Assembly (NCBI GenBank): GCA_032622095.1
Contig: CP136062.1
Span: 132,573,282-132,637,281 of the forward strand
Source of the DNA: Siphonodentalium dalli
Taxonomy: Eukaryota > Mollusca > Scaphopoda > Gadilida > Siphonodentaliidae
DNA: 64,000 bases
Reading direction: 5' to 3'
Shown piece after piece: positions 1-64,000 of the stretch. Both the position numbers and the translations under genes were made by a program. Each line of letters opens with the position of its first letter. Position 1 is the first letter of the stretch. The notes under the pieces are model-generated. The model saw only the letters and a program-made list of their open reading frames with translations. It had not been told where the DNA came from and ran no database searches.

Positions 1-112
1 ACTGTAGTAATTTCTTTAATAATTAGGGGGGGGGGTAGGCATTGTAGTCGTAGTAAACAGGCAATCAATCAGTCATATTGTATTACAAGAAATTGATTTC
101 TAAATATGGTGA

Positions 113-359
113 TCAACCTTTCCATGACTGGAGCTTCCTGAAATTTTGTGAAAACCTAGTGCCAATACATTAGGGAGCCTCGCATATACAACAGAAAGCA
201 TTGGCCTAACAATATTTACCTTGACTTTCTATTAAAGTCAGTGCATTATATTACATATGGAAGGCTCCCTATGGGAGACTCACATATATAAGAGAATGCA
301 TTGGCACAATTAAGATCTCTTATGTTGCACCAACACAGCTCCCGTCATGAAAGTGTTAA
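113..359. mobile_element. Family A piggyBac-like MITE, copy 1
   Basis: Starts with a degraded CCTTTCCATGACTGGAGC end and closes with GTCATGAAAGTG followed by TTAA. The interior holds the family hallmark, inverted copies of GCATATATAAGAGAATGCA around GGCTCCCTATGGGAG. The left hairpin is partly deleted and the left TTAA is lost. Short non-coding element; superfamily inferred from the TTAA target and CCCTTT ends. Confidence 0.8.
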
Positions 360-473
360 AACATGGTTTCATATTCTCAGACATGGGCAGACTGTAAATC
401 ATGAAACATCAATCCCTGTACTTTATTTGTTTGGACTCACGTGCGAAATCCAAAATTGGCATAAATTTTGACA

Positions 474-712
474 TTAACCCTTTCGTGGCTGGAGCTTCCT
501 GAAATTTTGTAAAAACTCTGTGCCAATGCATTCTCTTATATATGCGAGTCTTCCATAGGGAGCCTCGCATATATAAGATAATACATTGACCAAACAATAT
601 TGACCTTGACCTTGTAAACCAGTTCATTCTCTTATATATGTGAGGATCCCTATGGGAGACTCGCATACATAAGAGAATGCACTGGCACATGGTCTTTAAA
701 GTTGCACCAAAG
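474..712. mobile_element. Family A piggyBac-like MITE, copy 2 (3' truncated)
   Basis: Begins TTAACCCTTTCGTGGCTGG and carries both internal hairpins of the family. The right end breaks off after the GTTGCACCA segment, so the second terminal repeat and TTAA are missing. Confidence 0.8.
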
Positions 713-1091
713 CATGAAACTGAACAGGCTAACAAACAGACACACAGATTCTACACAGTATGATGTTACCGAAGCGAAACTTTCAAATTTCATCATGTGG
801 TCAGACAAAATAAAATAGATGTCCAATTCCATGACATACATTGGTTCATGTCAGAATGGGAATTTACTTCTAGAACATTCTGCACAGCAGGATCAAAGCC
901 AGAGGTCAACCACTGATCAATGGATGACGTTTGAAAAGTTTGTTAAAATCCTCCCAAATGTTACAAAATTTCCCTCATACCATACGTTTTCCATTAAAAA
1001 TCCAAAGAATACCATTAGGAAATACTATATATAAGTAAATTTGTGCCATCCCCTCCAACCTCTTGGCCCCACTATGACCTTTAGGTCTGTT
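713..1091. other. Unassigned intergenic sequence
   Basis: No repeat family of this window, RNA gene or convincing coding frame is visible. A 71-codon plus-strand frame (819-1034) has no recognisable protein signature. Confidence 0.5.
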
Positions 1092-1436
1092 GAAGCCACC
1101 TTCGCAGTGGGTATTGCTGTTAAAATAGTCACCACAAATAAAACTGCCATAAACAGAAAGAATATTAAAATATAGACATACTTTGTTCTTATACCAATAA
1201 TAAATATCGCGTAAATAGTATGTTATTGTAAAGGTCGTAACATAGTCCACGTTCTGTAACATTTTTGCTTTTGTTTACATAACAAAGTATACAAACTTGT
1301 CAATAACATACTATTTACGCGATATTTATGATTGGTATATAAGAACAATATCTGTCTGTATTTGAATATTAATTCTGTTTATGGCGGTTTTAATGAATGT
1401 GACTATTTTAAAAGCAATACCCACTGCGAAGGCCAA
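1092..1436. repeat. Palindromic element O
   Basis: A left arm of about 135 bp (1092-1231) is repeated in inverted orientation at 1299-1436, separated by about 68 bp. Shared landmarks are CTTCGCAGTGGGTATTGC near the outer end and TATCGCGTAAATAGTATG near the loop, the latter as its reverse complement in the right arm. Long inverted arms and no coding capacity suggest a MITE of unknown superfamily. Target duplications are not clear. Confidence 0.75.
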
Positions 1437-1525
1437 CCCTGCCTTTAAAAAGTCTGATATGACATGCTGCATAATAAGCATCAATGAGAAAACTATTAAA
1501 GGAAGTTCTCATATAACTTGGCATT

Positions 1526-1636
1526 GCAATACACATAAAGAGAGGGCAATACACATAAAGAGAGGGCAATACACATAAAGAGAGGGCAATACACATAAAT
1601 AGAGGGCAATAGACATAAAGAGAGGACATTGAAATA
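1526..1636. repeat. 20-bp minisatellite
   Basis: About five and a half copies of a 20-bp unit (GCAATACACATAAAGAGAGG) with start points at 1526, 1546, 1566, 1586 and 1606. The last units diverge. The open minus-strand frames over it are a by-product of the tandem. Confidence 0.9.
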
Positions 1637-2439
1637 AAGAAAAGTTGCCCACAAACATGCAGAAAGTAGACAATAAACCAACAGACACAATCAGAAAATC
1701 GGAAAACAACTTACCTCATAAGGAGATACTGAGATGTTTCCACAGAGGCGAATGTCTTTGGCGTTATTAGCAGATATTAGAATCGGAGACTAGTGAATAA
1801 GGAAGGCTGTGCGGAGAACGATATGGACTTGATTCTGACATCAGGGCCGCTCCAATTAGTGTTAATCTATTGATTGTGGTGAAATCGTGACAGACACTTC
1901 TGAGGGATACAGGCTCCAAATTACCAGTTGTTAATTGTGTGACGTCAAAGCTCGAGACAGTCTAATTACACTATCACTAATATTAAGCCAATTTTTCGCA
2001 ATTACAATGATAAAAACGCCAAGGTTCTCACACTTCACTGATAGCTTTAACATTTCCAAAGTGAAATTTTGCAAACACCAAAATGTCAACCCCCAGTTTT
2101 GACGAGGAAAATTTACAACGAAACTGTGAGAAATTATCTCTCGTTAATAGACGAGGGTTGATATTGTCAATTACGAAAGGATGTGGAAAATTTTATTATT
2201 TTTTGTTGCAAATTATTTCCCTGTATTTTGTAAAAGTAATTAGCGCGAATTATGGTAGTTAGATATATATACATAAGTGCATGGTATGTAGAATTATCAT
2301 CATGTGATGCGATCTGCGGCAATTTAGTATGACATGACATCTACACAGGTCCTCAATTACCCTTGTCATTCAGGTGATCCAATGGGGACAGCCAGACTGA
2401 AACAATGCTATTTTATTTTAGAGTAAATGTAGACATATA
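1637..2439. other. Unassigned single-copy-looking sequence
   Basis: No match to other parts of the window and no coding frame. It includes a TGACGTCA octamer within GTGTGACGTCAAAGC near 1940, a perfect CRE-like site, but no neighbouring gene is visible. Confidence 0.4.
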
Positions 2440-2690
2440 CAGGGACCAGTCTGGAGGGGAGACCTGGGAGATATATCTTCTCCCTAAAAATGTCATTTCT
2501 CCCTCTTTGTGTCCAAGGGCGAAGTAACTTCTTTTTAGATCATGCATATGTCAAAACCATATTTGCCAATTATGATGTTGTACATACTGATTATAATGAA
2601 CTTTATATGGGTGTACTGCAGTGACCAGTCTAGACGGAGAAATGAGAAATATATTCTCCGTAAAAATTGTCACATTTACCCTTTTCCATC
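2440..2690 (+). mobile_element. Family E hAT-like element, two stacked left ends
   Basis: CAGGGACCAGTCTGGAGG at 2440 begins a family E left end with its CTTCTCCCT repeats. At 2619 a second left end starts (CAGTGACCAGTCTAGACGG). Both lack a right terminus, so this is two truncated copies in tandem or an internal duplication. Confidence 0.65.
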
Positions 2691-3111
2691 CAAGTGTCTT
2701 ATGCTACTATATACATGCACCCATAGACGTTAGTGTCTACGACGTTAGTGTCTACGACGGTTACTCATATATTTCCGTTGCTATTCAGGGGTTTTAGTTA
2801 TTCGAGTATTTTTGTTAAAAATGACTGCATCATGGTGCAGCGATGTGGAAACACAGTTCAAAACTGACCTTTGTTCTTTACCATCATAGAAAAAGTCGGA
2901 ACTCGGCGAAGTACATATGAATCACGTGGTTCCATATCACCAGATTTGGACAGCAATGTAATTCTGTGCCAGCGTATTCTTGGATTTTACTAAATCGGAC
3001 CGCACCTTGCAAGCACTCATTGCCTCCTGTGTTTTCCAATTAAATGTATTGCGCGTATCGCACGCCATGCCACATAGCTAATGCGGTGTGGAAGGGCCTT
3101 AACTGTATGTT
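2691..3111. other. Unassigned sequence
   Basis: Contains a short tandem of a 15-bp unit (GACGTTAGTGTCTAC) near 2727-2762, otherwise nothing recognisable. No coding frame. Confidence 0.4.
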
Positions 3112-3361
3112 TCACCTTTTCATGATGGGAGCTGCGCTGGTGCAGCATTAAAGATCCTATGCCAGTGCATTCCCTTTATATGCATGCGAGTCTCCCATAG
3201 GGAGCCTCACATATATAAGAGAATGCACTGGCTTACAAGGTTAAGGTAAATATTGTTAGGCTATTGCATTCATTTATATATGCGAGGCTCCCTATGGGAG
3301 ACTCGCATGTATGAGATAATGCATTGGCACAGAGTTTTCACAAAATTGCAGGAAACTCCAG
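3112..3361. mobile_element. Family A piggyBac-like MITE, copy 3 (reverse orientation)
   Basis: Reads from the GCTGCGCTGGTGCAGCATT side to AGGAAACTCCAG. Both internal hairpins are present. The right terminus is replaced by a G-homopolymer tract starting near 3371, so the terminal CCCTTT repeat and TTAA are lost there. Confidence 0.75.
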
Positions 3362-3370
3362 TAAACAACA

Positions 3371-3500
3371 GGGGGGGGGGGGGTCAGGAAAAGATTTCCG
3401 GACACTAGGTGCTTTTTTATTTTTTCCGCCCACTGGGTACCCACCACCCTATCATTTTTATTTTTTCCGATTCTGGGATAGGGACCCACCCCCTTCAAAC
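3371..3500. repeat. G-tract and fragment W
   Basis: A run of G is followed by a purine-rich then T-rich segment containing CCGGACACTAGGTGC. A related inverted segment (GCCTAGTGTTCGG) occurs at about 4540-4570 beside a C run, so the two are probably copies of one small repeat. Confidence 0.45.
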
Positions 3501-3587
3501 TGCTTCAAATGACTATTTTACTTAGTTGTCCTGATCTTATCTGATCTATGTTCTGTATCATGATTATAGAAGCATTCCTACTTATGG

Positions 3588-4106
3588 CTGTAAAGTTTCA
3601 AAGCAATTCTCCAATAAATGTGGGCTGTAGGTTGTGCTGATGGATTCACATTTGAAATCCAAGATGGCTGCTGGTGGCCATGTTTGTTTTGAACAAATTT
3701 CGGGGAAAAAGGGAGGCTCCCTTTCTTGAGGTCACCCCGAAGATCCATATGAAGTTTGGTGACGACTAGAAGAGAAATGTGACCTGTAAGATGTGTTAAA
3801 GGATTTAGTCATATAAAGAGTAAAATCCAAGATGGCCGCTGGCAGCCATGTTTTTTTTACAGAATTCGGGAAAAAATGGTAGGCACCCATCGAGAGATCA
3901 CACCGAGGATTCACATGAAGTTTGGTGATGATCGGATGAGGGATAAGCTCTGTAGGGTGTGCTAAAGGATTTAGTGATGCACAGAGTAAAATCAAGATGG
4001 CTGCCAGTGGCCATATTTTTCATCAATAATCATTCAAGTTACAGCTCCCATCTAGAGGTGATCCTAGACCCATATACCGAATATCGTTGAAATCGGTCAA
4101 AGTTTG
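3588..4106. repeat. Family H tandem-unit element, copy 1
   Basis: About three degenerate units of roughly 155-165 bp. Each carries AAATCCAAGATGGC, a purine/pyrimidine palindrome, GGCCATGTTTTT, and a CATATGAAGTTTGGTGA segment. No coding potential. Confidence 0.8.
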
Positions 4107-5074
4107 TTTTAACACCTTTGTTTTATTTTATTGTGGTTTTTTTGAATAGTCTATTTCTATTTGAAGAGTTCAGTGAAGAGTTTACATTTATTTGAAGAAT
4201 CTATTATTGTGTTGTTTTCATTTATATCAGGTTGAATAAATGATTTTTAATAGGACTATTTAAATCTGAGCATTTCCATGTTAATGAGCAGTGATTGATC
4301 CTTGATGAAAAAATTTAGCAAGCTGACTTTTTTATTACCCATTGGTGTTATCCCGCATTATTAACGGATGTTGAACTTAAACCCCCCATACCAAGAGTTA
4401 AGTGCATACCCATTACATAATAGAAGCATTCTTAAAACCTTTTGTCCCATTATTTTGAAGAAAAATGACTCTAGGAAAATATTTACAGGGCCAGGAAAAA
4501 ATGTGTAAGCCAGGCTGCTGAACCACCCACCCACCGCCGCCTAGTGTTCGGAAAAAAATTGCAGACCCCCCCCCCTGTAAAGAAAGGGTTATTTGTGTTA
4601 TTAAGTATATATGTGCCATGTTTTCATCGATCATGGGTGTAAATATATCGCATTGAGCCTCTTTGGGCTTACTTTGAAGACCGAACGCTAATCGTTTATG
4701 TCACGTCAATACGATCAATTGTACCCCATATTAGTAGGTTCCTCAACTGACACCCATAGGAATCATTCTGTTCGAACAGTGAAATTTTATGTGTTTAGTA
4801 TATATTATTATGTGTTATTGCATAATTATTTTAATTTAATTATTAGAACATTGTCTATACCAATTATATAAATAGAGAATCACACACAGGATGATATTTT
4901 TGATGAAAAGATACACTGAAATATTCCGACGACTTAAGGAATGAACTTTCAACCTAGATTTGAGGACTTTATAATTTATGCCATGCACCAGTGAATAGTG
5001 GATTTCATATGATTCGACATCGACCGCACTTCCCGCTCTCTCCTCCTACCCACCCCTGATACAAAATCGAAAAA
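4107..5074. other. Unassigned sequence with a fragment W copy
   Basis: A T-rich stretch follows the H array. The inverted W fragment lies near 4490-4575 next to a C run. The remainder (4580-5074) shows no repeat, RNA or coding signature. Confidence 0.4.
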
Positions 5075-5404
5075 TTACCCATAATTCTGCTGTGGTTAAG
5101 GAGTCGATTAACCCTTTGAGTGCCAGGTCCGATTTTTGTATCAAACCATATACCCTGTGCCAATGCATTCTCTTATATATGCGAGTCGACCATAGGTCGC
5201 CTCGCATATATAAGAGAATGCATTGGCCTAACAATTTTTCATCATTTGTTATTATTTTTTACAATTTTTTACAATTTTAATAATTTTTTTTAAATCTAAA
5301 AAAAAAAATCAAAAAAATATTAGTTTAGGGCCGATTTTACAGACCGTAAATTAGGGCCGATGAGATCGGCCCCTGGCACTGAAAGGGTTAATAAGGCCAT
5401 TACT
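5075..5404. mobile_element. Family B MITE fragment interrupted by a C element
   Basis: The right arm of family B (TTACCCATAATTCTGCTGTG, then GGTTAAGGAGTCGA) is cut at a TTA and resumes at 5392 as TAAGGCCATTACTG. The missing consensus piece is exactly where the C element at 5108-5391 sits. Confidence 0.75.
5108..5391. mobile_element. Family C piggyBac-like MITE with family A-type core
   Basis: Both flanks are TTAA, with CCCTTTGAGTGCCAGG at the left and CCTGGCACTGAAAGGG at the right. The core has the AATGCATTCTCTTATATATG hairpin and a T-rich tail that match the A copy at 10653-11254, not other C copies. It is therefore a chimera, with C termini around an A-type interior. Confidence 0.8.
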
Positions 5405-6620
5405 GTGCCATATCAGACATAAGGTCAGGCTCAAATACAAATGACCAGACATTGGGCTGTTGAATCTGACATTGTCTAATGTTAGGTGGTTAAATACAGT
5501 TATGGCCTGACACTATTAAAACAGTCAATTGTAACATTGAGTCCTTTATGAATTTCACACAGCAACTGAAGAGTGGATATCAATTAATCTTACATAGGTT
5601 CTAAGACTCAGGTCAAGGTCAACTATTAAACTGACTTTAATGTCTTAGATGGAAGCCAGGAGTTCTTCTATATTAGGAAATCAATTGTGCACACCAACCT
5701 ATTACATAATCATGTACTTGCTCAATAGTCGGAATAAATTAAATTCTATAGTCAAAATAAGAATCAAGTTCATCATGAGACAACTTCTATGAGGATATTT
5801 ACTCAGAAGACAATAACTTTGAGTTTAATGAACAATAGAGGAGGTCACTGTTTTCCGAGTAAATTTGGGCCACCAGGTAACGACTAAATAAAAGATAGCA
5901 CACGGGTATCGGCCAAACAAAAGGCAGCTCTAACCTATGACTCGGCTGTCTAATACAATATTGAATCAAGCCAATGTTTTAAGCAACGGAAACAATACAA
6001 ACAGATTGATTACGGATTATCAGCTGCGTATTATTTCCCCAGCGTAGTCTAAATGCTTTATCGATTCGTCTTCAAACTCCATCTAAGGTCGAAGCACAAT
6101 GCCAGCCCTGTTTAAATACGTTGTAATATTAATTAAAGTCATACATCTATATTAATTATTTGTTGCCGATTCTCAGTCACTGCTATAGGTTTTTGAATCA
6201 AGTAAATCTCGCGTCTTTTGTCCGTTTTGTTTGAATTCCTGTATTTCTATGGATTGATTGTTGCACTTTTCTGCTGTCTAGTGCTCAGGGAATTGATTCG
6301 CTTCAACTATAAGTTGTTTTAAATACATCAAATACAGGACGACCCTTGATTTGATAGCGTACTGTAACTACTCTGGATCCTTATGTTCCAAACAGGAGTA
6401 AATGTGTCATTTATTGATCCAGGCAAAGTATATGCCGACAATTCAAATGCATCGAAGAAGAGCTTTTAACAGCAAAATCAGCAGCTAATAAAGTTTTCCC
6501 TGTATTGCATTTAAATACGTATTCAGGGCCTTCCATTATTTCTATAGTGTACCTGGTATTTAAAATAAAATTCAGAATTGAGAACTAATGGCCAAACATT
6601 TAACAGGGTTCATACACATA
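5392..6620. other. Unassigned single-copy-looking sequence
   Basis: No repeat family recognised after the B remnant ends at 5404. 5860-6340 looks compositionally different: fewer homopolymers and many AATTA/TAATTA cores (for example AATATTAATTAAAG near 6126). No coding frame. A regulatory block is possible but not shown. Confidence 0.4.
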
Positions 6621-6814
6621 CAGTAATGCTCCAAATAATCGACTCCTTAAACACAGCAGAATTATGGGTAACTTTTCAGGATTTAGTCGGAAATATGGCT
6701 TGTTGCCATTCATCAGAAAGCTCTCAGTGAGAGCTTTCCGATGAATGGCAACAAGCCATATTTCCGACTAAATCCTGAAAAGTTACCCATAGTCGATTAT
6801 TTAGAGCATTACTG
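6621..6814. mobile_element. Family B TA-flanked palindromic MITE, copy 1
   Basis: TA, then CAGTAATGCTCCAAATAATC, and the inverted partner ending GAGCATTACTG, TA. The two arms of about 100 bp meet at CTCTCAGTGAGAG. The right arm lacks the block containing AATTCTGCTGTGGTTAAGG. Superfamily (Tc1/mariner/pogo) inferred from the TA target and CAGT ends. Confidence 0.85.
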
Positions 6815-7106
6815 TAACAAATGATGAAATTTCATGACTTTTCCAGAATTTTCAGAAAATTACAGGGATCTCAAGCCAATGAAATTCCATAACTTTTCCA
6901 GATGTCACCGAGACAGGATTTCAATTCAATGTATGTTAGAACTTAATCAGTTAATATCTCTTCACATCTTGGTTTCAGTATCAGTTAAATTAGTCTTATC
7001 TTCCAAAAGCATTCTGTGATATTGATGTTTTACCCATACTCTTCAACTTCAAGAGTAAAGCAAAGATGAAAGAAAAGTACACTTTCCAACATGGTTCCAT
7101 ATTGAG
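6815..7106. other. Unassigned sequence
   Basis: Nothing recognisable. A short plus frame at 6834-7019 has no protein signature. Confidence 0.4.
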
Positions 7107-8145
7107 GTTAAATGAAAGTGTCAATGACAGCTCAACTTGGAGAGGGGACAGTGTAATTACTGTCAATGGAGCGATAAGGAATTTGGAAAGTTTAAATGTT
7201 TAGGTAATACTAGAGGTCAACCTGGAGAGACATTATGAAGTTTGGGACAATTGGATGAAAAATGTTGGCTGTAGGGCATGCTGAGGGATTTATTCAGGCA
7301 AAGAGTTAAATTCAAGATGGATGTGGGCCGCCATGTTTTCAAAACAAAATTCAGAACAAGATGACTGGTTGCAGTCATGTTTTTGAACGAAAAGATGATG
7401 GACCCATATGAAGTTTGGTGATAATTGGATCAGGGATGTGGCCTGTAAGGTGTGTCAAAGAAGTTAATCATGTAAACAGTAAATCCAAGAGGGCTGCCAG
7501 TGGCCATGTTTTTAAACAAAATTCAGATTTTTTTTATAGCTCCAATCTAGAGGACACCCTGAAAATCTGTATGAAGTTTGGTGATGATTTGATCAGGATG
7601 TGGCATGTAGGGTGTAGTAATAGATTTAGTCATGCAAAGAGTAAAATCCAAGATAGCTGAAGGCAGCCATGTTTTTCAACGAAATTCAGACAGCTCACGA
7701 GGGATCAACCTGTTGATCCATATGAAGCTTGGTGAAGATCGAATGAGGGATGTGGCCTGTAAGGATTTAGTCATACAAAATGGCTACTGGTGGCCATGTT
7801 TTTTTTAATGAAATTCAAGATATATGGTAAGCTCCCATCTAGAGGCCACCCTTAAGATCCATGTGAAGTTAAACATTAATTATGGGCTGCAGGGTGTGCT
7901 GATGAATTCAAATGTGAAATCCAAGGGCCACTGCCGGCCATTTTTTTTAACCAAATCGGAAAAACTTGTAAGCTCACGCAGATCCATATGAAGTTTGGTG
8001 ACAATTGGATGAGGGATGTGGCCTGTAGGGAGTGCCAATGGAAATTGTTGACAGACGGACACACACACACACACACGTAGCAGATGGGCACCAACCCATG
8101 GCAATAGCTCAAACTTGACTAAAATTTAGCTAAAATTTAGCTAAA
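7107..8145. repeat. Family H tandem-unit element, copy 2
   Basis: Begins with the family lead-in AATGAAAGTGTCAATGACAG, then GCTCAACTT, and closes with GCAATAGCTCAAACTTG. In between are about five degenerate units of roughly 150-165 bp, each with a CCAAGATGGC-like or GGCCATGTTTTT motif. An (AC)n tract lies at 8060-8077. GCTCAACTT and its inverse at the far end suggest short terminal inverted repeats. Confidence 0.8.
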
Positions 8146-8186
8146 AAGGAGTTTTTTTTTCCAGGGGAAATGATTTTTTTAAATTT

Positions 8187-8534
8187 CAGGCTAGCATCAC
8201 CATATTCACCCTCTGGGGACCTCATTCTGCTTAGGCCTTATCTTCTAGGAAGTGTCTATTATAGTCACAAATTAACATTGATTTTAGTTAGTTTTTCCAT
8301 TTTTTTCAGTTTCTATCTGTTTCTATATCCCCTAATTCACAGAAGATAAGTTGCATAATCAAGGTGACTAATGGGTGATCGAACTTCACCAACGTCAACC
8401 GGGGAACTTCAATCTGATCCTAGGTCTCCCATAGCAGTTGAGGCTTAAGCAGAATTAGGTCCCCAGAGGGTGAATTTGATTATGCTAGCCTGGGGACCTC
8501 ATTCTGCAAATGTCATCACACTAAATTCAGACTT
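8187..8534. mobile_element. Family G hAT-like MITE, copy 1 (left part lost)
   Basis: Holds half of the left inner hairpin (GCTAGCATCACC), the central CCCCTAATT...GGTGACTAATGGGTGA region, and the right arm ending TTCAGACTTG. The outer left terminal repeat is missing, where the H element precedes it. Confidence 0.75.
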
Positions 8535-9149
8535 GCCCCCTCCGAAACTCTCCTGCCGCCACATCCCTCCCTGCCCCTGGAACATAAGAGCAGATCACAC
8601 CAGAAGCAATTGAGTTAATCATACATGCATTTGATATTTATACTGTGCTGATTTATGGGACCTACTTCACATAGGCCTGCTATATGTCTATTGTTTACTT
8701 AATTCACAAACTATTTTAATGCAGATAGCAGCTCCCTGTAATTAATCAGTTCACAGTGTTAGCAGGCAATGTTAGCCTGGAGCCTCCCACCAGTAATGTC
8801 AACTACAGTTCAATTTACTATACAAGCTCTGCAAAAGATAATTGCCCAAGTCGAAAAAAGGGCAATAACCCTGTTAAAAAAAAGTGGGGCCAAGATTAAA
8901 ATTGAAGAATCACATGGTCTAATACTGGTAAATATCTGTACTGCTATATTAACCAATAATAAAGTTTGGAGGATAATATGAATGTTGCCAAAAACAAAAA
9001 TATTATAACAAATCTTCGAAACTGATTAAAAATTATCTCAAAATCATATAACGTAAACTTCTGTGGCAATTAAAACAATATAAAAAACAAGACAAAAATT
9101 GAGAAAAAGTTGTGTTTGAGAAAGGATGGTGGGTCAGACAAGCTAATTA
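8535..9149. other. Unassigned sequence
   Basis: AT-rich, no repeat family recognised. The 70-codon plus frame at 8769-8981 shows no known domain. Confidence 0.4.
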
Positions 9150-9291
9150 TCGTATTTGTTACATGATCACACCCTTATTCCATTCATTAAACCCATTCTA
9201 AAATAATGATATGCAATGATCATTGCATAACAGGAAATATAGTGCCCTGTGTACCCAAATATATTATTGTTGAGTAAACATGATTCTGAAT

Positions 9292-9292
<1 letters not shown>

Positions 9293-9344
<52 letters not shown>
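9293..9344. repeat. Homopolymer G tract, 52 nt
   Basis: 52 consecutive G. It is absent from the paralogous N copy near 19650-19800. The true length may be uncertain in an assembly. Confidence 0.9.
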
Positions 9345-9345
<1 letters not shown>

Positions 9346-9527
9346 GGAATGAAGAAGAATCGGTGTCTCTGACTGATATTGATATAGTTTGAAAATGTAT
9401 TTAATTAAATTTACGCCATTAAATACGTCAAAAGTCTTATTTTTCTAGAGACTTTCTTTACAACACATAGTGATGTCATCGCACACCTCACAGAAGCCGC
9501 TGTTAGTTTCACATCCCATTTATCGAT

Positions 9528-9777
9528 TTAACTCTTTCATGACTGGAGCTGAGCTGGTGCAGCATTAAAGACCATGTGCTAGTGCATTCTCTTATATAAT
9601 GCGAGTCTCGCATATATAAGAAAAAGTACTGGCTTAAGAGGCCAAGGTAAATATTGTTAGGCCAATGTATTCTCTTATATATGCGAGGCTCCCTATGGCA
9701 GACTCACATATATAAGAGAATGCATTGGCACAGGGTTTTCACAAAATGTCAGGAATCTACATTCATTGAAGGGTTAA
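9528..9777. mobile_element. Family A piggyBac-like MITE, copy 4, with empty-site evidence
   Basis: TTAA-CTCTTTCATGACTGGAGC at the left, GAAGGG-TTAA at the right, both inner hairpins present. The flanks CGAT-TTAA-GTATGTTTTAT join seamlessly in the second N copy, where AAT-TTAA-GTATGTTTTAT occurs uninterrupted at 19946-19949. This directly supports TTAA target duplication. Confidence 0.9.
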
Positions 9778-10074
9778 GTATGTTTTATGGAGGTTTTGGA
9801 TCAAATACTAAATATATAGAATCTACAACTCGATCGTCCCCAGTTTATTATAGGAAAATTTTGCTATAAACAGGGGATGAGTTGTAGATCATCTATACGT
9901 CCGACCACCTACGCCAGGGGTAATTATGGGTACAGTCAGGCGTTTTGGAATATGGGAGAGGATGGTGTAAATGGACCATCTACAGTGGAGTCAACATAAT
10001 TAAGGTAGGTGAGAAACCAACAGTCACTTCTATTCAGCCCTCAAATTATAGTGCTGGTACGTTGCAAAAATGGG

Positions 10075-10161
10075 GTCCCCAGAGGGTGAAGCTAGTGGCA
10101 CTACCCCACACAGCGGGCTACCTCATTCTGCATGACCTCATCTGCTATGGGAGCCTGAACA
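10075..10161. mobile_element. Family G hAT-like MITE fragment, copy 2
   Basis: GGTCCCCAGAGGGTGAA with a degraded inner hairpin and CTCATTCTGCATGACCTCA, cut off by the assembly gap. Confidence 0.7.
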
Positions 10162-10261
10162 NNNNNNNNNNNNNNNNNNNNNNNNNNNNNNNNNNNNNNN
10201 NNNNNNNNNNNNNNNNNNNNNNNNNNNNNNNNNNNNNNNNNNNNNNNNNNNNNNNNNNNNN
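10162..10261. other. Assembly gap
   Basis: Exactly 100 N, a conventional placeholder length. A G fragment lies on one side and a B right arm on the other, so an unresolved palindrome is the likely cause. Confidence 0.95.
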
Positions 10262-10332
10262 TCCGACTAAATCCTGTAAAGTTACCCATAATTCTGCTGT
10301 GGTTAAGGGGTCAATTATTTAGGGCATTACTG
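10262..10332. mobile_element. Family B MITE right arm, copy 2
   Basis: TCCGACTAAATCCTG through AATTCTGCTGTGGTTAAGG to GGGCATTACTG followed by TA. The left arm is inside the gap or missing. Confidence 0.85.
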
Positions 10333-10334
10333 TA

Positions 10335-10652
10335 TGCAATTGAGCTAAGATCGAAGGAATAAAAGCTTGAAAAATTATTTATGTTGAAACATCCAGTTGA
10401 ATAAAAGGACACTTGAATAACTATGCCATAATAAGTAGGGGATCATCTCATAATCGCAGATTCAGTTTCCCATGCTGGTAGAAAATTGTTCTAAGTTTCA
10501 AATCAATTGACTAAAATTGGAGGACTGAACAGGTTCGCTGGATTAGGGGGCAATTGCTAACATTATGTGGTTTCACTGGGTTGTTCAATGAAATCATCCA
10601 AACTCCTCAAAATTCTTAATTCATAAACTTTTTCACTAGCATTCTTCTAAAA
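10335..10652. other. Unassigned sequence
   Basis: No repeat, RNA or coding feature recognised. Confidence 0.4.
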
Positions 10653-11254
10653 TTAACCCTTTCATGACGGGAGCTGTGCTGGCGCAACATTAAAGACTCT
10701 GTGCCAATGCACTCTCAACTATAGGTCGCCTCGCATATATAAGAGAACGCATTGGCCCAACAATTTTTTATCAATTTTTCTTACATTTACAATTTTTTTC
10801 ATTTTTTTTTTCATTTTCTCTTACATTCTTTCACAATTTTTATAATTTTTTTTATCATTTTCCCTTACATTCTATAAATTTTTTTATCATTTTTCTCATA
10901 TTCTTTAACAATTTTATCATTTGTTATAATTTTTTCTTACATTCTTAAACAATTTTATCATTTTTTATCATTTTTTCTTACATTCTTTATCAATTTTTAT
11001 CATTTTTTTCACATTCTTTAACAATTTTTATCATTTTTTATCATTATTTCTTACATTCTTAAACAATTTTTTATTATTTTTTTATATTTTTTCTTATATT
11101 TTTAACAATTATAAAAAATAATATAAAATTTGTGAGGCCAATGCATTCTCTTATATATGGGAGGCGACCTATGGTCGACTCGCATATATAACAGAATGCA
11201 TTGGAATAGGGCTTTCGCAAAAATTCAGGAAGCTCCAGTCATGAAAGGGTTAAT
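10653..11254. mobile_element. Family A piggyBac-like MITE, expanded copy
   Basis: Flanked by TTAA on both sides with CCCTTTCATGACGGGAGC and CCAGTCATGAAAGGG ends. Between the two hairpins (10705-10765 and 11140-11210) lies a T-rich tandem, 10765-11110, of degenerate units of about 35 bp built on TTTTTATCATTTTTTCTTACA. The hairpins carry GGTCGCC and GGTCGAC variants shared only with the element at 5108-5391. Confidence 0.85.
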
Positions 11255-12233
11255 CTATGGTAAACAATGAACAACAGGGAGGTTTCGATTGAAAAACTTT
11301 TAACTTCACCCTGTCAGACATTACAGACTATATTTCTGTCTGCCCGATGCGGGGAAACTACACTCGGCATGTCTCAAAGACAAGGTGCCAAAAATATACC
11401 TAATAAAATGAGACCTTAAAATGAGCATATAATGTCCTAAGTGTGACGACGCAATACAGCGGCCATTTTAACTTCCATTTTTAGGGTATTATTTCAGTGG
11501 CCGTGTGGTATTGACATTTGGAATTTTAGCTCGCTGTCACTGGGTGGGGTTGGAATGCCAGCCCGTGACAAAAATTGACAAAAACACCTGCAGCTTCTAG
11601 GTGACGTCCCAAGGTGGTTGGGTTGATGTCTGTGCCAGTTTCACGGAAAATGATTAAAAAACGACTGAGAAAAACTCCGGACAAATTTGTGTCCACAGAT
11701 GATAGACAGACAAACTGATTCCACAGTATACCCCCCCAACCTTGTTGCGGAGGGGGGGGGGGTATAATAAGGCCGCTACTCATGCATATTAACATTCACA
11801 CTCAGTGTTTATGTGGAGATTATTAAGACTATAATTGTTCTATGATTCGCTACGCGATCTCCCACTGCGCATGACAAATAGTATAGTATGATATTTCTCA
11901 ACTGGCAAAGAAAAAGTTTTTAATCTATTATCTAAACCACTCTAGTATTACCATGGCATACGATTTCAAGTTTGCCATGAATCAGGGCTTTGACCTCTGT
12001 TGGCCTTCCAGATACAGATAGTTGATTAACCTATCAGCACTTGGACACTCCGTCACCTTTTCAGAATTCAATCATCCAGATACTGGTCCTAGACATGATT
12101 ATTTTCCTTGTCAACTGGAATAGAATTCTGAGTAAAATGTATCAAAAAATTGACAAAGACATGGCTGACCACACTAAATAAAGCAGTATATTTCAAGTCC
12201 CAATTGCCAAGTCCGGAAGTATTATTTAAATAG
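11255..12233. other. Unassigned sequence
   Basis: No family recognised. It includes a C run and a G run facing each other near 11731-11762, able to pair as a hairpin. Open frames here do not resemble known proteins. Confidence 0.4.
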
Positions 12234-12527
12234 TTGGCATTGGGAAGAGATAAAATCAGGGAGGTGAAGCTGCGACTGATAGCGCGCCTACTCCTTTTCC
12301 ATCGCAATGTTAACCAACCCATAGCAATACCTATGCCAACCTATATCATGCACTGCAGTGCTCCAATAAGGAACTACCAACCATTACGCTACATCCAACT
12401 ACAGACTGATGACAACTAGTACAAATACAGCTTCTTCCCGCATACAATCAGGGACTGGAACAAACTATATCTCCAGGATTCATCGAAATTGAGGACTGTG
12501 AAGTATATATTCAAGACCATGCCGTAA
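12234..12527 (+). pseudogene. LINE ORF2 C-terminal relic (CR1/L2/Jockey type)
   Basis: A single reading frame of 97 codons with one internal TAG (12417-12419) ends in TAA at 12525-12527. Before the stop it reads RLIARLLLFHRNVNQPIAIP, and after it YKYSFFPHTIRDWNKL. The YxxSFFPRTIxxWN signature is the conserved tail that follows the reverse transcriptase domain in CR1, L2, Jockey and related non-LTR retrotransposons, where it precedes the ORF2 stop. The catalytic RT and endonuclease parts are absent, as expected for 5' truncation. The frame opens after a TAG at 12231-12233, so no start codon is meaningful. Non-functional; clade not resolvable from this piece. Confidence 0.85.
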
Positions 12528-12867
12528 ATTCCAGGATGTGTTTAACCACACCACCTGTAAATATGTTTTTAAATTGCACCATTGGATGATGTCAATACCT
12601 GATTATCAACTTGAGTGATGGGGTCTATCACCTTTTTCAAGATACTTAACAGATACAGGAACAAGTCTGATTATAAGCATTCGGTCAAGGATGCTGAAAT
12701 AAACACCTATCGCAGTGAGATATCAATATTTTTGCTTTCAAACAAGTTCATCAGTGTATCTATCCTACATCAAAGTTTTACTAGATTTAATGAAAAAAAG
12801 AAAAACGATGATATCCCCAATCTCCAGGACAACCGGCATCCTCCTGAAAGTTATTTTTATTGGGGAT
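12528..12867 (+). other. Possible LINE 3' UTR, then unassigned sequence
   Basis: The first 80 bases or so after the ORF2 stop (TTTTTAAATTGCACCATTGG region) could be the LINE 3' untranslated tail. No clear tail repeat or target duplication marks its end. The rest, to 12867, is unassigned. Confidence 0.35.
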
Positions 12868-12940
12868 TTAACCCTTTCAGTGCCAGGGGCCGATGAGGGC
12901 CCTAATTTACGGTCTGTAAAATCGGCCCTAAAAAAACAAA
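12868..12940. mobile_element. Family C piggyBac-like MITE terminal fragment
   Basis: TTAA-CCCTTTCAGTGCCAGG followed by GGCCGATGAGGGCCCTAATT. It is the inverse of the right end of the copy at 5108-5391 and breaks off at a C homopolymer. Confidence 0.8.
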
Positions 12941-12968
12941 CCCCCCCCCCCCCCCCCCCCCCCCCCCC
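12941..12968. repeat. Homopolymer C tract, 28 nt
   Basis: 28 consecutive C directly abutting the truncated C element. Confidence 0.9.
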
Positions 12969-13028
12969 GAAACCGAACAAATAGTAATTTAGGAGGCATT
13001 AATTCTGATTATATATCTTATTATAACT

Positions 13029-13303
13029 TTCCAATGACAAGATATTGCGTGACAAAATATTTGTTATGTAAACATTACTGTAACAGTAACAATAATTTTT
13101 TCAACAAATTCCACTATCAACAAATTCTGATCAAATCATGGATGGTTATAAAAGGTCAGAGCAATGAAATATATTTCAGAAAACACAGATTTTCACTCAA
13201 ACATTTGAATTGCATGGTGATGTTTGTTGTTAAAATGACCACTTACGTAACAGCAATATTTACATAACAATGGTTTCAACATGTGTAATCTCCTCATTGG
13301 AGA
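13029..13303. repeat. Inverted-repeat element P, copy 1
   Basis: The left arm (TCCAATGACAAGATATTGCG, then TTTGTTATGTAAACATTAC) is mirrored at the right by AATATTTACATAACAATGG and CTCATTGGA. Arms are about 55 bp around about 150 bp of unrelated sequence. A single arm recurs at 58073-58150. Probably a MITE of unknown superfamily. Confidence 0.65.
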
Positions 13304-13704
13304 GTTTTCAATTTTCAATTACAAAAACTAACAACAAAGTCTATCTATTTTCCATTTTTATTAGTGGTTATGGTATTATATAGAGGATCTCTAATGAGTC
13401 GCAATTCTATATAAATTGTATAGAATTGCAATGAATTTGAGATATATTTTATCACATTTTAGCAAGGAAAAACGATCTTGAAATGGCTGGAGTTAAACAA
13501 GAAATTAATATATATTTCCTTTTCACAACAAAGAGGAATTAAAGACACCTTCAACAAAAAATATAGCTCCATTTTGAATGTGTCTTTTCATGTTGACAAC
13601 TTTGTTCAACCTCCCATGTTTATCTCACAGTCAACACTGAATATTATAACCCAACACAAAATTGAATATCAAAATTATATTCTAATTAGGCAAAAATAAA
13701 AGAG
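13304..13704. other. Unassigned sequence
   Basis: AT-rich. The 73-codon plus frame at 13478-13699 has no recognised signature. Confidence 0.4.
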
Positions 13705-13780
13705 ACCTGTGTTTCTGGTGACCCGCTCGCCCCTATTCTGGCGCCCCCAACCTTTTTCATTTTATTGATTTTGCAAAATT
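13705..13780 (+). repeat. Repeat X, left copy
   Basis: CTGTGTTTCTGGTGAC, a GC-rich CGCCCCTATT stretch and TTTTCATTTTATTGA. The inverted counterpart at 17410-17505 lies just beyond the Helitron-like array, so X flanks the array as an inverted pair. Confidence 0.6.
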
Positions 13781-13988
13781 AGTATGCATCCGATTTTATT
13801 TTCCTGTAAACTGATTCATTTCCGAAAAAATGGACACATCGCGGGTACTGATAAACGGAAATTATACCACACTTCAGTTAGGTCACAGCTGAATCAAATT
13901 AATTTTTTCATGTTGTTTCAATAAAACAATAGATTACACTACATGTATAATCTAATATATGTACTTAGTTTTATTCTTTTATAGTACA

Positions 13989-14701
13989 CTAGCAGGTTAG
14001 CCCGGCATGGCGTGGTTCGTCTCATGGCTTTGTTCGAAAAAGCAATTGCAACAGCTTCCGAGACACGTATGCTGCATCTAGGTGTAAAATTTCGTCGAAA
14101 TCCGCCAGTTTTACCCGAATTGACCTTGAATTGATCATTTTCAAGGTCAAGGTCAGGGTCACAAATTTAACCCGTCCATGACACTTCCCGCACAAAAGTA
14201 CCCATAGGTAGCAAGTTTGAGCTCAATCGGTTCGAGTCTATAAAGGACACACACATATATATCATTTGTGGGTACCCGTTTCAAGGTGAAGATCACCTCG
14301 GGCGGAAAAACTGACCCGATGAAAATCTCCCCCCGTTCCTAGGAAACCCTAAGTATGTAAGAATCATACAAATCGCTCATGTCTGGATACAGTCACGCTC
14401 ACAGCCCCCGGACCCAGACGTAAGAATGACATTACACGCATACGCTCTTTATCAACGACACTGCAGATACGAACGCTCTTTAACTATCAACGTGATTAAC
14501 CCCACAGTGCTGTTTTTTGTGACTGGGAGTGGAGAATGGGTGCTGGGAGCTTCTCCAAAATGCCGCGACGAACATTCCCGTGGGTTTTTACCCTTAGATA
14601 GGAAGTTTGGTCTCAATCGGTTCAGCCGTTTTCGATTGATTATATATATATATATATATATACGCACATATATATACAGAAGTCTCAAATTATATAGTAG
14701 A
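13989..14701 (-). mobile_element. Helitron-like element I-a
   Basis: On the minus strand the unit begins TCTACTATATAATTTGAGAC and ends in CTAG at 13992-13989, followed by host T, as Helitrons insert between A and T. The 3' hairpin is degraded in this copy. The interior carries AAGTTTGAGCTCAATCGGTT-type segments and a (TA)n run at 14640-14662. No Rep/helicase coding sequence, hence non-autonomous. Confidence 0.65.
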
Positions 14702-15497
14702 CTAGCAGATTAGCCCGCCACTGGCGGCAATCGTCAGCAACATGACAATTTTTATTTTTTAAATTATTTTTTTAATTTAATTTTTTGTTTTTCAATGAGT
14801 TAATTATGCCTTTTTAATTTACTGGCTTTTTAAATTATTTTTTTTAATTAATTTTTTAATTTAATTTTTTGTTTTTCAATGAGTTAATTGTGCCTTTTTA
14901 ATTTTCTAATTTAATTTTTTGGTTTTCAATTTTACTCGATTTGACCTTGAATTGATCATTTTCAAGGTCAAGGTCAGGTCGGGTCACAATTTAACCTGTC
15001 CATGACACTTCCTGTGGGTAGCAAGTTTGAGCTCAATCGGTTCGAGTCTATAAAGGACACACTCATATATATCATTTGTGGGTACCCGTTTCAAGGTGAA
15101 GATCACCTCGGGCGGAAAAACTGACCCGATGAAAATCTCCCCCGTTCCGAGGAAGCCCTAAGTACGTAAGAATCACACAACACGCTCATGTCTGGATACA
15201 GTCACGCTCACGTGTGGACCCAGACGTAAGAATCACATTACACGCATACGCTCTTTATCAACGATACTGCCGATACGAAAGCTCTTTAACTATCAACGCG
15301 ATTAACCCCACAGTGCCGTTTTTTGTGACCGGGAGTGGAGAATGGGTTCTCGGAGCTTCTCCAAAATGCTGCGACAACGCGTCCCGTATGATTTTACCCT
15401 TAGATAGGAAGTTTGGTCTCAATCGGTCCAGGCGTTTTCGATTCTATAAAGTATATATATACACACATATATACGAAGTTTCAAAATATATAGTAGA
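14702..15497 (-). mobile_element. Helitron-like element I-b
   Basis: Head-to-tail with I-a. The plus-strand start CTAGCAGATTAGCCCGCCAC then TGGCGGC gives, on the minus strand, a CCGCC-AGT-GGCGG hairpin about nine bases before terminal CTAG. The opposite end is TCTACTATATATTTTGA. A T-rich segment at 14750-14935 is internally duplicated. Most of the interior matches I-a. Confidence 0.7.
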
Positions 15498-16531
15498 CTA
15501 GCAGGTTAGCCCGCCACTGGCGGCATTCGTCCCATGGCTTTGTTTCAGAAACATGACATTTTTGAATATGAATTTAATATTTTTTAAATTTAATATATTT
15601 TGTTTCTGAATTGTTTTTTATTGTTAATTTTTTTTAATTTTAAATTGTTTTAATTAAATTGTAAATTGTTTTAATTATTTTTTTTGTTTCTGGCGGAAAA
15701 ATTTACCCGTAGAAATCCCCCCTTCCTAGGAACGACAGACAACATTGCATTGAATTTAAAACAAACGCTTCCCGTCGGGAAATCTGTCTGCATAATATTT
15801 CGAGTCTGCCGTACCCGTCGTAATGTCGTGAAATCTCTCTGCATAATAGATAACATTGCATTGAATCTGTTGTTGGCATTCAGGGCTTCGGGTCGTTGTT
15901 GTTGGCATCACGGCTCCCCGAAAACTCTCACATTGCCGAAAACGTGTATTTAGTAATATCGTTGTTGTTGATATTTACGGCTTGGGGGCTATTTTCTTAT
16001 TTAGCAAGTTTGAGCTCAATCGGTTCGAGTCTATAAAGGACACACTCATATATATGACACTTCCCGTGGGTAGCAAGTTTGAGCTCAATCGGCATTCCCT
16101 GGAATTTCCTGTAGATTGGCAGATTCCAGTAGCTTTATAACGGTATATCTGGGGAGAAATCTGATGCTATATTCGTGATTATCTGGGATGATTTCGGTAT
16201 ATAACTATATACTGTAAAAACAAAGCGCGCCATCCGTGCTCGCAGGGTTGGTCAGAAACAAATGTTTTTTAAATTTAATGTATGTTCCGTATATCTCTCT
16301 GCAGATGCAAATAACGTTGAATGGCAAACAGACGCTCTTTATAGAGATGCGTCAAAAACAAACGCTCATTAAATAATCACTTGATTAACCCATGCCGTGT
16401 CTTTACGGTGATTTGAGATTGGAGAACGGGTCCTCTGAGCTTCTCTAAACCGCGACCACGGTCGTGTCGATGGGATTTGACACTTACATAGGAAGTTTGA
16501 GCTCAATCTGTACACGCGTTTTGCATTCTAT

Positions 16532-16573
<42 letters not shown>

Positions 16574-16599
16574 CGAAGTCTCAAAATATATAGTATAGA
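15498..16599 (-). mobile_element. Helitron-like element I-c
   Basis: Carries the canonical 3' hairpin and CTAG at its left boundary and TCTATACTATATATTTTGAG as the minus-strand 5' end. 15580-16599 is nearly identical to 45549-46580. An (AC)n run lies at 16537-16567. No helicase coding sequence. Confidence 0.7.
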
Positions 16600-17122
16600 C
16601 TAGCCGATGAGCCCGACGTTGTCCGGGCTATTCATCCGGGCTATTCAAAAACCAAATTTCAAGTCGTTAGCTCCACCCGTTTCCGAGATCTGGTCTGCGC
16701 ATGCGCGAAGCTGGCGTCGCACGGGCTCGGCGACCCGATAAAATTCGTATCCGGGGCAAGATACATTCACATACCAAATTTCAAGTCGATAGCTCCACCC
16801 GTTTCCGAGATCTCGTCTGTGCATGCGCGAAGCTGGCGTCGCACGAGATCGGCGACCCGATAAAATTCGTATCCTGGGCAAGATACATTCACATACCAAA
16901 TTTCAAGTCGATAGCTCCATCCGTTTCCGAGATCTCGTCTGCGCATGCGCTGCACGGGCGTCGCACGGGCTCGCCAATATGACAACGTCCACCGCCTGGT
17001 CAAACTACACACACGTACCAAGTTTCGTCCCGATCGGTCGAGAATCGTAGATTTGTATCAATGACAAACATACAGACAGACAGACAAACAAACAGACAGA
17101 GGTCTTCAAAATATATATGAGA
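16600..17122 (-). mobile_element. Helitron-like element I-d
   Basis: CTAG at 16600 is followed by a diverged terminal region. The right end on the minus strand reads TCTCATATATATTTTGAAGA and then repeated CTGT/GTTT. A TC start followed by a CTGTCTGT stretch resembles lepidopteran Lep1-type Helitrons. Most of the interior is a 122-bp tandem. Confidence 0.65.
16652..16985. repeat. 122-bp tandem repeat
   Basis: The CCAAATTTCAAGTCG start recurs at 16652, 16774 and 16896, exactly 122 bp apart, giving about 2.7 copies. Each has CCGTTTCCGAGATC and a GCATGCGC core. The open frames through it on both strands are repeat artefacts. Confidence 0.9.
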
Positions 17123-17404
17123 CTAGCAGGTTTAATAGCCCACCACTGGCGGCGTTCGTCAGAAACATGACAATTTTTTATTTTTTTAATTTCAAATTTT
17201 TTTAATTAATTTTTTACCCGATTTGACCTTGAATTGATCATTTTCAAGGTCAAGGTCAGGTCGGGGTCACAATTTAACCCGTCCACGACACTTCCCGTAG
17301 GTAGCAAGTTTGAGCTCAATCAGTTCGAGTCTATAAAGGACACACACATATATATCATTTGTGGGTACCCGTTTCAAGATGAAGATCACCTAGGGCGGAA
17401 AAAC
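17123..17404 (-). mobile_element. Helitron-like element I-e (truncated)
   Basis: Starts with CTAGCAGGTTTAATAGCCCA and the CCACTGGCGGC hairpin. It repeats the TGACCTTGA...TCAAGGTCA block and CAAGTTTGAGCTCAATCAG, then ends without a TC terminus where repeat X begins. Confidence 0.65.
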
Positions 17405-17409
17405 TGACC

Positions 17410-17505
17410 ATATTTATTTTCAAAAAAGTTGACAATAAAATAAAATGAAAAGTCACCCGCCCGCCCCTATTTTTTTCTTGCATGTCACCAGAAACACAGA
17501 TGTAT
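17410..17505 (-). repeat. Repeat X, right inverted copy
   Basis: AAAATAAAATGAAAAGTCAC, then CGCCCGCCCC and GTCACCAGAAACACAG. Inverse of 13705-13780 with about 20 extra bases inside. Confidence 0.6.
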
Positions 17506-17530
17506 ATTGTTTTGGCATTAACATAATAAT

Positions 17531-17650
17531 AACAATGATCGATATCATTGCTTTGATCTCTGACGTCACTGCATGTGCCGATAATACACATGTGTCTTAC
17601 TAAAAATATGAGGCCGGGTTTAAGGGCTAATTACATGATTAAAAACTCTT
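17531..17650 (+). repeat. Repeat M, copy 1
   Basis: GATATCATTG, TGCATGTGCCGATAATACA, AAATATGAGGCCGG and GGGCTAATTA recur in inverted order and orientation at 59355-59475. Confidence 0.7.
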
Positions 17651-18507
17651 TTGATTTTTCACATTTACCAAATTTGAAGAGCTTGTGTCCCTTTCATAAG
17701 CGGGCCTTTAAGCAACAGAGCATACATGTGCTTGTATTAAAGGATAAAAATCAAGCTCGCCTTGCTCGACAATGCAAAACCTTGATTGTGTTTAACATAT
17801 GAACACTGGGTTGAATGTTTAACAAACAGTAAAAATCCAATAGATCTATATACAAAAAGAGCATCTATAAAGCATGACCGAGTCAAAGGAACCGGCTCCT
17901 AGCAATTATAAACTAAGACAATGACACCGTTTGAGAATATTGATGTCACCCGGATGCCAATGATACGAAATATCACGCATTCGTATCATCGACTTCCGCT
18001 GGAATTATTGCAGGGAAAGATGGCAAACGGAGAACGTTTGAGAACAATAGAAATCTTCTGATTCCAATAAGAAGAAATTAAGGACTAAGATAATCATGCT
18101 GAGTCTTTTATCTTTCTGCTATGGTTTTGAACAATGAAATTCGCATTATAAAAGCTTCGTTTTTAAAACCATTATTGCAGTGAAGCTTTTTAGTCTAAAG
18201 ATGAGAATTCTCGTGACGAATGGAGAGGGCATTTAAAAGAACAATTAGCGGTAATGATTTTATGTCAGCATATGTGTATATATGGAATTGACTAGCAACA
18301 ATTGTTTTCTAAGTCTCGCTTATGATCATGAGAGTTAACATATTGAGTGCTACACACATCAGTGGAAGGGCCATTCCTTGGGAATAACATCTTTTATTAG
18401 AGGCTGAGTGATTTGTTGGTTCAATTGAATCATGTACAATACGTGGCTCATACAGGTCACACCTATACATACAATTCAAGGCCATTCAAGAGAATTATGC
18501 AACATTT
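17651..18507. other. Unassigned single-copy-looking sequence
   Basis: No family recognised. A short stem TGATACGAA/TTCGTATCA lies near 17965-17995. No coding signature. Confidence 0.4.
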
Positions 18508-18667
18508 TTAACCCTTTCTAAACTAAATGGGTATTTTATAAGCTATATAAAAGTAATCATTGGTCTATTATTCATTTGGAGGGATGTTTAGGTAATAAAA
18601 GCAGATGACGGACAGACGAAAAGAAAATACAAGTGCAGAAGGATCTATTTAGTAAAGAAAGGGTTAA
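18508..18667. mobile_element. Family D piggyBac-like MITE, copy 1 (short form)
   Basis: TTAA-CCCTTTCTAAACTAAATGG at the left and TTTAGTAAAGAAAGGG-TTAA at the right. Interior landmarks are TCTATTATTCATTTGGAGGG, AATAAAAGCAGATGACGG, and ACAGACGAAAAG. About 160 bp, with an internal deletion relative to the long forms. Confidence 0.85.
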
Positions 18668-18942
18668 AGGTTTTTCAAGACCCCTTATTCTGACATTCAG
18701 TACAAGTTTTTTTCAATATATTCCATAAAATGTTCAGTGAGTGGTGCATATATCATGGATTTGAGACAATTTTTTTTTAAATCATCAATTATGCATTCAA
18801 AGTGTGGTGCATATACAGCCAAAATCAAGGGCCATAATATCAATTTAATTCTTTTAGTACCAATACCAATTCAATCAGATTTAAAATAGTGAAATTTTAC
18901 CTAAATAGATTGTGTCTATTTTTGCCTAATTGGTTAAACTTA
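18668..18942. other. Unassigned sequence
   Basis: AT-rich spacer with nothing recognised. Confidence 0.4.
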
Positions 18943-19052
18943 CAGCAATGTCCTATAAAGCAATTGACTCCTTAACAACAGCAGAATTATGGGTAATTTT
19001 TCAGAATTTAGATGGAAATATGGCTTGTTGTTGATTATTTAGAGCATTACTG
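18943..19052. mobile_element. Family B MITE, internally deleted copy
   Basis: CAGCAATGTCCTATAAAGC, the left arm to GGAAATATGGCTTGTTG, then directly the right end GATTATTTAGAGCATTACTG. The palindrome centre is missing. Confidence 0.8.
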
Positions 19053-19589
19053 AACACTATTTTTACAAGCACCTGCACTGAACACCTGCACCATGAATTC
19101 AAGTGAATTCACATTGACTTCATATCTGGGCAGTCAGAAAATGTCACTTTCCAGTCTGAAACTTTCAGTGTCACATTAAAGCACCTGCAATGGGCTTGCT
19201 ATGTAGAATTCAGATCTGGGCAGCTGACCTTGTTAGTTTCTAGTCTGACACCATGTAACTTTCGGTGCCATCATCAGCCTGCTCTGTAGATTTCTGATGT
19301 CAAAAACTGACATAATTAACCCTAACACTTTGAAAGAAATTAAGATATTGCAGAAATCAACAGGAAACAGAATAAAAGAGATCATATATGTGAAACAAAT
19401 ACCATTATTATTCAGAAAGTTTTTTGTCATCAGTGCCTTTCAAATGCACCTATACTTCTACCTTAGCATTGATTAAAATAACACTACTTTGCCCCAAAAA
19501 ATGTGGGGGAGGGGCAAATGCCCCTCTGCCATCCACCATGGGAGGGGGAATCTCTCATTCTTCACAGAATGACAAGAAATTATTCATAT
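19053..19589. other. Unassigned sequence
   Basis: Contains two related segments near 19116-19170 and 19200-19255 (GATCTGGGCAGC-like, then TCTAGTCTGACA-like), perhaps a degraded tandem. No coding signature. Confidence 0.4.
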
Positions 19590-20120
19590 ATCAGCATCAT
19601 AATGTAATTTATCACATGATCCTCCCCTTATTCCATTCAATAAATCCATTCTATAATTGTGATATAAAACGAACTTCATAACAGGAAATAGTGCCAGGTG
19701 ACCTTTGTCGTCTGTTTACATTCCGTAGGCTATGTCTCAATATACTATGGCTTCCAATATTTTTCCAACAAACTCTCATGAATGAATAGTTTGATAAGTT
19801 ATTTCATTGAATATATGCCAGTAAATATGTCAGAGTCTTTATTTAACTGGGACTATTTCTTTATGCGATCAAACAATGCAGTTATGTGAAACGTCATCGC
19901 AGGCCTAATAGAAGCCGATGTTAATTTCACATCACATTTGTTAATTTAAGTATGTTTTATTGAGGATTTGGATCATGTAATAAATATAATCTACAACTCA
20001 TCCCCAGTTTATAGTGAAATTTACAAAACTCATCCAGTAAATTAGGCCTAGACTGAGCCTTTAATTTACTGCACTCGTTTTGTAAATTCCGTCATAAACT
20101 GGGGACTCATTGTAGATCCT
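19590..20120. repeat. Repeat N, copy 2 (empty site)
   Basis: Paralogue of 9150-9900. The uninterrupted TTAA at 19946-19949 marks where a family A element inserted in the other copy. Near its right end are inverted arms (about 19990-20033 and 20070-20115) built on ACTCATCCCCAGTTTAT and its complement. Confidence 0.75.
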
Positions 20121-21062
20121 CTATATATATAATCCTTAGAAAAAAGTATACTTTTTGATGGAAAGTGCTTTAAAATGTTGTATGTCAGATGACCACAATT
20201 TTGCCTTTTCGTCATTATTCCAATACCTGTGACTGAAAAAAGTGCCCTTTCAGGAAATTCTGCCCCCATGCGATGGTTGCTTTCTGCACCCATGCCAGTT
20301 GATTAGTCTTGAGCAGAGTAGCCAGTGAAACTCTCGATCTCCCACGCTCGCTCATTGCAATAACTATTCAGTTTATGGGCGAGTTCATTTGACACAATTA
20401 TGACTTAAAGATCATCCAAAATTTACATTCTACTGTTAGCATAAGTTATTTCCGAACTGTAAAGTGGAAGCATATTTGCTATTAACAATGTTCTTTATAA
20501 CATTGCGTAATTAATGCTTTACTCCCCAGTGTATAATTATGGTGCCAGGGATTTTCCTGCCAATGCATCATCAAACAATATCATCAAGTATGAATTTCTA
20601 ATCAAATTTCTGCAAAGCTTCAACATGAAATGTTAAATTATAGTAGTATCTGTCAGAGTTCTCGTTGTCATGGAAACAAATTTCTCTGAGACTAAGGAAC
20701 TATGACTTTCACTTTGCATGTAATTATTAATGAATTAGTGCATAGAGGGAACTCTTAATTACTCATCTGCATGTTCCCAGATTATCATTTCAAATGTGTG
20801 ATAGCTCATTTCAAATTGCCATGAAAAAAGAATGCTCAGTTGTTGTAAAGCTTGTGAACAAGTCTCAACCATCCAGTACAGTAGATTTGTGTAATGAAAA
20901 GCCAATTTTTCGCATTCACAATCTGACCAGTGTGATGGAAAAAATGTCCATATTTAAACATTGAAGCACAAATGCAAGCACAAGAATTGTGTCAAAAATG
21001 CTAAATTTTAGTGATTTTGATTAAATTAAAAGTTTTATATTTTGTTTTCCAGAAAAGCGTCG
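20121..21062. other. Unassigned sequence
   Basis: AT-rich, no recognised family or coding frame. Looks single-copy within this window. Confidence 0.4.
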
Positions 21063-21294
21063 TTAACCCTTCCATGACTGGGGCTTCCTGAATTTTGCGA
21101 AAATCATGTGCCAATGCATTCTCTTATATATGCTTGTCTCCCATAGAGAGCCTCGTATATATAAGCCTAACATTATTTACCTTAACTTGGAAGCCAGTGC
21201 ATTCTCTTATATATGTGAGGCTCCCTATGGGAGACAAGCATATATAAGAGAATGCACTGGCACAGCCAGCTGAGGCCATATATGGCATGAAACG
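21063..21294. mobile_element. Family A piggyBac-like MITE, copy 6
   Basis: TTAA-CCCTTCCATGACTGGGGC start, both hairpins (a TGCTTGTCTCCC variant), degraded right end GGCATGAAACG without TTAA. Confidence 0.8.
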
Positions 21295-21788
21295 TGAGCA
21301 TACAAAACTATATATCCATAAAGTGCTGCACGGTATAATATCTATACTGTAGAAGATTTAAAAATAAGAATAATATAAAGTTGATATTTTGAAAATAAAT
21401 AAGGAAAAAGCTATATAAATATAAGAAATGAATGTAGTTTGCATGTGTTTTATTGAATGATAATGCGCTGTGATCGTTGAAGCACATTTAATGTAAACCA
21501 CATCGCAGTACACACAATGTCCTCAATGGTCTGAAGTCTGAAGGTGCAATAGTCCGAGTGTTCAATGTTCCAAGGGTCCATTAGTGTGGGGCATGGTGAC
21601 AGGGGATTTTAAGGGTGTTACCCATAACTTTGCTCAAATTTCCAACAGTTTTGTTGATAGAACTCCTTTTGCTGTAGTCACCTGAACACCACTCCAAATG
21701 AATATTAATAGATGATCCCAATGTATACTTTTATAAAACTGAATGAGAGAATGCATGAATAAGATGACAATTAAACCATGACAATGGC
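21295..21788. other. Unassigned sequence with a family D fragment
   Basis: 21677-21755 carries the inverse family D landmarks CCTGAACACCACTCCAAATG and CAATGTATACTTTTATA. The rest is unassigned. Confidence 0.5.
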
Positions 21789-22210
21789 ACCATCTGCAAA
21801 TAGTGTGTGTCGTTTGCAGAATAAGGTCCCCAGAGGGTGAATTTAGTGTCGCTATACCACATGGTCACCAAATTCATGGAAAGCTCATTCTGCTTAACCC
21901 TCAACTGCTATGGAGACCTAGTATCAGATTGAATTTTACCAATTCAAGATGGTGATGTTCACCCATTTGTCGCCTCAATTATGCATATTATCTTCTGCAA
22001 ATTAGGGGATACTGAAACTTCCAAAGGAAAAAGTCACTAAAAACAATGTTAATTTGAGACTATAGATACTTTCCAGAAGATGAGGCCTAAGCAGAATGAG
22101 GTCCCCTGAGGGTGAATTTGTTGATGCTAGCCCGCTGTGTGGGATAGTATCACTAAATTCACCCTCTGGAGACCTCATTCTGCAAATGAAAGACACTATT
22201 TGCAGGCTTG
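21789..22210. mobile_element. Family G hAT-like MITE, copy 3
   Basis: Arms starting ACCATCTGCAAATAGTGTG and ending CACTATTTGCAGGCTTG, each with an inner GAATTTAGTG...GGTCACCAAATTC-type hairpin. The flanks ACAATGGC and AGAATGGC match at 7 of 8 bases, a decayed 8-bp target duplication. Confidence 0.85.
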
Positions 22211-22486
22211 AGAATGGCACTGCCAGGGTCCGTGGCGAGGTCACTTTCTTCTGCATCAGCAATTAGACAAAGTGTTCCTTTTACAGGGCCAAGTGCAGAG
22301 ACACCATGCAAACCTTGTCAGTGCAACAAAATTAGTCAAGACAAATATCACCTAACATAATAGCAAAACAGATTGTTTAAATTTCAAATTTGAGTGCCAA
22401 ATGGATGCATTTAATAACAGGGAACTCCGAACTGAGTCATTGTGGAAACATGGGTGCAGTCTGTTCATTCAGTCTGTTACATGATT
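22211..22486. other. Unassigned sequence
   Basis: Short spacer, nothing recognised. Confidence 0.4.
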
Positions 22487-22498
22487 TTAACCCTTACT

Positions 22499-23196
22499 TT
22501 AACCCTTTCAGTGCCAAGTCCGATTTTTGTATCAACCCATATTTCCTTGATCATTTTTCAAATTTATTGATTATAATAATGTGATACATTGATGAAAAGA
22601 GCTCTCATAATACTCTTATTTATGTGGGCAGTAGCCTCTATACGGGCGCCTGTGGCGCATAAGATACTATGGGTGGCGGGATGGGGGGTGGCTGGGCTCT
22701 CATAATACTCTTATTTATGTGGGCAGTAGCCTCTATACAGGCGCCTGTGGCGCATAAGATACTATGGGTGGCGGGATGGGGGGTGGGTGGGCTCTCATAA
22801 TACTCTTATTTATGTGGGCAGTAGCCTCTATATGGGCGCCTGTTGCGCATAAGATACTATGGGTGGCGGGATGGGGGGTGGGTGGGCTCTCAAAATACTC
22901 TTATTTATATGGGCAGTAGCCTCTATATGGGCGCCTGTGGCGCATAAGATACTATGGGTGGCGGGATGGGGGGGGGTGGGCTCTCATAATACTCTTATTT
23001 ATGTGGGCAGTAGCTTCTATACGGGCGCCTGTGGCGCATAAGAGACTATGGGTGGCGGGATGGGGGGTGGCCGGGCTCTCATAATACTCTTATTTATGTG
23101 GGCAGTAGCCTCTATACGGGCGCCTGTGGCGCATAAGATACTATGGGTGGCGGGATGGGGGGTGGCTGGGCTCTCATAATACTCTGAAAGGGTTAA
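22499..23196. mobile_element. Family C piggyBac-like MITE carrying a minisatellite
   Basis: TTAA-CCCTTTCAGTGCCAAG at the left and TCTGAAAGGG-TTAA at the right. The first 100 bp match the compact copies at 41191 and 57045 up to GAAAAGAGCTCT. The expected right arm is replaced by a 95-bp tandem array. Confidence 0.9.
22601..23187. repeat. 95-bp G-rich minisatellite
   Basis: Unit starts at 22601, 22696, 22791, 22886, 22980, 23075 and 23170, so six full units and a partial one. Each has GTGGGCAGTAGCCTCTATA, GGGCGCCTGTGGCGC and a G-rich block with four or more G3 runs. 95 is not a multiple of three and frames shift between units, so it is not a protein repeat. Confidence 0.95.
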
Positions 23197-23433
23197 TAAA
23201 TACTCATTGATGAGTAGTTCCCTTAGCAAATGTTCAGATAATAATTCTACAAATGACCTTATATCTGAATATTTCCCACCGACGGATATCAATCATTCTG
23301 CTCTTGTATTATCTGTTTTTCTGCCTGTCGTCAGCTCTTATGACATGAACACACCTCCAAATGAATAAAAGACTGTTCCAATGTATACTTTTATAACTGA
23401 TGGGAGAATCCATTTAGTAAAGAAAGGGCTTAA

Positions 23434-24379
23434 ATTCTGGTAGAAATAATGTCTGCATTGTAAAAAAGACACTGTCTAAAACATGTGAACAAACTTCTAA
23501 CTTGGACTGATGATTGCAGAAACTGAGTTTTTATTAAGAATCTTATAAATATTAACAAAGGGAATTGACTACAGTATTATATCTCTAGAATTCAAGACTA
23601 CCCACTACGACTACCTACTACTATTGCTGTTATCTACATCTTCCGTGCTTTCCCATCTCTTCCACCAATCCCTCTCGATCTCTCTTTCTTGTTCTCACTC
23701 TCCCTCTGGACACTCCCTGATATTCATACATTTCCAGTTCTTCCCTCCATACCACCCACTTTCCACTTAATGGAGAGGGTGCGAAACAAAAATGGGACCA
23801 AACTTAATATAAGGCCTTGGGCTTGTTCTCTCTATAGTTACTTTATTTTACAACATATGCATACACTCAAGAGGAAAGACGGGTGGGGGGTCAAAACTTT
23901 TAGAATGGCTCTTTTCCCCCAATGTAAAGAAGAGGTTGCACCACCTGGCACCACAGGGACTGACATACCCCACTGTGATAAACTGAAAATGGGCAGAGCT
24001 GATTCAACATTTTAAAGCAAATAACAGGGAAAATGTGAAGAGCGCCAGTTGACATTTAATTGAAAGCCCTTGTGATATAACCCATGGATGAGATATCTGC
24101 GCAGATGGACAGAAAACCATAATTTTGAGCTAAACAAAGAAGGATAACTCTAGTATGGAAACCACGACGGTCATAGGCCCCTCTATTCAGATGCCTGCTG
24201 ATTTCATTTAGATACAACAACCCATGGCTAAGATATTTGCTCAGATGGACGAACAGCTAGACAGACAGACAGAAACCTGAAGGCCAGTATACCCCCAATC
24301 TTTGAATGGGCGTATAATAATTATTATGCATTAATTTGTGCAGGCATCAGTAGAGGGCAAGGGGGCTAGAGCCCATGTA
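23434..24379. other. Unassigned sequence with minor repeats
   Basis: 23640-23765 is a pyrimidine-rich tract. 23871-23930 resembles the inverse of 38715-38780 (AGAATGGC and ACTTTT landmarks). 24118-24320 resembles the end of family J (GATGGACGAACAGC, AGTATACCCCC...GGCGTATAA). The 108-codon plus frame at 23689-24015 shows no known domain. Confidence 0.45.
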
Positions 24380-24591
24380 CAGTAATGCTTGAAGTATATG
24401 ACCCTTTAACCACAGCAGAATTATGGAAAATATTAAGGAATTTAGTCGGAAATATGGTTGTTGCCATTCATCGGAAAGCTCTCACTGAGAGCTTTCCGAT
24501 GAATGGCAGCAAGCCATATTTCCGACTAAATCCTGAAATAATTCCCATATTTCTGCTGTGGTTTAGGGGTCGATTATTTAGGACATTACTG
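24380..24591. mobile_element. Family B TA-flanked palindromic MITE, copy 4
   Basis: TA-CAGTAATGCTTGAAG to GGACATTACTG-TA. Arms of about 105 bp meet at AAGCTCTCACTGAGAGCTTT. Confidence 0.9.
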
Positions 24592-25058
24592 TATGACCCC
24601 TAATCAGCCTACAAGCTCCCATGCATCATAATGCCAGCAACAGCCAACAGTAGCCCCAGAAGAGAGAGGGTCAATAAGCAGAGCATATAAATGTTTATAC
24701 AAAAAAATCTCAATCTCAGTAAAAAATAATTAGTTTCAAAGCAATTTAATCCAGGAAAATCACCCCAGTTCTCCAGTCCTCGATTTGTTCTTTATCAAAG
24801 TTTACTTAACTAAGCTATTAGACAGAGAATATAAATTGTGAATAAGGGCGATTTATCAGAACACATGGTGATGGTGAATAAACAGACTTTGATAGCATGA
24901 ATCCTTTATTTTATCCTAATGGAACTGAACATTATGATATTAGCAGGTAATTATAACTTAAAACTTAACCATTCTTTTCTTAGCCTGCTTCGGGTGTTTT
25001 CTTATAGTAACTTAGATCTGGTGCGTGCATTTGTGGTTAAAAGATGGGACTATTCTTC
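24592..25058. other. Unassigned sequence
   Basis: Nothing recognised. Confidence 0.4.
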
Positions 25059-25300
25059 TTAACACTTTCTTTACTGAATGGACTCTTCCTATTCAGTTAT
25101 AAACGTATATATGGGAATGGTCTATTGTTTATCTGGAGGGATGTTCAATAAATATAAGCAGACGGCAGACAGGAGAAAAAAAGATAATACAAGTGCAGAA
25201 GGATTCTCAATCATTGGTGGACCTTAGTTGAACGTATTATCTGAACCATGATAGGGAACTAATCATCAATGAGAATTTTATATAGTGCAGAAAGGGTTTG
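25059..25300. mobile_element. Family D piggyBac-like MITE, copy 3
   Basis: TTAA-CACTTTCTTTACTGAATGG, AATATAAGCAGACGGCAGAC, and CAATCATTGGTGGACC, ending GCAGAAAGGG without a clean TTAA. Confidence 0.8.
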
Positions 25301-25368
25301 AGGCAAAAAGTTATTTGGATGTTGTTTTAGATCAATATACATTGTTGAGCAGCGAAAGAAGTGACAAT

Positions 25369-25790
25369 TTAACCCTTTCTATACTGAATGGATTCTCCCA
25401 TCAATTATAAAAATATACATTGGACTGCTCTAGTATTCATTTGAAGGGGTGTTAATGTAATAAAAGCAGATGACAGACAGACGAAAATACAATACAAGTG
25501 CAGATGGATTTCTATTAATTGGTGGGAAATGTTAATGCAATAAGTTAATAAGTTAAACAAACGACATATGGTCGTTGTTGAACTTATTATGTGAACATTT
25601 TCTGAAGGAACTCCCAGTCAATGAGTATTTAGTAACGATAGCGTCTATTATTCACCTGGTGAGGTTTTCAGAGAAAATAAGCAGAGGAGAGATAAGAGAA
25701 GTACAGAAGGAGTCCTATTTATCACTACAAACCAATTAATGGGAATTAAATAACTACTCATCAGTAATCATTCAGATATCAAAGGGTTAA
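25369..25790. mobile_element. Family D piggyBac-like MITE, long copy
   Basis: TTAA-CCCTTTCTATACTGAATGG to ATATCAAAGGG-TTAA. At 422 bp it is the fullest D copy here. The second half repeats first-half motifs (TCTATTATTCACCTGGTG, AATAAGCAGAGG), so D may be an internally duplicated element. Confidence 0.85.
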
Positions 25791-25935
25791 TATTGATATC
25801 CATAAAACAAAATTGGAAAGCTTTTATAAGAAAATTTTAGTTCTTTTCCAGAACTTAATCAAGTTGCCCAACTGTAGCGATAAAAGGGCTATGATTCTGT
25901 TTGAAATGTGCTGGAGGCCATTATTTTAGAACTAC

Positions 25936-26045
25936 CAGTAATGCTCTAAGTAATCGACTTCTTAACCACAGCAGAATTATGGGTAACTTTTCAGGATTTA
26001 GTCGGAAATGTGGCTTGTTGCCATTCATCGGAAAGCTCTCAGGGA
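25936..26045. mobile_element. Family B MITE, left arm only
   Basis: CAGTAATGCTCTAAGTAATC through GGAAAGCTCTCAGGGAG. The right arm is absent and an unrelated segment of about 115 bp with a C run follows. Confidence 0.85.
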
Positions 26046-26162
26046 GAAGGGTGGTATGCAGGGGCACTTGGCCCATGGGAGAGCAGTGGCCCCCGAACAG
26101 TGCCCACCTGATTGGTTTGCCCCCCCCCCCCCCTTGGCCTTTGATGCTAGTCCAACTACAAT

Positions 26163-26371
26163 AAGGCCCTAAATAATTGACTCCTTAACCACAGCAGAAA
26201 TATGTGTAATTTTTCAGGATTTAGTCGGAACTATGGCTAATTGCCATTCATTGGAAAGCTCTCAGTGAGAGCTTTCCGATGAATGGCAACAAGCCATATT
26301 TCCGATTAAATCCTGAAAAGTTACCCATAATTCTGCTGTGGTTAAGAAGTCGATTACTTAGAGGATTACTG
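26163..26371. mobile_element. Family B palindromic MITE, copy 6
   Basis: The left end lacks CAGTAAT and starts at AAGGCCCTAAATAATTGAC. The full palindrome ends GAGGATTACTG-TA. Confidence 0.85.
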
Positions 26372-27308
26372 TACCATGTGTCAGTATTTTGAATTTGCCA
26401 CTGATGTCTCAAAATTGGTCAATTAGACAAACATAACTAGTAATCATCAAAACAAAAATAGTGAATATTGAATACTGAATTTGTTCTATAAATTATTATA
26501 TAGACCTCTGAAGGGAAAGGTGGTACTGGTACCTTATATAAAAGTTTGGAATTAATAACTAAAACCTATGAAAATAGGTTTATGAAATCAAAACTTGATT
26601 GCACTAAACTCCTGTGAAACTCATTTGTCAAATACGAATGTTAGATCATCAAGAAATAAGCCAAAGATCTTACAATTCTGCCTCGCCTTTTTGCACGAAA
26701 TTCTATCAGAATATCATTAATGAACATAATACTACTGAGGCTGTGGCGCGCCGCCAATTTTGATTCGGAATTATTCGCCGTTTGTTTTTTTAACACAAAT
26801 GCGCAGTGAGACAGAGGTAACCAATCCACTAATTACGATTTGTATACCGATGGAAATCTCTTGCGCCACAGACGCGCACAGTAGGGAAATAAATATCAAT
26901 CCCCCTTACAGATCATCCATTAACTGAGGGAAAATTCCACTATATTAATATCGCAAGCTTATCAAGTGATCAGTGCATCGTGAGCTCTGTGCCGCTTGAT
27001 TATTTTCTTTCCATCCCAATGTTCTTTCGCTCTAATTAAAACTGAGGGAAACTCAAATTTCATTCCGCGATTAACCAGAGTTATTGATGGAGGTTGCGTA
27101 TTATATAGCGTTGCGCAGCTGAAATAATTATGTGTTTTAATTTTTCTGATTGTTCCGCAGAATATTTATGGCCCTGGAGCTCTGTCTTGTATTCCCTGAT
27201 CACAGAGATAAGCTATAACTCCCGATAATGGCCCATAGTTACAGCCGATATGTATATCACAATCCGCATCTCCTGATGCCAAGAAATATGCTTTAGTTTG
27301 CAATATGA
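26372..27308. other. Unassigned single-copy-looking sequence
   Basis: 26690-27130 is compositionally richer than the flanks and includes AATGCGCAGTGAG and AACTGAGGGAAA twice (near 26915 and 27038). No coding signature in any frame. Confidence 0.4.
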
Positions 27309-27684
27309 CCAAGTGTGAATTTAGTTTGTCTGACATTTGCAGAATGAGGTCCCAAGAGAGTGAATTTAGTGATGCTATCCTGAACCGTGGGCTAGCATCA
27401 CCAAATTCACCCTCTGGGGACCTCATTCTGCTTAGGTCTCATCTTCTGGGAAGTATCAAGAGTCTCAAAATTAACATTGTTTTTAGTTACTTTTTTCCTG
27501 CTGTTGAGTTTCTATATCCCCTAATTTGCAGATGATAAAATGCATAATCGAGGTGACTAATGGGTGAACATCACTAACTTCAACTGGGAAACTTCAATCT
27601 GATCCTAGTTCTCCCATAGAAGTTGAGGCCTAAGCAGAATGAGGACCTCATTCTGCAAATGTCAGACACATAAATTCAGGCTTG
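27309..27684. mobile_element. Family G hAT-like MITE, copy 4
   Basis: CAAGTGTGAATTTAGTTTG to AAATTCAGGCTTG. The left inner hairpin is complete. The right one is collapsed to GAATGAGGACCTCATTC. Confidence 0.85.
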
Positions 27685-27838
27685 GTTTGCATCAGGACCG
27701 AGTCAGGATCATGGTTGAGGATTCTCGACAGGGGTGGTGGAAGCAAGCAAGGACAAGGGGGAACAATTCCAGAAAAAAGGCACTTTTTTGTGAGAATTAA
27801 GTATGAAAGAACAAAAATTTTGCCAATTGAACAGCATT

Positions 27839-28097
27839 TTAACACTTTCATGACAGGAGCTGAGCTGGTGCAGCATTAAAGATCCTGTGCCAGTGCATTC
27901 TCTTATATATTCGTGTCCCACATATGGAGCTTCGCATAAGAGAATGCACTGGCTTACAAGGTCAAGTTAAATATTGTTAGTCCAATGTAGTCTCTTATAT
28001 ATGTGATGCTCTCTATGGGAGACTATCATTTATAAGAGAATGCATTGCCACAGGATTTTCGCAAAATTTCAGGAAGCTCCAGCCATGAAAGGGTTAA
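27839..28097. mobile_element. Family A piggyBac-like MITE, copy 7 (reverse orientation)
   Basis: TTAA-CACTTTCATGACAGGAGC to CCAGCCATGAAAGGG-TTAA, with both hairpins somewhat degraded. Confidence 0.9.
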
Positions 28098-29227
28098 ACA
28101 GCATTTTAAGGATCAATTTAAACTAGTAGAATGGTTGTTTTTCTTCTCGGAACAATCCTAAGTTTTCTGATATAGTGATATCAGAATATTCCTTGCCATT
28201 CTTTGAAGAATCAAAAGGAACCATATGCAAGAGGTGTAGCTTCCCACCTCTGCATCCCCCAGAAAACATTGTCACCCCTGCTAGCTTTGAACTGTGTCAA
28301 ATTGCCCAACTGTAAAGCAATTATGCAGTGAGCGATAAGGGGAGGGAGCATGTAAGAAACAATAGCAAAATTTGATAATCAAATTTTTTTTTAAGTTTGA
28401 AATTCCACATCCAAAATACTTTCAAAAATTTGAAACTTTCCAAATTTTACTCCACATATTGAATATTGGAGACAGACTCTATTGTTTTTTATACCAAAAG
28501 CTGATTTTTTGTTTAAAACAATAAGAAAAATTCCAGGTTTTGGATGTAATAGGGATTTTGCCATGTTGCTGGGTGTAGAGGATGCAATAGAAATTGAGAT
28601 AAAGTTGCCCCCCTCCCCCATAGCTATGTTCGCTGAAGTTTTGGATGCAACCAATGATATATATATCACTAAGCATGGCTGTCTAATCTTATACTATAAA
28701 CAGACAAATAAAAGATGCCTTCCTATGGTTCATTAGCATATAAGATATACTTCATCAGTCCTGCCTCCTCCCATGACCATTAGCTCAGACAATCAGACGG
28801 CAATTTACATTTATCATAATTTTTCCAGCGGAATTACGCGTTTCAAGCTTAATTATGCATGATCTGCTGAGTATACATCCCAGGAGTTCCACATGACGTC
28901 TTCGTAATGCCGTTACTGATAATTACAAAAGCTCCCTTAAAACAAAGTCATCCAAAATGTCTAATTACGTCTCGACTACAAATGATATAAAAATGGATCC
29001 TCTGCCACCATGTTGAGTGTGACCTTAGCTGACCTTCGGGACATTTACCATTAGTGGAGGCAGACTCTAGTTGCCGTATAAACGTGATGAATGTCAGCTA
29101 ATTTTGTAAGCAATTAGACGGCATATGAGATTTCATCAAACCTCTGTGACGAGGTTCAAATTGGACATAACCCTGCACAACATAATTAAGCCTTGCGTCC
29201 ATCCAATGTCTACAGGCTAGCAACCAG
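28098..29227. other. Unassigned sequence, possible regulatory block
   Basis: No repeat recognised. 28750-29227 has several homeodomain-like cores (TTAATTATGC, GATAATTAC, CTAATTACG, GCAATTAG, CATAATTAAG) and a single-copy look. Short frames at 28391-28736 lack domain signatures. Confidence 0.4.
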
Positions 29228-29646
29228 CTCAGCAGTAGATGTCCATAAGTGCGCAATTAAGAGAAATGACAATCTAAGCACACTCTTGTAGCTATGAGAG
29301 GCCTGTAAATTAGGCTTGTTATCATTCTAGGATTGTTATAATTGTGTTTGATTATGATTGGGCAAAATAACCGTCCAAATTTGATGATGGCCTTCCTGTT
29401 CCACTGTTCATATGTCTATCGTGTTAAACAGCAAGTAAAGTCTCAACGCAACAAATTAAACATCATGCTTGATGTCCGATGATGACCAAATAAAGTGAAA
29501 GTGAACTGTACTAAAATTGGTTTATTTGGATATATCATTGTTTCAACCAAGAGACCATGTTGTGGCATCAGTTTTATAGGTGGAGGAAAGACCACACAGA
29601 GGTTAAAGACATATTGTGGACTTGTCTCATTGAATAAAAACAATTA
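29228..29646 (+). repeat. 419-bp direct duplication, copy 1
   Basis: Runs from CTCAGCAGTAGATGTCCATA to ATAAAAACAATTA and aligns without length change to 29928-30346 with only scattered substitutions (about 97% identical by eye). Confidence 0.95.
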
Positions 29647-29927
29647 CTAGTAGTTAGTACCCCAAAACTATCCCCATATTGGGCATAAACATTACGGCAA
29701 TGATTGTACCAATAATAGTCGCTGCGTGCAATTCGTTTATAACAATGACGCTGTTTTCTGACAATTTGGATATCCAATTTATGAAACTAACTCGATGTGG
29801 CATGATTATTCATTATTCCATCCGGGAACACCTCAGCAGAGTGTTTCACATCACTTTAATTCTGAGATTTCACTCCACTTCTAGCTTTCGTACACAAGAA
29901 TGCATGTTCACACACCTGTACAATAAT

Positions 29928-30346
29928 CTCAGCAGTAGATGTCCATAAGTGCGCAATTAAGAGAAATGACAATCTAAGCACACTCTTGTAGCTATGAGAG
30001 GCCTGTAAATTAGGCTTGTTATCATTCTAGGATTGTTATAATTGTGTTTGATTATGATTGGGCAAAATAACCGTCCAAATTTGATGATGGCCTTCCTGTT
30101 CCACTGTTCATATGTCGATCGTGTTAAACAGCATGTAAAGTTTCAATACAACAATTTCAGCATCATGCTTCATGTCCGATGATGACCAAATAAAGTGAAA
30201 GTAAACTGTACTAAAATTGGTTTATTTGGATATATCATTGTTTCAACCAAGAGACCATGTTGTGGCATCAGTTTTATAGGTGGAGGAAAGACCACACAGA
30301 GGTTAAAGACATATTGTGGACTTATTTCATTGAATAAAAACAATTA
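29928..30346 (+). repeat. 419-bp direct duplication, copy 2
   Basis: Second copy, 281 bp after the first. Its right boundary coincides with the start of a G fragment. A shorter degraded relative (GGAGGAAGACCACACAGAGG) lies at about 30840-30905. Confidence 0.95.
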
Positions 30347-30441
30347 GTGATGCCAGCCGCCATGCAGGAGAGCATCACTAAATTCACCCTAGGGGACCTC
30401 ATTCTGCAGATGTCAAGACACACTATATCCAGGCTTGAAGC
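30347..30441. mobile_element. Family G fragment, copy 5
   Basis: GTGATGCCAGCC...AGCATCACTAAATTC hairpin, GGGGACCTCATTCTGCAGATG, and end CCAGGCTTG. Right arm only. Confidence 0.8.
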
Positions 30442-30492
30442 TCAACATCATTCATAATGTCCAACAATGACTAAACCCTGAAAGACAAACTA

Positions 30493-30740
30493 CAGTAATG
30501 CCCTAATTAATCGACTTCTTAACCACAGCAGAATTATGCGTAACTTTTCAGGATTTAGTCGGTAATATGGCTTGTTGCCATTCATCGGAAAGCTCTCACC
30601 GAGAGCTTTCCGATGAATGGCAACAAGCCATATTTTATCTTATATATAGGTACTTTTAGTCTTATGATAAATTTTGTGTCAGGGACCTGTTACGCATAAT
30701 TCTGCTGTGGTTAAGGAGTCAGTTAATTAGGGCTTTACTG
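30493..30740. mobile_element. Family B palindromic MITE with insertion, copy 7
   Basis: TA-CAGTAATGCCCTAATTAATC to GGGCTTTACTG-TA. Unrelated AT-rich sequence of about 55 bp (30634-30690) replaces part of the right arm. Confidence 0.85.
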
Positions 30741-31613
30741 TATACTAGTTATGATTTCCTTGGATTTATTGTCATTTCGGTTTACATTATTTATCGTCGT
30801 TTCAACCACTTGAACATATCACAAAGATATTAGTTTATTGTTGGAGGAAGACCACACAGAGGTTAATTTTACTGAGATCACACTCCACTGCCTGTACATG
30901 TAAGCCACCTCAAACCCGTGCCGATACACAAATCAGATTACCTTCCTTTTGAGAGGATCATAAATTCACACTGATATCAGGGGATAAAAGATCTGGGCTT
31001 ATCCGGAATAGATCAAGATTCACTGGATGGCTTGCAACTCTTTAAAATTTTCACCAGAGATTTGGATGGAAATCCCCAATCAGAATTGGCCACCTGACAT
31101 CCACCTTCAAAACAACAACCTTTGTGAAGAGCTAGGGAGGTTCCTAGTAGGATTTTTTAATAAATATGTCACGCAAATGGTTAAATTTAGGACATTTAAT
31201 AGTATATCCTTTACATAGTGGTATCTTGAGTCATATCTATTGCAGTAGTTGGGAAAATTTATGAGAGAATGTGTCTGAGATTTTGGTGGGAGTGGCACAT
31301 GCACACGGATACTCACATCACTGTGCCCTCAACATTGATAGCTACGACTCACTCACAGATACAGGGGAAGTCATTAGGAATGGATTAATATGGAAATTTC
31401 TTTACTGCGCATGATAGAGATTTCATAAAGCTGACAAACTCAATCAAACGAGAAGTGGCCAAGAATATTGAGTTGATTTGCATGGGTGTGAAGACGTCTT
31501 CAAGATCGAGCCCTCGTACACAGAGCAAGTAACAATTATATGTGTGTAATGGTCTTGATGAATGCTAAACAAGATGATTCTGTATTACTTCATAAAATGT
31601 GCAGGGATGTGGA
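30741..31613. other. Unassigned sequence
   Basis: Apart from the degraded third copy of the 419-bp duplication near 30840, nothing recognised. Confidence 0.4.
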
Positions 31614-31735
31614 TTAACCCCTTTCTTTTCTACATGGATTCTCCCATTGATTTATAAAAGTATATATTGGAATGGTCTATTATTCATCTAGAGGGGTCAT
31701 AAGGAAATATGAGCACGACGACAGACAGACAAATT
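31614..31735. mobile_element. Family D fragment
   Basis: TTAA-CCCCTTTCTTTTCTACATGG, TCTATTATTCATCTAGAGGG and GACAGACAGAC. Left end only. Confidence 0.75.
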
Positions 31736-31774
31736 TCTAAAATATGGGGGCAACACTTTTTGAGAAAGACTTAT

Positions 31775-32033
31775 TTAACCCTTCCATGACTGGAGCTTCC
31801 TGAAATTTTGCGAAAACCCTGTGCCAATGCATTCTCTGAAATATGCGTGTCTTCCATAGGGAGCCTTGCATATATAAGAGAATGCATTGGCCTATATTTA
31901 CTGTGACCATGTAAGCCAGTGCATTCTCTTATATATGTGAGGCTCCCTATGGGAGACCCGCATATATAAGAGAATGCACCGGCACAGGATCTTTAATGCT
32001 GCACTAGCTCAGCTTCCATCTTGAAAGTGTTAA
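31775..32033. mobile_element. Family A piggyBac-like MITE, copy 8
   Basis: TTAA-CCCTTCCATGACTGGAGC to CATCTTGAAAGTG-TTAA, both hairpins present, 259 bp. One of the most complete A copies. Confidence 0.9.
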
Positions 32034-32129
32034 AGTGATCATGTTCCAGGGGATAAAAATGGGATCTTGATGCATGTAATACTTTATATTAATTATATAG
32101 GGACTGTATATACTTCGGAAAGAGGAATA

Positions 32130-32188
32130 CACTGGCACAGGGTCTTTAATGTTGCACGAGCGCAGCTCCCACCATGAAAGGGTTAAGG
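32130..32188. mobile_element. Family A right-end fragment
   Basis: CACTGGCACAGGGTC, GTTGCACGAGCGCAGC, CATGAAAGGG-TTAA. Only the terminal portion of about 55 bp. Confidence 0.8.
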
Positions 32189-32868
32189 AAATTTCAATGC
32201 GACAACAGGCAGACATCAGATATACATGTATATAAACTGTATTTCTACAATAACAAGACAGTTTTCTTTTATACATATTTAAAGTTTTTCAACTCTTAAT
32301 CATCTCCCTATTAAACAGTAATTGAATTTTTCCCTATAAATCTTTTGCAAACTAAATTTTACACTGCACAATTTGTCGTATTTATGGTAAAAATAAAGAG
32401 CGTTTTGCAGAGTTGAAAACTGATAAATTTATACCACTTAGGTTAGTGTTTACAAAGAATATAGAGTTCATACATATAAGTAATAAATGAATCTCAATCT
32501 TTCATCCCCAAGACCTGATAAAAGTGAGCAATTACTGGGTTTAACTCGAGGCCTGAGAAGGGGTGGCTCTGGCCCAAGATTTACTGTTGCCAACTATTTT
32601 GCCAAATGAATCTATTTTTGCCCAAATCTCTCAGAGGCAGTCAAATGATATTGAACCAAAATTAAGGGCTTATTAATATGGAAAATTAAATCCTAGTCAT
32701 TGGCAATGGCTAACTATAAGACTTCCCATGTGTTATACCTTATTAATTGTATAAACATCACCACCAGGCTCAATGGCCCTACATTTCTTATATGCAGACA
32801 GTGTAACTAACAGTTGACAGAAGTTAACTTTCCCCAACCTGCTATTACAAACTGTGACATATTATAAG
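32189..32868. other. Unassigned sequence
   Basis: Nothing recognised. Confidence 0.4.
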
Positions 32869-33040
32869 CAGGGACCAGTCTAGAGGTTTCATATTGGGAG
32901 AAGTCACTTCTCCCTGTTTGGTTACTAGGGAGAAGTGGACTGTTATCAGGGAGAAGTACACCTCCAGATGAATAATAGACCATTCTAATGTATACTTTTA
33001 TAACTGAATGGGATAATCCATTTGGTATAGAAATGTTTAA
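32869..33040. mobile_element. Family E left end joined to a D fragment
   Basis: 32869-32958 is an E left end (CAGGGACCAGTCTAGAGG, GAGAAGTCACTTCTCCC). It runs straight into inverse D sequence (CACCTCCAGATGAATAATAG, ATGTATACTTTTATAACTG) that ends near 33040 with no TTAA. Confidence 0.75.
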
Positions 33041-33601
33041 AGCATTATGTGCAGCTTTAAATATGTCCAGTTCCCAGTAGTCACAAGAAGCTCCGATTTC
33101 TGCGGGGTCTAAATTGCTCATTTGACCTTAACCTTCACACCTGGAGACCATTTTCCTGACAAACTCGATTTTCATGGCTGCCTCCATATTGTTCCAGATG
33201 TCTTGCGTGATCTACCCCTGCAATTATCTGTTCTTTATGACACAGGCAGCTAATAGCAATTTACAGTATGTCCTGTGAAATTTCCCACACACCAAAGGTT
33301 CACACATGTCTCTAATTAACACACACAATTTCAGGTCCCTATTTAAGGGCTGGGCATAATTAGCAAGTGTTATTAACAACAATGACACCTAGTGCAGAAA
33401 CTGAAGGTAGTCTGTAAAATAATGGAGTGTGAGCAGTGTAGTCCACACCAGGGGGTGCAACATCTAACTAAGACTCTTAAGATCCCGTTTAACCCTTCAT
33501 TCCTGGTCCATGAAACTTAATTAAATATGCATGCTGATATTAAATGGACAGACCTGGTTTTGAATGTTAAATTATCACAATGATATGTCGCCATCAATTG
33601 T
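33041..33601. other. Unassigned sequence
   Basis: No repeat or coding signature. The 104-codon minus frame at 32807-33121 overlaps E and D repeats and is not a gene. Confidence 0.4.
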
Positions 33602-34138
33602 GTGCTTGTAGCACATAGATCATGCCATGAATCTCTACTCTGGCTAATGCCCATAGAGATTATATTCCACTGGTACAAAACCTTGGAACTTTTTGAAGTT
33701 TTGACAGGGAACCTTACACAGTCGAAAAAATAATGCGGGGAATATATTTCTTAGTTACTATCTGTTCCTTAATGATATACTTCACTGTAGGTGAATGTCC
33801 CAATTCAAAATTGCATGCTTTTTCATAGTATTTGTGAGCCGATATTGCAATAAACAATGAATTAATTAACAAGGAGGAATTCCATAATTGTAAGCGACGC
33901 AAAGCAAAAACGATCAACATATTTATTTAAATCATGAAAGTTCGAGTTGGGAACTTCACCAAGAGTGGAGTACATTATTAAGTAACACATAATAAGTAAG
34001 AAATATATTCCCTGCGTTATTTTTCCCACTGTATAAATTAAAAAAAAGTTCCAATGTTTTGTACTGGCGGAATATGATCTCTACAGGCGTTAGCCAGAGT
34101 AGAGATTCATGGTATGATCTAGGAAGTGTGTACACAGA
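33602..34138. repeat. Palindromic element V
   Basis: Inverted arms of about 200 bp (33602-33815 and 33940-34138) share CATGAATCTCTACTCTGGCT, GGTACAAAACCTTGGAAC and GGAATATATTTCTTA, around a loop of about 125 bp. Likely a MITE. Superfamily and target site unclear. Confidence 0.8.
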
Positions 34139-34538
34139 GTAGAATAAATTCTTAACTCGAATCTGTAACATGATTTTCATGACTTCTATGTTTCTTGTAC
34201 TGGTTCAAGAAAAATACCAAATTTAATTTCATTCAGTTCAGACTTACTAAAGTTATCATTCGAAAATGAAAATGAGTGCAAATTCCAACAAAAGGGCCAT
34301 AGCTCTGGTGAAAATTTGCAGGTGGAACGGAATTCGAACTTGACCAGTATTTTGTGCTAGTAAACCCACATACCAAATTTGATTCCATTCAGTTGAGACT
34401 ATCTAAAGTTATCATCCTGAAACCATAAGCGAATGGATGGACAGACATAATATGTCAAATTATTTTTAAACAGGCGTATAAAAAATATTTCACTACTCCC
34501 TATTGGACACTCGCATATATAAGAGAATGCACTGGCAT
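34139..34538. repeat. Degenerate repeat U
   Basis: Two related segments (ATACCAAATTTAATTTCATT near 34215 and CATACCAAATTTGATTCCAT near 34369, each followed by a CAGTT(C/G)AGACT and AAAGTTATCAT segment) form a tandem of about 155 bp. A fragment of family A (ACTCGCATATATAAGAGAAT) lies at 34507-34535. Confidence 0.6.
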
Positions 34539-35030
34539 CGCTTGTTGAAAAGTTTATGTAGTTAATTTAACAAACATTAGAAAAATTAAGTTAAATTAAA
34601 TTTAATGAGAATCCATAATGTTTCTCTGCATGTCATCTGCTTATTTTATTAGAACATCTACAGTAATGCCCTAAATAATCGACTACTTAACCACAGCATA
34701 ATTATGGGTAATTTTTCAGGATATAGTCGGAAATATGGCTTGTTGCCATTCATTGAAATCCTGAAAAATTACCCATAATTCTGCTGTGGTTAAGGAGTCA
34801 ATTATTTAGGGCATTACTGCACCCTAACATGACAGGGTTTTGTTAGTAGAAACAGACATTTTTTCAAAAATTATGTCTCACTTTGATAACTGGATAGTCG
34901 GTGTTTGATAGTTTAATTTAATTTAACTTAATTTTTCGAATGTTTGTTAAATTAACAACATAAACTTTTCAACAAGCAAATGAATGAGAATCCATAATGT
35001 TTCTATGCCTGTCATCTGCTTATTTTATCA
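34539..35030. repeat. Inverted and direct repeats flanking a B element
   Basis: 34539-34600 is the inverse of 34913-34977 (TTGTTGAAAAGTTTATG and its complement). GAGAATCCATAATGTTTCT with ATCTGCTTATTTTAT occurs at both 34605-34652 and 34984-35029 in the same orientation. The B element 34661-34819 sits between. Confidence 0.75.
34661..34819. mobile_element. Family B MITE, copy 8 (short loop)
   Basis: TA-CAGTAATGCCCTAAATAATC to GGGCATTACTG-CA. The central palindrome is deleted between CCATTCATTG and AAATCCTG. Confidence 0.85.
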
Positions 35031-35107
35031 AAGTATCTAAGATAACAAGGAAGAGATAATTTCAATTTATATTTTAGGATTAAATAAGGGAATTGATCAG
35101 TTCAGGA

Positions 35108-35212
35108 GTATATATTTGAGGCTCCCTATGAGAGACTCGTATATATAAAAGAATGCACTGGCACATGATATTTAATGCAGAACCATCGCAGCTCCTGTCA
35201 TGAAAGAGTTAA
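35108..35212. mobile_element. Family A right-half fragment
   Basis: GAGGCTCCCTATGAGAGACT hairpin, CACTGGCACATG, CTGTCATGAAAGAG-TTAA. Confidence 0.8.
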
Positions 35213-36284
35213 AAAGTAAACTGAACATGCAGTAAAAAGAACACTAAACATGCCTTTAGTTTTAGACATTAGTACCTCGAACAAGCTTCATCACTCCAGA
35301 ATGGCTCGAATTGTCAAAGGAAGCACCTTTGACAGACAAATATCGCTGGAGCCTAGTTTTGATCATTTACGCCAAATCAAATTAAACAAGTTTTTTTCTC
35401 AGCTACTTTTTACTTAATGTATCTATTTGATATTAATGCAGTCGTTGTGGGGAAAAAATCGCAACTCAAATCAAATCAAGGAAGGCATCAAAGCGGGAGA
35501 CGGGGCTGTGTCGAACATAAATTAATCAGCACGGGCTTCCATTCAATTAGTAATATCTCATATGGCACAAAGACGAGTCGACTCTTCTGTTCGGAGAAAT
35601 TTATCTGATCTACAAAAACCTGGATGTCAAAAGTCATCGTTGAAAACTCCCATGCCAATCTCTTTAACATGTTTAGTGAATTAAGCAAGCTCTATGTCAC
35701 TGCTATTAATGATATCAGTGTAGGATTTTCCTCCATGGCTCAGATAGTGCGCATTTTTATTTCCCCAACAGACTGCAACAGAATCAGATTTGCGACAAAG
35801 TTCAAGACAATGTGTCGCTGCAGTGAAAAGACCAAAGATCTCGAGACCGGGTCGTGTTCTTCTAACATCCTGCATTTTCTTGTTATCGTAATGGATATCT
35901 CGACAATTAAGCAGAAGGCATGCTGAAAATTTAATGTGATGAGACAACCAAAGGATCATGGGATACAAAGCCGATTCCAACCAATTTTCCGGTTCCTAGT
36001 TAAACTTATCCCATGCAAAAATGCAACTTTAATAAGACGCAGAATTCTATTTCGTCAAATGATGGAATTCCTTCCCAATCACATATTTGATATTTTTGTC
36101 GAAGAAAATTAATAGATGTCAGGAGGTAATTTGAGCGTTGATTAGCATTTTGATGCGGAAGCGTATAACTGTGGTGCCGAGAAGCGCGGTGTTGCATGCA
36201 TATTACAAATATAGAATACAGATTGTGACTTCTCATTAGTGGGACGTCAAGATGATTAATTAGTAATTATGAGCTCAGCTCTCA
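35213..36284. other. Single-copy-looking block without recognised gene
   Basis: Balanced composition, no repeats. Overlapping frames of 99-100 codons occur on both strands (35624-35926 plus, 35681-35980 minus) without any domain signature, so neither is called. A non-coding regulatory block is an alternative. Confidence 0.45.
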
Positions 36285-36502
36285 TATTGGCTGTGTCATT
36301 CATCGGCTATCAGAACCAAATGCTGAGAGATAGCTGCCTGCAGGAAATGACTCTGCCTGAAAAGGTTTCGTGGTTGTCGCTAAGACCTAACATATTGCTG
36401 TTTTTCAAATATAATGCCAAAAATGTTACCAGATTTTAATATTTCTTATCAGGGTCAGAGTGCCAGAGTAGGGAGAGAGAGTAGCTGCCCCTTTTGCTTT
36501 CC

Positions 36503-37057
36503 CAGGGACCAGCCTAGAGAATTTAGGGACCAGCGTGGATAATTCAAATTTGGAGAAGTCACTAAGCTTCTCCCTATTAGATTATTAGGGAGAAATGGAC
36601 TGTAATCAGGGAGAAGTTTTAAGGATTGAAGTTCAATTTATTCTCAATCCTCACCTTTCTGTGATCCAATAAGTATGATGGAATACAAGAGTTCATTTAT
36701 AATACCATTATACCGAGTAAGTATGCTATTATAATCAGTAAATACAGTAATGCCCTAAGTAATCGACTCCTTACCACAATAGGAAATTGTTGCCATTCAT
36801 CGGAAAGCTCTCCCCGAGAGCTTTCCGATAAATGGCAACAAGCCATATTTCCGACTAAATCCTGAAAAGTTATCCATAATTCTGCTGTGGTTAAGGAGTC
36901 GATTTACTTAGGGCATTACTGTACACTTCAAATATGCTATTTTGAAAATTGCACACTGGAATAAAAGTGAAAAGTCACTTCTCCCAAGGACAAAAATGGG
37001 GAGAGGTGGCACAATTTAGGGAGATGTCTCCCAAGTAAACCTGTAGGCTGGCCCCTG
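36503..37057. mobile_element. Family E hAT-like element, full copy split by B
   Basis: CAGGGACCAGCCTAGAG at the left, AGGCTGGCCCCTG at the right, and CACTTCTCCC repeats at both sides. Removing the B insertion leaves an element of about 380 bp. Flanks TGCTTTCC/TGTCTTTC suggest a decayed target duplication but are not convincing alone. Confidence 0.8.
36745..36921. mobile_element. Family B MITE nested in E, copy 9
   Basis: AAATA-CAGTAATGCCC to GGGCATTACTG-TACAC. The left arm has an internal deletion. The E sequence rejoins as GTAAATACACTT, comparable with GTAAATATACTT in the inverse of the copy at 49193, confirming a TA duplication. Confidence 0.9.
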
Positions 37058-37858
37058 TGTCTTTCTGTGTCTGCAGGAGATGGTTCATGGTTGTCTTGAA
37101 GACCTACAAATTATCTTTGTTTTTTTTTCAACTATAATACCCAAAAATGTCACCAGTTTTAAAATTGTTTTTATCTGGGTCAGGGGTGACAGAGCAGGGG
37201 GGGGGGCAGAAAGGGCCTTTTATGCTTCATATTAGCTATATCATTCATCGGCCATCAGAGCCAAATACAGAGAGATAGCTGCCTGTACAAAATTCAAAAT
37301 GCCGAGAGACGTTTTGTTGTCTTTAAGGCCTAAAAATATTGCCGTTTTTCAATGAAAATGACCCAAATTTTACCTGAATTAAATATTTTTTATCCGGCTG
37401 ATAATATCTGTTTTTCAACAAAAATGCCTAAAATATTTACCGAATTTCAATCCTTTTTTATCTGTGTGAGGGGTGTCAGAGCAGTGAGACTGAGGGGGAG
37501 CTGTCACTCTTGTCTTCCACAGTCTGCTGGCGATGCTTCATGGTTGTCTTTAAAACCTAACAAATATATTATTTTTTTTAAACTAAAATAACGAAATGTT
37601 TATAGGATTCAGACAGATTAGAATTTTTGTTATCTGGGTGAGAATGCGAGATATGAGAAAGTCTGTGTCAAGTTAGACTTTGGGTCTGGTTGACCATTTC
37701 TGATGGAGTTATGAACCGTCACGACTTAAGAGTTTGCTTATTAATTTGTTGTCCAATCAATTAACTCCAGGTGTGTAAAAAACATAAACAGTTGGACATG
37801 AAGTTTGATTATTGGCAGAATTAAATTTTGAAAGCCACCCGCCATAAAAGCCACCTTT

Positions 37859-37859
<1 letters not shown>

Positions 37860-37938
<79 letters not shown>
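37860..37938. repeat. Homopolymer G tract, 79 nt
   Basis: 79 consecutive G. The poly-proline frame on the minus strand across it is an artefact. Confidence 0.9.
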
Positions 37939-37939
<1 letters not shown>

Positions 37940-38095
37940 AGTGTGGCCACTTGAGCAGCCTTTTATTATATAATAAAATCTCTTGAAATGTCATTGTATA
38001 TCAAACAAGATGCATGGGCTATACATGTACATAGACAACTAGCTGTAACAACAGGTGTTATAGGGGGACAAACTTTAAAGTCAAATTTGAAGAGG

Positions 38096-38522
38096 AAGCA
38101 ATGAGGTCCCCAGAAGGTGAATTTAGTGATGGAGGCTAGCACAATGGCCTAGCATCACTAAATTCACCTTCTGGGGACCTCATTCTGCTTAGGCCTCATG
38201 TTCTCTGGAATATTTTTGTATTATCAAATTAACAAGTTCTTTAGTTTCTACATAAACATTCATTTTTAATATAGTTTCTCTATATCCCCAAATTGGCAGA
38301 TGGCAGGATGCAAAATCAAGCTCCCTAACTGGTGCACATCACCATCTTGACCATCTGGGAACTTAAATCTGAGTCTAGGTCTCCTATAGCAAATGAGGCC
38401 ATGCGGAATGAGATCCTCAGAGGATGAATTTGGTGATGCTAGCCTGCTGTGTGGGGTACATCACTAAATTCACCCTCTGGAGATCTCATTCTGCAAATGG
38501 CCGTACCATATTTTCAGGGCTG
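38096..38522. mobile_element. Family G hAT-like MITE, copy 6
   Basis: Both inner hairpins (GAATTTAGTGATGGAGGC... and GGTGATGCTAGCC...) and the CCCCAAATTGGCAGATGGC core. Right end TTTTCAGGGCTG. The outermost left terminal repeat is missing. Confidence 0.85.
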
Positions 38523-38817
38523 ATAGAGGGGGTGGTTTTTTTTTTCAGAAAGTGTATTTTTAGCTCCATAGAATGAGTCACGAAGAAGTACCTTATCTAT
38601 AAATAGAAACAAAATAGTTATCGTCCTGAGAGAAGGTATATCCAAAGAGAGGGTGTGGAGCAGGAGATCTTGCAAGGGTTCCAGCCACCCCCCCCCCCCT
38701 GCTCTCGACTGATTCAGCATGTACAAATGTTCATTGTGAAAAGTGCCATTCTGAACGTTGTGGCCCACCCCCTTGCCCTAAAGTGTTTCCAACACCCCTG
38801 CATATCCACTTTGATAG
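38523..38817. other. Unassigned sequence with a minor repeat
   Basis: 38715-38780 resembles the inverse of 23871-23930. A C run lies at 38690-38699. Confidence 0.4.
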
Positions 38818-39120
38818 TTAAAAGGGGAGTGTACAATAAATCCGGCCATCTCCTATTATACTCATCAGAATAAATGCAACAAATGAATGAATTTGAGCCA
38901 TGGATGAGTGCAAAATACACTCATTTACTTTATGAACAATGTAAAACAACATGGTAATGAAAATGAGTTAATGGCTCAAGTCTACATCGTTCATAGAGCA
39001 CATGTTTGTATTTTGAACTCATCCATGGCTCAAATTCAGTCATTTGTTGCACATATTCTGTTGAGTATAATAGTAGATGGCCCCATAAATGGCCGGATTT
39101 AGAGTACAGTACTCCTTTAA
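38818..39120. repeat. Palindromic element T, TTAA-flanked
   Basis: Arms of about 105 bp share AAATCCGGCCAT, CTATTATACTCA, GAGCCATGGATGAGT and their inverses. TTAA sits at both outer edges (38818-38821 and 39117-39120), next to AAGGGGAGTGTAC / GTACTCCT. Consistent with a TTAA-targeting MITE different from A, C and D. Confidence 0.75.
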
Positions 39121-39916
39121 ATATGAGATTTTAATTTGCACTTTTGCCCCTCCATCCCTGGTTTTCGGTACCTCTGGATTGTAAGTTCCGTAAGAAAACC
39201 AATCGGGCACAATAGCCTCTAACCAATTTGACACTTGATCTTAATCGAGTGATGATTGATACTTTTATTTGGGCCAGTCAATAGACTTGGTAAGTAACCT
39301 AGCATTTATTTCGCCCACGAAAGAACATTGACATAAATAGGGTTTGGGTCAGTATATCATTCCCTGCCATCTTATCTAATCAGCTTGATTGAGTAACCAA
39401 AAATTAAACAGACAAGACCTGATCCTCTTTGGGTTGTTGATGTTTCCTATAAGAAGCTAGAATTGATGAGCTATAGATTGGCAAATATAGATTGCACATT
39501 AAAAAGGTATTTAAGGGAGAAAATTGCACAGAGCCCAGACATATGAGATGATACTGCTTAATTTCCCCATGAAGGAGTGAGTTAATTTAGCCATGCATCG
39601 TTATCGGGATGATGAAAATCAGACTGATTGTCTCAGTTCGCTTGTATGAATCATAAGCAGTAATGAGGAATTTGGGCTTGATTCATGACCTGATGGATGT
39701 TCCCAAGTGACACTTTTTATTTTCATTATCCCGTATATCACCAGTAATGTTTTTTTCTCATTTCGTTGGTCTCAGATTCCAACTCTGATATATTTCAAAT
39801 TTAACATCTAGTCATTCAACCTGCAAAAAAGTGAATTTAATGAAACTGAAAATTTCACATACATGTCTCACAAAAGAAGTTAAAATTAATGTGACTTTAT
39901 AATATATAATAAACAC
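39121..39916. other. Single-copy-looking sequence
   Basis: No repeat, RNA or coding signature. Fairly balanced composition at 39240-39720. Confidence 0.4.
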
Positions 39917-40078
39917 AACAGTCAATTGTTCTGAGTAGCATACATGATTTCTCCTTTCGTGAGATGCGAGGATTACTTTCACTTGGCTATAGCGCCTCGC
40001 CTCGTAAAAATAATCATCCGCATCTCACTCCATGACAAAAACCTTATGCTATGCAGAACAGTTATCTATTGTCTATAT
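39917..40078. repeat. Hairpin element Q
   Basis: Outer TTCTGAGTAGCATAC pairs with TATGCTATGCAGAA, and inner GTGAGATGCG pairs with CGCATCTCAC. Total about 150 bp with a small GC-rich loop. Probably a small MITE. Confidence 0.65.
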
Positions 40079-41190
40079 ATCCTTACCAGGTAAGGAAACA
40101 ATATCTGTTTGAAGCAACTTACCTGGATAAGAATCACTCCAACAAATCTATCACAATTTTCACTGGATATCTGTAAAATGTTAAAGGGCTAAATTTAGTC
40201 ACTTAAAATTTTAATTCTGGATTAAATGACATCCCCACTTTTCCTACTACATCGTTGTGTGAAGACAAAGCTATCCATGATTGGGATGGTGATTATGCTG
40301 CATAGGCTAAATAGCGTAACAGCTGGTACAGGAATACAACCAGAAAATCATTAATATCGTAAAATTAATTAACTGCATGTCACACGTTCCCGCATAAAAC
40401 TAATGCACATACATGTCATATGATAGTCGTTATGAGTTGGCAACAAAACAATAGAGATAAAGGCTTTCAAAGAAGTACTGAAGTCTAACAGGGGTATTGG
40501 AAGCATCCTTAGGGCTAGGGGGGAGCAGCTTTTTCATAAAAGGTATCATTCCGTTTTGGAAGGAAAACAAAATTCTAAGAGTGGCCAAAATTTAGGACAA
40601 AAATTAAATTACCTAAATTGATCAATATCACTTTTAACCCTTTAACGCCTAGTGATGTGTCAATTGAATACCTGTGACGTAGCCTCGGAAAACACCTACG
40701 GATAATGTCAAAACACCAGTTAATGAAAATTTATAAAATTTCTATAATTTATATGACTAATATATTCGTCTGAACAAGAATTAAATGATTTACTATAGAA
40801 ATATGATTAAAAAAATTATGAGGCAAAAAAATGATGCATAAGGCTTCAACACTTCAAATATTTTTGCTATTACAAAAACAGCCAATTTATCATGATAGGA
40901 AAGTATCAAAACATTGGAAAATCTAGTTACAAATCCAGGTATAATATTAGGAAAAACGCAAGTATTCAGAGCTCTAGAAATTGAACAATAGTCCCACCAT
41001 GCACTTCTCAACAACATCTTCCCAAATGAGTTTGTTCTTGTAAAACTTGGTTGCAGGCAACGGATTTAAGAATTTGACATGATTTTTTTAATTAAAACAT
41101 TTGGGAATTTATATACACATCAAAACACTTCACAAGAGAGTAGAGTGGCAATGTCATTTCACATCACCAGATATTTGGTGGCATTAGGTA
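40079..41190. other. Unassigned sequence
   Basis: No family recognised. TTTAACGCCTAGTGATG near 40638 resembles a TTAA-type end (TTAACCCTTTAACGCC) but no partner is seen. No coding signature. Confidence 0.4.
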
Positions 41191-41356
41191 TTAACCCTTT
41201 CAGTGCCAAGTCCGATTTTTGTATCAACCCATATTTCCTTGATCATTTTTCATATTTATTGATTATAATAATGTGATACATTGATGGAAAGAGCTCTCTA
41301 ATGATCAAGGAAATATGGGTTGATACAAAAATCGGACTTAGCACTGAAAGGGTTAA
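41191..41356. mobile_element. Family C piggyBac-like MITE, compact copy
   Basis: TTAA-CCCTTTCAGTGCCAAGTC to GACTTAGCACTGAAAGGG-TTAA, 166 bp. Inverted arms of about 55 bp (AACCCATATTTCCTTGATCA and inverse). Confidence 0.95.
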
Positions 41357-41397
41357 TATCTATAATATAAGCATGGCCGGTTGAGCATCTGCACCAC

Positions 41398-41580
41398 TCC
41401 AGAACCAGCCCAGGAATTTCCTATTTGCTTATTATGGAGAAGTTAATTTTTAACAGGGAGAAGTCATAAACATATAATGCTGAAGATCAATTAACACCCC
41501 AACATTAGCCTTCTATTATTCAATAAGTATTATGCAATACAAGAGTCCATTTATAATATCATTATAATGAGTAAGGCCAT
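41398..41580. mobile_element. Family E fragment, copy 4
   Basis: CCAGAACCAGCCCAGG, ACAGGGAGAAGTCATAAAC, TAAGTATTATGCAATACAAG. Left portion only, with no right end. Confidence 0.7.
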
Positions 41581-41990
41581 GGCTAGTGTACCGTAGCACT
41601 TTAGCCAAACTATATTCAAACTGCTGTATACGGCAATTTAGCCGGACTGCTAAAGTACCATATATGGCACTTTAGTCAAACTATATTCAAACTGCTAAAG
41701 TACTGTATACGGCACTTTAGCAGTTTGACTAGGGTTCCGTAGGCCTATATTTTGATTCACATGCCAGTATTCAAATCCACAATTGAAAGTGATTGAATTC
41801 CATTGAGCATACGTGCCCGTGGAAACGGCGTTGAATAAATCAGCACTCGGGCGCTGACATTGTTGTGACGAATGCGTGCATTTGACGTGACAAATGACAT
41901 CATGCAAGCAATGCATAGATCTACCGTACTTTAGTAGTTTGGCTAAAGTACTGTATACGGCACTATAGTAGTTCGGCTAAAGTCTGAATA
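41581..41990. repeat. Repeat R with clustered inverted motifs
   Basis: CTGTATACGGCA followed by CTTTAG-type sequence recurs at about 41616, 41657 (variant), 41700 and 41950, together with direct and inverse copies of AAAGTACYRTA and CAAACTATATTCAAACTGC. Two clusters flank a 180-bp unique core (41750-41930). This could be the subterminal motif array of a transposon. Confidence 0.6.
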
Positions 41991-43370
41991 AGTAAATACA
42001 CCGTTATATCAGGAAATACACTTTAAATAAGCTGTTGAGATATATGCATACTATTACTGGTACAAGCTCATGCCTTTTATGCTCTATTATGGCAAGAAAT
42101 ACCTTATGCATCAATAGAAACAAAACTATTGCTCCTGAAAACAAAATATATCCATTCTACTAGTTAAAGTACATGTATGAATTTGTTCCTTGCTTAAAAC
42201 TGTTGTCTGCTCTGTCTGCTTGGCAAATGTTTGCATTCTGTCACATCTTACTAACAATTCCAGAAGTTGTGCCCACACCACTCCCTTACCCTTGATTTCT
42301 TCCAGCGCCCCAGATTATATATGTTATTTGCTATTTTACACAGAAAAATTGGGGGCATTTTTAAAAATATATTGCTCCAATAATATTGTGTCATGACCAC
42401 AAATGAACTTCATGTATACATACCCTTTCACTATATTGTTCTATATTATGTATCTATATTATTTATCTATACACGTGACCATATTTGGTGTAAAAGTATA
42501 ATAATAATTGATTTATAACATGTTTTATCAAAGAAACAAGATTTCATGATACTTGGTATTTCGGTCACAATTTTTTTCATTTTCCAAGCTTTTGGGTACC
42601 TTTATCATTAAAACTCATGAGTTCATCTAAAGGTAGCCATAAGATGACAATCAACCATCAGTTGCTTCATATTATGTACTTTATGAATGATAATTGTTAT
42701 CTCTGCATGAAATCTCTAGATATTTTATGAGTCCAGAGCCACTTGAAGGCAACAACGAGGGTTTGTTATAAGAATGATTAGACTATTACAACAAAGGTGC
42801 GGTGTTGCACCTATCCCTTCCTAAGGCAGCTGGATTCAAAATACAAAGATACTCATTACAATGCCGTTAATTCGGGCTCGCATTGCTAGAATTATACCAT
42901 CATTTGATGGGTATCAAATTAAGCCCACGGTCCGATGATATCAAACAATACCCCCTGACAAACAGTACCGCTTCTATTGTTCGCTTTGGCGGGACACAAA
43001 TGTTTTCATGAGGACAAAGGTGGCGAAAGGTGATGGAAGCTTTTTAAACGAGTGGTTGGTGCTTTCAAAATTAATTTGAAAAAATTATTTTACAAGTTAT
43101 AACAAGGGGTCATTTGAGTCCATGGATAACAATAAGGGAATTCCTCCTTACCGATAAATGCCACCTCAAGTCTCGCGCTTCAACTCTTTTGTAGTTAAGG
43201 CTTTCTTAACAATCAAATTATCCATCTATTCCAACATATCATCAGCAGGTTATCAGTTGGTGATTATTAACGTTAACCCTTGTCCTACATGAAGTTTATT
43301 TGAAGAATAACTGTTTCATTTGTGAGGTCACCAAAAATGTATGAAATTCAACCAGTTACGGTAAAGGTGT
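41991..43370. other. Unassigned single-copy-looking sequence
   Basis: AT-rich to 42600. 42720-43320 is more complex in composition. No coding or repeat signature found. Confidence 0.4.
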
Positions 43371-45061
43371 CAAGTCTGAGTTTAGTGTGCCTGTCATTTG
43401 CAGAATGAGGTCCCCAGAGGGTGAATTTAATGATGCTATCTATCACACACAGTGGGCTAGCATCACCAAATTCACCCTCTGGGGACCTCATTCTGTTTGT
43501 CCTCATGTCTGCTATGGGAGACATGGACACGGATTGAAGTTCCCAAATGGCGAATATTGAGATGTACACCCATTGGGTACCACGATTATGCAGTGTGTCG
43601 TCTGCCAGTTTGGGGATATAGAGAAACTAAACTAAATGAAAGTGTCAATGACACTGTAGCTTAACTTAGGTAGGGGAATAATTTAATGGTTGACAGTAAA
43701 TGGAGGAATAGGAAAGGTCACTGCTAATTGAATGTCTAAGTAAGACAAGATGTACATGTCAATATCAACATTCATGACAAGTTTTATAATCATCGGATCA
43801 GGGATGAGGTGATTATGGTGTGCCAAAGGATTTAGTGATGCAAAGAGTAAATTCTAAAATGGCCACCGGCAGCAATGTTTTATTCCATATTACCTCAAAA
43901 TGACTCATTCCCATCTATGTACATGTCAATGTAAACAGTCTTTACAAATCTCATAATGATCTGACCAAAGGTAAGACCTGTAGCCTGTGCCAAAGGATTT
44001 AGTCATGCAAAGAGTAAAATCCAAGATGCTGCTGGCGGCCATGTTTTTTGGCCGAATGACCCATAAAGGACTCGTTCCCATCTACATGTCATTGTTAACA
44101 TCCATAACACATTTCATGATCAGACGAACAGTACGACCTGTAGCCCGCGCCAATGGATTGATTTTTAAATCCAAGATGGCCACCAGTGGCCATGTTTTTT
44201 GGCCAAATGACCCCAAAATGACTCGTTCCCATCTACATGACAATGTCAACATTCATGACAAATTTCATAAAGATTAGACCAAAGGTACGACCTGTAGCCC
44301 GCGCCAAAGGATTTAGTCATGCAAAGAGTAAAATCCAAGATGGCTGCTGGTGGCCATGTTTTTCGGCCAAACGACCCCAAAATGACTCATTCCCATCTAC
44401 ATGTCATTTTTAATATCCATGACAAATTTCATGAATTTCCGATTAAAGCTACGACCTGTAGCCCTCGCCAAAGGATTTAGTCATGCAAAGAGTAAAATCC
44501 AAGATGGCTGCTGGCGGCCATGTTTTTTGGCCAAACGACCCCAAAATGACTCGTTCCCATCTACATGTCAATACTAACATCCATGACAAATTTCATGATG
44601 ATCAGACGAACAGTAGGACCTGTAGCCCGCGCCAATGGATTGAATTTTAAAATCCAAAATGGCCGCCAGCGGCCATGTTTTTTAGCCGAATGACCCCAAA
44701 ATGACTCGTTCCCATCTACATGTCAATGTCAACATTCATGACAAATTTCATAAAGATCAGACCAAAGGTACGACCTGTAGCCTGCGCCAAAGGAAATTGT
44801 TGACGGACACACGCACGATAGATGCCAAACCATGGCAATAGCTCAAACTTACAAAGTAAGTTGAGCTAAAAATAGAATATATGTGAAGAAGTTTCTATAG
44901 AAATTTGATAATAAAGAAACTTTCCAGAGAAGATGAGGTCTAAGCAGAATGAGGTCCCCAGAGGGTGAATTTAGTGATGCTAACTTTGTGGGATAGCATC
45001 ACCAAATTCACCCTCTGGGGACCTCATTGTGCAAATGACAGGCACACTAAACTCAGGCTTG
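43371..45061. mobile_element. Family G hAT-like element carrying an H array
   Basis: The left end CAAGTCTGAGTTTAGTGTGC and right end GCACACTAAACTCAGGCTTG are nearly perfect inverted repeats that share a subfamily-specific sequence, so they belong to one element of 1.69 kb. Each arm has the inner GAATTT...AAATTC hairpin. The H array at 43634-44870 occupies the interior. No clear 8-bp duplication at the edges. Confidence 0.75.
43634..44870. repeat. Family H tandem-unit element, copy 3
   Basis: AAATGAAAGTGTCAATGACA lead-in and CAAAGTAAGTTGAGCTAAA close. GGCCATG recurs at 44037, 44188, 44352, 44516 and 44671, giving spacings of 151, 164, 164 and 155 bp. It is the most regular H array of the window. 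Confidence 0.85.
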
Positions 45062-45227
45062 TGTCAACGAAAATTTTAAACAATCATTGCTTATTATGCT
45101 ATTTCAAGATCTTTCTAGGCATATTTGTAAATGTTATGTGGACAAAAGTTTTTTTTTTTTTATATATGGTGGCAAATATATTTAGGAATCATGAAAAGAG
45201 CTATTGACATCTGTACACATGTGAACA

Positions 45228-46580
45228 AGAGCTGGATTGTTGCCCGATCCATACCCCACACAGGCAGACCAACTCCCCGATAGCGGGCTGTAGCCCACCC
45301 CCACGCCCAAGGTAATTTGTGGGTACCCGTTTCAAGGTGAAGGTCCCTCAGGTGGATAAACTGACCCGACGAAAATCTCCCCCGTCCCTTGGAAGCCCTA
45401 AGTAGGAAATTTCGTCTCGATATCCCGAGTTTCCAAGACGGTCGATTGAGCCGTATTTATACTCGTGTATATAAACGCTCTTTAACAACGACACCGCAGA
45501 TACAAACGCTCTTTAATCATTAACCTCATTAACCCATCAATTCAAACGTTTTTTAAATTTAATATATTTTGTTTCTGAATTGTTTTTTTATTGTTAATTT
45601 TTTTTAATTTTAAATTGTTTTAATTAAATTGTAAATTGTTTTAATTAATTTTTTTGTTTGTGGCGGAAAAATTTACCCGTAGAAATCCCCCCTTCCTAGG
45701 AATGACAGACAACGCATTCTTTGTTTCGTGAAATCTCTCTACGATAACATTGCATTGAATTTAAAACAAACGCTTCCCGTTGGGAAATCTGTCTGCATAA
45801 TATTTTGAGTCTGCCGTACCCGTCGTAATGTCGTGAAATCTCTCTGCATAATAGATAACATTGCATTGAATCTGTTGTTGGCATTTAGGGCTTCGGGTCG
45901 TTGTTGTTGGCATCACGGCTCCCCGAAAACTCTCACATTGCCGAAAACGTGTATTTAGTAATATCGTTGTTGTTGATATTTACGGCTTGGGGGCTATTTT
46001 CTTATTTAGCAAGTTTGAGCTCAATCGGTTCGAGTCTATAAAGGACACACTCATATATATGACACTTCCCGTGGGTAGCAAGTTTGAGCTCAATCGGCAT
46101 TCCCTGGAATTTCCCGTAGATTGGCAGATTCCAGTAGCTTTATAACGGTATATCTGGGGAGAAATCTGATGCTATATTCGTGATTATCTGGGATGATTTC
46201 GGTATATAACTATATACTGTAAAAACAAAGCGCGCCATCCGTGCTCGCAGGGTTGGTCAGAAACAAATGTTTTCTAAATTTAATGTATGTTCCGTATATC
46301 TCTCTGCAGATGCAAATAACGTTGAATGGCAAACAGACGCTCTTTATAGAGATGCGTCAAAAACAAACGCTCATTAAATAATCACTTGATTAACCCACGC
46401 CGTGCCTTTGCGGTGATTTGAGATTGGAGAACAGGTGCTCTGAGCTTCTCTAAACCGCGACCACGGTCGTGTCGGTGGGATTTGACACTTACATAGGAAG
46501 TTTGAGCTCAATCTGTACACGCGTTTTGGATTCTATGAAGTACACACACATATACGAAGTCTCAAAATATATAGTATAGA
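45228..46580 (-). mobile_element. Helitron-like element I-f
   Basis: On the minus strand the 5' end is A-TCTATACTATATATTTTGAG at 46580, with host A before TC as expected for Helitrons. 45549-46580 is nearly identical to 15580-16599, apart from an extra 30 bp or so near 45720-45750 and a shorter AC run. The left part resembles 14270-14500. The left (3') terminus with hairpin and CTAG is not recognisable. Confidence 0.7.
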
Positions 46581-46759
46581 TATGGACTTTAATTAATATA
46601 CAACACACAACCATTTACTTCCTGCATCCAGCTGAGTAAATGAATACAAAGAGAAGTGAATTTAATAACCTGCCATGAAAGTAAACCGGACACTACCCCA
46701 TCTCCCACTTCAATCACATGCATTCAAGATTCAATGGGGAAAATGTTCAACCACTCAGT

Positions 46760-47201
46760 CAAGCCTTGAAATAGTGTGTGTCATTTGCAGAATAAGGTCG
46801 CCAGAAGGTAAATTTAGTGACACTATCCCACACAGCAGGCTAGCATCACCAAATTCACCCTTTGGGAACCTCATTCTGCTAAGGCCTCAACTGCTATGGG
46901 AGAGCTAGGATCAGATAGAAGTTCCCCAGTTGAAATTGGTGATGTTCACCCATTAGTCACCTCGATCATGCATTTTATCTTCTCCAAATTAGAGGATATA
47001 AAAACTGAACAGAAGGGAAAAAGTAACTAGAAACAATGTTAATTTGAGACTATAGATTCTTCCCAGAAGATGAGGCCTAAGCAGAATGAGGTCCCCGGAG
47101 GGTGAATTTAGTAATGCTAGCCGCTGTGTGGGGTAGCATCACTAAATTCACCCTCTGGGAACCTCATTTTGCGAATGACTGACACACTATTTCAATGCTG
47201 G
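46760..47201. mobile_element. Family G hAT-like MITE with perfect target duplication
   Basis: 442 bp from CAAGCCTTGAAATAGTGTG to CACTATTTCAATGCTGG. The flanking CACTCAGT at 46752-46759 and 47202-47209 is identical on both sides. This 8-bp duplication assigns the family to hAT-like elements. Confidence 0.95.
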
Positions 47202-49192
47202 CACTCAGTTATTGTTGAAAGTTGCTATGTCATTTATAATTTACAGCACTTTTGTGATGTTTTTTATTTCTCAAAAAAGTTTGAAATACAAACACACGCT
47301 GGTGGTGAAAATAAAGTTATTGTTCTTATTTCTATTGGTGCATTTGCGTTGCCTCAAATATAAATTACTGTATACTGAGAATCCGCAGATGCCAGTTTTT
47401 AATTATAGTATAATTCAATCCAATTTAATATTAGGGACCCAGATCTTATAAATTTATCATTTTAACATTTTAATTCAAATTTACATGGGGTAATATGCAA
47501 GTATACTATGGTGATAAATTTCACCCAGTTTGTACACATTTTTCAAGACCAACAAAACTATGTACATGAGTGAAGTATATATTTTCCTTTATAATGCTGT
47601 CCCAAGATTAAAAAGTAATCACAATAATGAAGTTTAAAATGACCAAGATACATTTTAATTAGTACCTACTTTCTCAATTAAATCCCACTTTATTTCTTCA
47701 AGGTGAAAAATATTTTGACACCAAATAACGGTGAAAGTTTGGTTGGTTTCTGGTTAAACAAGCAGGAAGTTATCAATTACGACTATGAGTAATTGTCAAT
47801 TAATAAGGCATATTAATAAATATAATTTCTGTCATGCGAAAAGCATTGTGTCAAGTGGAAATATAAACTGCCAAAACACAGTTAAGGTCAAACAGGGTAA
47901 CTTCCTTCTTCCGATGATCTTCGTCTCAATGCACCGAAGACAAAGCAGCCCACATCGGAAAACAAAACATAAAAAATTTTCCCATGAATTTTGATACTGT
48001 TGAGGGTAATTATCGGGCAGATAATTACCCCCAAAACATTAATAGCTCAGGTGCAAAGAAGAAATGTCCCAAGTAAAGCAATCACAGGTGGAAAAAATAA
48101 AACTTAAAGAAAACTGACCGCACAATAGGTTAGGCCAAAGAAAAAAATATTTCACTACAAACCCTATTTTAAATCCCCTACTCTAAAGTTTTTTCATGGT
48201 TATCAAACATTTTTTACGAAATTTTACACTTTTAAATGTCTCAGAATAGGTTTTTCTGTGAAACATTCTTTTTATTACAGTTCATACAAAGAAAATCAAA
48301 GTTAATCTTAGCTCAATCTTGAAGAGGAAATGAAAAGCCATAAGAATTCAGCAAAATAAAAAAATATATATTAAAAAATATATATATTTTAAGACTACCT
48401 ACCAACACAATATTTTTCTGAATCATAACCGAACCAAATATATAATTTCATTTGGCCCAAAGAAAACTGACCACACAATACACTGAATAGGTTATTAAAT
48501 ATGACCTTTGTGATTTCTGCCAGCGTTTACTGATCAGGGTACTCTGCAGTCTTTTGATCTGGAATAATGTTTGATACTATGCTAGGTGTGGGAACAAGCA
48601 GGCCGCATTACTTCTGTAATTAGATAGTAACAAATTATATATTCAGGGTGAACAAAGCTACTTCAATTTGAGTGGTTTACTGTTAATTCTTATCAGAAAT
48701 TAAACAAGTACTGGTTTGTTTATGCGAGTTAATAGCATTAGAAAATTGAAATTCTACCCGAGTGGGACCACTTAATCATCGGCACAATGCAATAATAGGA
48801 ATGTAACAAGTGACTCAAATAAAGGTGCAAAAGAATATTATTCATGAATAGCGGAGAATAAAAAAGTGAAACGTGAAGCTAAATTAATCAATGCTCTTAA
48901 AACGGCACTTAAACATAAAATTCGAAATTTGGAGTATTTTCCAAGATCTTTTTTTCACTCAATTAACACCTGGAGAAGTATTTACTGAGTACGACTGGCG
49001 AACAAGAATTCACCTCAAGTGTTGCCATCTCAGAACTAAAATCGATGACAGAGAACAAAATGCTGGATGTTTTATGGACTATTATTAAAGAGGAACAGCA
49101 CAATACATTGGATATATCCACATGGCCTGACAAACCAGCATTTAAATCAGGGGTGTACTTAGGGATCAAGTCTCTATGGGGGGGGGGTGTGG
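47202..49192. other. Unassigned sequence
   Basis: Longest stretch without a recognised element. Mostly AT-rich. It contains a perfect 11-bp stem hairpin at 48004-48030, and 48500-49130 looks single-copy. Short frames (for example 47785-47994, 48891-49088) show no domain. Confidence 0.4.
48004..48030. other. Perfect short hairpin
   Basis: GGGTAATTATC pairs with GATAATTACCC across a 5-nt loop. It is not followed by a T run that would suggest a Pol III end. Role unknown. Confidence 0.6.
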
Positions 49193-49555
49193 CAGGGACC
49201 AGCCTAAAGGGCAAGTTGGGAGACATCTTCTCCCTAACATGTGTCACTTCTCCCTATTTTTCTCCTTCTCACTCAAATACCAGCATGCATATTTCAAATC
49301 AACCCACATTTTAAGTATATTTACTGATTATAATGATGTACTTACCTATTATAATGGTATTATAAATGGGCTTTTGTATTGCATAATACTTATTGGATCA
49401 CACAAAAGTGATGTTAGATAGTAAATAAAACTTCAGCGTTTGTGACTTCTCCCTGATAACAGTCCATTTCTCCCTAATAATTTATTTATTTAATTGGAAT
49501 AATTTATTAGGGAGAAGTGACTTCTCCCAATTTGAAACCTCTAGGATGGTCCCTG
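49193..49555. mobile_element. Family E hAT-like element, complete copy
   Basis: CAGGGACCAGCCTAAAGG to CCTCTAGGATGGTCCCTG, 363 bp, CACTTCTCCC repeats at both sides. Flanks GGGTGTGG and GGGTGCGG match at 7 of 8 bases, an 8-bp duplication with one change. Confidence 0.9.
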
Positions 49556-49623
49556 GGGTGCGGTATCCAAGTGCACCTCTCTCCTTTGAACCAGCCAGAA
49601 ATTTCCTAGTCCATAAATTTCTG

Positions 49624-49678
49624 TATGCGTCACTAAATTCTGCAAATGACAGACACACTATTTCAAGGCTTGCCAATA
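49624..49678. mobile_element. Family G right-end fragment
   Basis: TCACTAAATTCTGCAAATGA and CAGACACACTATTTCAAGGC. Outer right end only. Confidence 0.7.
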
Positions 49679-49732
49679 TACCACCCTACCGGAAAAATTT
49701 TTGATTGTGGGAAGAGATGGGGGTTTAGTATA

Positions 49733-49945
49733 CAGTAATGCTCTAAATAATCGACTCCTTAACCACTGCAGAATTATGGGTAACTTTTCAGGATTTAGTC
49801 GGAAATATGGCTTGTTGCCATTCATCGGAAAGCTCTCACTGAGAGCTTTCTGATGAATGGCAACAAGCCATATTTCCAACTAAATCCTGAAAAGTTACCC
49901 ATAATTCTGCAGTGGTTAAGGAGTCGATTATTTAGGGCATTATTG
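49733..49945. mobile_element. Family B palindromic MITE, copy 10
   Basis: TA-CAGTAATGCTCTAAATAATC to GGGCATTATTG-CA. Both arms are full length and meet at AAGCTCTCACTGAGAGCTTT. Confidence 0.9.
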
Positions 49946-50752
49946 CATGTAACTCTACTTCAGTAAAAACAAGAGTTTCATTTACAACTTATTATTATCA
50001 TACATCTGTCTTGCTTTGTTATACAATTTTATTCCACCAGTTTGCATGTAAATGTGATGAGAACACACCGATTGTTTTCTTACTAGCCACCTTTATTAGG
50101 GTATTTCTTTATGAGGGCAGGTGGCATGTCTTTTCTCTCTGATAGTTTTCATTCATTTAACTTCCCGCCTAAGTGTCATCCCATTCAAACACCATAAGGA
50201 TAAAGTGGACACTTGCCGCATCTCACCACTCTTGACCCGTGTTCTGCACCGAGATCATTGCAATTTATGAAGTGATAGTTATCCACTGTCAGGTGTCTGT
50301 ATTGAGTTTTTTAGGACCCCCTGTGACTTGTTTATCATAAAGTTACAATAGGTGATTAACCAGTTTGTAAATGCACAAGTTGGGGACTCTTGAGTATCAG
50401 TAACAACAGCAGTGCCGGAGCGAGATGGAAGGGGGAGGGGAAGGGGGTGTACAACTATAGTATACTCTACAACTATAAATGTTAATAGGATACTAAATGT
50501 GGATTACATTCTTACTATGATTGTAATTGAATTTGCCCTTGAAGAATGCTATTGCATAATAACGGGTACTGGATGCATGTAATCAAGTATACCCTCCTTT
50601 TGATCATGGACATATAATTATATAAAAATTTCAGAAAAAAGAAACCCCATTAAAAAAAAATTGATCCACAGCATTGGAATCATGACGTCCTCTGCAGAAA
50701 TGCTGGACACCCAGTGGGCCAGTCCAATATCCACATCAAAGGTATTTCACAC
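49946..50752. other. Unassigned sequence
   Basis: Nothing recognised. A GA-rich patch at 50425-50450. Confidence 0.4.
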
Positions 50753-51195
50753 CAAGCCTGCAAATAGTGTGTCTGTCATTTGCAGAATGAGGTCCCCAGA
50801 AGGTGAATATTAGTGATGCTATCCCGCATTGTGGGCTAGCATCACCAAATTCACCCTCTGGGAACCTCATTCTGGTTAAGCCTCAACTACTATGGGAGAC
50901 CTAGGATCAGATTGAAGTCCCTAAGTTGAAGTTGGTGATGTTCAGACTATAGTCACCCCGATTATGCATTTATCTTCTGAAAATTAGGGGATAAGAAACT
51001 TCCCAGAAGGGAAAAATTAACTAAAAAAAATGTTAATTTGAGACAATAGATACTTCTCAGAAGATGAGGCCTAAGCAGACTGAGGTCCCCAGATGGGGAG
51101 TTTGGTTATGCTAGCCTGCTGTGCGGATAGCATCACTAAATTCACTCTCTGGGGACTTCTTTTTGCAAATGACAGACACACTATTTGCAGGCCTG
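50753..51195. mobile_element. Family G hAT-like MITE with perfect target duplication
   Basis: 443 bp from CAAGCCTGCAAATAGTGTG to CACTATTTGCAGGCCTG. TTTCACAC is duplicated exactly at 50745-50752 and 51196-51203. Both inner hairpins are present. Confidence 0.95.
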
Positions 51196-51203
51196 TTTCA
51201 CAC

Positions 51204-51665
51204 ACATGGGAGGCCATGCAGATCTCAATGCCAATTAATACCTGTGAGTCTGGATTAATTAAAAGGAGTTATAATAAGATTCACAAGGGTAAAACAAAAG
51301 ATCCCAATTAATATAGGTTACATATCTGACTGCCTAAAACAACAATCCGAGAGTGGAGGCTGCCAAAATATGTGGCGTAATAATCTCAGATATGTAAATA
51401 ATCCGCCTGGCATTATGGGATGGTATTGTGATTCCAATTAGTGCACCAATTACACGAACTTAAAGGATACATGAAATAAATCTGTTATTATATCCACATA
51501 ACAGACCAGTCAGTCTCATCAAGCAGTTCTCACGATGCTCGTCAGACATGGAGTTACAGTGACTAAATATACATATTACGAGCAACTAACAATTTTTCCC
51601 TTAAAGATGAATTCAGGGTTCCCATGGATTTTTCTACCCGTTTTTTGAAAATCAATTGTTCTGTG
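51204..51665. other. Unassigned single-copy-looking sequence
   Basis: Several AATTA cores (GGATTAATTAAAAGG, CCAATTAATATAGG, CCAATTAGTGCACC). No coding or repeat signature. Confidence 0.4.
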
Positions 51666-51714
51666 CAGGGATCAACCTAGAGGCTGATCTGAGAGGCATC
51701 TTCTCCCCAGAATG

Positions 51715-51821
51715 CAGGGGTGGCACCAGGGGAGGGGTCAGGGGGGCTGTAAGCTATAGCCCCCTCCCCCCATCGGAGGATCGTAGCCCCTAACGTCGGG
51801 AAAATCCTGGCACCACCCCTG
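51715..51821. mobile_element. Element F, small hAT-like MITE nested in E
   Basis: CAGGGGTGGCACCAGG and CCTGGCACCACCCCTG inverted ends, 107 bp. Flanks CCAGAATG/CTAAAATG match at 6 of 8 and correspond to one CTAAAATG-like site in other E copies. Confidence 0.75.
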
Positions 51822-51865
51822 CTAAAATGGGCTACTTCTCCCTATTATTGTCTCAGGGAGAAGTA

Positions 51866-52093
51866 CATTAATGCCCTAAATAATCGACTCCTTAACCACA
51901 GCAGAATTATGGGTAATTTTTTAGGATTTAGCCGGAAATATGGCTTGTTGCCATTCATCGGAAAGCTCTCAGTGAGGGCATTTTCGGAGAGAGCTTTCCG
52001 ATGAATTGCAACAAGCCATATTTCCGACTAAATCCTGAAAAATTACCCATAATTCTGCTGTGGTTAAGGAGTCGATTATTTAGGGCATTACTG
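51866..52093. mobile_element. Family B MITE nested in E, copy 11
   Basis: TA-CATTAATGCCCTAAATAATC to GGGCATTACTG-TA, with about 18 extra bases at the palindrome centre. Sits at a TA inside E. Confidence 0.9.
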
Positions 52094-52402
52094 TACTTCT
52101 CTCTTATACAACAGTAAGCATATGTCCGGTTAATGTCTTAACATAATGTTTAAAGTATATTTACTGATTATAATGGTGTTCTTACTCACTATAATGGTTT
52201 TATATATGTGCTCTTTTGTTGCATAATACACATTGGATCATACATGTATAAAGGTGATGCTGGTGTGTAAATTGCATGAACTTGAGCCATTATGACTTCT
52301 CCTTGATAACAGTCCACTTCTCCCTAATAACCAAACAGAGAGAAGTGACTTCTCCAAATTTGAAATCTCTAGGCTCTGGGCGCCTTTCCATTGAGAAAAC
52401 CT

Positions 52403-52563
52403 ACAGTTATGCCCGAAGTATATGATCCTTTAACCACAGCAGAATGTTGGGAAATTTTTCAGGATTTAGTCGGAAATATGGCTTGTTGCCATTCATCGGA
52501 AAGCTCTCACAGTTACCCATAATTCTGCTGTGGTTATGGAGTCGATTATTTTGGACATTACTG
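52403..52563. mobile_element. Family B MITE, copy 12 (internally deleted)
   Basis: TA-CAGTTATGCCCGAAG to GGACATTACTG-TA. The right arm is lost from the centre to CAGTTACCC. Confidence 0.85.
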
Positions 52564-52636
52564 TATGTTATAGATGCTTCAAACTGGGAGTATACAGAGT
52601 ATATAGAACAAGCAATTTGAACTCAAATCAAACATG

Positions 52637-52903
52637 TTAAACTTTTATTAAATACTCATAAATGAGTATTTCCTTCAGAAAATGTTCAAGTAATAAGTTC
52701 AACAAACAACCTTATTGAACTTATTATCTAAACATTTCCCACCAATGAATATGAATTCTTCTGCGCTTGTATAATTTTTTTGTCTGTCTGTCTGTCTGTC
52801 ATCTGCTCATATATCCTTACCATCCCTCCAAACGAAAAATAGACCATTCCTATGTATACTTTTATAACTGGTGGCAGAATCCATTTAGTATAGAAAGTGT
52901 TAA
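52637..52903. mobile_element. Family D piggyBac-like MITE, reverse copy
   Basis: TTAA-ACTTTTATTAAATACTC to GTATAGAAAGTG-TTAA, 267 bp. Carries a CTGT run at 52783-52799. It is the uninterrupted reference for the split copy at 22487-23433. Confidence 0.9.
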
Positions 52904-52974
52904 TGTATTTCTTAGATTATTTACTCCTATTTTATGCAAGTGGAGCCAGAGGCAGAGGACACGGAAATCATCAT

Positions 52975-53550
52975 AAAACAAGAGGTTGCACCGACAGTGC
53001 TGGCATACCCCCAAGGTGGCAAAATCAAACTATCAACGTTTGGTTGAGATATCTGCTAGAATGGGAAAAAACCCAACATTTTCAAATAAACAAAGATAAA
53101 TAACTCTAGAACGGAAAACATGAACAAAGAATTGATTGCCAACATAGTAGTGAACATCCATACCAAATTTCATTGATATCTGTCAACCGGTGGTGGAGAT
53201 ACAGACAAAAAAAACAACAATTCCAAATAAACAAAGATGAATAACTCTAGAACGGAATCTGCAAAAAATGATTGAACACTTAATTGATTGCCCTCATAGT
53301 AGTGAACAATGAGATTGAGATTCTTTAACCGGTGGTGATGATATCTGCTCGTACAGACAAAAAAAACAACATATCCAGATAAACAAAGATGAATAACTCT
53401 AGAACAGAAAATCTGGAAAAAACGATTGAACACTCCATTGAATACCCTCATAGTAGTGAACATCCATACCAACCGGCAACTGATAATCTGTGTTTGAGAT
53501 ATATCTGCCTGGGCAGATGGATGGACCGATGCCCCGATGGATGAATGGAA
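52975..53550. repeat. Family J tandem-unit element, copy 1
   Basis: Three units of about 165-175 bp, each with AACAAAGATGAATAACTCTA, GAAC-GGAAAA, CATAGTAGTGAACA and CCATACCAAATTTCATTGA-like sequence. The 143-codon minus frame at 53170-53601 is a by-product of the repeat. Confidence 0.8.
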
Positions 53551-54438
53551 AAAAATATGAGGATCCATTGCACACTCCAAATCTTTCCCTCGATAAGACA
53601 AAATTTCATATTATAGAAAATTACATTGTGTAACTGTTGACAAATTTCAACCAAATTCCTCTATGTTGTCACAAATTTTCCAACTGGGGAAGGTGTGAAA
53701 TTTTTGCCCCCTTCCCCAGGTGAAGGGTAGGTATGGCAGTTGCCAAACTCATGTAAATATTGGTTGATAAATAATTATAAAAATATTAGACATGAATTCT
53801 ATACCGGTAAATGAATATTTTATCTCAACTGGCGGTGGGATGAGACACCCCCTCCCTTTTGCCATATAAGCGAAAAAAATTGCCAATTCTTGTATTTCTT
53901 GCTATTCTATAAATAATGAAATGAAATAATGCCCACCAGCCCTATGTACTCTTTGGTGCAGGGTGGGGTTGATATTTATCACATATGCCCCCACCCCCTG
54001 CTCCCACGTTCCGGGATAAAAAATAAGCAAAGAGTATTGATCACTGGTAAAGAATCCCATGATTCCAGGTGATGCTGGCCAGCCCTCAAGTTTCTCATGA
54101 ATGCCATTTCATAGAAGAGCTCCATTGTTAATGAGTGAAGACATAATCAGGATTAGCTAGATCTCTGTTGCTCTAATTATAACAATACTAGCCCTGTGAG
54201 TCCCCGGAATAGTAAAATATCTTCATGGCAGAAATCTGGTGTATTACAAGGAGATAATTGAGTTGATACTATAAATTCCTATATAAATAAATATAGAACT
54301 ACAAGAGTCAATGGAAAATAAAGTACAGACATACGTAAAATAAAACGAAATGTATTTCATAAAAATTATAATTGTTTTATTTGGAGATGGGGTTTTCATG
54401 ATTTTTGTTGTATTTTGACCATTAATAAAACAATTTTT
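53551..54438. other. Unassigned sequence
   Basis: A CCCCTTCCCC-type hairpin at 53684-53722 (TGGGGAAGG/CCTTCCCCA arms). Otherwise nothing recognised. Confidence 0.4.
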
Positions 54439-54590
54439 ATATCCCAAAAATCAAGGAAATAATTAAGAAAGACTGGGTGTTGCGATATGGACTACCTATA
54501 TTCTATATAAAAATATAATAACTATAACATCTGAACAAGTCATATAGGTAGCCGAACAAAAACGTATATACAGTGGTTAAAAAATACCCA
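54439..54590 (+). repeat. Direct duplication 1, copy 1
   Basis: Shares AAGACTGGGTGTTGCGATAT, CTATAACATCTGAACAAGTC and TATATACAGTGG with 55381-55530, about 940 bp away. Confidence 0.9.
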
Positions 54591-55380
54591 TAACAAATAA
54601 AATAATAACAAAGAGTACAAAAGCCTTATTATAAAAAGGCTTAAATGGAAGGACCGGGGTAGCACAAAAGTACATGAAAAATTTAAAATGTAACGCAGAC
54701 CGACCTGAAATATATTGAAAGGTCCCCACCCACAAGTTATGGAATCGGAGACAATTAATCAGTGAAATGAAGTATCCGATGTTAAAATGAGAATGTATAC
54801 TTGTTAAGGTGGATCCCAATGTAGCATTGAGACAAACAACCAACTGGTGGGTGGGGGAAACAGTGATGGTGGAAGAAACAAACGATTTTGGATCAGGCTG
54901 AGAGAAGGTGGTTGAAAGGGGAGGAGGTGGGTAAAAAAGTTTTAAGAATATATTATTTGCTTCTGCACCTCGTGAGAAAACTATAGGGAATGATTTAATT
55001 ACTTCTTAGTTAAGAGTGTTTACAAGTGCACATCAAAAAACATAGTTCTGTAGAAAAAGTATGATCATCTTGCGAACGCGTTATTGAATAAAAGACGGAG
55101 GGAGGAAAAAATTTACGAACGGGTAACAGATTGTATTTAGTTATAAACTACCAGTTGATAGTTCGATCTGGAATTATTGCACAATCAGTTGAAATAAAAA
55201 CGCGTATTCTTTTCGCCAAAGTTGTGCTTTGGCTGTCTACTCGGGAGATCTTGCCAGATCTCGCCGGCTGAGAGACTTGTATCGAGAGGTAGCGAGAAAT
55301 TTGAAATAGATTAGCAATCATAATTTTAGGTGATGTAGAAGATATAAAACCCTTGGAACTTTCAGATCCAATGGTAATTT
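54591..55380. other. Unassigned sequence
   Basis: No family or coding signature. CTCGGGAGATCTTGCCAGAT with CTCGCCGG near 55240-55265 is GC-richer than the surroundings. Confidence 0.4.
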
Positions 55381-55530
55381 ATATCCCCAACATCAAGGAA
55401 AGAATTAAGAAAGACTGGGTGTTGCGATATGGACTGTCTATATTCTATATATAAATATAATAACTATAACATCTGAACAAGTCATATAGGTAGCTGAACA
55501 AGAACATATATACAGTGGGTCCGAAAATGC
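55381..55530 (+). repeat. Direct duplication 1, copy 2
   Basis: Second copy of 54439-54590 with scattered substitutions. Confidence 0.9.
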
Positions 55531-55594
55531 CACGAGAAGAGGGCAAACAGGAATTTGCCCGAGTCTCACCCACTTCCCATTTAGAATAGCTAAG

Positions 55595-55790
55595 TTCAAG
55601 GAGATGTCAACCGCAAATGATTAAACATAATCTTCGGTACCAAACAAACAAGAGGAAATCTGTCACCTCTATGCACAAAACACATTAATTTTCTTTGTTC
55701 ATAACACTTTAGTTCATTGCAAAGACCAAATGTAATTGCGAATAATATTGACTATCAAATTGTTGTACTAATATTTAAGTGTTGTCATAA
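55595..55790 (+). repeat. Direct duplication 2, copy 1
   Basis: AAATGATTAAAC, ATGCACAAAACACA, GCAAAGACCAA and TTGACTATCAAA recur in order at 56319-56512. More diverged (roughly four fifths identical by eye). Confidence 0.75.
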
Positions 55791-56318
55791 TTTTAATGTA
55801 TATGAAACTCTTTATTTTTCAGCCTCAGACACTTAGTATTTAAATGTTCGGAGTCAGTTCAATGGGGAAAAAAGTTAGAAATATGACTAACTTGGGTTAG
55901 TAAAAAGTTTACCCCCAGGAGGATTAACTTTCGTTATTCATAATAAATTAGGCAGAAAATTATTAATAATGACTTTGGTGATGTTAGTCAGAACAACTAA
56001 GTAATGATTGATTGGGCCATTAGACTAGAATCGTGTTAGTCAAAATGAAAAGGATTGAGTCATAAGGACTAAAAAAAAAAATTATTTGGTCGGGGATAAA
56101 ATAATATAGTCCCCAACTAAATGCACTTATATGATGATTTTTAGGTCGCCGACATAGTATAGTCACGGACCAAATTGCATCATGTGAATGGGGTGCTAGA
56201 CAAGCATTCCATCATTTGCCCATCAATTTTATGGTGTTCCTGCACCAAAGAAATAAAACATGTAGAAGAAAAAATGGCAATGCTTCAACTTTCATCACAT
56301 CAGGCTCACAATGTATGC
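55791..56318. other. Unassigned sequence
   Basis: Lies between the two copies of duplication 2. Nothing recognised. Confidence 0.4.
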
Positions 56319-56512
56319 TCAAGGTGATGTCACACTCAAATGATTAAACGTCATCTTCTACGTGATTTGAACAATCTGTTATCAATATGCACAAAACACA
56401 ATCATCCTATTTTCTTTATTCATAATACTTTAGATCATCGCAAAGACCAAGCGTACATGCGGAAACTATTGACTATCAAACTGTCGTACTAGTATTTAAG
56501 TATTGTGCCGTC
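56319..56512 (+). repeat. Direct duplication 2, copy 2
   Basis: Diverged second copy of 55595-55790. Confidence 0.75.
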
Positions 56513-57044
56513 TTGCTGTTAATTGTGTCGCCCCACTTGGTGGCATGTCGTTGTCTTTGTGTTTGGGGACAGCGCGATACCTGACCATATGCCTTCTCGA
56601 TGTTAATAGCTCTAGCTCATCATGACCTGTCAAATACTTAGCATGTAGCCATGTAATATATACCCTAAATGGACATTTTTGTGCGACATTGCCAGCATCA
56701 GTTTTAATTGCAAGGTTCTCTAGAAATTATTTTATATAAATTACTGTCCTAGGTCTTAGGCCAGGCAAAATGTATTATTAGCTTTATACATGTCCAATGT
56801 GTATGGTAAACTGTTGAACAGAGTGTGAATGTAATTAATTATTCTTAATACCGGTTTATTCTGAATGTATTTAAAATTTGTGAATATCATATTCATGATT
56901 AAAGAATAGGTCATGAATGGTTGACCGCATTTAGTTAAATGTGTAAACTCATTAGAATGAGACGAACTTGGTTTCCAAAGTTACTTTTAAACATGTGGCA
57001 ATTGGAAAAATATTCACAGATACCTATTTATTGGGAGGTGATTT
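56513..57044. other. Unassigned sequence
   Basis: Nothing recognised. Confidence 0.4.
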
Positions 57045-57208
57045 TTAACCCTTTCAGTGCCAAGTCCGATTTTTGTATCAACCCATATTTCCTTGATCAT
57101 TTTTAAAATTTATTGATTATAATAATGTGATACATTGATGGAAAGAGCTCTAATGATCAAGGAAATATCGGTTGATACAAAAATCGGACTTGGCACTGAA
57201 AGGGTTAA
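57045..57208. mobile_element. Family C piggyBac-like MITE, compact copy
   Basis: TTAA-CCCTTTCAGTGCCAAGTC to GACTTGGCACTGAAAGGG-TTAA, 164 bp. Very similar to 41191-41356, so probably a recent copy. Confidence 0.95.
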
Positions 57209-57462
57209 CTGTTGAAATTCTTGGAAATATGTAAATTTTATTCTCCCTGGTGGGTATTATTGGTAAATTCTGGACTCACACAGACGCTTCTATTGTTGAT
57301 TAGTTATCGTAATATCTAATTTTGTGAACATTGTGAAATTATCAATGTGACAGAACATTTATTGCGCTATGTTTAGCTATGTGGCGTTAAAGGGACTGAA
57401 GGCCTTCGAAGTAGGTTCATGTGAAATAACATAAAAGTCTGTAAATCGATTATCATCAACGT
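57209..57462. other. Unassigned sequence
   Basis: Short spacer, nothing recognised. Confidence 0.4.
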
Positions 57463-58035
57463 GAAATGAAAGTGGCAATGACACTGTAGCTCAACTTCAG
57501 AAGGAGTTAATTCTTTGGACGAAATTCAGAAAATTTTGGTGTCTCCCATCTAGAGGTGACCCCTTATGATCAGTATGAAATTTGCTAATGATCGGATGAG
57601 GGATATGGTCTGCAGGCTGTGCCACATGATTTAGTGATGTAAAGAGTAAAATCCAAAATGGCTGCCGGCAGCCACGTATTTTGGCATAATGACACCAAAA
57701 TGACTCATATCCATCTACATGTCAATGTTAACATCCATGACAAATTTCATGATGATCAGACTAACACTCCGGCCTGTAGCCTGTGCTAATGGATTGAATT
57801 TTGAAATCCAAGATGGCCACTGGTGGCCATGTTGTTTTGCTGAATGACCCCAAAATTACTAGTTCCCCCATCTACATGTCAACAGCCATGACAAATTTCA
57901 CAATGATCCGACCAAAGGTTCGACCTGAAGCCTGTGCTAAAGGAAATTGTTGACGGATGCATACACACACACGGACGACAGATACCAACCCATGACAATA
58001 GCTCAAACTTTACAAAGTAATGTTGAGCGAAAAAC
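57463..58035. repeat. Family H tandem-unit element, copy 4
   Basis: AAATGAAAGTGGCAATGACA and GTAGCTCAACTT lead-in, two to three units with CCAAAATGGCTGCCGG or CCAAGATGGCCACTGG, and an end GCTCAAACTTTACAAAG with GTTGAGC. Confidence 0.8.
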
Positions 58036-58072
58036 AAATTGAATTTTTTCTTATTTTCATTATTAATAAACT

Positions 58073-58150
58073 ATCCAATAATGAGATTTTGCATATCGAA
58101 ACCATTGTTATGTAAATGTTACTATTACAATTGAATTAGCAATAACAGTA
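58073..58150. repeat. Element P, single arm
   Basis: TCCAATAATGAGATTTTGC and CCATTGTTATGTAAATGTTA match the arms of 13029-13303. No opposite arm found nearby. Confidence 0.6.
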
Positions 58151-58205
58151 AACTTAGTAATAAAATTTTACGGCGAAGATTAAAAAGATCAATGCATTAA
58201 AAATA

Positions 58206-58228
58206 TTCAATTATTTAGGACATTACTG
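58206..58228. mobile_element. Family B terminal scrap
   Basis: TTATTTAGGACATTACTG-TA, the last 20 bases of family B. Confidence 0.65.
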
Positions 58229-58965
58229 TAGGATGTGCAATTGTTTGGTTGTCCAAATTCTAATTTTAGTTTAAATTAACCAAATCTATTCAAACCTATT
58301 TAAATTTAGTAGTACGGCATATATACATGGAGAAAACATCCAACTGTTTATAATAACTTTAACAAACAATTTTAGCTCTAAATGGCATGCTTCTCTAATG
58401 GCATACATTTCTTGAAGCCATTCACTATGACATACACAAAATGCATTAATTTCTGCATACATTATCATTCCAATTTGTTTTCCTTCAAATTTCCACAAGA
58501 GATTACATTGTCCACTTTCCTGGACATTTGACATGAGTTATGAAGAATAGGCTAACAGATAATAAAACCCATTGAAGGAACAGTTTATAGATGCCGATAT
58601 GATAAGCCCAGATTCAGGGGTTATTATTCATGGACCCCTTGATGAAAGATAACTTTACAACAACTATATTAAATCAGTTTTTGTAATTAAACTTCTTTTC
58701 ACCCCACCTTGAGATGCATAAAACACATGGCTGACTTCTTGAATTCTTTCTTAATTACAGTTTGGGAGTGCCAGTAATGGCCATTTAATTATCAAAAACA
58801 ACAGTGCTGAAGATTGTAGCACCATGAGACACAGCACATTTGGACACCCTATAATGGATGTTTTTTGATTAATTACAACCAAAGACCACATGGTAATTCA
58901 ATAAATATACAGCACCTTTGATTTCTGTTTGTCTTAAATATATATAAGAAGTTAAGCAGAAATTG
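58229..58965. other. Unassigned sequence
   Basis: The 82-codon minus frame at 58286-58534 shows no recognised domain. Otherwise nothing. Confidence 0.4.
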
Positions 58966-59128
58966 GATACAGCTTTCAATGTTACTGATTTCTTACACAT
59001 ACAAGCTCAATTAATCTTCCTTCCTCATCAGGGGCCTGGCTTTTTATATCATTCTTAGGGAACGTTACTGCTGTGTTTTTGTTGTGTCACTTTAGCCTTT
59101 ATAAAGGTCATGACATCTTGGGTGGTGG
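58966..59128 (+). repeat. Direct duplication 3, copy 1
   Basis: GCTTTCAATGTTACTGATTT, AATCTTCCTTCCTCATCAGG and GGTCATGACATCTTGGGTGG recur at 60296-60446. Confidence 0.9.
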
Positions 59129-59354
59129 GATTTCTCCTTTTTTTTTAAACTGGGGATATATCTAAAAGATCCTTAATTGGGAGCTCAAGATATTTAATTA
59201 TAGTGTAAACATGTGCTGGGAAGTGCAAGGGCTCTTTGGTATTTTAAATTGAAATTTTTACTTTAGTTACAAATCTGGTCCAAGGGCTTAACATGACATA
59301 GCTCATATATACTCATTTGCAGTTTCCGATTGCTTCTATAATTTCAGTTTTATA
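59129..59354. other. Unassigned sequence
   Basis: Nothing recognised. Confidence 0.4.
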
Positions 59355-59475
59355 TCATTTTTAATCCCTCATAATTAGCCCCTAAATCCGGCCTCATATT
59401 TTTTAGTGAGGCACACATGTATTATCGGCATGTGCAGTGATGTAAAAGCTTGCACAATGATATCAATGTCAATGC
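59355..59475 (-). repeat. Repeat M, copy 2 (inverted)
   Basis: AATTAGCCCCTAAATCCGGC, CTCATATTTTTTAGTGAGGC and TATCGGCATGTGCAGTGATG are the inverse of 17531-17650. Confidence 0.75.
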
Positions 59476-59507
59476 AGGAACTTTATTATAATGTTAATTA
59501 GAATATA

Positions 59508-60190
59508 ACAAGAGAGGGACTCTCATCCATTTCATACCTCTTGTTGCATCTGGCCTAGTGTGGGCATATATATAACCTATGACTGATATACTATGACAGA
59601 TGGGCCCAAAAATCAGCATTTTCATATAAACATAAGATGAATAACTATAGAACGAAAAACCTAAACAAAATGATTAAACATGCCATTGGATGTCCTCATA
59701 GTGGGGAACATCCAAACCACATTTCACTGAGATCTGAGAATTAATGTTCATGTTATGACCTGAACAAACATTGGAGTGACCAAAAAGCCAACATTTCCAA
59801 ATAAATGAAGATGAATAACCCTAGAAAGGAAAATCTGAACAAAACAATGGAACCCTCTGTTAAATGGACTCATAGTCGTGAACATCCAAACCCAATTTCA
59901 TTGAGATCTGAGCAAAATTGTTGAAGTTAGGACGTGAACAGACATCAGACGGACCAAAAAGCCACAATTCCAATAAACAAAGATGAATAACTCTAGAATG
60001 GAAAATCAGACCAAATGATGGAACCCTTTATTGTATCTCCTCATAGCAGTGAACATCAACACCAAATTTCATTGAGATCCGAGCAGTTATGACATGAACA
60101 GACATAGGACGTACATAGGCATGCACGCCCAGACACTGTGCAAAACATTATACCCCCCTTTATTTAAAAAAAAGATGGTATAATTATGAT
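59508..60190. repeat. Family J tandem-unit element, copy 2
   Basis: ACAAGAGAGGGACTCTC start, TGTGGGCATATATATAACC, then three units with AAGATGAATAACTCTAGAA-like and TTTCATTGAGATC segments. The end is GCAAAACATTATACCCCCC...GGTATAATTA. Confidence 0.8.
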
Positions 60191-60295
60191 ATTCAATTTA
60201 TGTTGGGTTTAATATATAGTGTTGATTGTGAGATAAACATGGGTGATAAGAGCGGTTATCATGAAAAGACAAAACATACATCATATACACTGTCG

Positions 60296-60446
60296 TATAC
60301 AGCTTTCAATGTTACTGATTTCTTACACATACAAGCTCAATTAATCTTCCTTCCTCATCAGGGGCTGGTTTTTTTTATATCATTCTTCGGGAATGTTTTC
60401 ATTGTGTCACTTGAACGTTTATAAAGGTCATGACATCTTGGGTGGT
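60296..60446 (+). repeat. Direct duplication 3, copy 2
   Basis: Second copy of 58966-59128. J2 and M2 lie between the copies. Confidence 0.9.
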
Positions 60447-60996
60447 AAAGATCCTCAAAACATTGTCTGGGATATCAGGGGAAATGTGCTTAGAAGTGAA
60501 AGGGGCATGCCACATTTTAAGAAGGAGCCCCAATCTTGAATTTAAAAAAAATCTAATTTTCAAACTATCAATTTGAAGGAAAAAATCAATTATCCTTTTA
60601 ACCAATGTATGCTAGAGTACTACAACAACACCTGTTTACCGGTACAATCAAAATGAGAGATATGTTCTAATTATATTAAAAAAGTGGATTAAAAAAAATA
60701 AAACAACTTTTTTGAGGTAGGATGATAGAGTTTGATAGGTAATGTTTGCAAAAACACACTGCATTATCAAGCTTATGAATCCAACTAGTGTATGAGCTCA
60801 GTCTACCATCTGAAATTATTACTGTCTGAGGGTGGCTTCACTACCAGATAAAGGAACTTTTTTCAGTCAGGAGTATTGGCATAAATGCAAAAAAGGCAAA
60901 ATTTTGGTATTAAACCATACATTTTAAATAACTTTCAATGACCAAAAAGTCATACTAGAATGGATATAATTTTATCTTAGTCCAACAATACTTGAC
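60447..60996. other. Unassigned sequence
   Basis: Nothing recognised. Confidence 0.4.
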
Positions 60997-61413
60997 AAGA
61001 GATGGGTTGTCGTCTGGTGCATCCCCCTTGTGCCATACCGCCTAGAGTGGGCATACCTATAACCTATGACTGATATTCTCAGACAGACGGACCCAAAAAT
61101 CAGCATTTTCAGATCAACAAAGATGAATAACTGTAGAACGAAAAACCTAAACAAAACGATTGAACACACCATTGAATATCCTCATAGTGGTGAACCCCAT
61201 ACCAAATTTCATTGAGATCCGAGCAATACTGTTCCAAGTTATGACCTGAACAGTCATTGGACGGACCAAAAAGCCAACATTTCCAGATAATCAAAGATGA
61301 ATAACTCTAGATTGGTAAACCCCAAACAAAACATAATGTCCTCATAGCAGTGAACATCCAAACCAAATAACATTGAAATCTAAGCACTACTTTTCAAGTT
61401 ATGACCGGATCAG

Positions 61414-62316
61414 TAGGGCCCTGCGAATCAGGCATTTTCATTTCGAATCAAATCTTGAATGGAATCAGCCAAATGATTCCGAATTACATCAAATCTTGAG
61501 TCGAATCATTGCATCAGTGGAATCAGGAGTGAAGATGTAAATATCACTTGACTGAGTGGCCGTACCGGTATCAATTTGCTCACTTATTAAAAAGGATAAG
61601 AAGATCATAAGTGATGCCGGTACTTAACACTTCAATGACTGAAGCTTCCAGAAATTTTGCGAAAACCCTGTGCCAATGCATTCACTTATATATGTGAGTC
61701 TCCCATAGGGACCCTCGATAAATAAGAGAATACATTGGCCTAACAATATTTACCTTGACCTTATAAGCCAGTGCATTCTCTTATATATGCAAGGCTCCCT
61801 ATGGGAGACTCGCATATACAAGAGAATGCACAGGATTAGGATCTTTAATGCTGCACCAGCGCAGCTCCCGTCATGAATGGGTTATGTAAATATCATCCAT
61901 AAATAGATCAAATTCGCAAGTAACCAATTAAAGTGCTCATTCATTGTGACCATCTCTGCAATAAAATAATGAAACAGTATCTTAAGCAATAATGAAGTCA
62001 GTAAGCAATCGCATTCATGCATCTGAAGTTCGACATATATGAAATTTTCCTAGTTCAGTTACGTCAGTTGTACAATGCTTCAGTGGGCTATGGTAGTATA
62101 GCTCAGTCTACAACAGTGTTTGTATGTGTGGTCTTTCGTGTGGATCATAATCCATCTTCACGAAAAAGCAATATTGTCCATTGAAGTAATGATAATGCAA
62201 CTGGTGCCAATGATTCAATTCGATACAATTCAAATCAGGACAACCGATTTCGATTCAAATTGCATCAGATGAAAGATTCAGAATCGCATCGTCTCATATT
62301 GATTCGCATGGCCCTA
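61414..62316. mobile_element. Element K, hAT-like, nested in J
   Basis: Inverted ends TAGGGCCCTGCGAATCA and TGATTCGCATGGCCCTA. Flanks CGGATCAG and CTGAACAG match at 6 of 8, and J copies have TGAACAG at the same site, so an 8-bp duplication is likely. GATTCAAAT-type subterminal repeats lie near both ends. About 640 bp without the nested A copy. No transposase frame. Confidence 0.85.
61624..61885. mobile_element. Family A piggyBac-like MITE nested in K
   Basis: TTAA-CACTTCAATGACTGAAGC to CGTCATGAATGGG-TTAT. Both hairpins are present. The right TTAA has one change. Confidence 0.9.
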
Positions 62317-62689
62317 CTGAACAGACATCAGACGGATCAAAAAGCCAACATTTCCAGATAAACAAAGATGAATAACTCTAGAACGGAAAACCCGAACAAA
62401 ACGATTGAACACTCCATTGAATGTCCTCATACATTACATTGAGATCCGAGCACTACTGTTCAAGTTATGACATGAACAGACATCGGATGCCCAAGCACGC
62501 ATGCACACCCAGACACACGCTAGGCATGCCAGGCAGGTGCAAAACAGTATACCTGCTTTTTTCAGAAAAGGCAGGAAAAGGGGGTATAATTATCTTATAT
62601 ATGAGGTACATGTATTTCCTGCTATTCTATGAATGGGCATCCCTCTGCCCTCCCCCACCCTGGAAAAGTGAGTCAGTTAACTCTACCTT

Positions 62690-62762
62690 TAGCCAATCAA
62701 TAAGAATATTATAACCAAGTAACATGTTAAAGACGTGGTGCAAAGGTTGCCACAGTGCAATA
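62690..62762 (+). repeat. Repeat Z, copy 1
   Basis: AGCCAATCAATAAGAATATT and GTGGTGCAAAGGTTGC(C/T)...CAGTGCAAT recur at 63941-64000, where the window ends. Confidence 0.75.
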
Positions 62763-63678
62763 AAACTTCAGGCTCAGGTCCACTATCATTCCAATCATGA
62801 CAACTTCAAGACATGACATCGTTGAATATCTTGAAACTAAGGGGAATTAGGTAAATGAAGGATATTTCTTTCCGGACGCTGTGGCAGGTGTAACCCATTT
62901 GTTTTTCAGTGCTTCCATCACACCTGAGCCCTTAACATTATAACAGGACTTTTAAGAAGTCATCATCAGATATTTTTAGGCTTGTATCAAGGAAAGACAA
63001 GTGCAGTTAGGCCAAAAAAAAAAGTTTTGGTTCTCAGGCCCCGCCGCATTGAATAAAAAGGGCCGCATTAGGCCTTTTTATTGCAATGCCTGATGTTATG
63101 ACAAAAAAACTTACGAAAAAATAAATTTGAAAAAAAAAGAATTTATTTTTTATTTTTTATTTTATCAACATGTCCATAGTGGATATGTGTCGAATATTAG
63201 TGTGCATTGCATGAGCTCTAACATGTAATGTATTAAAAAGTGACTTGCAGGCTTACATCATGAAGTAGATGACTACAATTAAGAAAATGATTAGCTGATC
63301 CTCATGCTCTTCTTACAATTAGTCATTGTGAACAACTTACACTAATTGTAACTTTATACAATTGAAAGGCACAGGACTAAATTCAGGATCACATATTAGA
63401 ATGGGGAGGTATCAGTTTTTAGACAACAATAACAGAAGTTAATGTCAGGGGCATTATATATTGTTAGGTAATCCCAGTCATACACTGGTAGTACAATGTC
63501 ATTTTTATATAAGACTAAATGAGTTTATATGCATAACAGTTCCCTCTACCTTTCTGGTTATTACTAGACAGAGGAAGGTATCTTTGTCCATGCTTACTAT
63601 GCGCAGAAAACAAATTTTAAAAAAACCCTCCCTCCCTCATTGATTTGAAGAAAAAAAATTGCCCGAAAACCAAAACAT
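62763..63678. other. Unassigned sequence with one hairpin
   Basis: 63045-63090 forms an imperfect stem (GCATTGAATAAAAAGG against CCTTTTTATTGCAATGC). The rest shows no repeat or coding signature. Confidence 0.4.
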
Positions 63679-63719
63679 AATTCTGCTGTGGTTAAGGAGT
63701 CGATTATTTAGGTCATTAC
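63679..63719. mobile_element. Family B right-end fragment
   Basis: ATAATTCTGCTGTGGTTAAG, GAGTCGATTATTTAGGTCATTACT, last 40 bases of B. Confidence 0.75.
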
Positions 63720-63940
63720 TTATATATACACACCAAAGAATGTTAATTCGTTATTGAGAAATCAACAAAATAATTATTTCTTTCCCTCTAAAACATCGAA
63801 ACTAGATGAAATAAATTGAATTCAATATCAAACAAAATAGTGTCTATCTGCGGCACTTCTTGTTACAAACTTGTTATTTTACACGCTAGAATCTTAAGAA
63901 GTAAAACAGCTTTCATTAAGATTGATCTTGAATACATCTT

Positions 63941-64000
63941 TGGACCAATCAATAGGAATATCTTAACCCAGACATGGTGCAAAGGTTGCTGCAGTGCAAT
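63941..64000 (+). repeat. Repeat Z, copy 2 (runs off the window)
   Basis: GACCAATCAATAGGAATATC and GGTGCAAAGGTTGCTGCAGT match 62690-62762. Confidence 0.75.

Follow-up and report, generated by a model that had tools for sequence, protein, structure and literature searches.

The question raised by this locus is how an array of Helitron units joined end to end is built: as concatenated copies of one element or as a chain of separate insertions. The array lies in a 64,000-nucleotide stretch of Siphonodentalium dalli DNA (contig CP136062.1), herein referred to as the window. It had previously been described, in a reading of the sequence alone (the sequence-only reading), as a tandem amplification of five Helitron-like elements.

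Structure and class of the units

On the minus strand, positions 17409 to 13989 of the window are occupied by five head-to-tail Helitron units with zero host bases between them (Table 1). The exact CTAG|TC coordinates, where the bar marks the boundary, bear out the sequence-only reading in that no host DNA separates the units. The five elements that it counted are present as five units, but the first of these has no 5' end. CTAG|TC is found at all four boundaries, but the uniform boundary that had been proposed, CTAG|TCTACTATATA, is found at two only: unit 2 starts with TCTCATATATA and unit 3 with TCTATACTATATA. In total, three 5'-end types are found among the window units, and identity between neighbors is highest, at 87%, for units 4 and 5. 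Five tandem copies of a single element were rejected, since the units differ. Full-length genome copies of unit 2 reach 99% identity. Copies of unit 3 reach at most 96% over almost the whole unit (98% across 859 bases), and the best copies of unit 5 are 91-93% identical. Unit 4 is 88-89% identical to units in loci L002-L004, the top three non-self matches of a search query that itself crossed the unit 3/4 junction. Best-copy identity from unit 2 to unit 5 is not monotone.

Table 1. Positions of the array, its surroundings, and related features in the window
Feature	Positions	Strand	Description
Unit 1	17123..17409	-	Helitron 3' portion, without 5' end; terminates CCGCCAGTGGTGGGCTATTAAACCTGCTAG
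Unit 2	16600..17122	-	Complete non-autonomous Helitron of a different family; TCTCATATATATTTTGAAG ... GCCCGGACAACGTCGGGC-TCATCGG-CTAG; contains the 122-bp tandem
Unit 3	15498..16599	-	Complete non-autonomous Helitron; TCTATACTATATATTTTGAGACTTCG ... CCGCCAGTGGCGG-GCTAACCTG-CTAG
Unit 4	14702..15497	-	Complete non-autonomous Helitron; TCTACTATATATTTTGAAAC ... CTAG
Unit 5	13989..14701	-	Helitron; TCTACTATATAATTTGAG ... CTAG; 3' hairpin gone
CTAG|TC joints	17123|17122, 16600|16599, 15498|15497, 14702|14701	-	Boundaries between units
Final CTAG	13989 (last base)	-	End of the array
3' hairpin, unit 2	16610..16629	-	AGCCCG ... CGGGCT, predicted fold
3' hairpin, unit 3	15511..15523	-	CCGCC-AGT-GGCGG, predicted fold
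3' hairpin, unit 4	14715..14727	-	CCGCC-AGT-GGCGG, predicted fold
122-bp tandem	16643..16973	-	2.7 copies, within unit 2
5' host flank	17410..17528	-	Left portion of the same MITE-like repeat as the 3' flank, shortened beside unit 1
3' host flank	13700..13988	-	TGTACTATAAAA...; right portion of an inverted-end, MITE-like repeat
Unit-3-like relative	45315..46580	-	Second, separate copy; 93% over 1,056 bp, rearranged afterwards; 5' end CATA|TCTATACTATATA

The dissected units end in CTAG, with few mutated exceptions. For units 2, 3, and 4, folding predicts the 3' hairpin, which is weak in unit 1 and lost in unit 5; its stability is unremarkable (10, 35, and 19 of 200 shuffles fold equally well for units 2, 3, and 4, respectively). 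In a table of 100 5' ends, TC-starting prefixes were found, by our parse, at all 20 host-flanked 5' ends, that of L041 being longer and odd. The base preceding the insert is A at 19 of these 20 host boundaries. G|T was found at L021 and L033 as an exception to A|T, and such a site is thus usable. No target duplication was found at the examined empty sites, namely two LINE sites and the host repeat of the window. The LINE sites represent two insertions in one LINE: when the flanks are joined, the reverse-transcriptase frame is open through both junctions, the first of which is spanned by NYRPISILPVFSK. The joined query, positions 1-855, is covered by 23 of 46 genome rows, and the three that were aligned run through both junctions without a gap and without TCTA. 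These data show that the window units are canonical Helitrons, with 5' TC, a 3' hairpin plus CTAG, and A|T insertion without target duplication. The Helitron-type ends and A/T flanks anticipated from the sequence alone were thus confirmed, and the boundaries are kept at isolated copies.

The array interrupts a MITE-like repeat. Four of its six fetched copies are unoccupied, reading GTAA|TGTACTATAAAA, and two bear another Helitron 3' end at the identical base. Beside unit 1, the repeat is without 32-58 bp that are present in the unoccupied copies; for this reason, a single deletion probably removed both the 5' end of unit 1 and the adjoining host-repeat bases.

No open reading frame of at least 150 aa (ATG, GTG, or TTG to stop) was found in the window, in agreement with the earlier statement that it holds no Rep frame. 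Predicted autonomous-type partners with Rep and a Pif1-type helicase, expected by the same reading to share the ends, were found elsewhere. In array A, an intact open frame of 1,614 codons with Helitron_like_N and PIF1 is found in a unit whose ends are of the unit 2 types. In L056, an 8.45-kb unit has both ends in common with unit 3; this copy appears to be broken, because Helitron_like_N and PIF1 are split over separate ORFs. GLPHSHILI and KYVCKYINK in P0002 are taken here to be putative HUH and two-tyrosine Rep motifs. Helentrons are defined by an added endonuclease domain and different termini. This assignment was rejected: the termini are canonical, and no endonuclease family was found in the Pfam matches of P0002, P0003, and the L056 ORFs.

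Abundance of junctions and the TCTA footprint

A search of the 2.23-Gb genome gave 5,074 exact matches to the 27-base 3' end and 0 to its reversed control. The first 100 matches listed form 99 adjacent pairs, of which 39 are located within 8 kb (expectation, about 1.8%), 38 of them on the same strand and one on opposite strands. In total, 3,056 exact junctions were counted in the genome. The head-to-tail arrangement, seldom seen so plainly according to the sequence-only reading, is common rather than rare in the genome of S. dalli. Loci L057 and L058 are candidate arrays of just two different units.

In 1,323 of the exact junctions, the downstream unit is without its four initial bases, TCTA; such 5' ends are herein called stripped. 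The 5' end is complete at all four window junctions. In the first 100 5' ends of the listing, stripping was found at 23 of 80 junctions versus 0 of 20 host boundaries (p = 0.006), and a surplus prefix at 13 of 80 versus 13 of 20 (p = 4e-5). Counted once per array, the values are 15 of 42 versus 0 of 19 for stripped ends (p = 0.003) and 11 of 42 versus 12 of 19 for the extra prefix (p = 0.01). An initial hand count of stripped ends (19/41 versus 1/15) is superseded by the later tallies; when the loci selected earlier were recounted automatically, the contrast was weaker, at 18 of 43 junctions versus 2 of 14 host boundaries (p = 0.11). L003 and L004 were left out of this recount and of the 39-pair identity, age, and 1,126-bp-unit prefix comparisons below; L004 has one stripped junction.

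In a pre-set test, an extra prefix on the upstream unit was found at 8 of 14 stripped and 0 of 9 unstripped junctions (p = 0.007, or 0.033 with the ambiguous case counted against). Fifteen junctions of each kind were fetched; 14 of the stripped ones were readable, and among the unstripped ones five were unreadable and one was ambiguous. A 1,126-bp unit that is 100% identical at two places carries the prefix TCTATCTA at the host site and none inside the array, where its upstream neighbor carries three TCTA. An order permutation test, for which prefixes were coded by hand, gave 3 unmatched stripped units versus 7.9 expected (p = 0.006), and 2 versus 4.8 for host-started arrays alone (p = 0.036).

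Predictions for individual loci had mixed outcomes. The family-specific remnant TCTCA, preceding a Rep element, led to the prediction of a downstream unit-2-family copy without TCTCA, and the copy found fits in kind, not to the letter. Of the five remnant/donor predictions, one came true in kind, three failed, and one failed for the next unit; stripped partners were sought for L041, 48159771, and 71980371, and none were found. Ten array-front predictions gave four matches and six misses. Seven of these fronts (five misses and two matches) were unfair tests, because another unit sat upstream. Among nine supposed solo elements, six were located in arrays, and one of the three at host boundaries showed the predicted single TCTA. 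Solo elements with two to four TCTA were found at L021, the LINE site, and L124/L142, and an extra prefix thus also arrives with some elements or by slippage. A strict tally of one TCTA per unit fails, with an excess of 0 to +3 and a deficit of 1 in L055, which contains a duplicated block.

Origin of the arrays

A target matrix was built from 14 host 3' flanks and 18 preceding bases. In four units, TCTA|TACTATATAT ranked first to third among 2,192-2,408 positions. A|TCTATACT is scored poorly (rank 163-324), so that unstripped junctions fall outside the matrix rule; left-one-out scores spread widely. The loose host target of the family is |TNNTATATA. The matrix and the association of stripped ends with upstream prefixes point to insertion of this family into its own 5' end, 4 nt from the terminus, at TCTA|TACTATATAT. 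The array is likely to be a chain of separate Helitron insertions and not a concatemer of one element. Genome-wide, the pattern suggests that chains arise mostly by new copies landing beside or just inside old front ends. A new copy would enter TCTA|TACTATATAT of the old unit, a top match to the host target, in the same orientation because the target is asymmetric; each self-insertion would take TCTA off the old unit and leave it ahead of the new one. The origin of the four window junctions is inferred, because all four are unstripped: like other junctions with a full 5' end, they may result from insertion precisely at an end already present, either before a host T after CTAG (a G|T site), which in our view would be the commoner route, or at A|TC.

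Rolling-circle concatemers, in which the transposase overruns the 3' end and joins several copies of one element as CTAG|TC, are a quite improbable source of the arrays. The joints are exact, and Helraiser makes circles with a CTAG|TC joint, according to the available text of PMC4778049. In long arrays, three of 39 neighbor pairs are 99.8% identical and three more 97.7-97.9%, and exact spacings occur, such as one of 1,125 bp seen twice; because near-identical neighbors occur there, local amplification does contribute inside long arrays. The tandem amplification proposed earlier nevertheless does not hold for the window, whose units are different elements, of different type and size, and near-identical neighbors are absent among 20 isolated pairs (best full-length pair, 96.3%). 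A concatemer, defined by same-element neighbors and CTAG|TC at every junction, does not match the arrays: the 1,323 stripped junctions have no TC, which is impossible from a CTAG|TC circle, and stripping is paired with a surplus prefix upstream. Growth on the 3' side only, with each newcomer landing between CTAG and the host T and the downstream unit therefore younger, is a less remote alternative, if still an unlikely one. It uses the G|T site seen at L033 and L021, accounts for the unstripped junctions, including all four in the window, and is one of two readings of a maize pair in the accessible part of PMC2267711. The upstream unit was the younger one in 8 of 20 pairs with a stripped junction and in 15 of the 32 others; this lack of an age gradient counts against the insertion chain preferred here, but not against growth on the 3' side. 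However, such growth yields neither stripped 5' ends nor a surplus prefix at the host-side end.

It is doubtful that unequal crossing-over among homologous units both built and shuffled the arrays. A duplicated LINE segment is found at C1:48.35 Mb between two arrays, a two-unit block is repeated in L055, and periodic blocks are found at C1:49.03 Mb, but this process requires neighbors already present and leaves short mixed-family arrays and stripped ends unexplained. A reading of the duplicated LINE segment as a pre- and post-insertion pair was rejected, since the adjoining units differ. Microsatellite slippage unconnected with insertion has little chance of being the cause of the TCTA differences: (TCTA)n is prone to it and solo elements carry two to four TCTA, but loss is seen only at junctions, gain is concentrated at host boundaries, and the remnant TCTCA, with a fitting donor found, is not a TCTA repeat.

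Serial insertion is thus preferred, and the 4-base footprint over thousands of junctions, which separates it from rolling-circle amplification, is in its favor; unequal exchange may later lengthen or shuffle long arrays. We lean slightly toward a further proposal, that in this Helitron lineage the 5' terminus copies the preferred target and is its own best landing site, giving chains of one orientation in which TCTA remnants record, in order, the families inserted. If true, such mimicry would explain the orientation, mixed composition, and abundance of the arrays, may order insertion events relatively, and would provide a route from a dispersed transposon to a satellite-like array.

Comparison with known Helitron arrays

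In the literature searched, with most subscription papers outside its scope, Helitron self-targeting of this kind is not described. Head-to-tail Helitrons are taken as support for rolling-circle transposition in the available text of PMC5876387. The tandem Helitrons of Myotis lucifugus (Pritham and Feschotte, 2007, as cited in the accessible part of PMC2267711) have perfect head-to-tail junctions and were interpreted as tandem repeats, with no A between units; an insertion that hits the 5' end, or a point just within it, likewise leaves no A there. Helraiser, a reconstructed bat Helitron active in human cells (PMC4778049; PMC5876387), resembles the elements studied here in A|T insertion, in a preference for AT-rich sequence that is most marked on the 3' side, and in having an AT-rich stretch close to its own 5' end; it differs in that self-targeting is not mentioned in the available portions of these two papers.

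Fungal arrays, namely Fusarium FoHeli and a Metarhizium triple array, are reported in the accessible text of PMC5148889, and nested maize Helitrons in that of PMC3288121, where self-insertion or nesting is invoked for multiple termini. As far as presented there, these cases are few and come with no footprint count or target match, and FoHelis are non-canonical. Tandem Helitron arrays of plant centromeres, described via PMC5148889 as insertions of truncated Helitrons, are likewise tandem; the arrays of S. dalli consist of mixed, mostly complete elements. Serial insertion is left open by the maize and fungal cases in the parts of PMC2267711 and PMC5148889 available. In the maize pair (PMC2267711, 2008), as far as accessible, different elements are joined as CTAG|TC with zero host bases between, and insertion is given as the alternative to rolling-circle repeats, either at the G-T following CTAG or at an A-T composed of a host A plus the 5' T. 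That study concerns one pair, with the order undecided, whereas thousands of junctions are found here together with a displaced 4-bp footprint, which indicates insertion inside the 5' end.

The window array and its host repeat

Five Helitron units occupy 17409-13989 on the minus strand with zero host DNA between them, as the sequence-only reading had claimed, with the correction that only units 2 to 5 are complete, unit 1 being represented by its 3' portion. The window (C2:132573282-132637281; genome of 2.23 Gb in nine contigs) contains no ORF of at least 150 aa (ATG/GTG/TTG to stop), in agreement with the earlier statement that the array lacks Rep/helicase sequence. Within the window, units 4 and 5 share 87% identity across 600 bp, units 3 and 4 align only partially, and no alignment was obtained for units 1 and 2 or units 2 and 3. 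Best-copy identities of units 2, 3, 4, and 5 are 99, 96, 88-89, and 91-93%, and this order is not monotone.

Coordinates of arrays, Rep/helicase elements, and other repeats (a slash marks a joint or insertion point)
Feature	Location	Strand	Details
Unit 1/2 boundary	window 17122	minus	CTAG/TCTCATATATA
Unit 2/3 boundary	window 16599	minus	CTAG/TCTATACTATATA
Unit 3/4 boundary	window 15497	minus	CTAG/TCTACTATATATTTT
Unit 4/5 boundary	window 14701	minus	CTAG/TCTACTATATAATTT
Array 3' end	last CTAG ends at window 13989	minus	then host TGTACTATAAAA
Tandem repeats, 164-174 bp	window 3655-4001, 43842-44794, 59626-60085		motif near AAATCCAAGATGGC common to the first two
95-bp tandem	window 22601-23185		6.2 copies, 95% alike
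G runs	window 37860-37938, 9293-9344		79 and 52 G
Array A	C1:13.715-13.7595 Mb		44.5 kb; contains 8.67-kb unit with end types of unit 2
STPR-bearing transposase, array A (L009/L008)	C1:13741164-13746006	minus	Pfam match
L056	C1:90.68 Mb		8.45-kb unit; starts TCTATACTATATATTTTGAGACTTCG, finishes CCGCCAGTGGCGGGCTAACCTGCTAG, like unit 3
Rep-match series	C6:36914596/36925960/36934407
Rep-match series	C1:114628540/114638548
Rep-match series	C1:179793298/179805394/179817053
Rep-match series	C2:145183789/145199462

The host of the array is a repeat with inverted ends (MITE-like). Among six fetched copies of it, four are unoccupied, reading GTAA/TGTACTATAAAA; in the remaining two, another Helitron 3' end lies at exactly this base. 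Against the unoccupied copies, no target duplication, named earlier as counter-evidence, was seen at the host site. Beside unit 1, the host repeat is without 32-58 bp kept by all four unoccupied copies; therefore, one deletion probably took this segment together with the 5' portion that unit 1 lacks. In three MITE-like copies (the host repeat of the window plus L092 and L094), a Helitron 3' end falls on one shared base, GTAA/TGTACTATAAAA, and this may reflect either a shared hot target or the spread of a Helitron-bearing repeat.

Arrays and Rep/helicase elements across the genome

Helitron arrays are common and oriented in the S. dalli genome; the sequence-only reading had called tandem amplification as plain as this seldom seen. 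Exact matches to the 27-base 3' end number 5,074 genome-wide, against 0 for the reversed control. For the first 100 3' ends listed, 39 of 99 adjacent pairs are less than 8 kb apart, 38 of the 39 on the same strand (chance ~1.8%). Exact junctions without TCTA (GCTAACCTGCTAG/TACTATATATTTTGAG) number 1,323 in the genome, those with one TCTA 1,478, and those with two 255. The junction spacings at C1:49027606-49043526 repeat exactly (1,301, 1,118, and 3,721 bp) and a two-unit block is repeated in L055, both resembling satellite higher-order repeats. At L054 (C1:92589800-92596000), two arrays diverge with their 5' ends together, and the first bases of the array on the plus strand are missing.

The genome contains at least 151 Helitron_like_N matches. 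The end types of units 2 and 3 are also borne by Rep/helicase elements, so the autonomous-type relatives anticipated earlier were found, themselves members of arrays. The unit in array A encodes, in one open frame of 1,614 codons, the domains Helitron_like_N, PIF1, and Pif1 2B as well as N-terminal STPR repeats; the L056 copy is broken, with its Helitron_like_N and PIF1 domains in separate ORFs. The 23-24 aa peptide repeats of the transposase N-terminus were identified as STPR by Pfam (PF21107; E 9e-15 in array A, 7e-12 in L056). Same-strand Rep matches recur ~8-16 kb apart at four places, so Rep-bearing copies, too, may form arrays.

Target sites and the TCTA footprint

Insertion is at canonical A/T and the arrays are mixed in their units. 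At C1:48.35 Mb, two insertions are found in one LINE, 543 bp apart. With the flanks joined, the reverse-transcriptase frame is open across both junctions, with stops only beyond, in the outer flank; of 46 genome rows matching the joined query, 23 span it whole and 2 more span both junctions. Three aligned rows have no gap at either junction; elsewhere they show no more than a 36-nt difference plus a gap of 1-2 nt. The empty sites are GCTAA/TAGG and AGTTA/TATTAT; therefore, TCTATCTA and TCTATCTATCTA, preceding the inserts, arrived with them. A third site (L021) is within a 23-bp tandem repeat, with insertion at G/T.

The family's own 5' end matches its target. The target matrix comprised 14 host 3' flanks plus 18 preceding bases, omitting two flanks resembling Helitron ends (L024x, L046) and taking that of the second LINE site from unoccupied copies. 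In four units, with 2,192-2,408 positions compared, TCTA/TACTATATAT ranked 1st-3rd and A/TCTATACT 163-324. Five host flanks outside the matrix, one starting with A instead of T, scored in the top 0.0-5.4% of window A/N sites outside the array. Left-one-out scores of the 14 flanks range from -8.6 to 9.0; thus, the motif is loose.

A copy entering at TCTA/TACTATATAT would take TCTA from the old unit and gain it in front. Stripped ends (units without their first TCTA) are tied to junctions, and surplus prefixes (additional bases in front) to array fronts. The first 100 exact 5' cores listed (sequence behind the prefix; all C1, unselected) include 80 directly after a Helitron 3' end and 20 after other DNA (one an inverted Helitron copy). 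With types judged by eye, stripped ends were found at 23 of 80 junctions versus 0 of 20 other boundaries (p 0.006), and extra prefixes at 13 of 80 versus 13 of 20 (p 4e-5). Since cores within one array are not independent, they were recounted once per array: a stripped junction in 15 of 42 arrays versus a stripped host boundary in 0 of 19 (p 0.003), and an extra prefix in 11/42 versus 12/19 (p 0.01). The host case L041, with its odd longer prefix, was scored as extra, not stripped.

A pre-set test covered isolated junctions, 15 of each kind (stripped and unstripped), judged by eye; some units belong to other subfamilies, and L070 and L085 are 1.4 kb away. The upstream unit had an extra prefix at 8 of 14 readable stripped versus 0 of 9 readable unstripped junctions (p 0.007; 0.033 if one ambiguous unstripped case is scored against). 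By our reading, the first unit has an extra prefix in 12 of the 13 arrays that contain a stripped unit and whose boundary with other DNA is readable, namely 7/8 in this test set (exception L068) and 5/5 dissected arrays (L046, L047, two at C1:48.35 Mb, L055); at L061 and L068 the other DNA is the interior of another Helitron. Stripped junctions would result from insertion at TCTA/TACT; insertion at CTAG/T or A/TC would give the unstripped kind, to which the window's four all belong.

Two units at C1:48.35 Mb, C48_197 and C48_7412, share 1,126 bp at 100% identity. The former is at the LINE site with TCTATCTA; the latter is inside an array without a prefix, preceded by a unit with three TCTA, i.e., two plus one. 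At C1:98249115, TCTCA, the start of the unit-2 family, stands before a Rep element, and a unit starting TATATATTTTGAAG was predicted downstream, at about 98240.7 kb. After the next 3' end, an other-family unit was found, then CTAG/TATATATATATTTTGAAGACC, 90% like unit 2 from the fifth base on with a longer TA run; the prediction thus held for the type of unit, though one unit later than predicted and with an inexact start, on sequence read either side of the intervening 7.2 kb. Of the other predictions in this test, 2 (L139), 3 (L140), and 5 (L142, where a solo carries four TCTA) failed, as did 4 (L141) as far as the next unit. In two of three controls (L144, L146; L145 left out) host DNA followed, once after a second short 3' end.

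Solos with two to four TCTA (L021, C48_197, L124/L142) defeat a strict tally of one TCTA per unit. The first ten array-front predictions matched at L029, L031, L032, and L034 and missed at L026, L027, L028, L030, L033, and L035; a further upstream unit was found in seven of these fronts (exceptions L032, L033, L034). Six of nine supposed solos are in arrays (L037, L038, L042-L045); at host boundaries, L040 has one TCTA as predicted, and L039 and L041 have more. No age gradient was found by a weak, sample-limited proxy, the upstream unit being younger in 8/20 stripped and 15/32 other scored pairs (subset of 26 and 43).

Probable serial insertion, amplification, and known Helitrons

Tandem amplification, as proposed in the sequence-only reading, would leave neighbors alike. 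Of 20 isolated pairs (10 stripped, 10 unstripped, drawn from the 30 test junctions), not one is near-identical: the best full-length match, L077, reaches 96.3%, and the others align partially or at lower identity. A rolling-circle concatemer is thus unlikely as the general origin of arrays. In the dissected arrays, 3 of 39 neighbor pairs are at 99.8% and three more at 97.7-97.9%, and L055 and C1:48.35 Mb clearly contain duplicated blocks; amplification or unequal exchange therefore contributes to some arrays. The window array is probably a chain of separate insertions rather than a one-element concatemer. That the 5' terminus of this lineage copies its preferred target, giving it its own landing site, is favored only slightly. 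The non-monotone divergence order in the window lowered our confidence in both.

No report of Helitron target mimicry was found in the literature searched. Passages of the maize (PMC2267711) and fungal (PMC5148889) papers state both alternatives and choose neither; a passage of PMC3288121 derives multiple termini from nested Helitrons, and in one of PMC5876387 tandem arrays are cited in favor of rolling circles. Self-targeting by the 5' end is plausible in light of sections of the Helraiser study (PMC4778049), in which this transposon prefers AT-rich DNA, above all 3' of the insert, and has an AT-rich stretch close to the cleavage site at its own 5' end.
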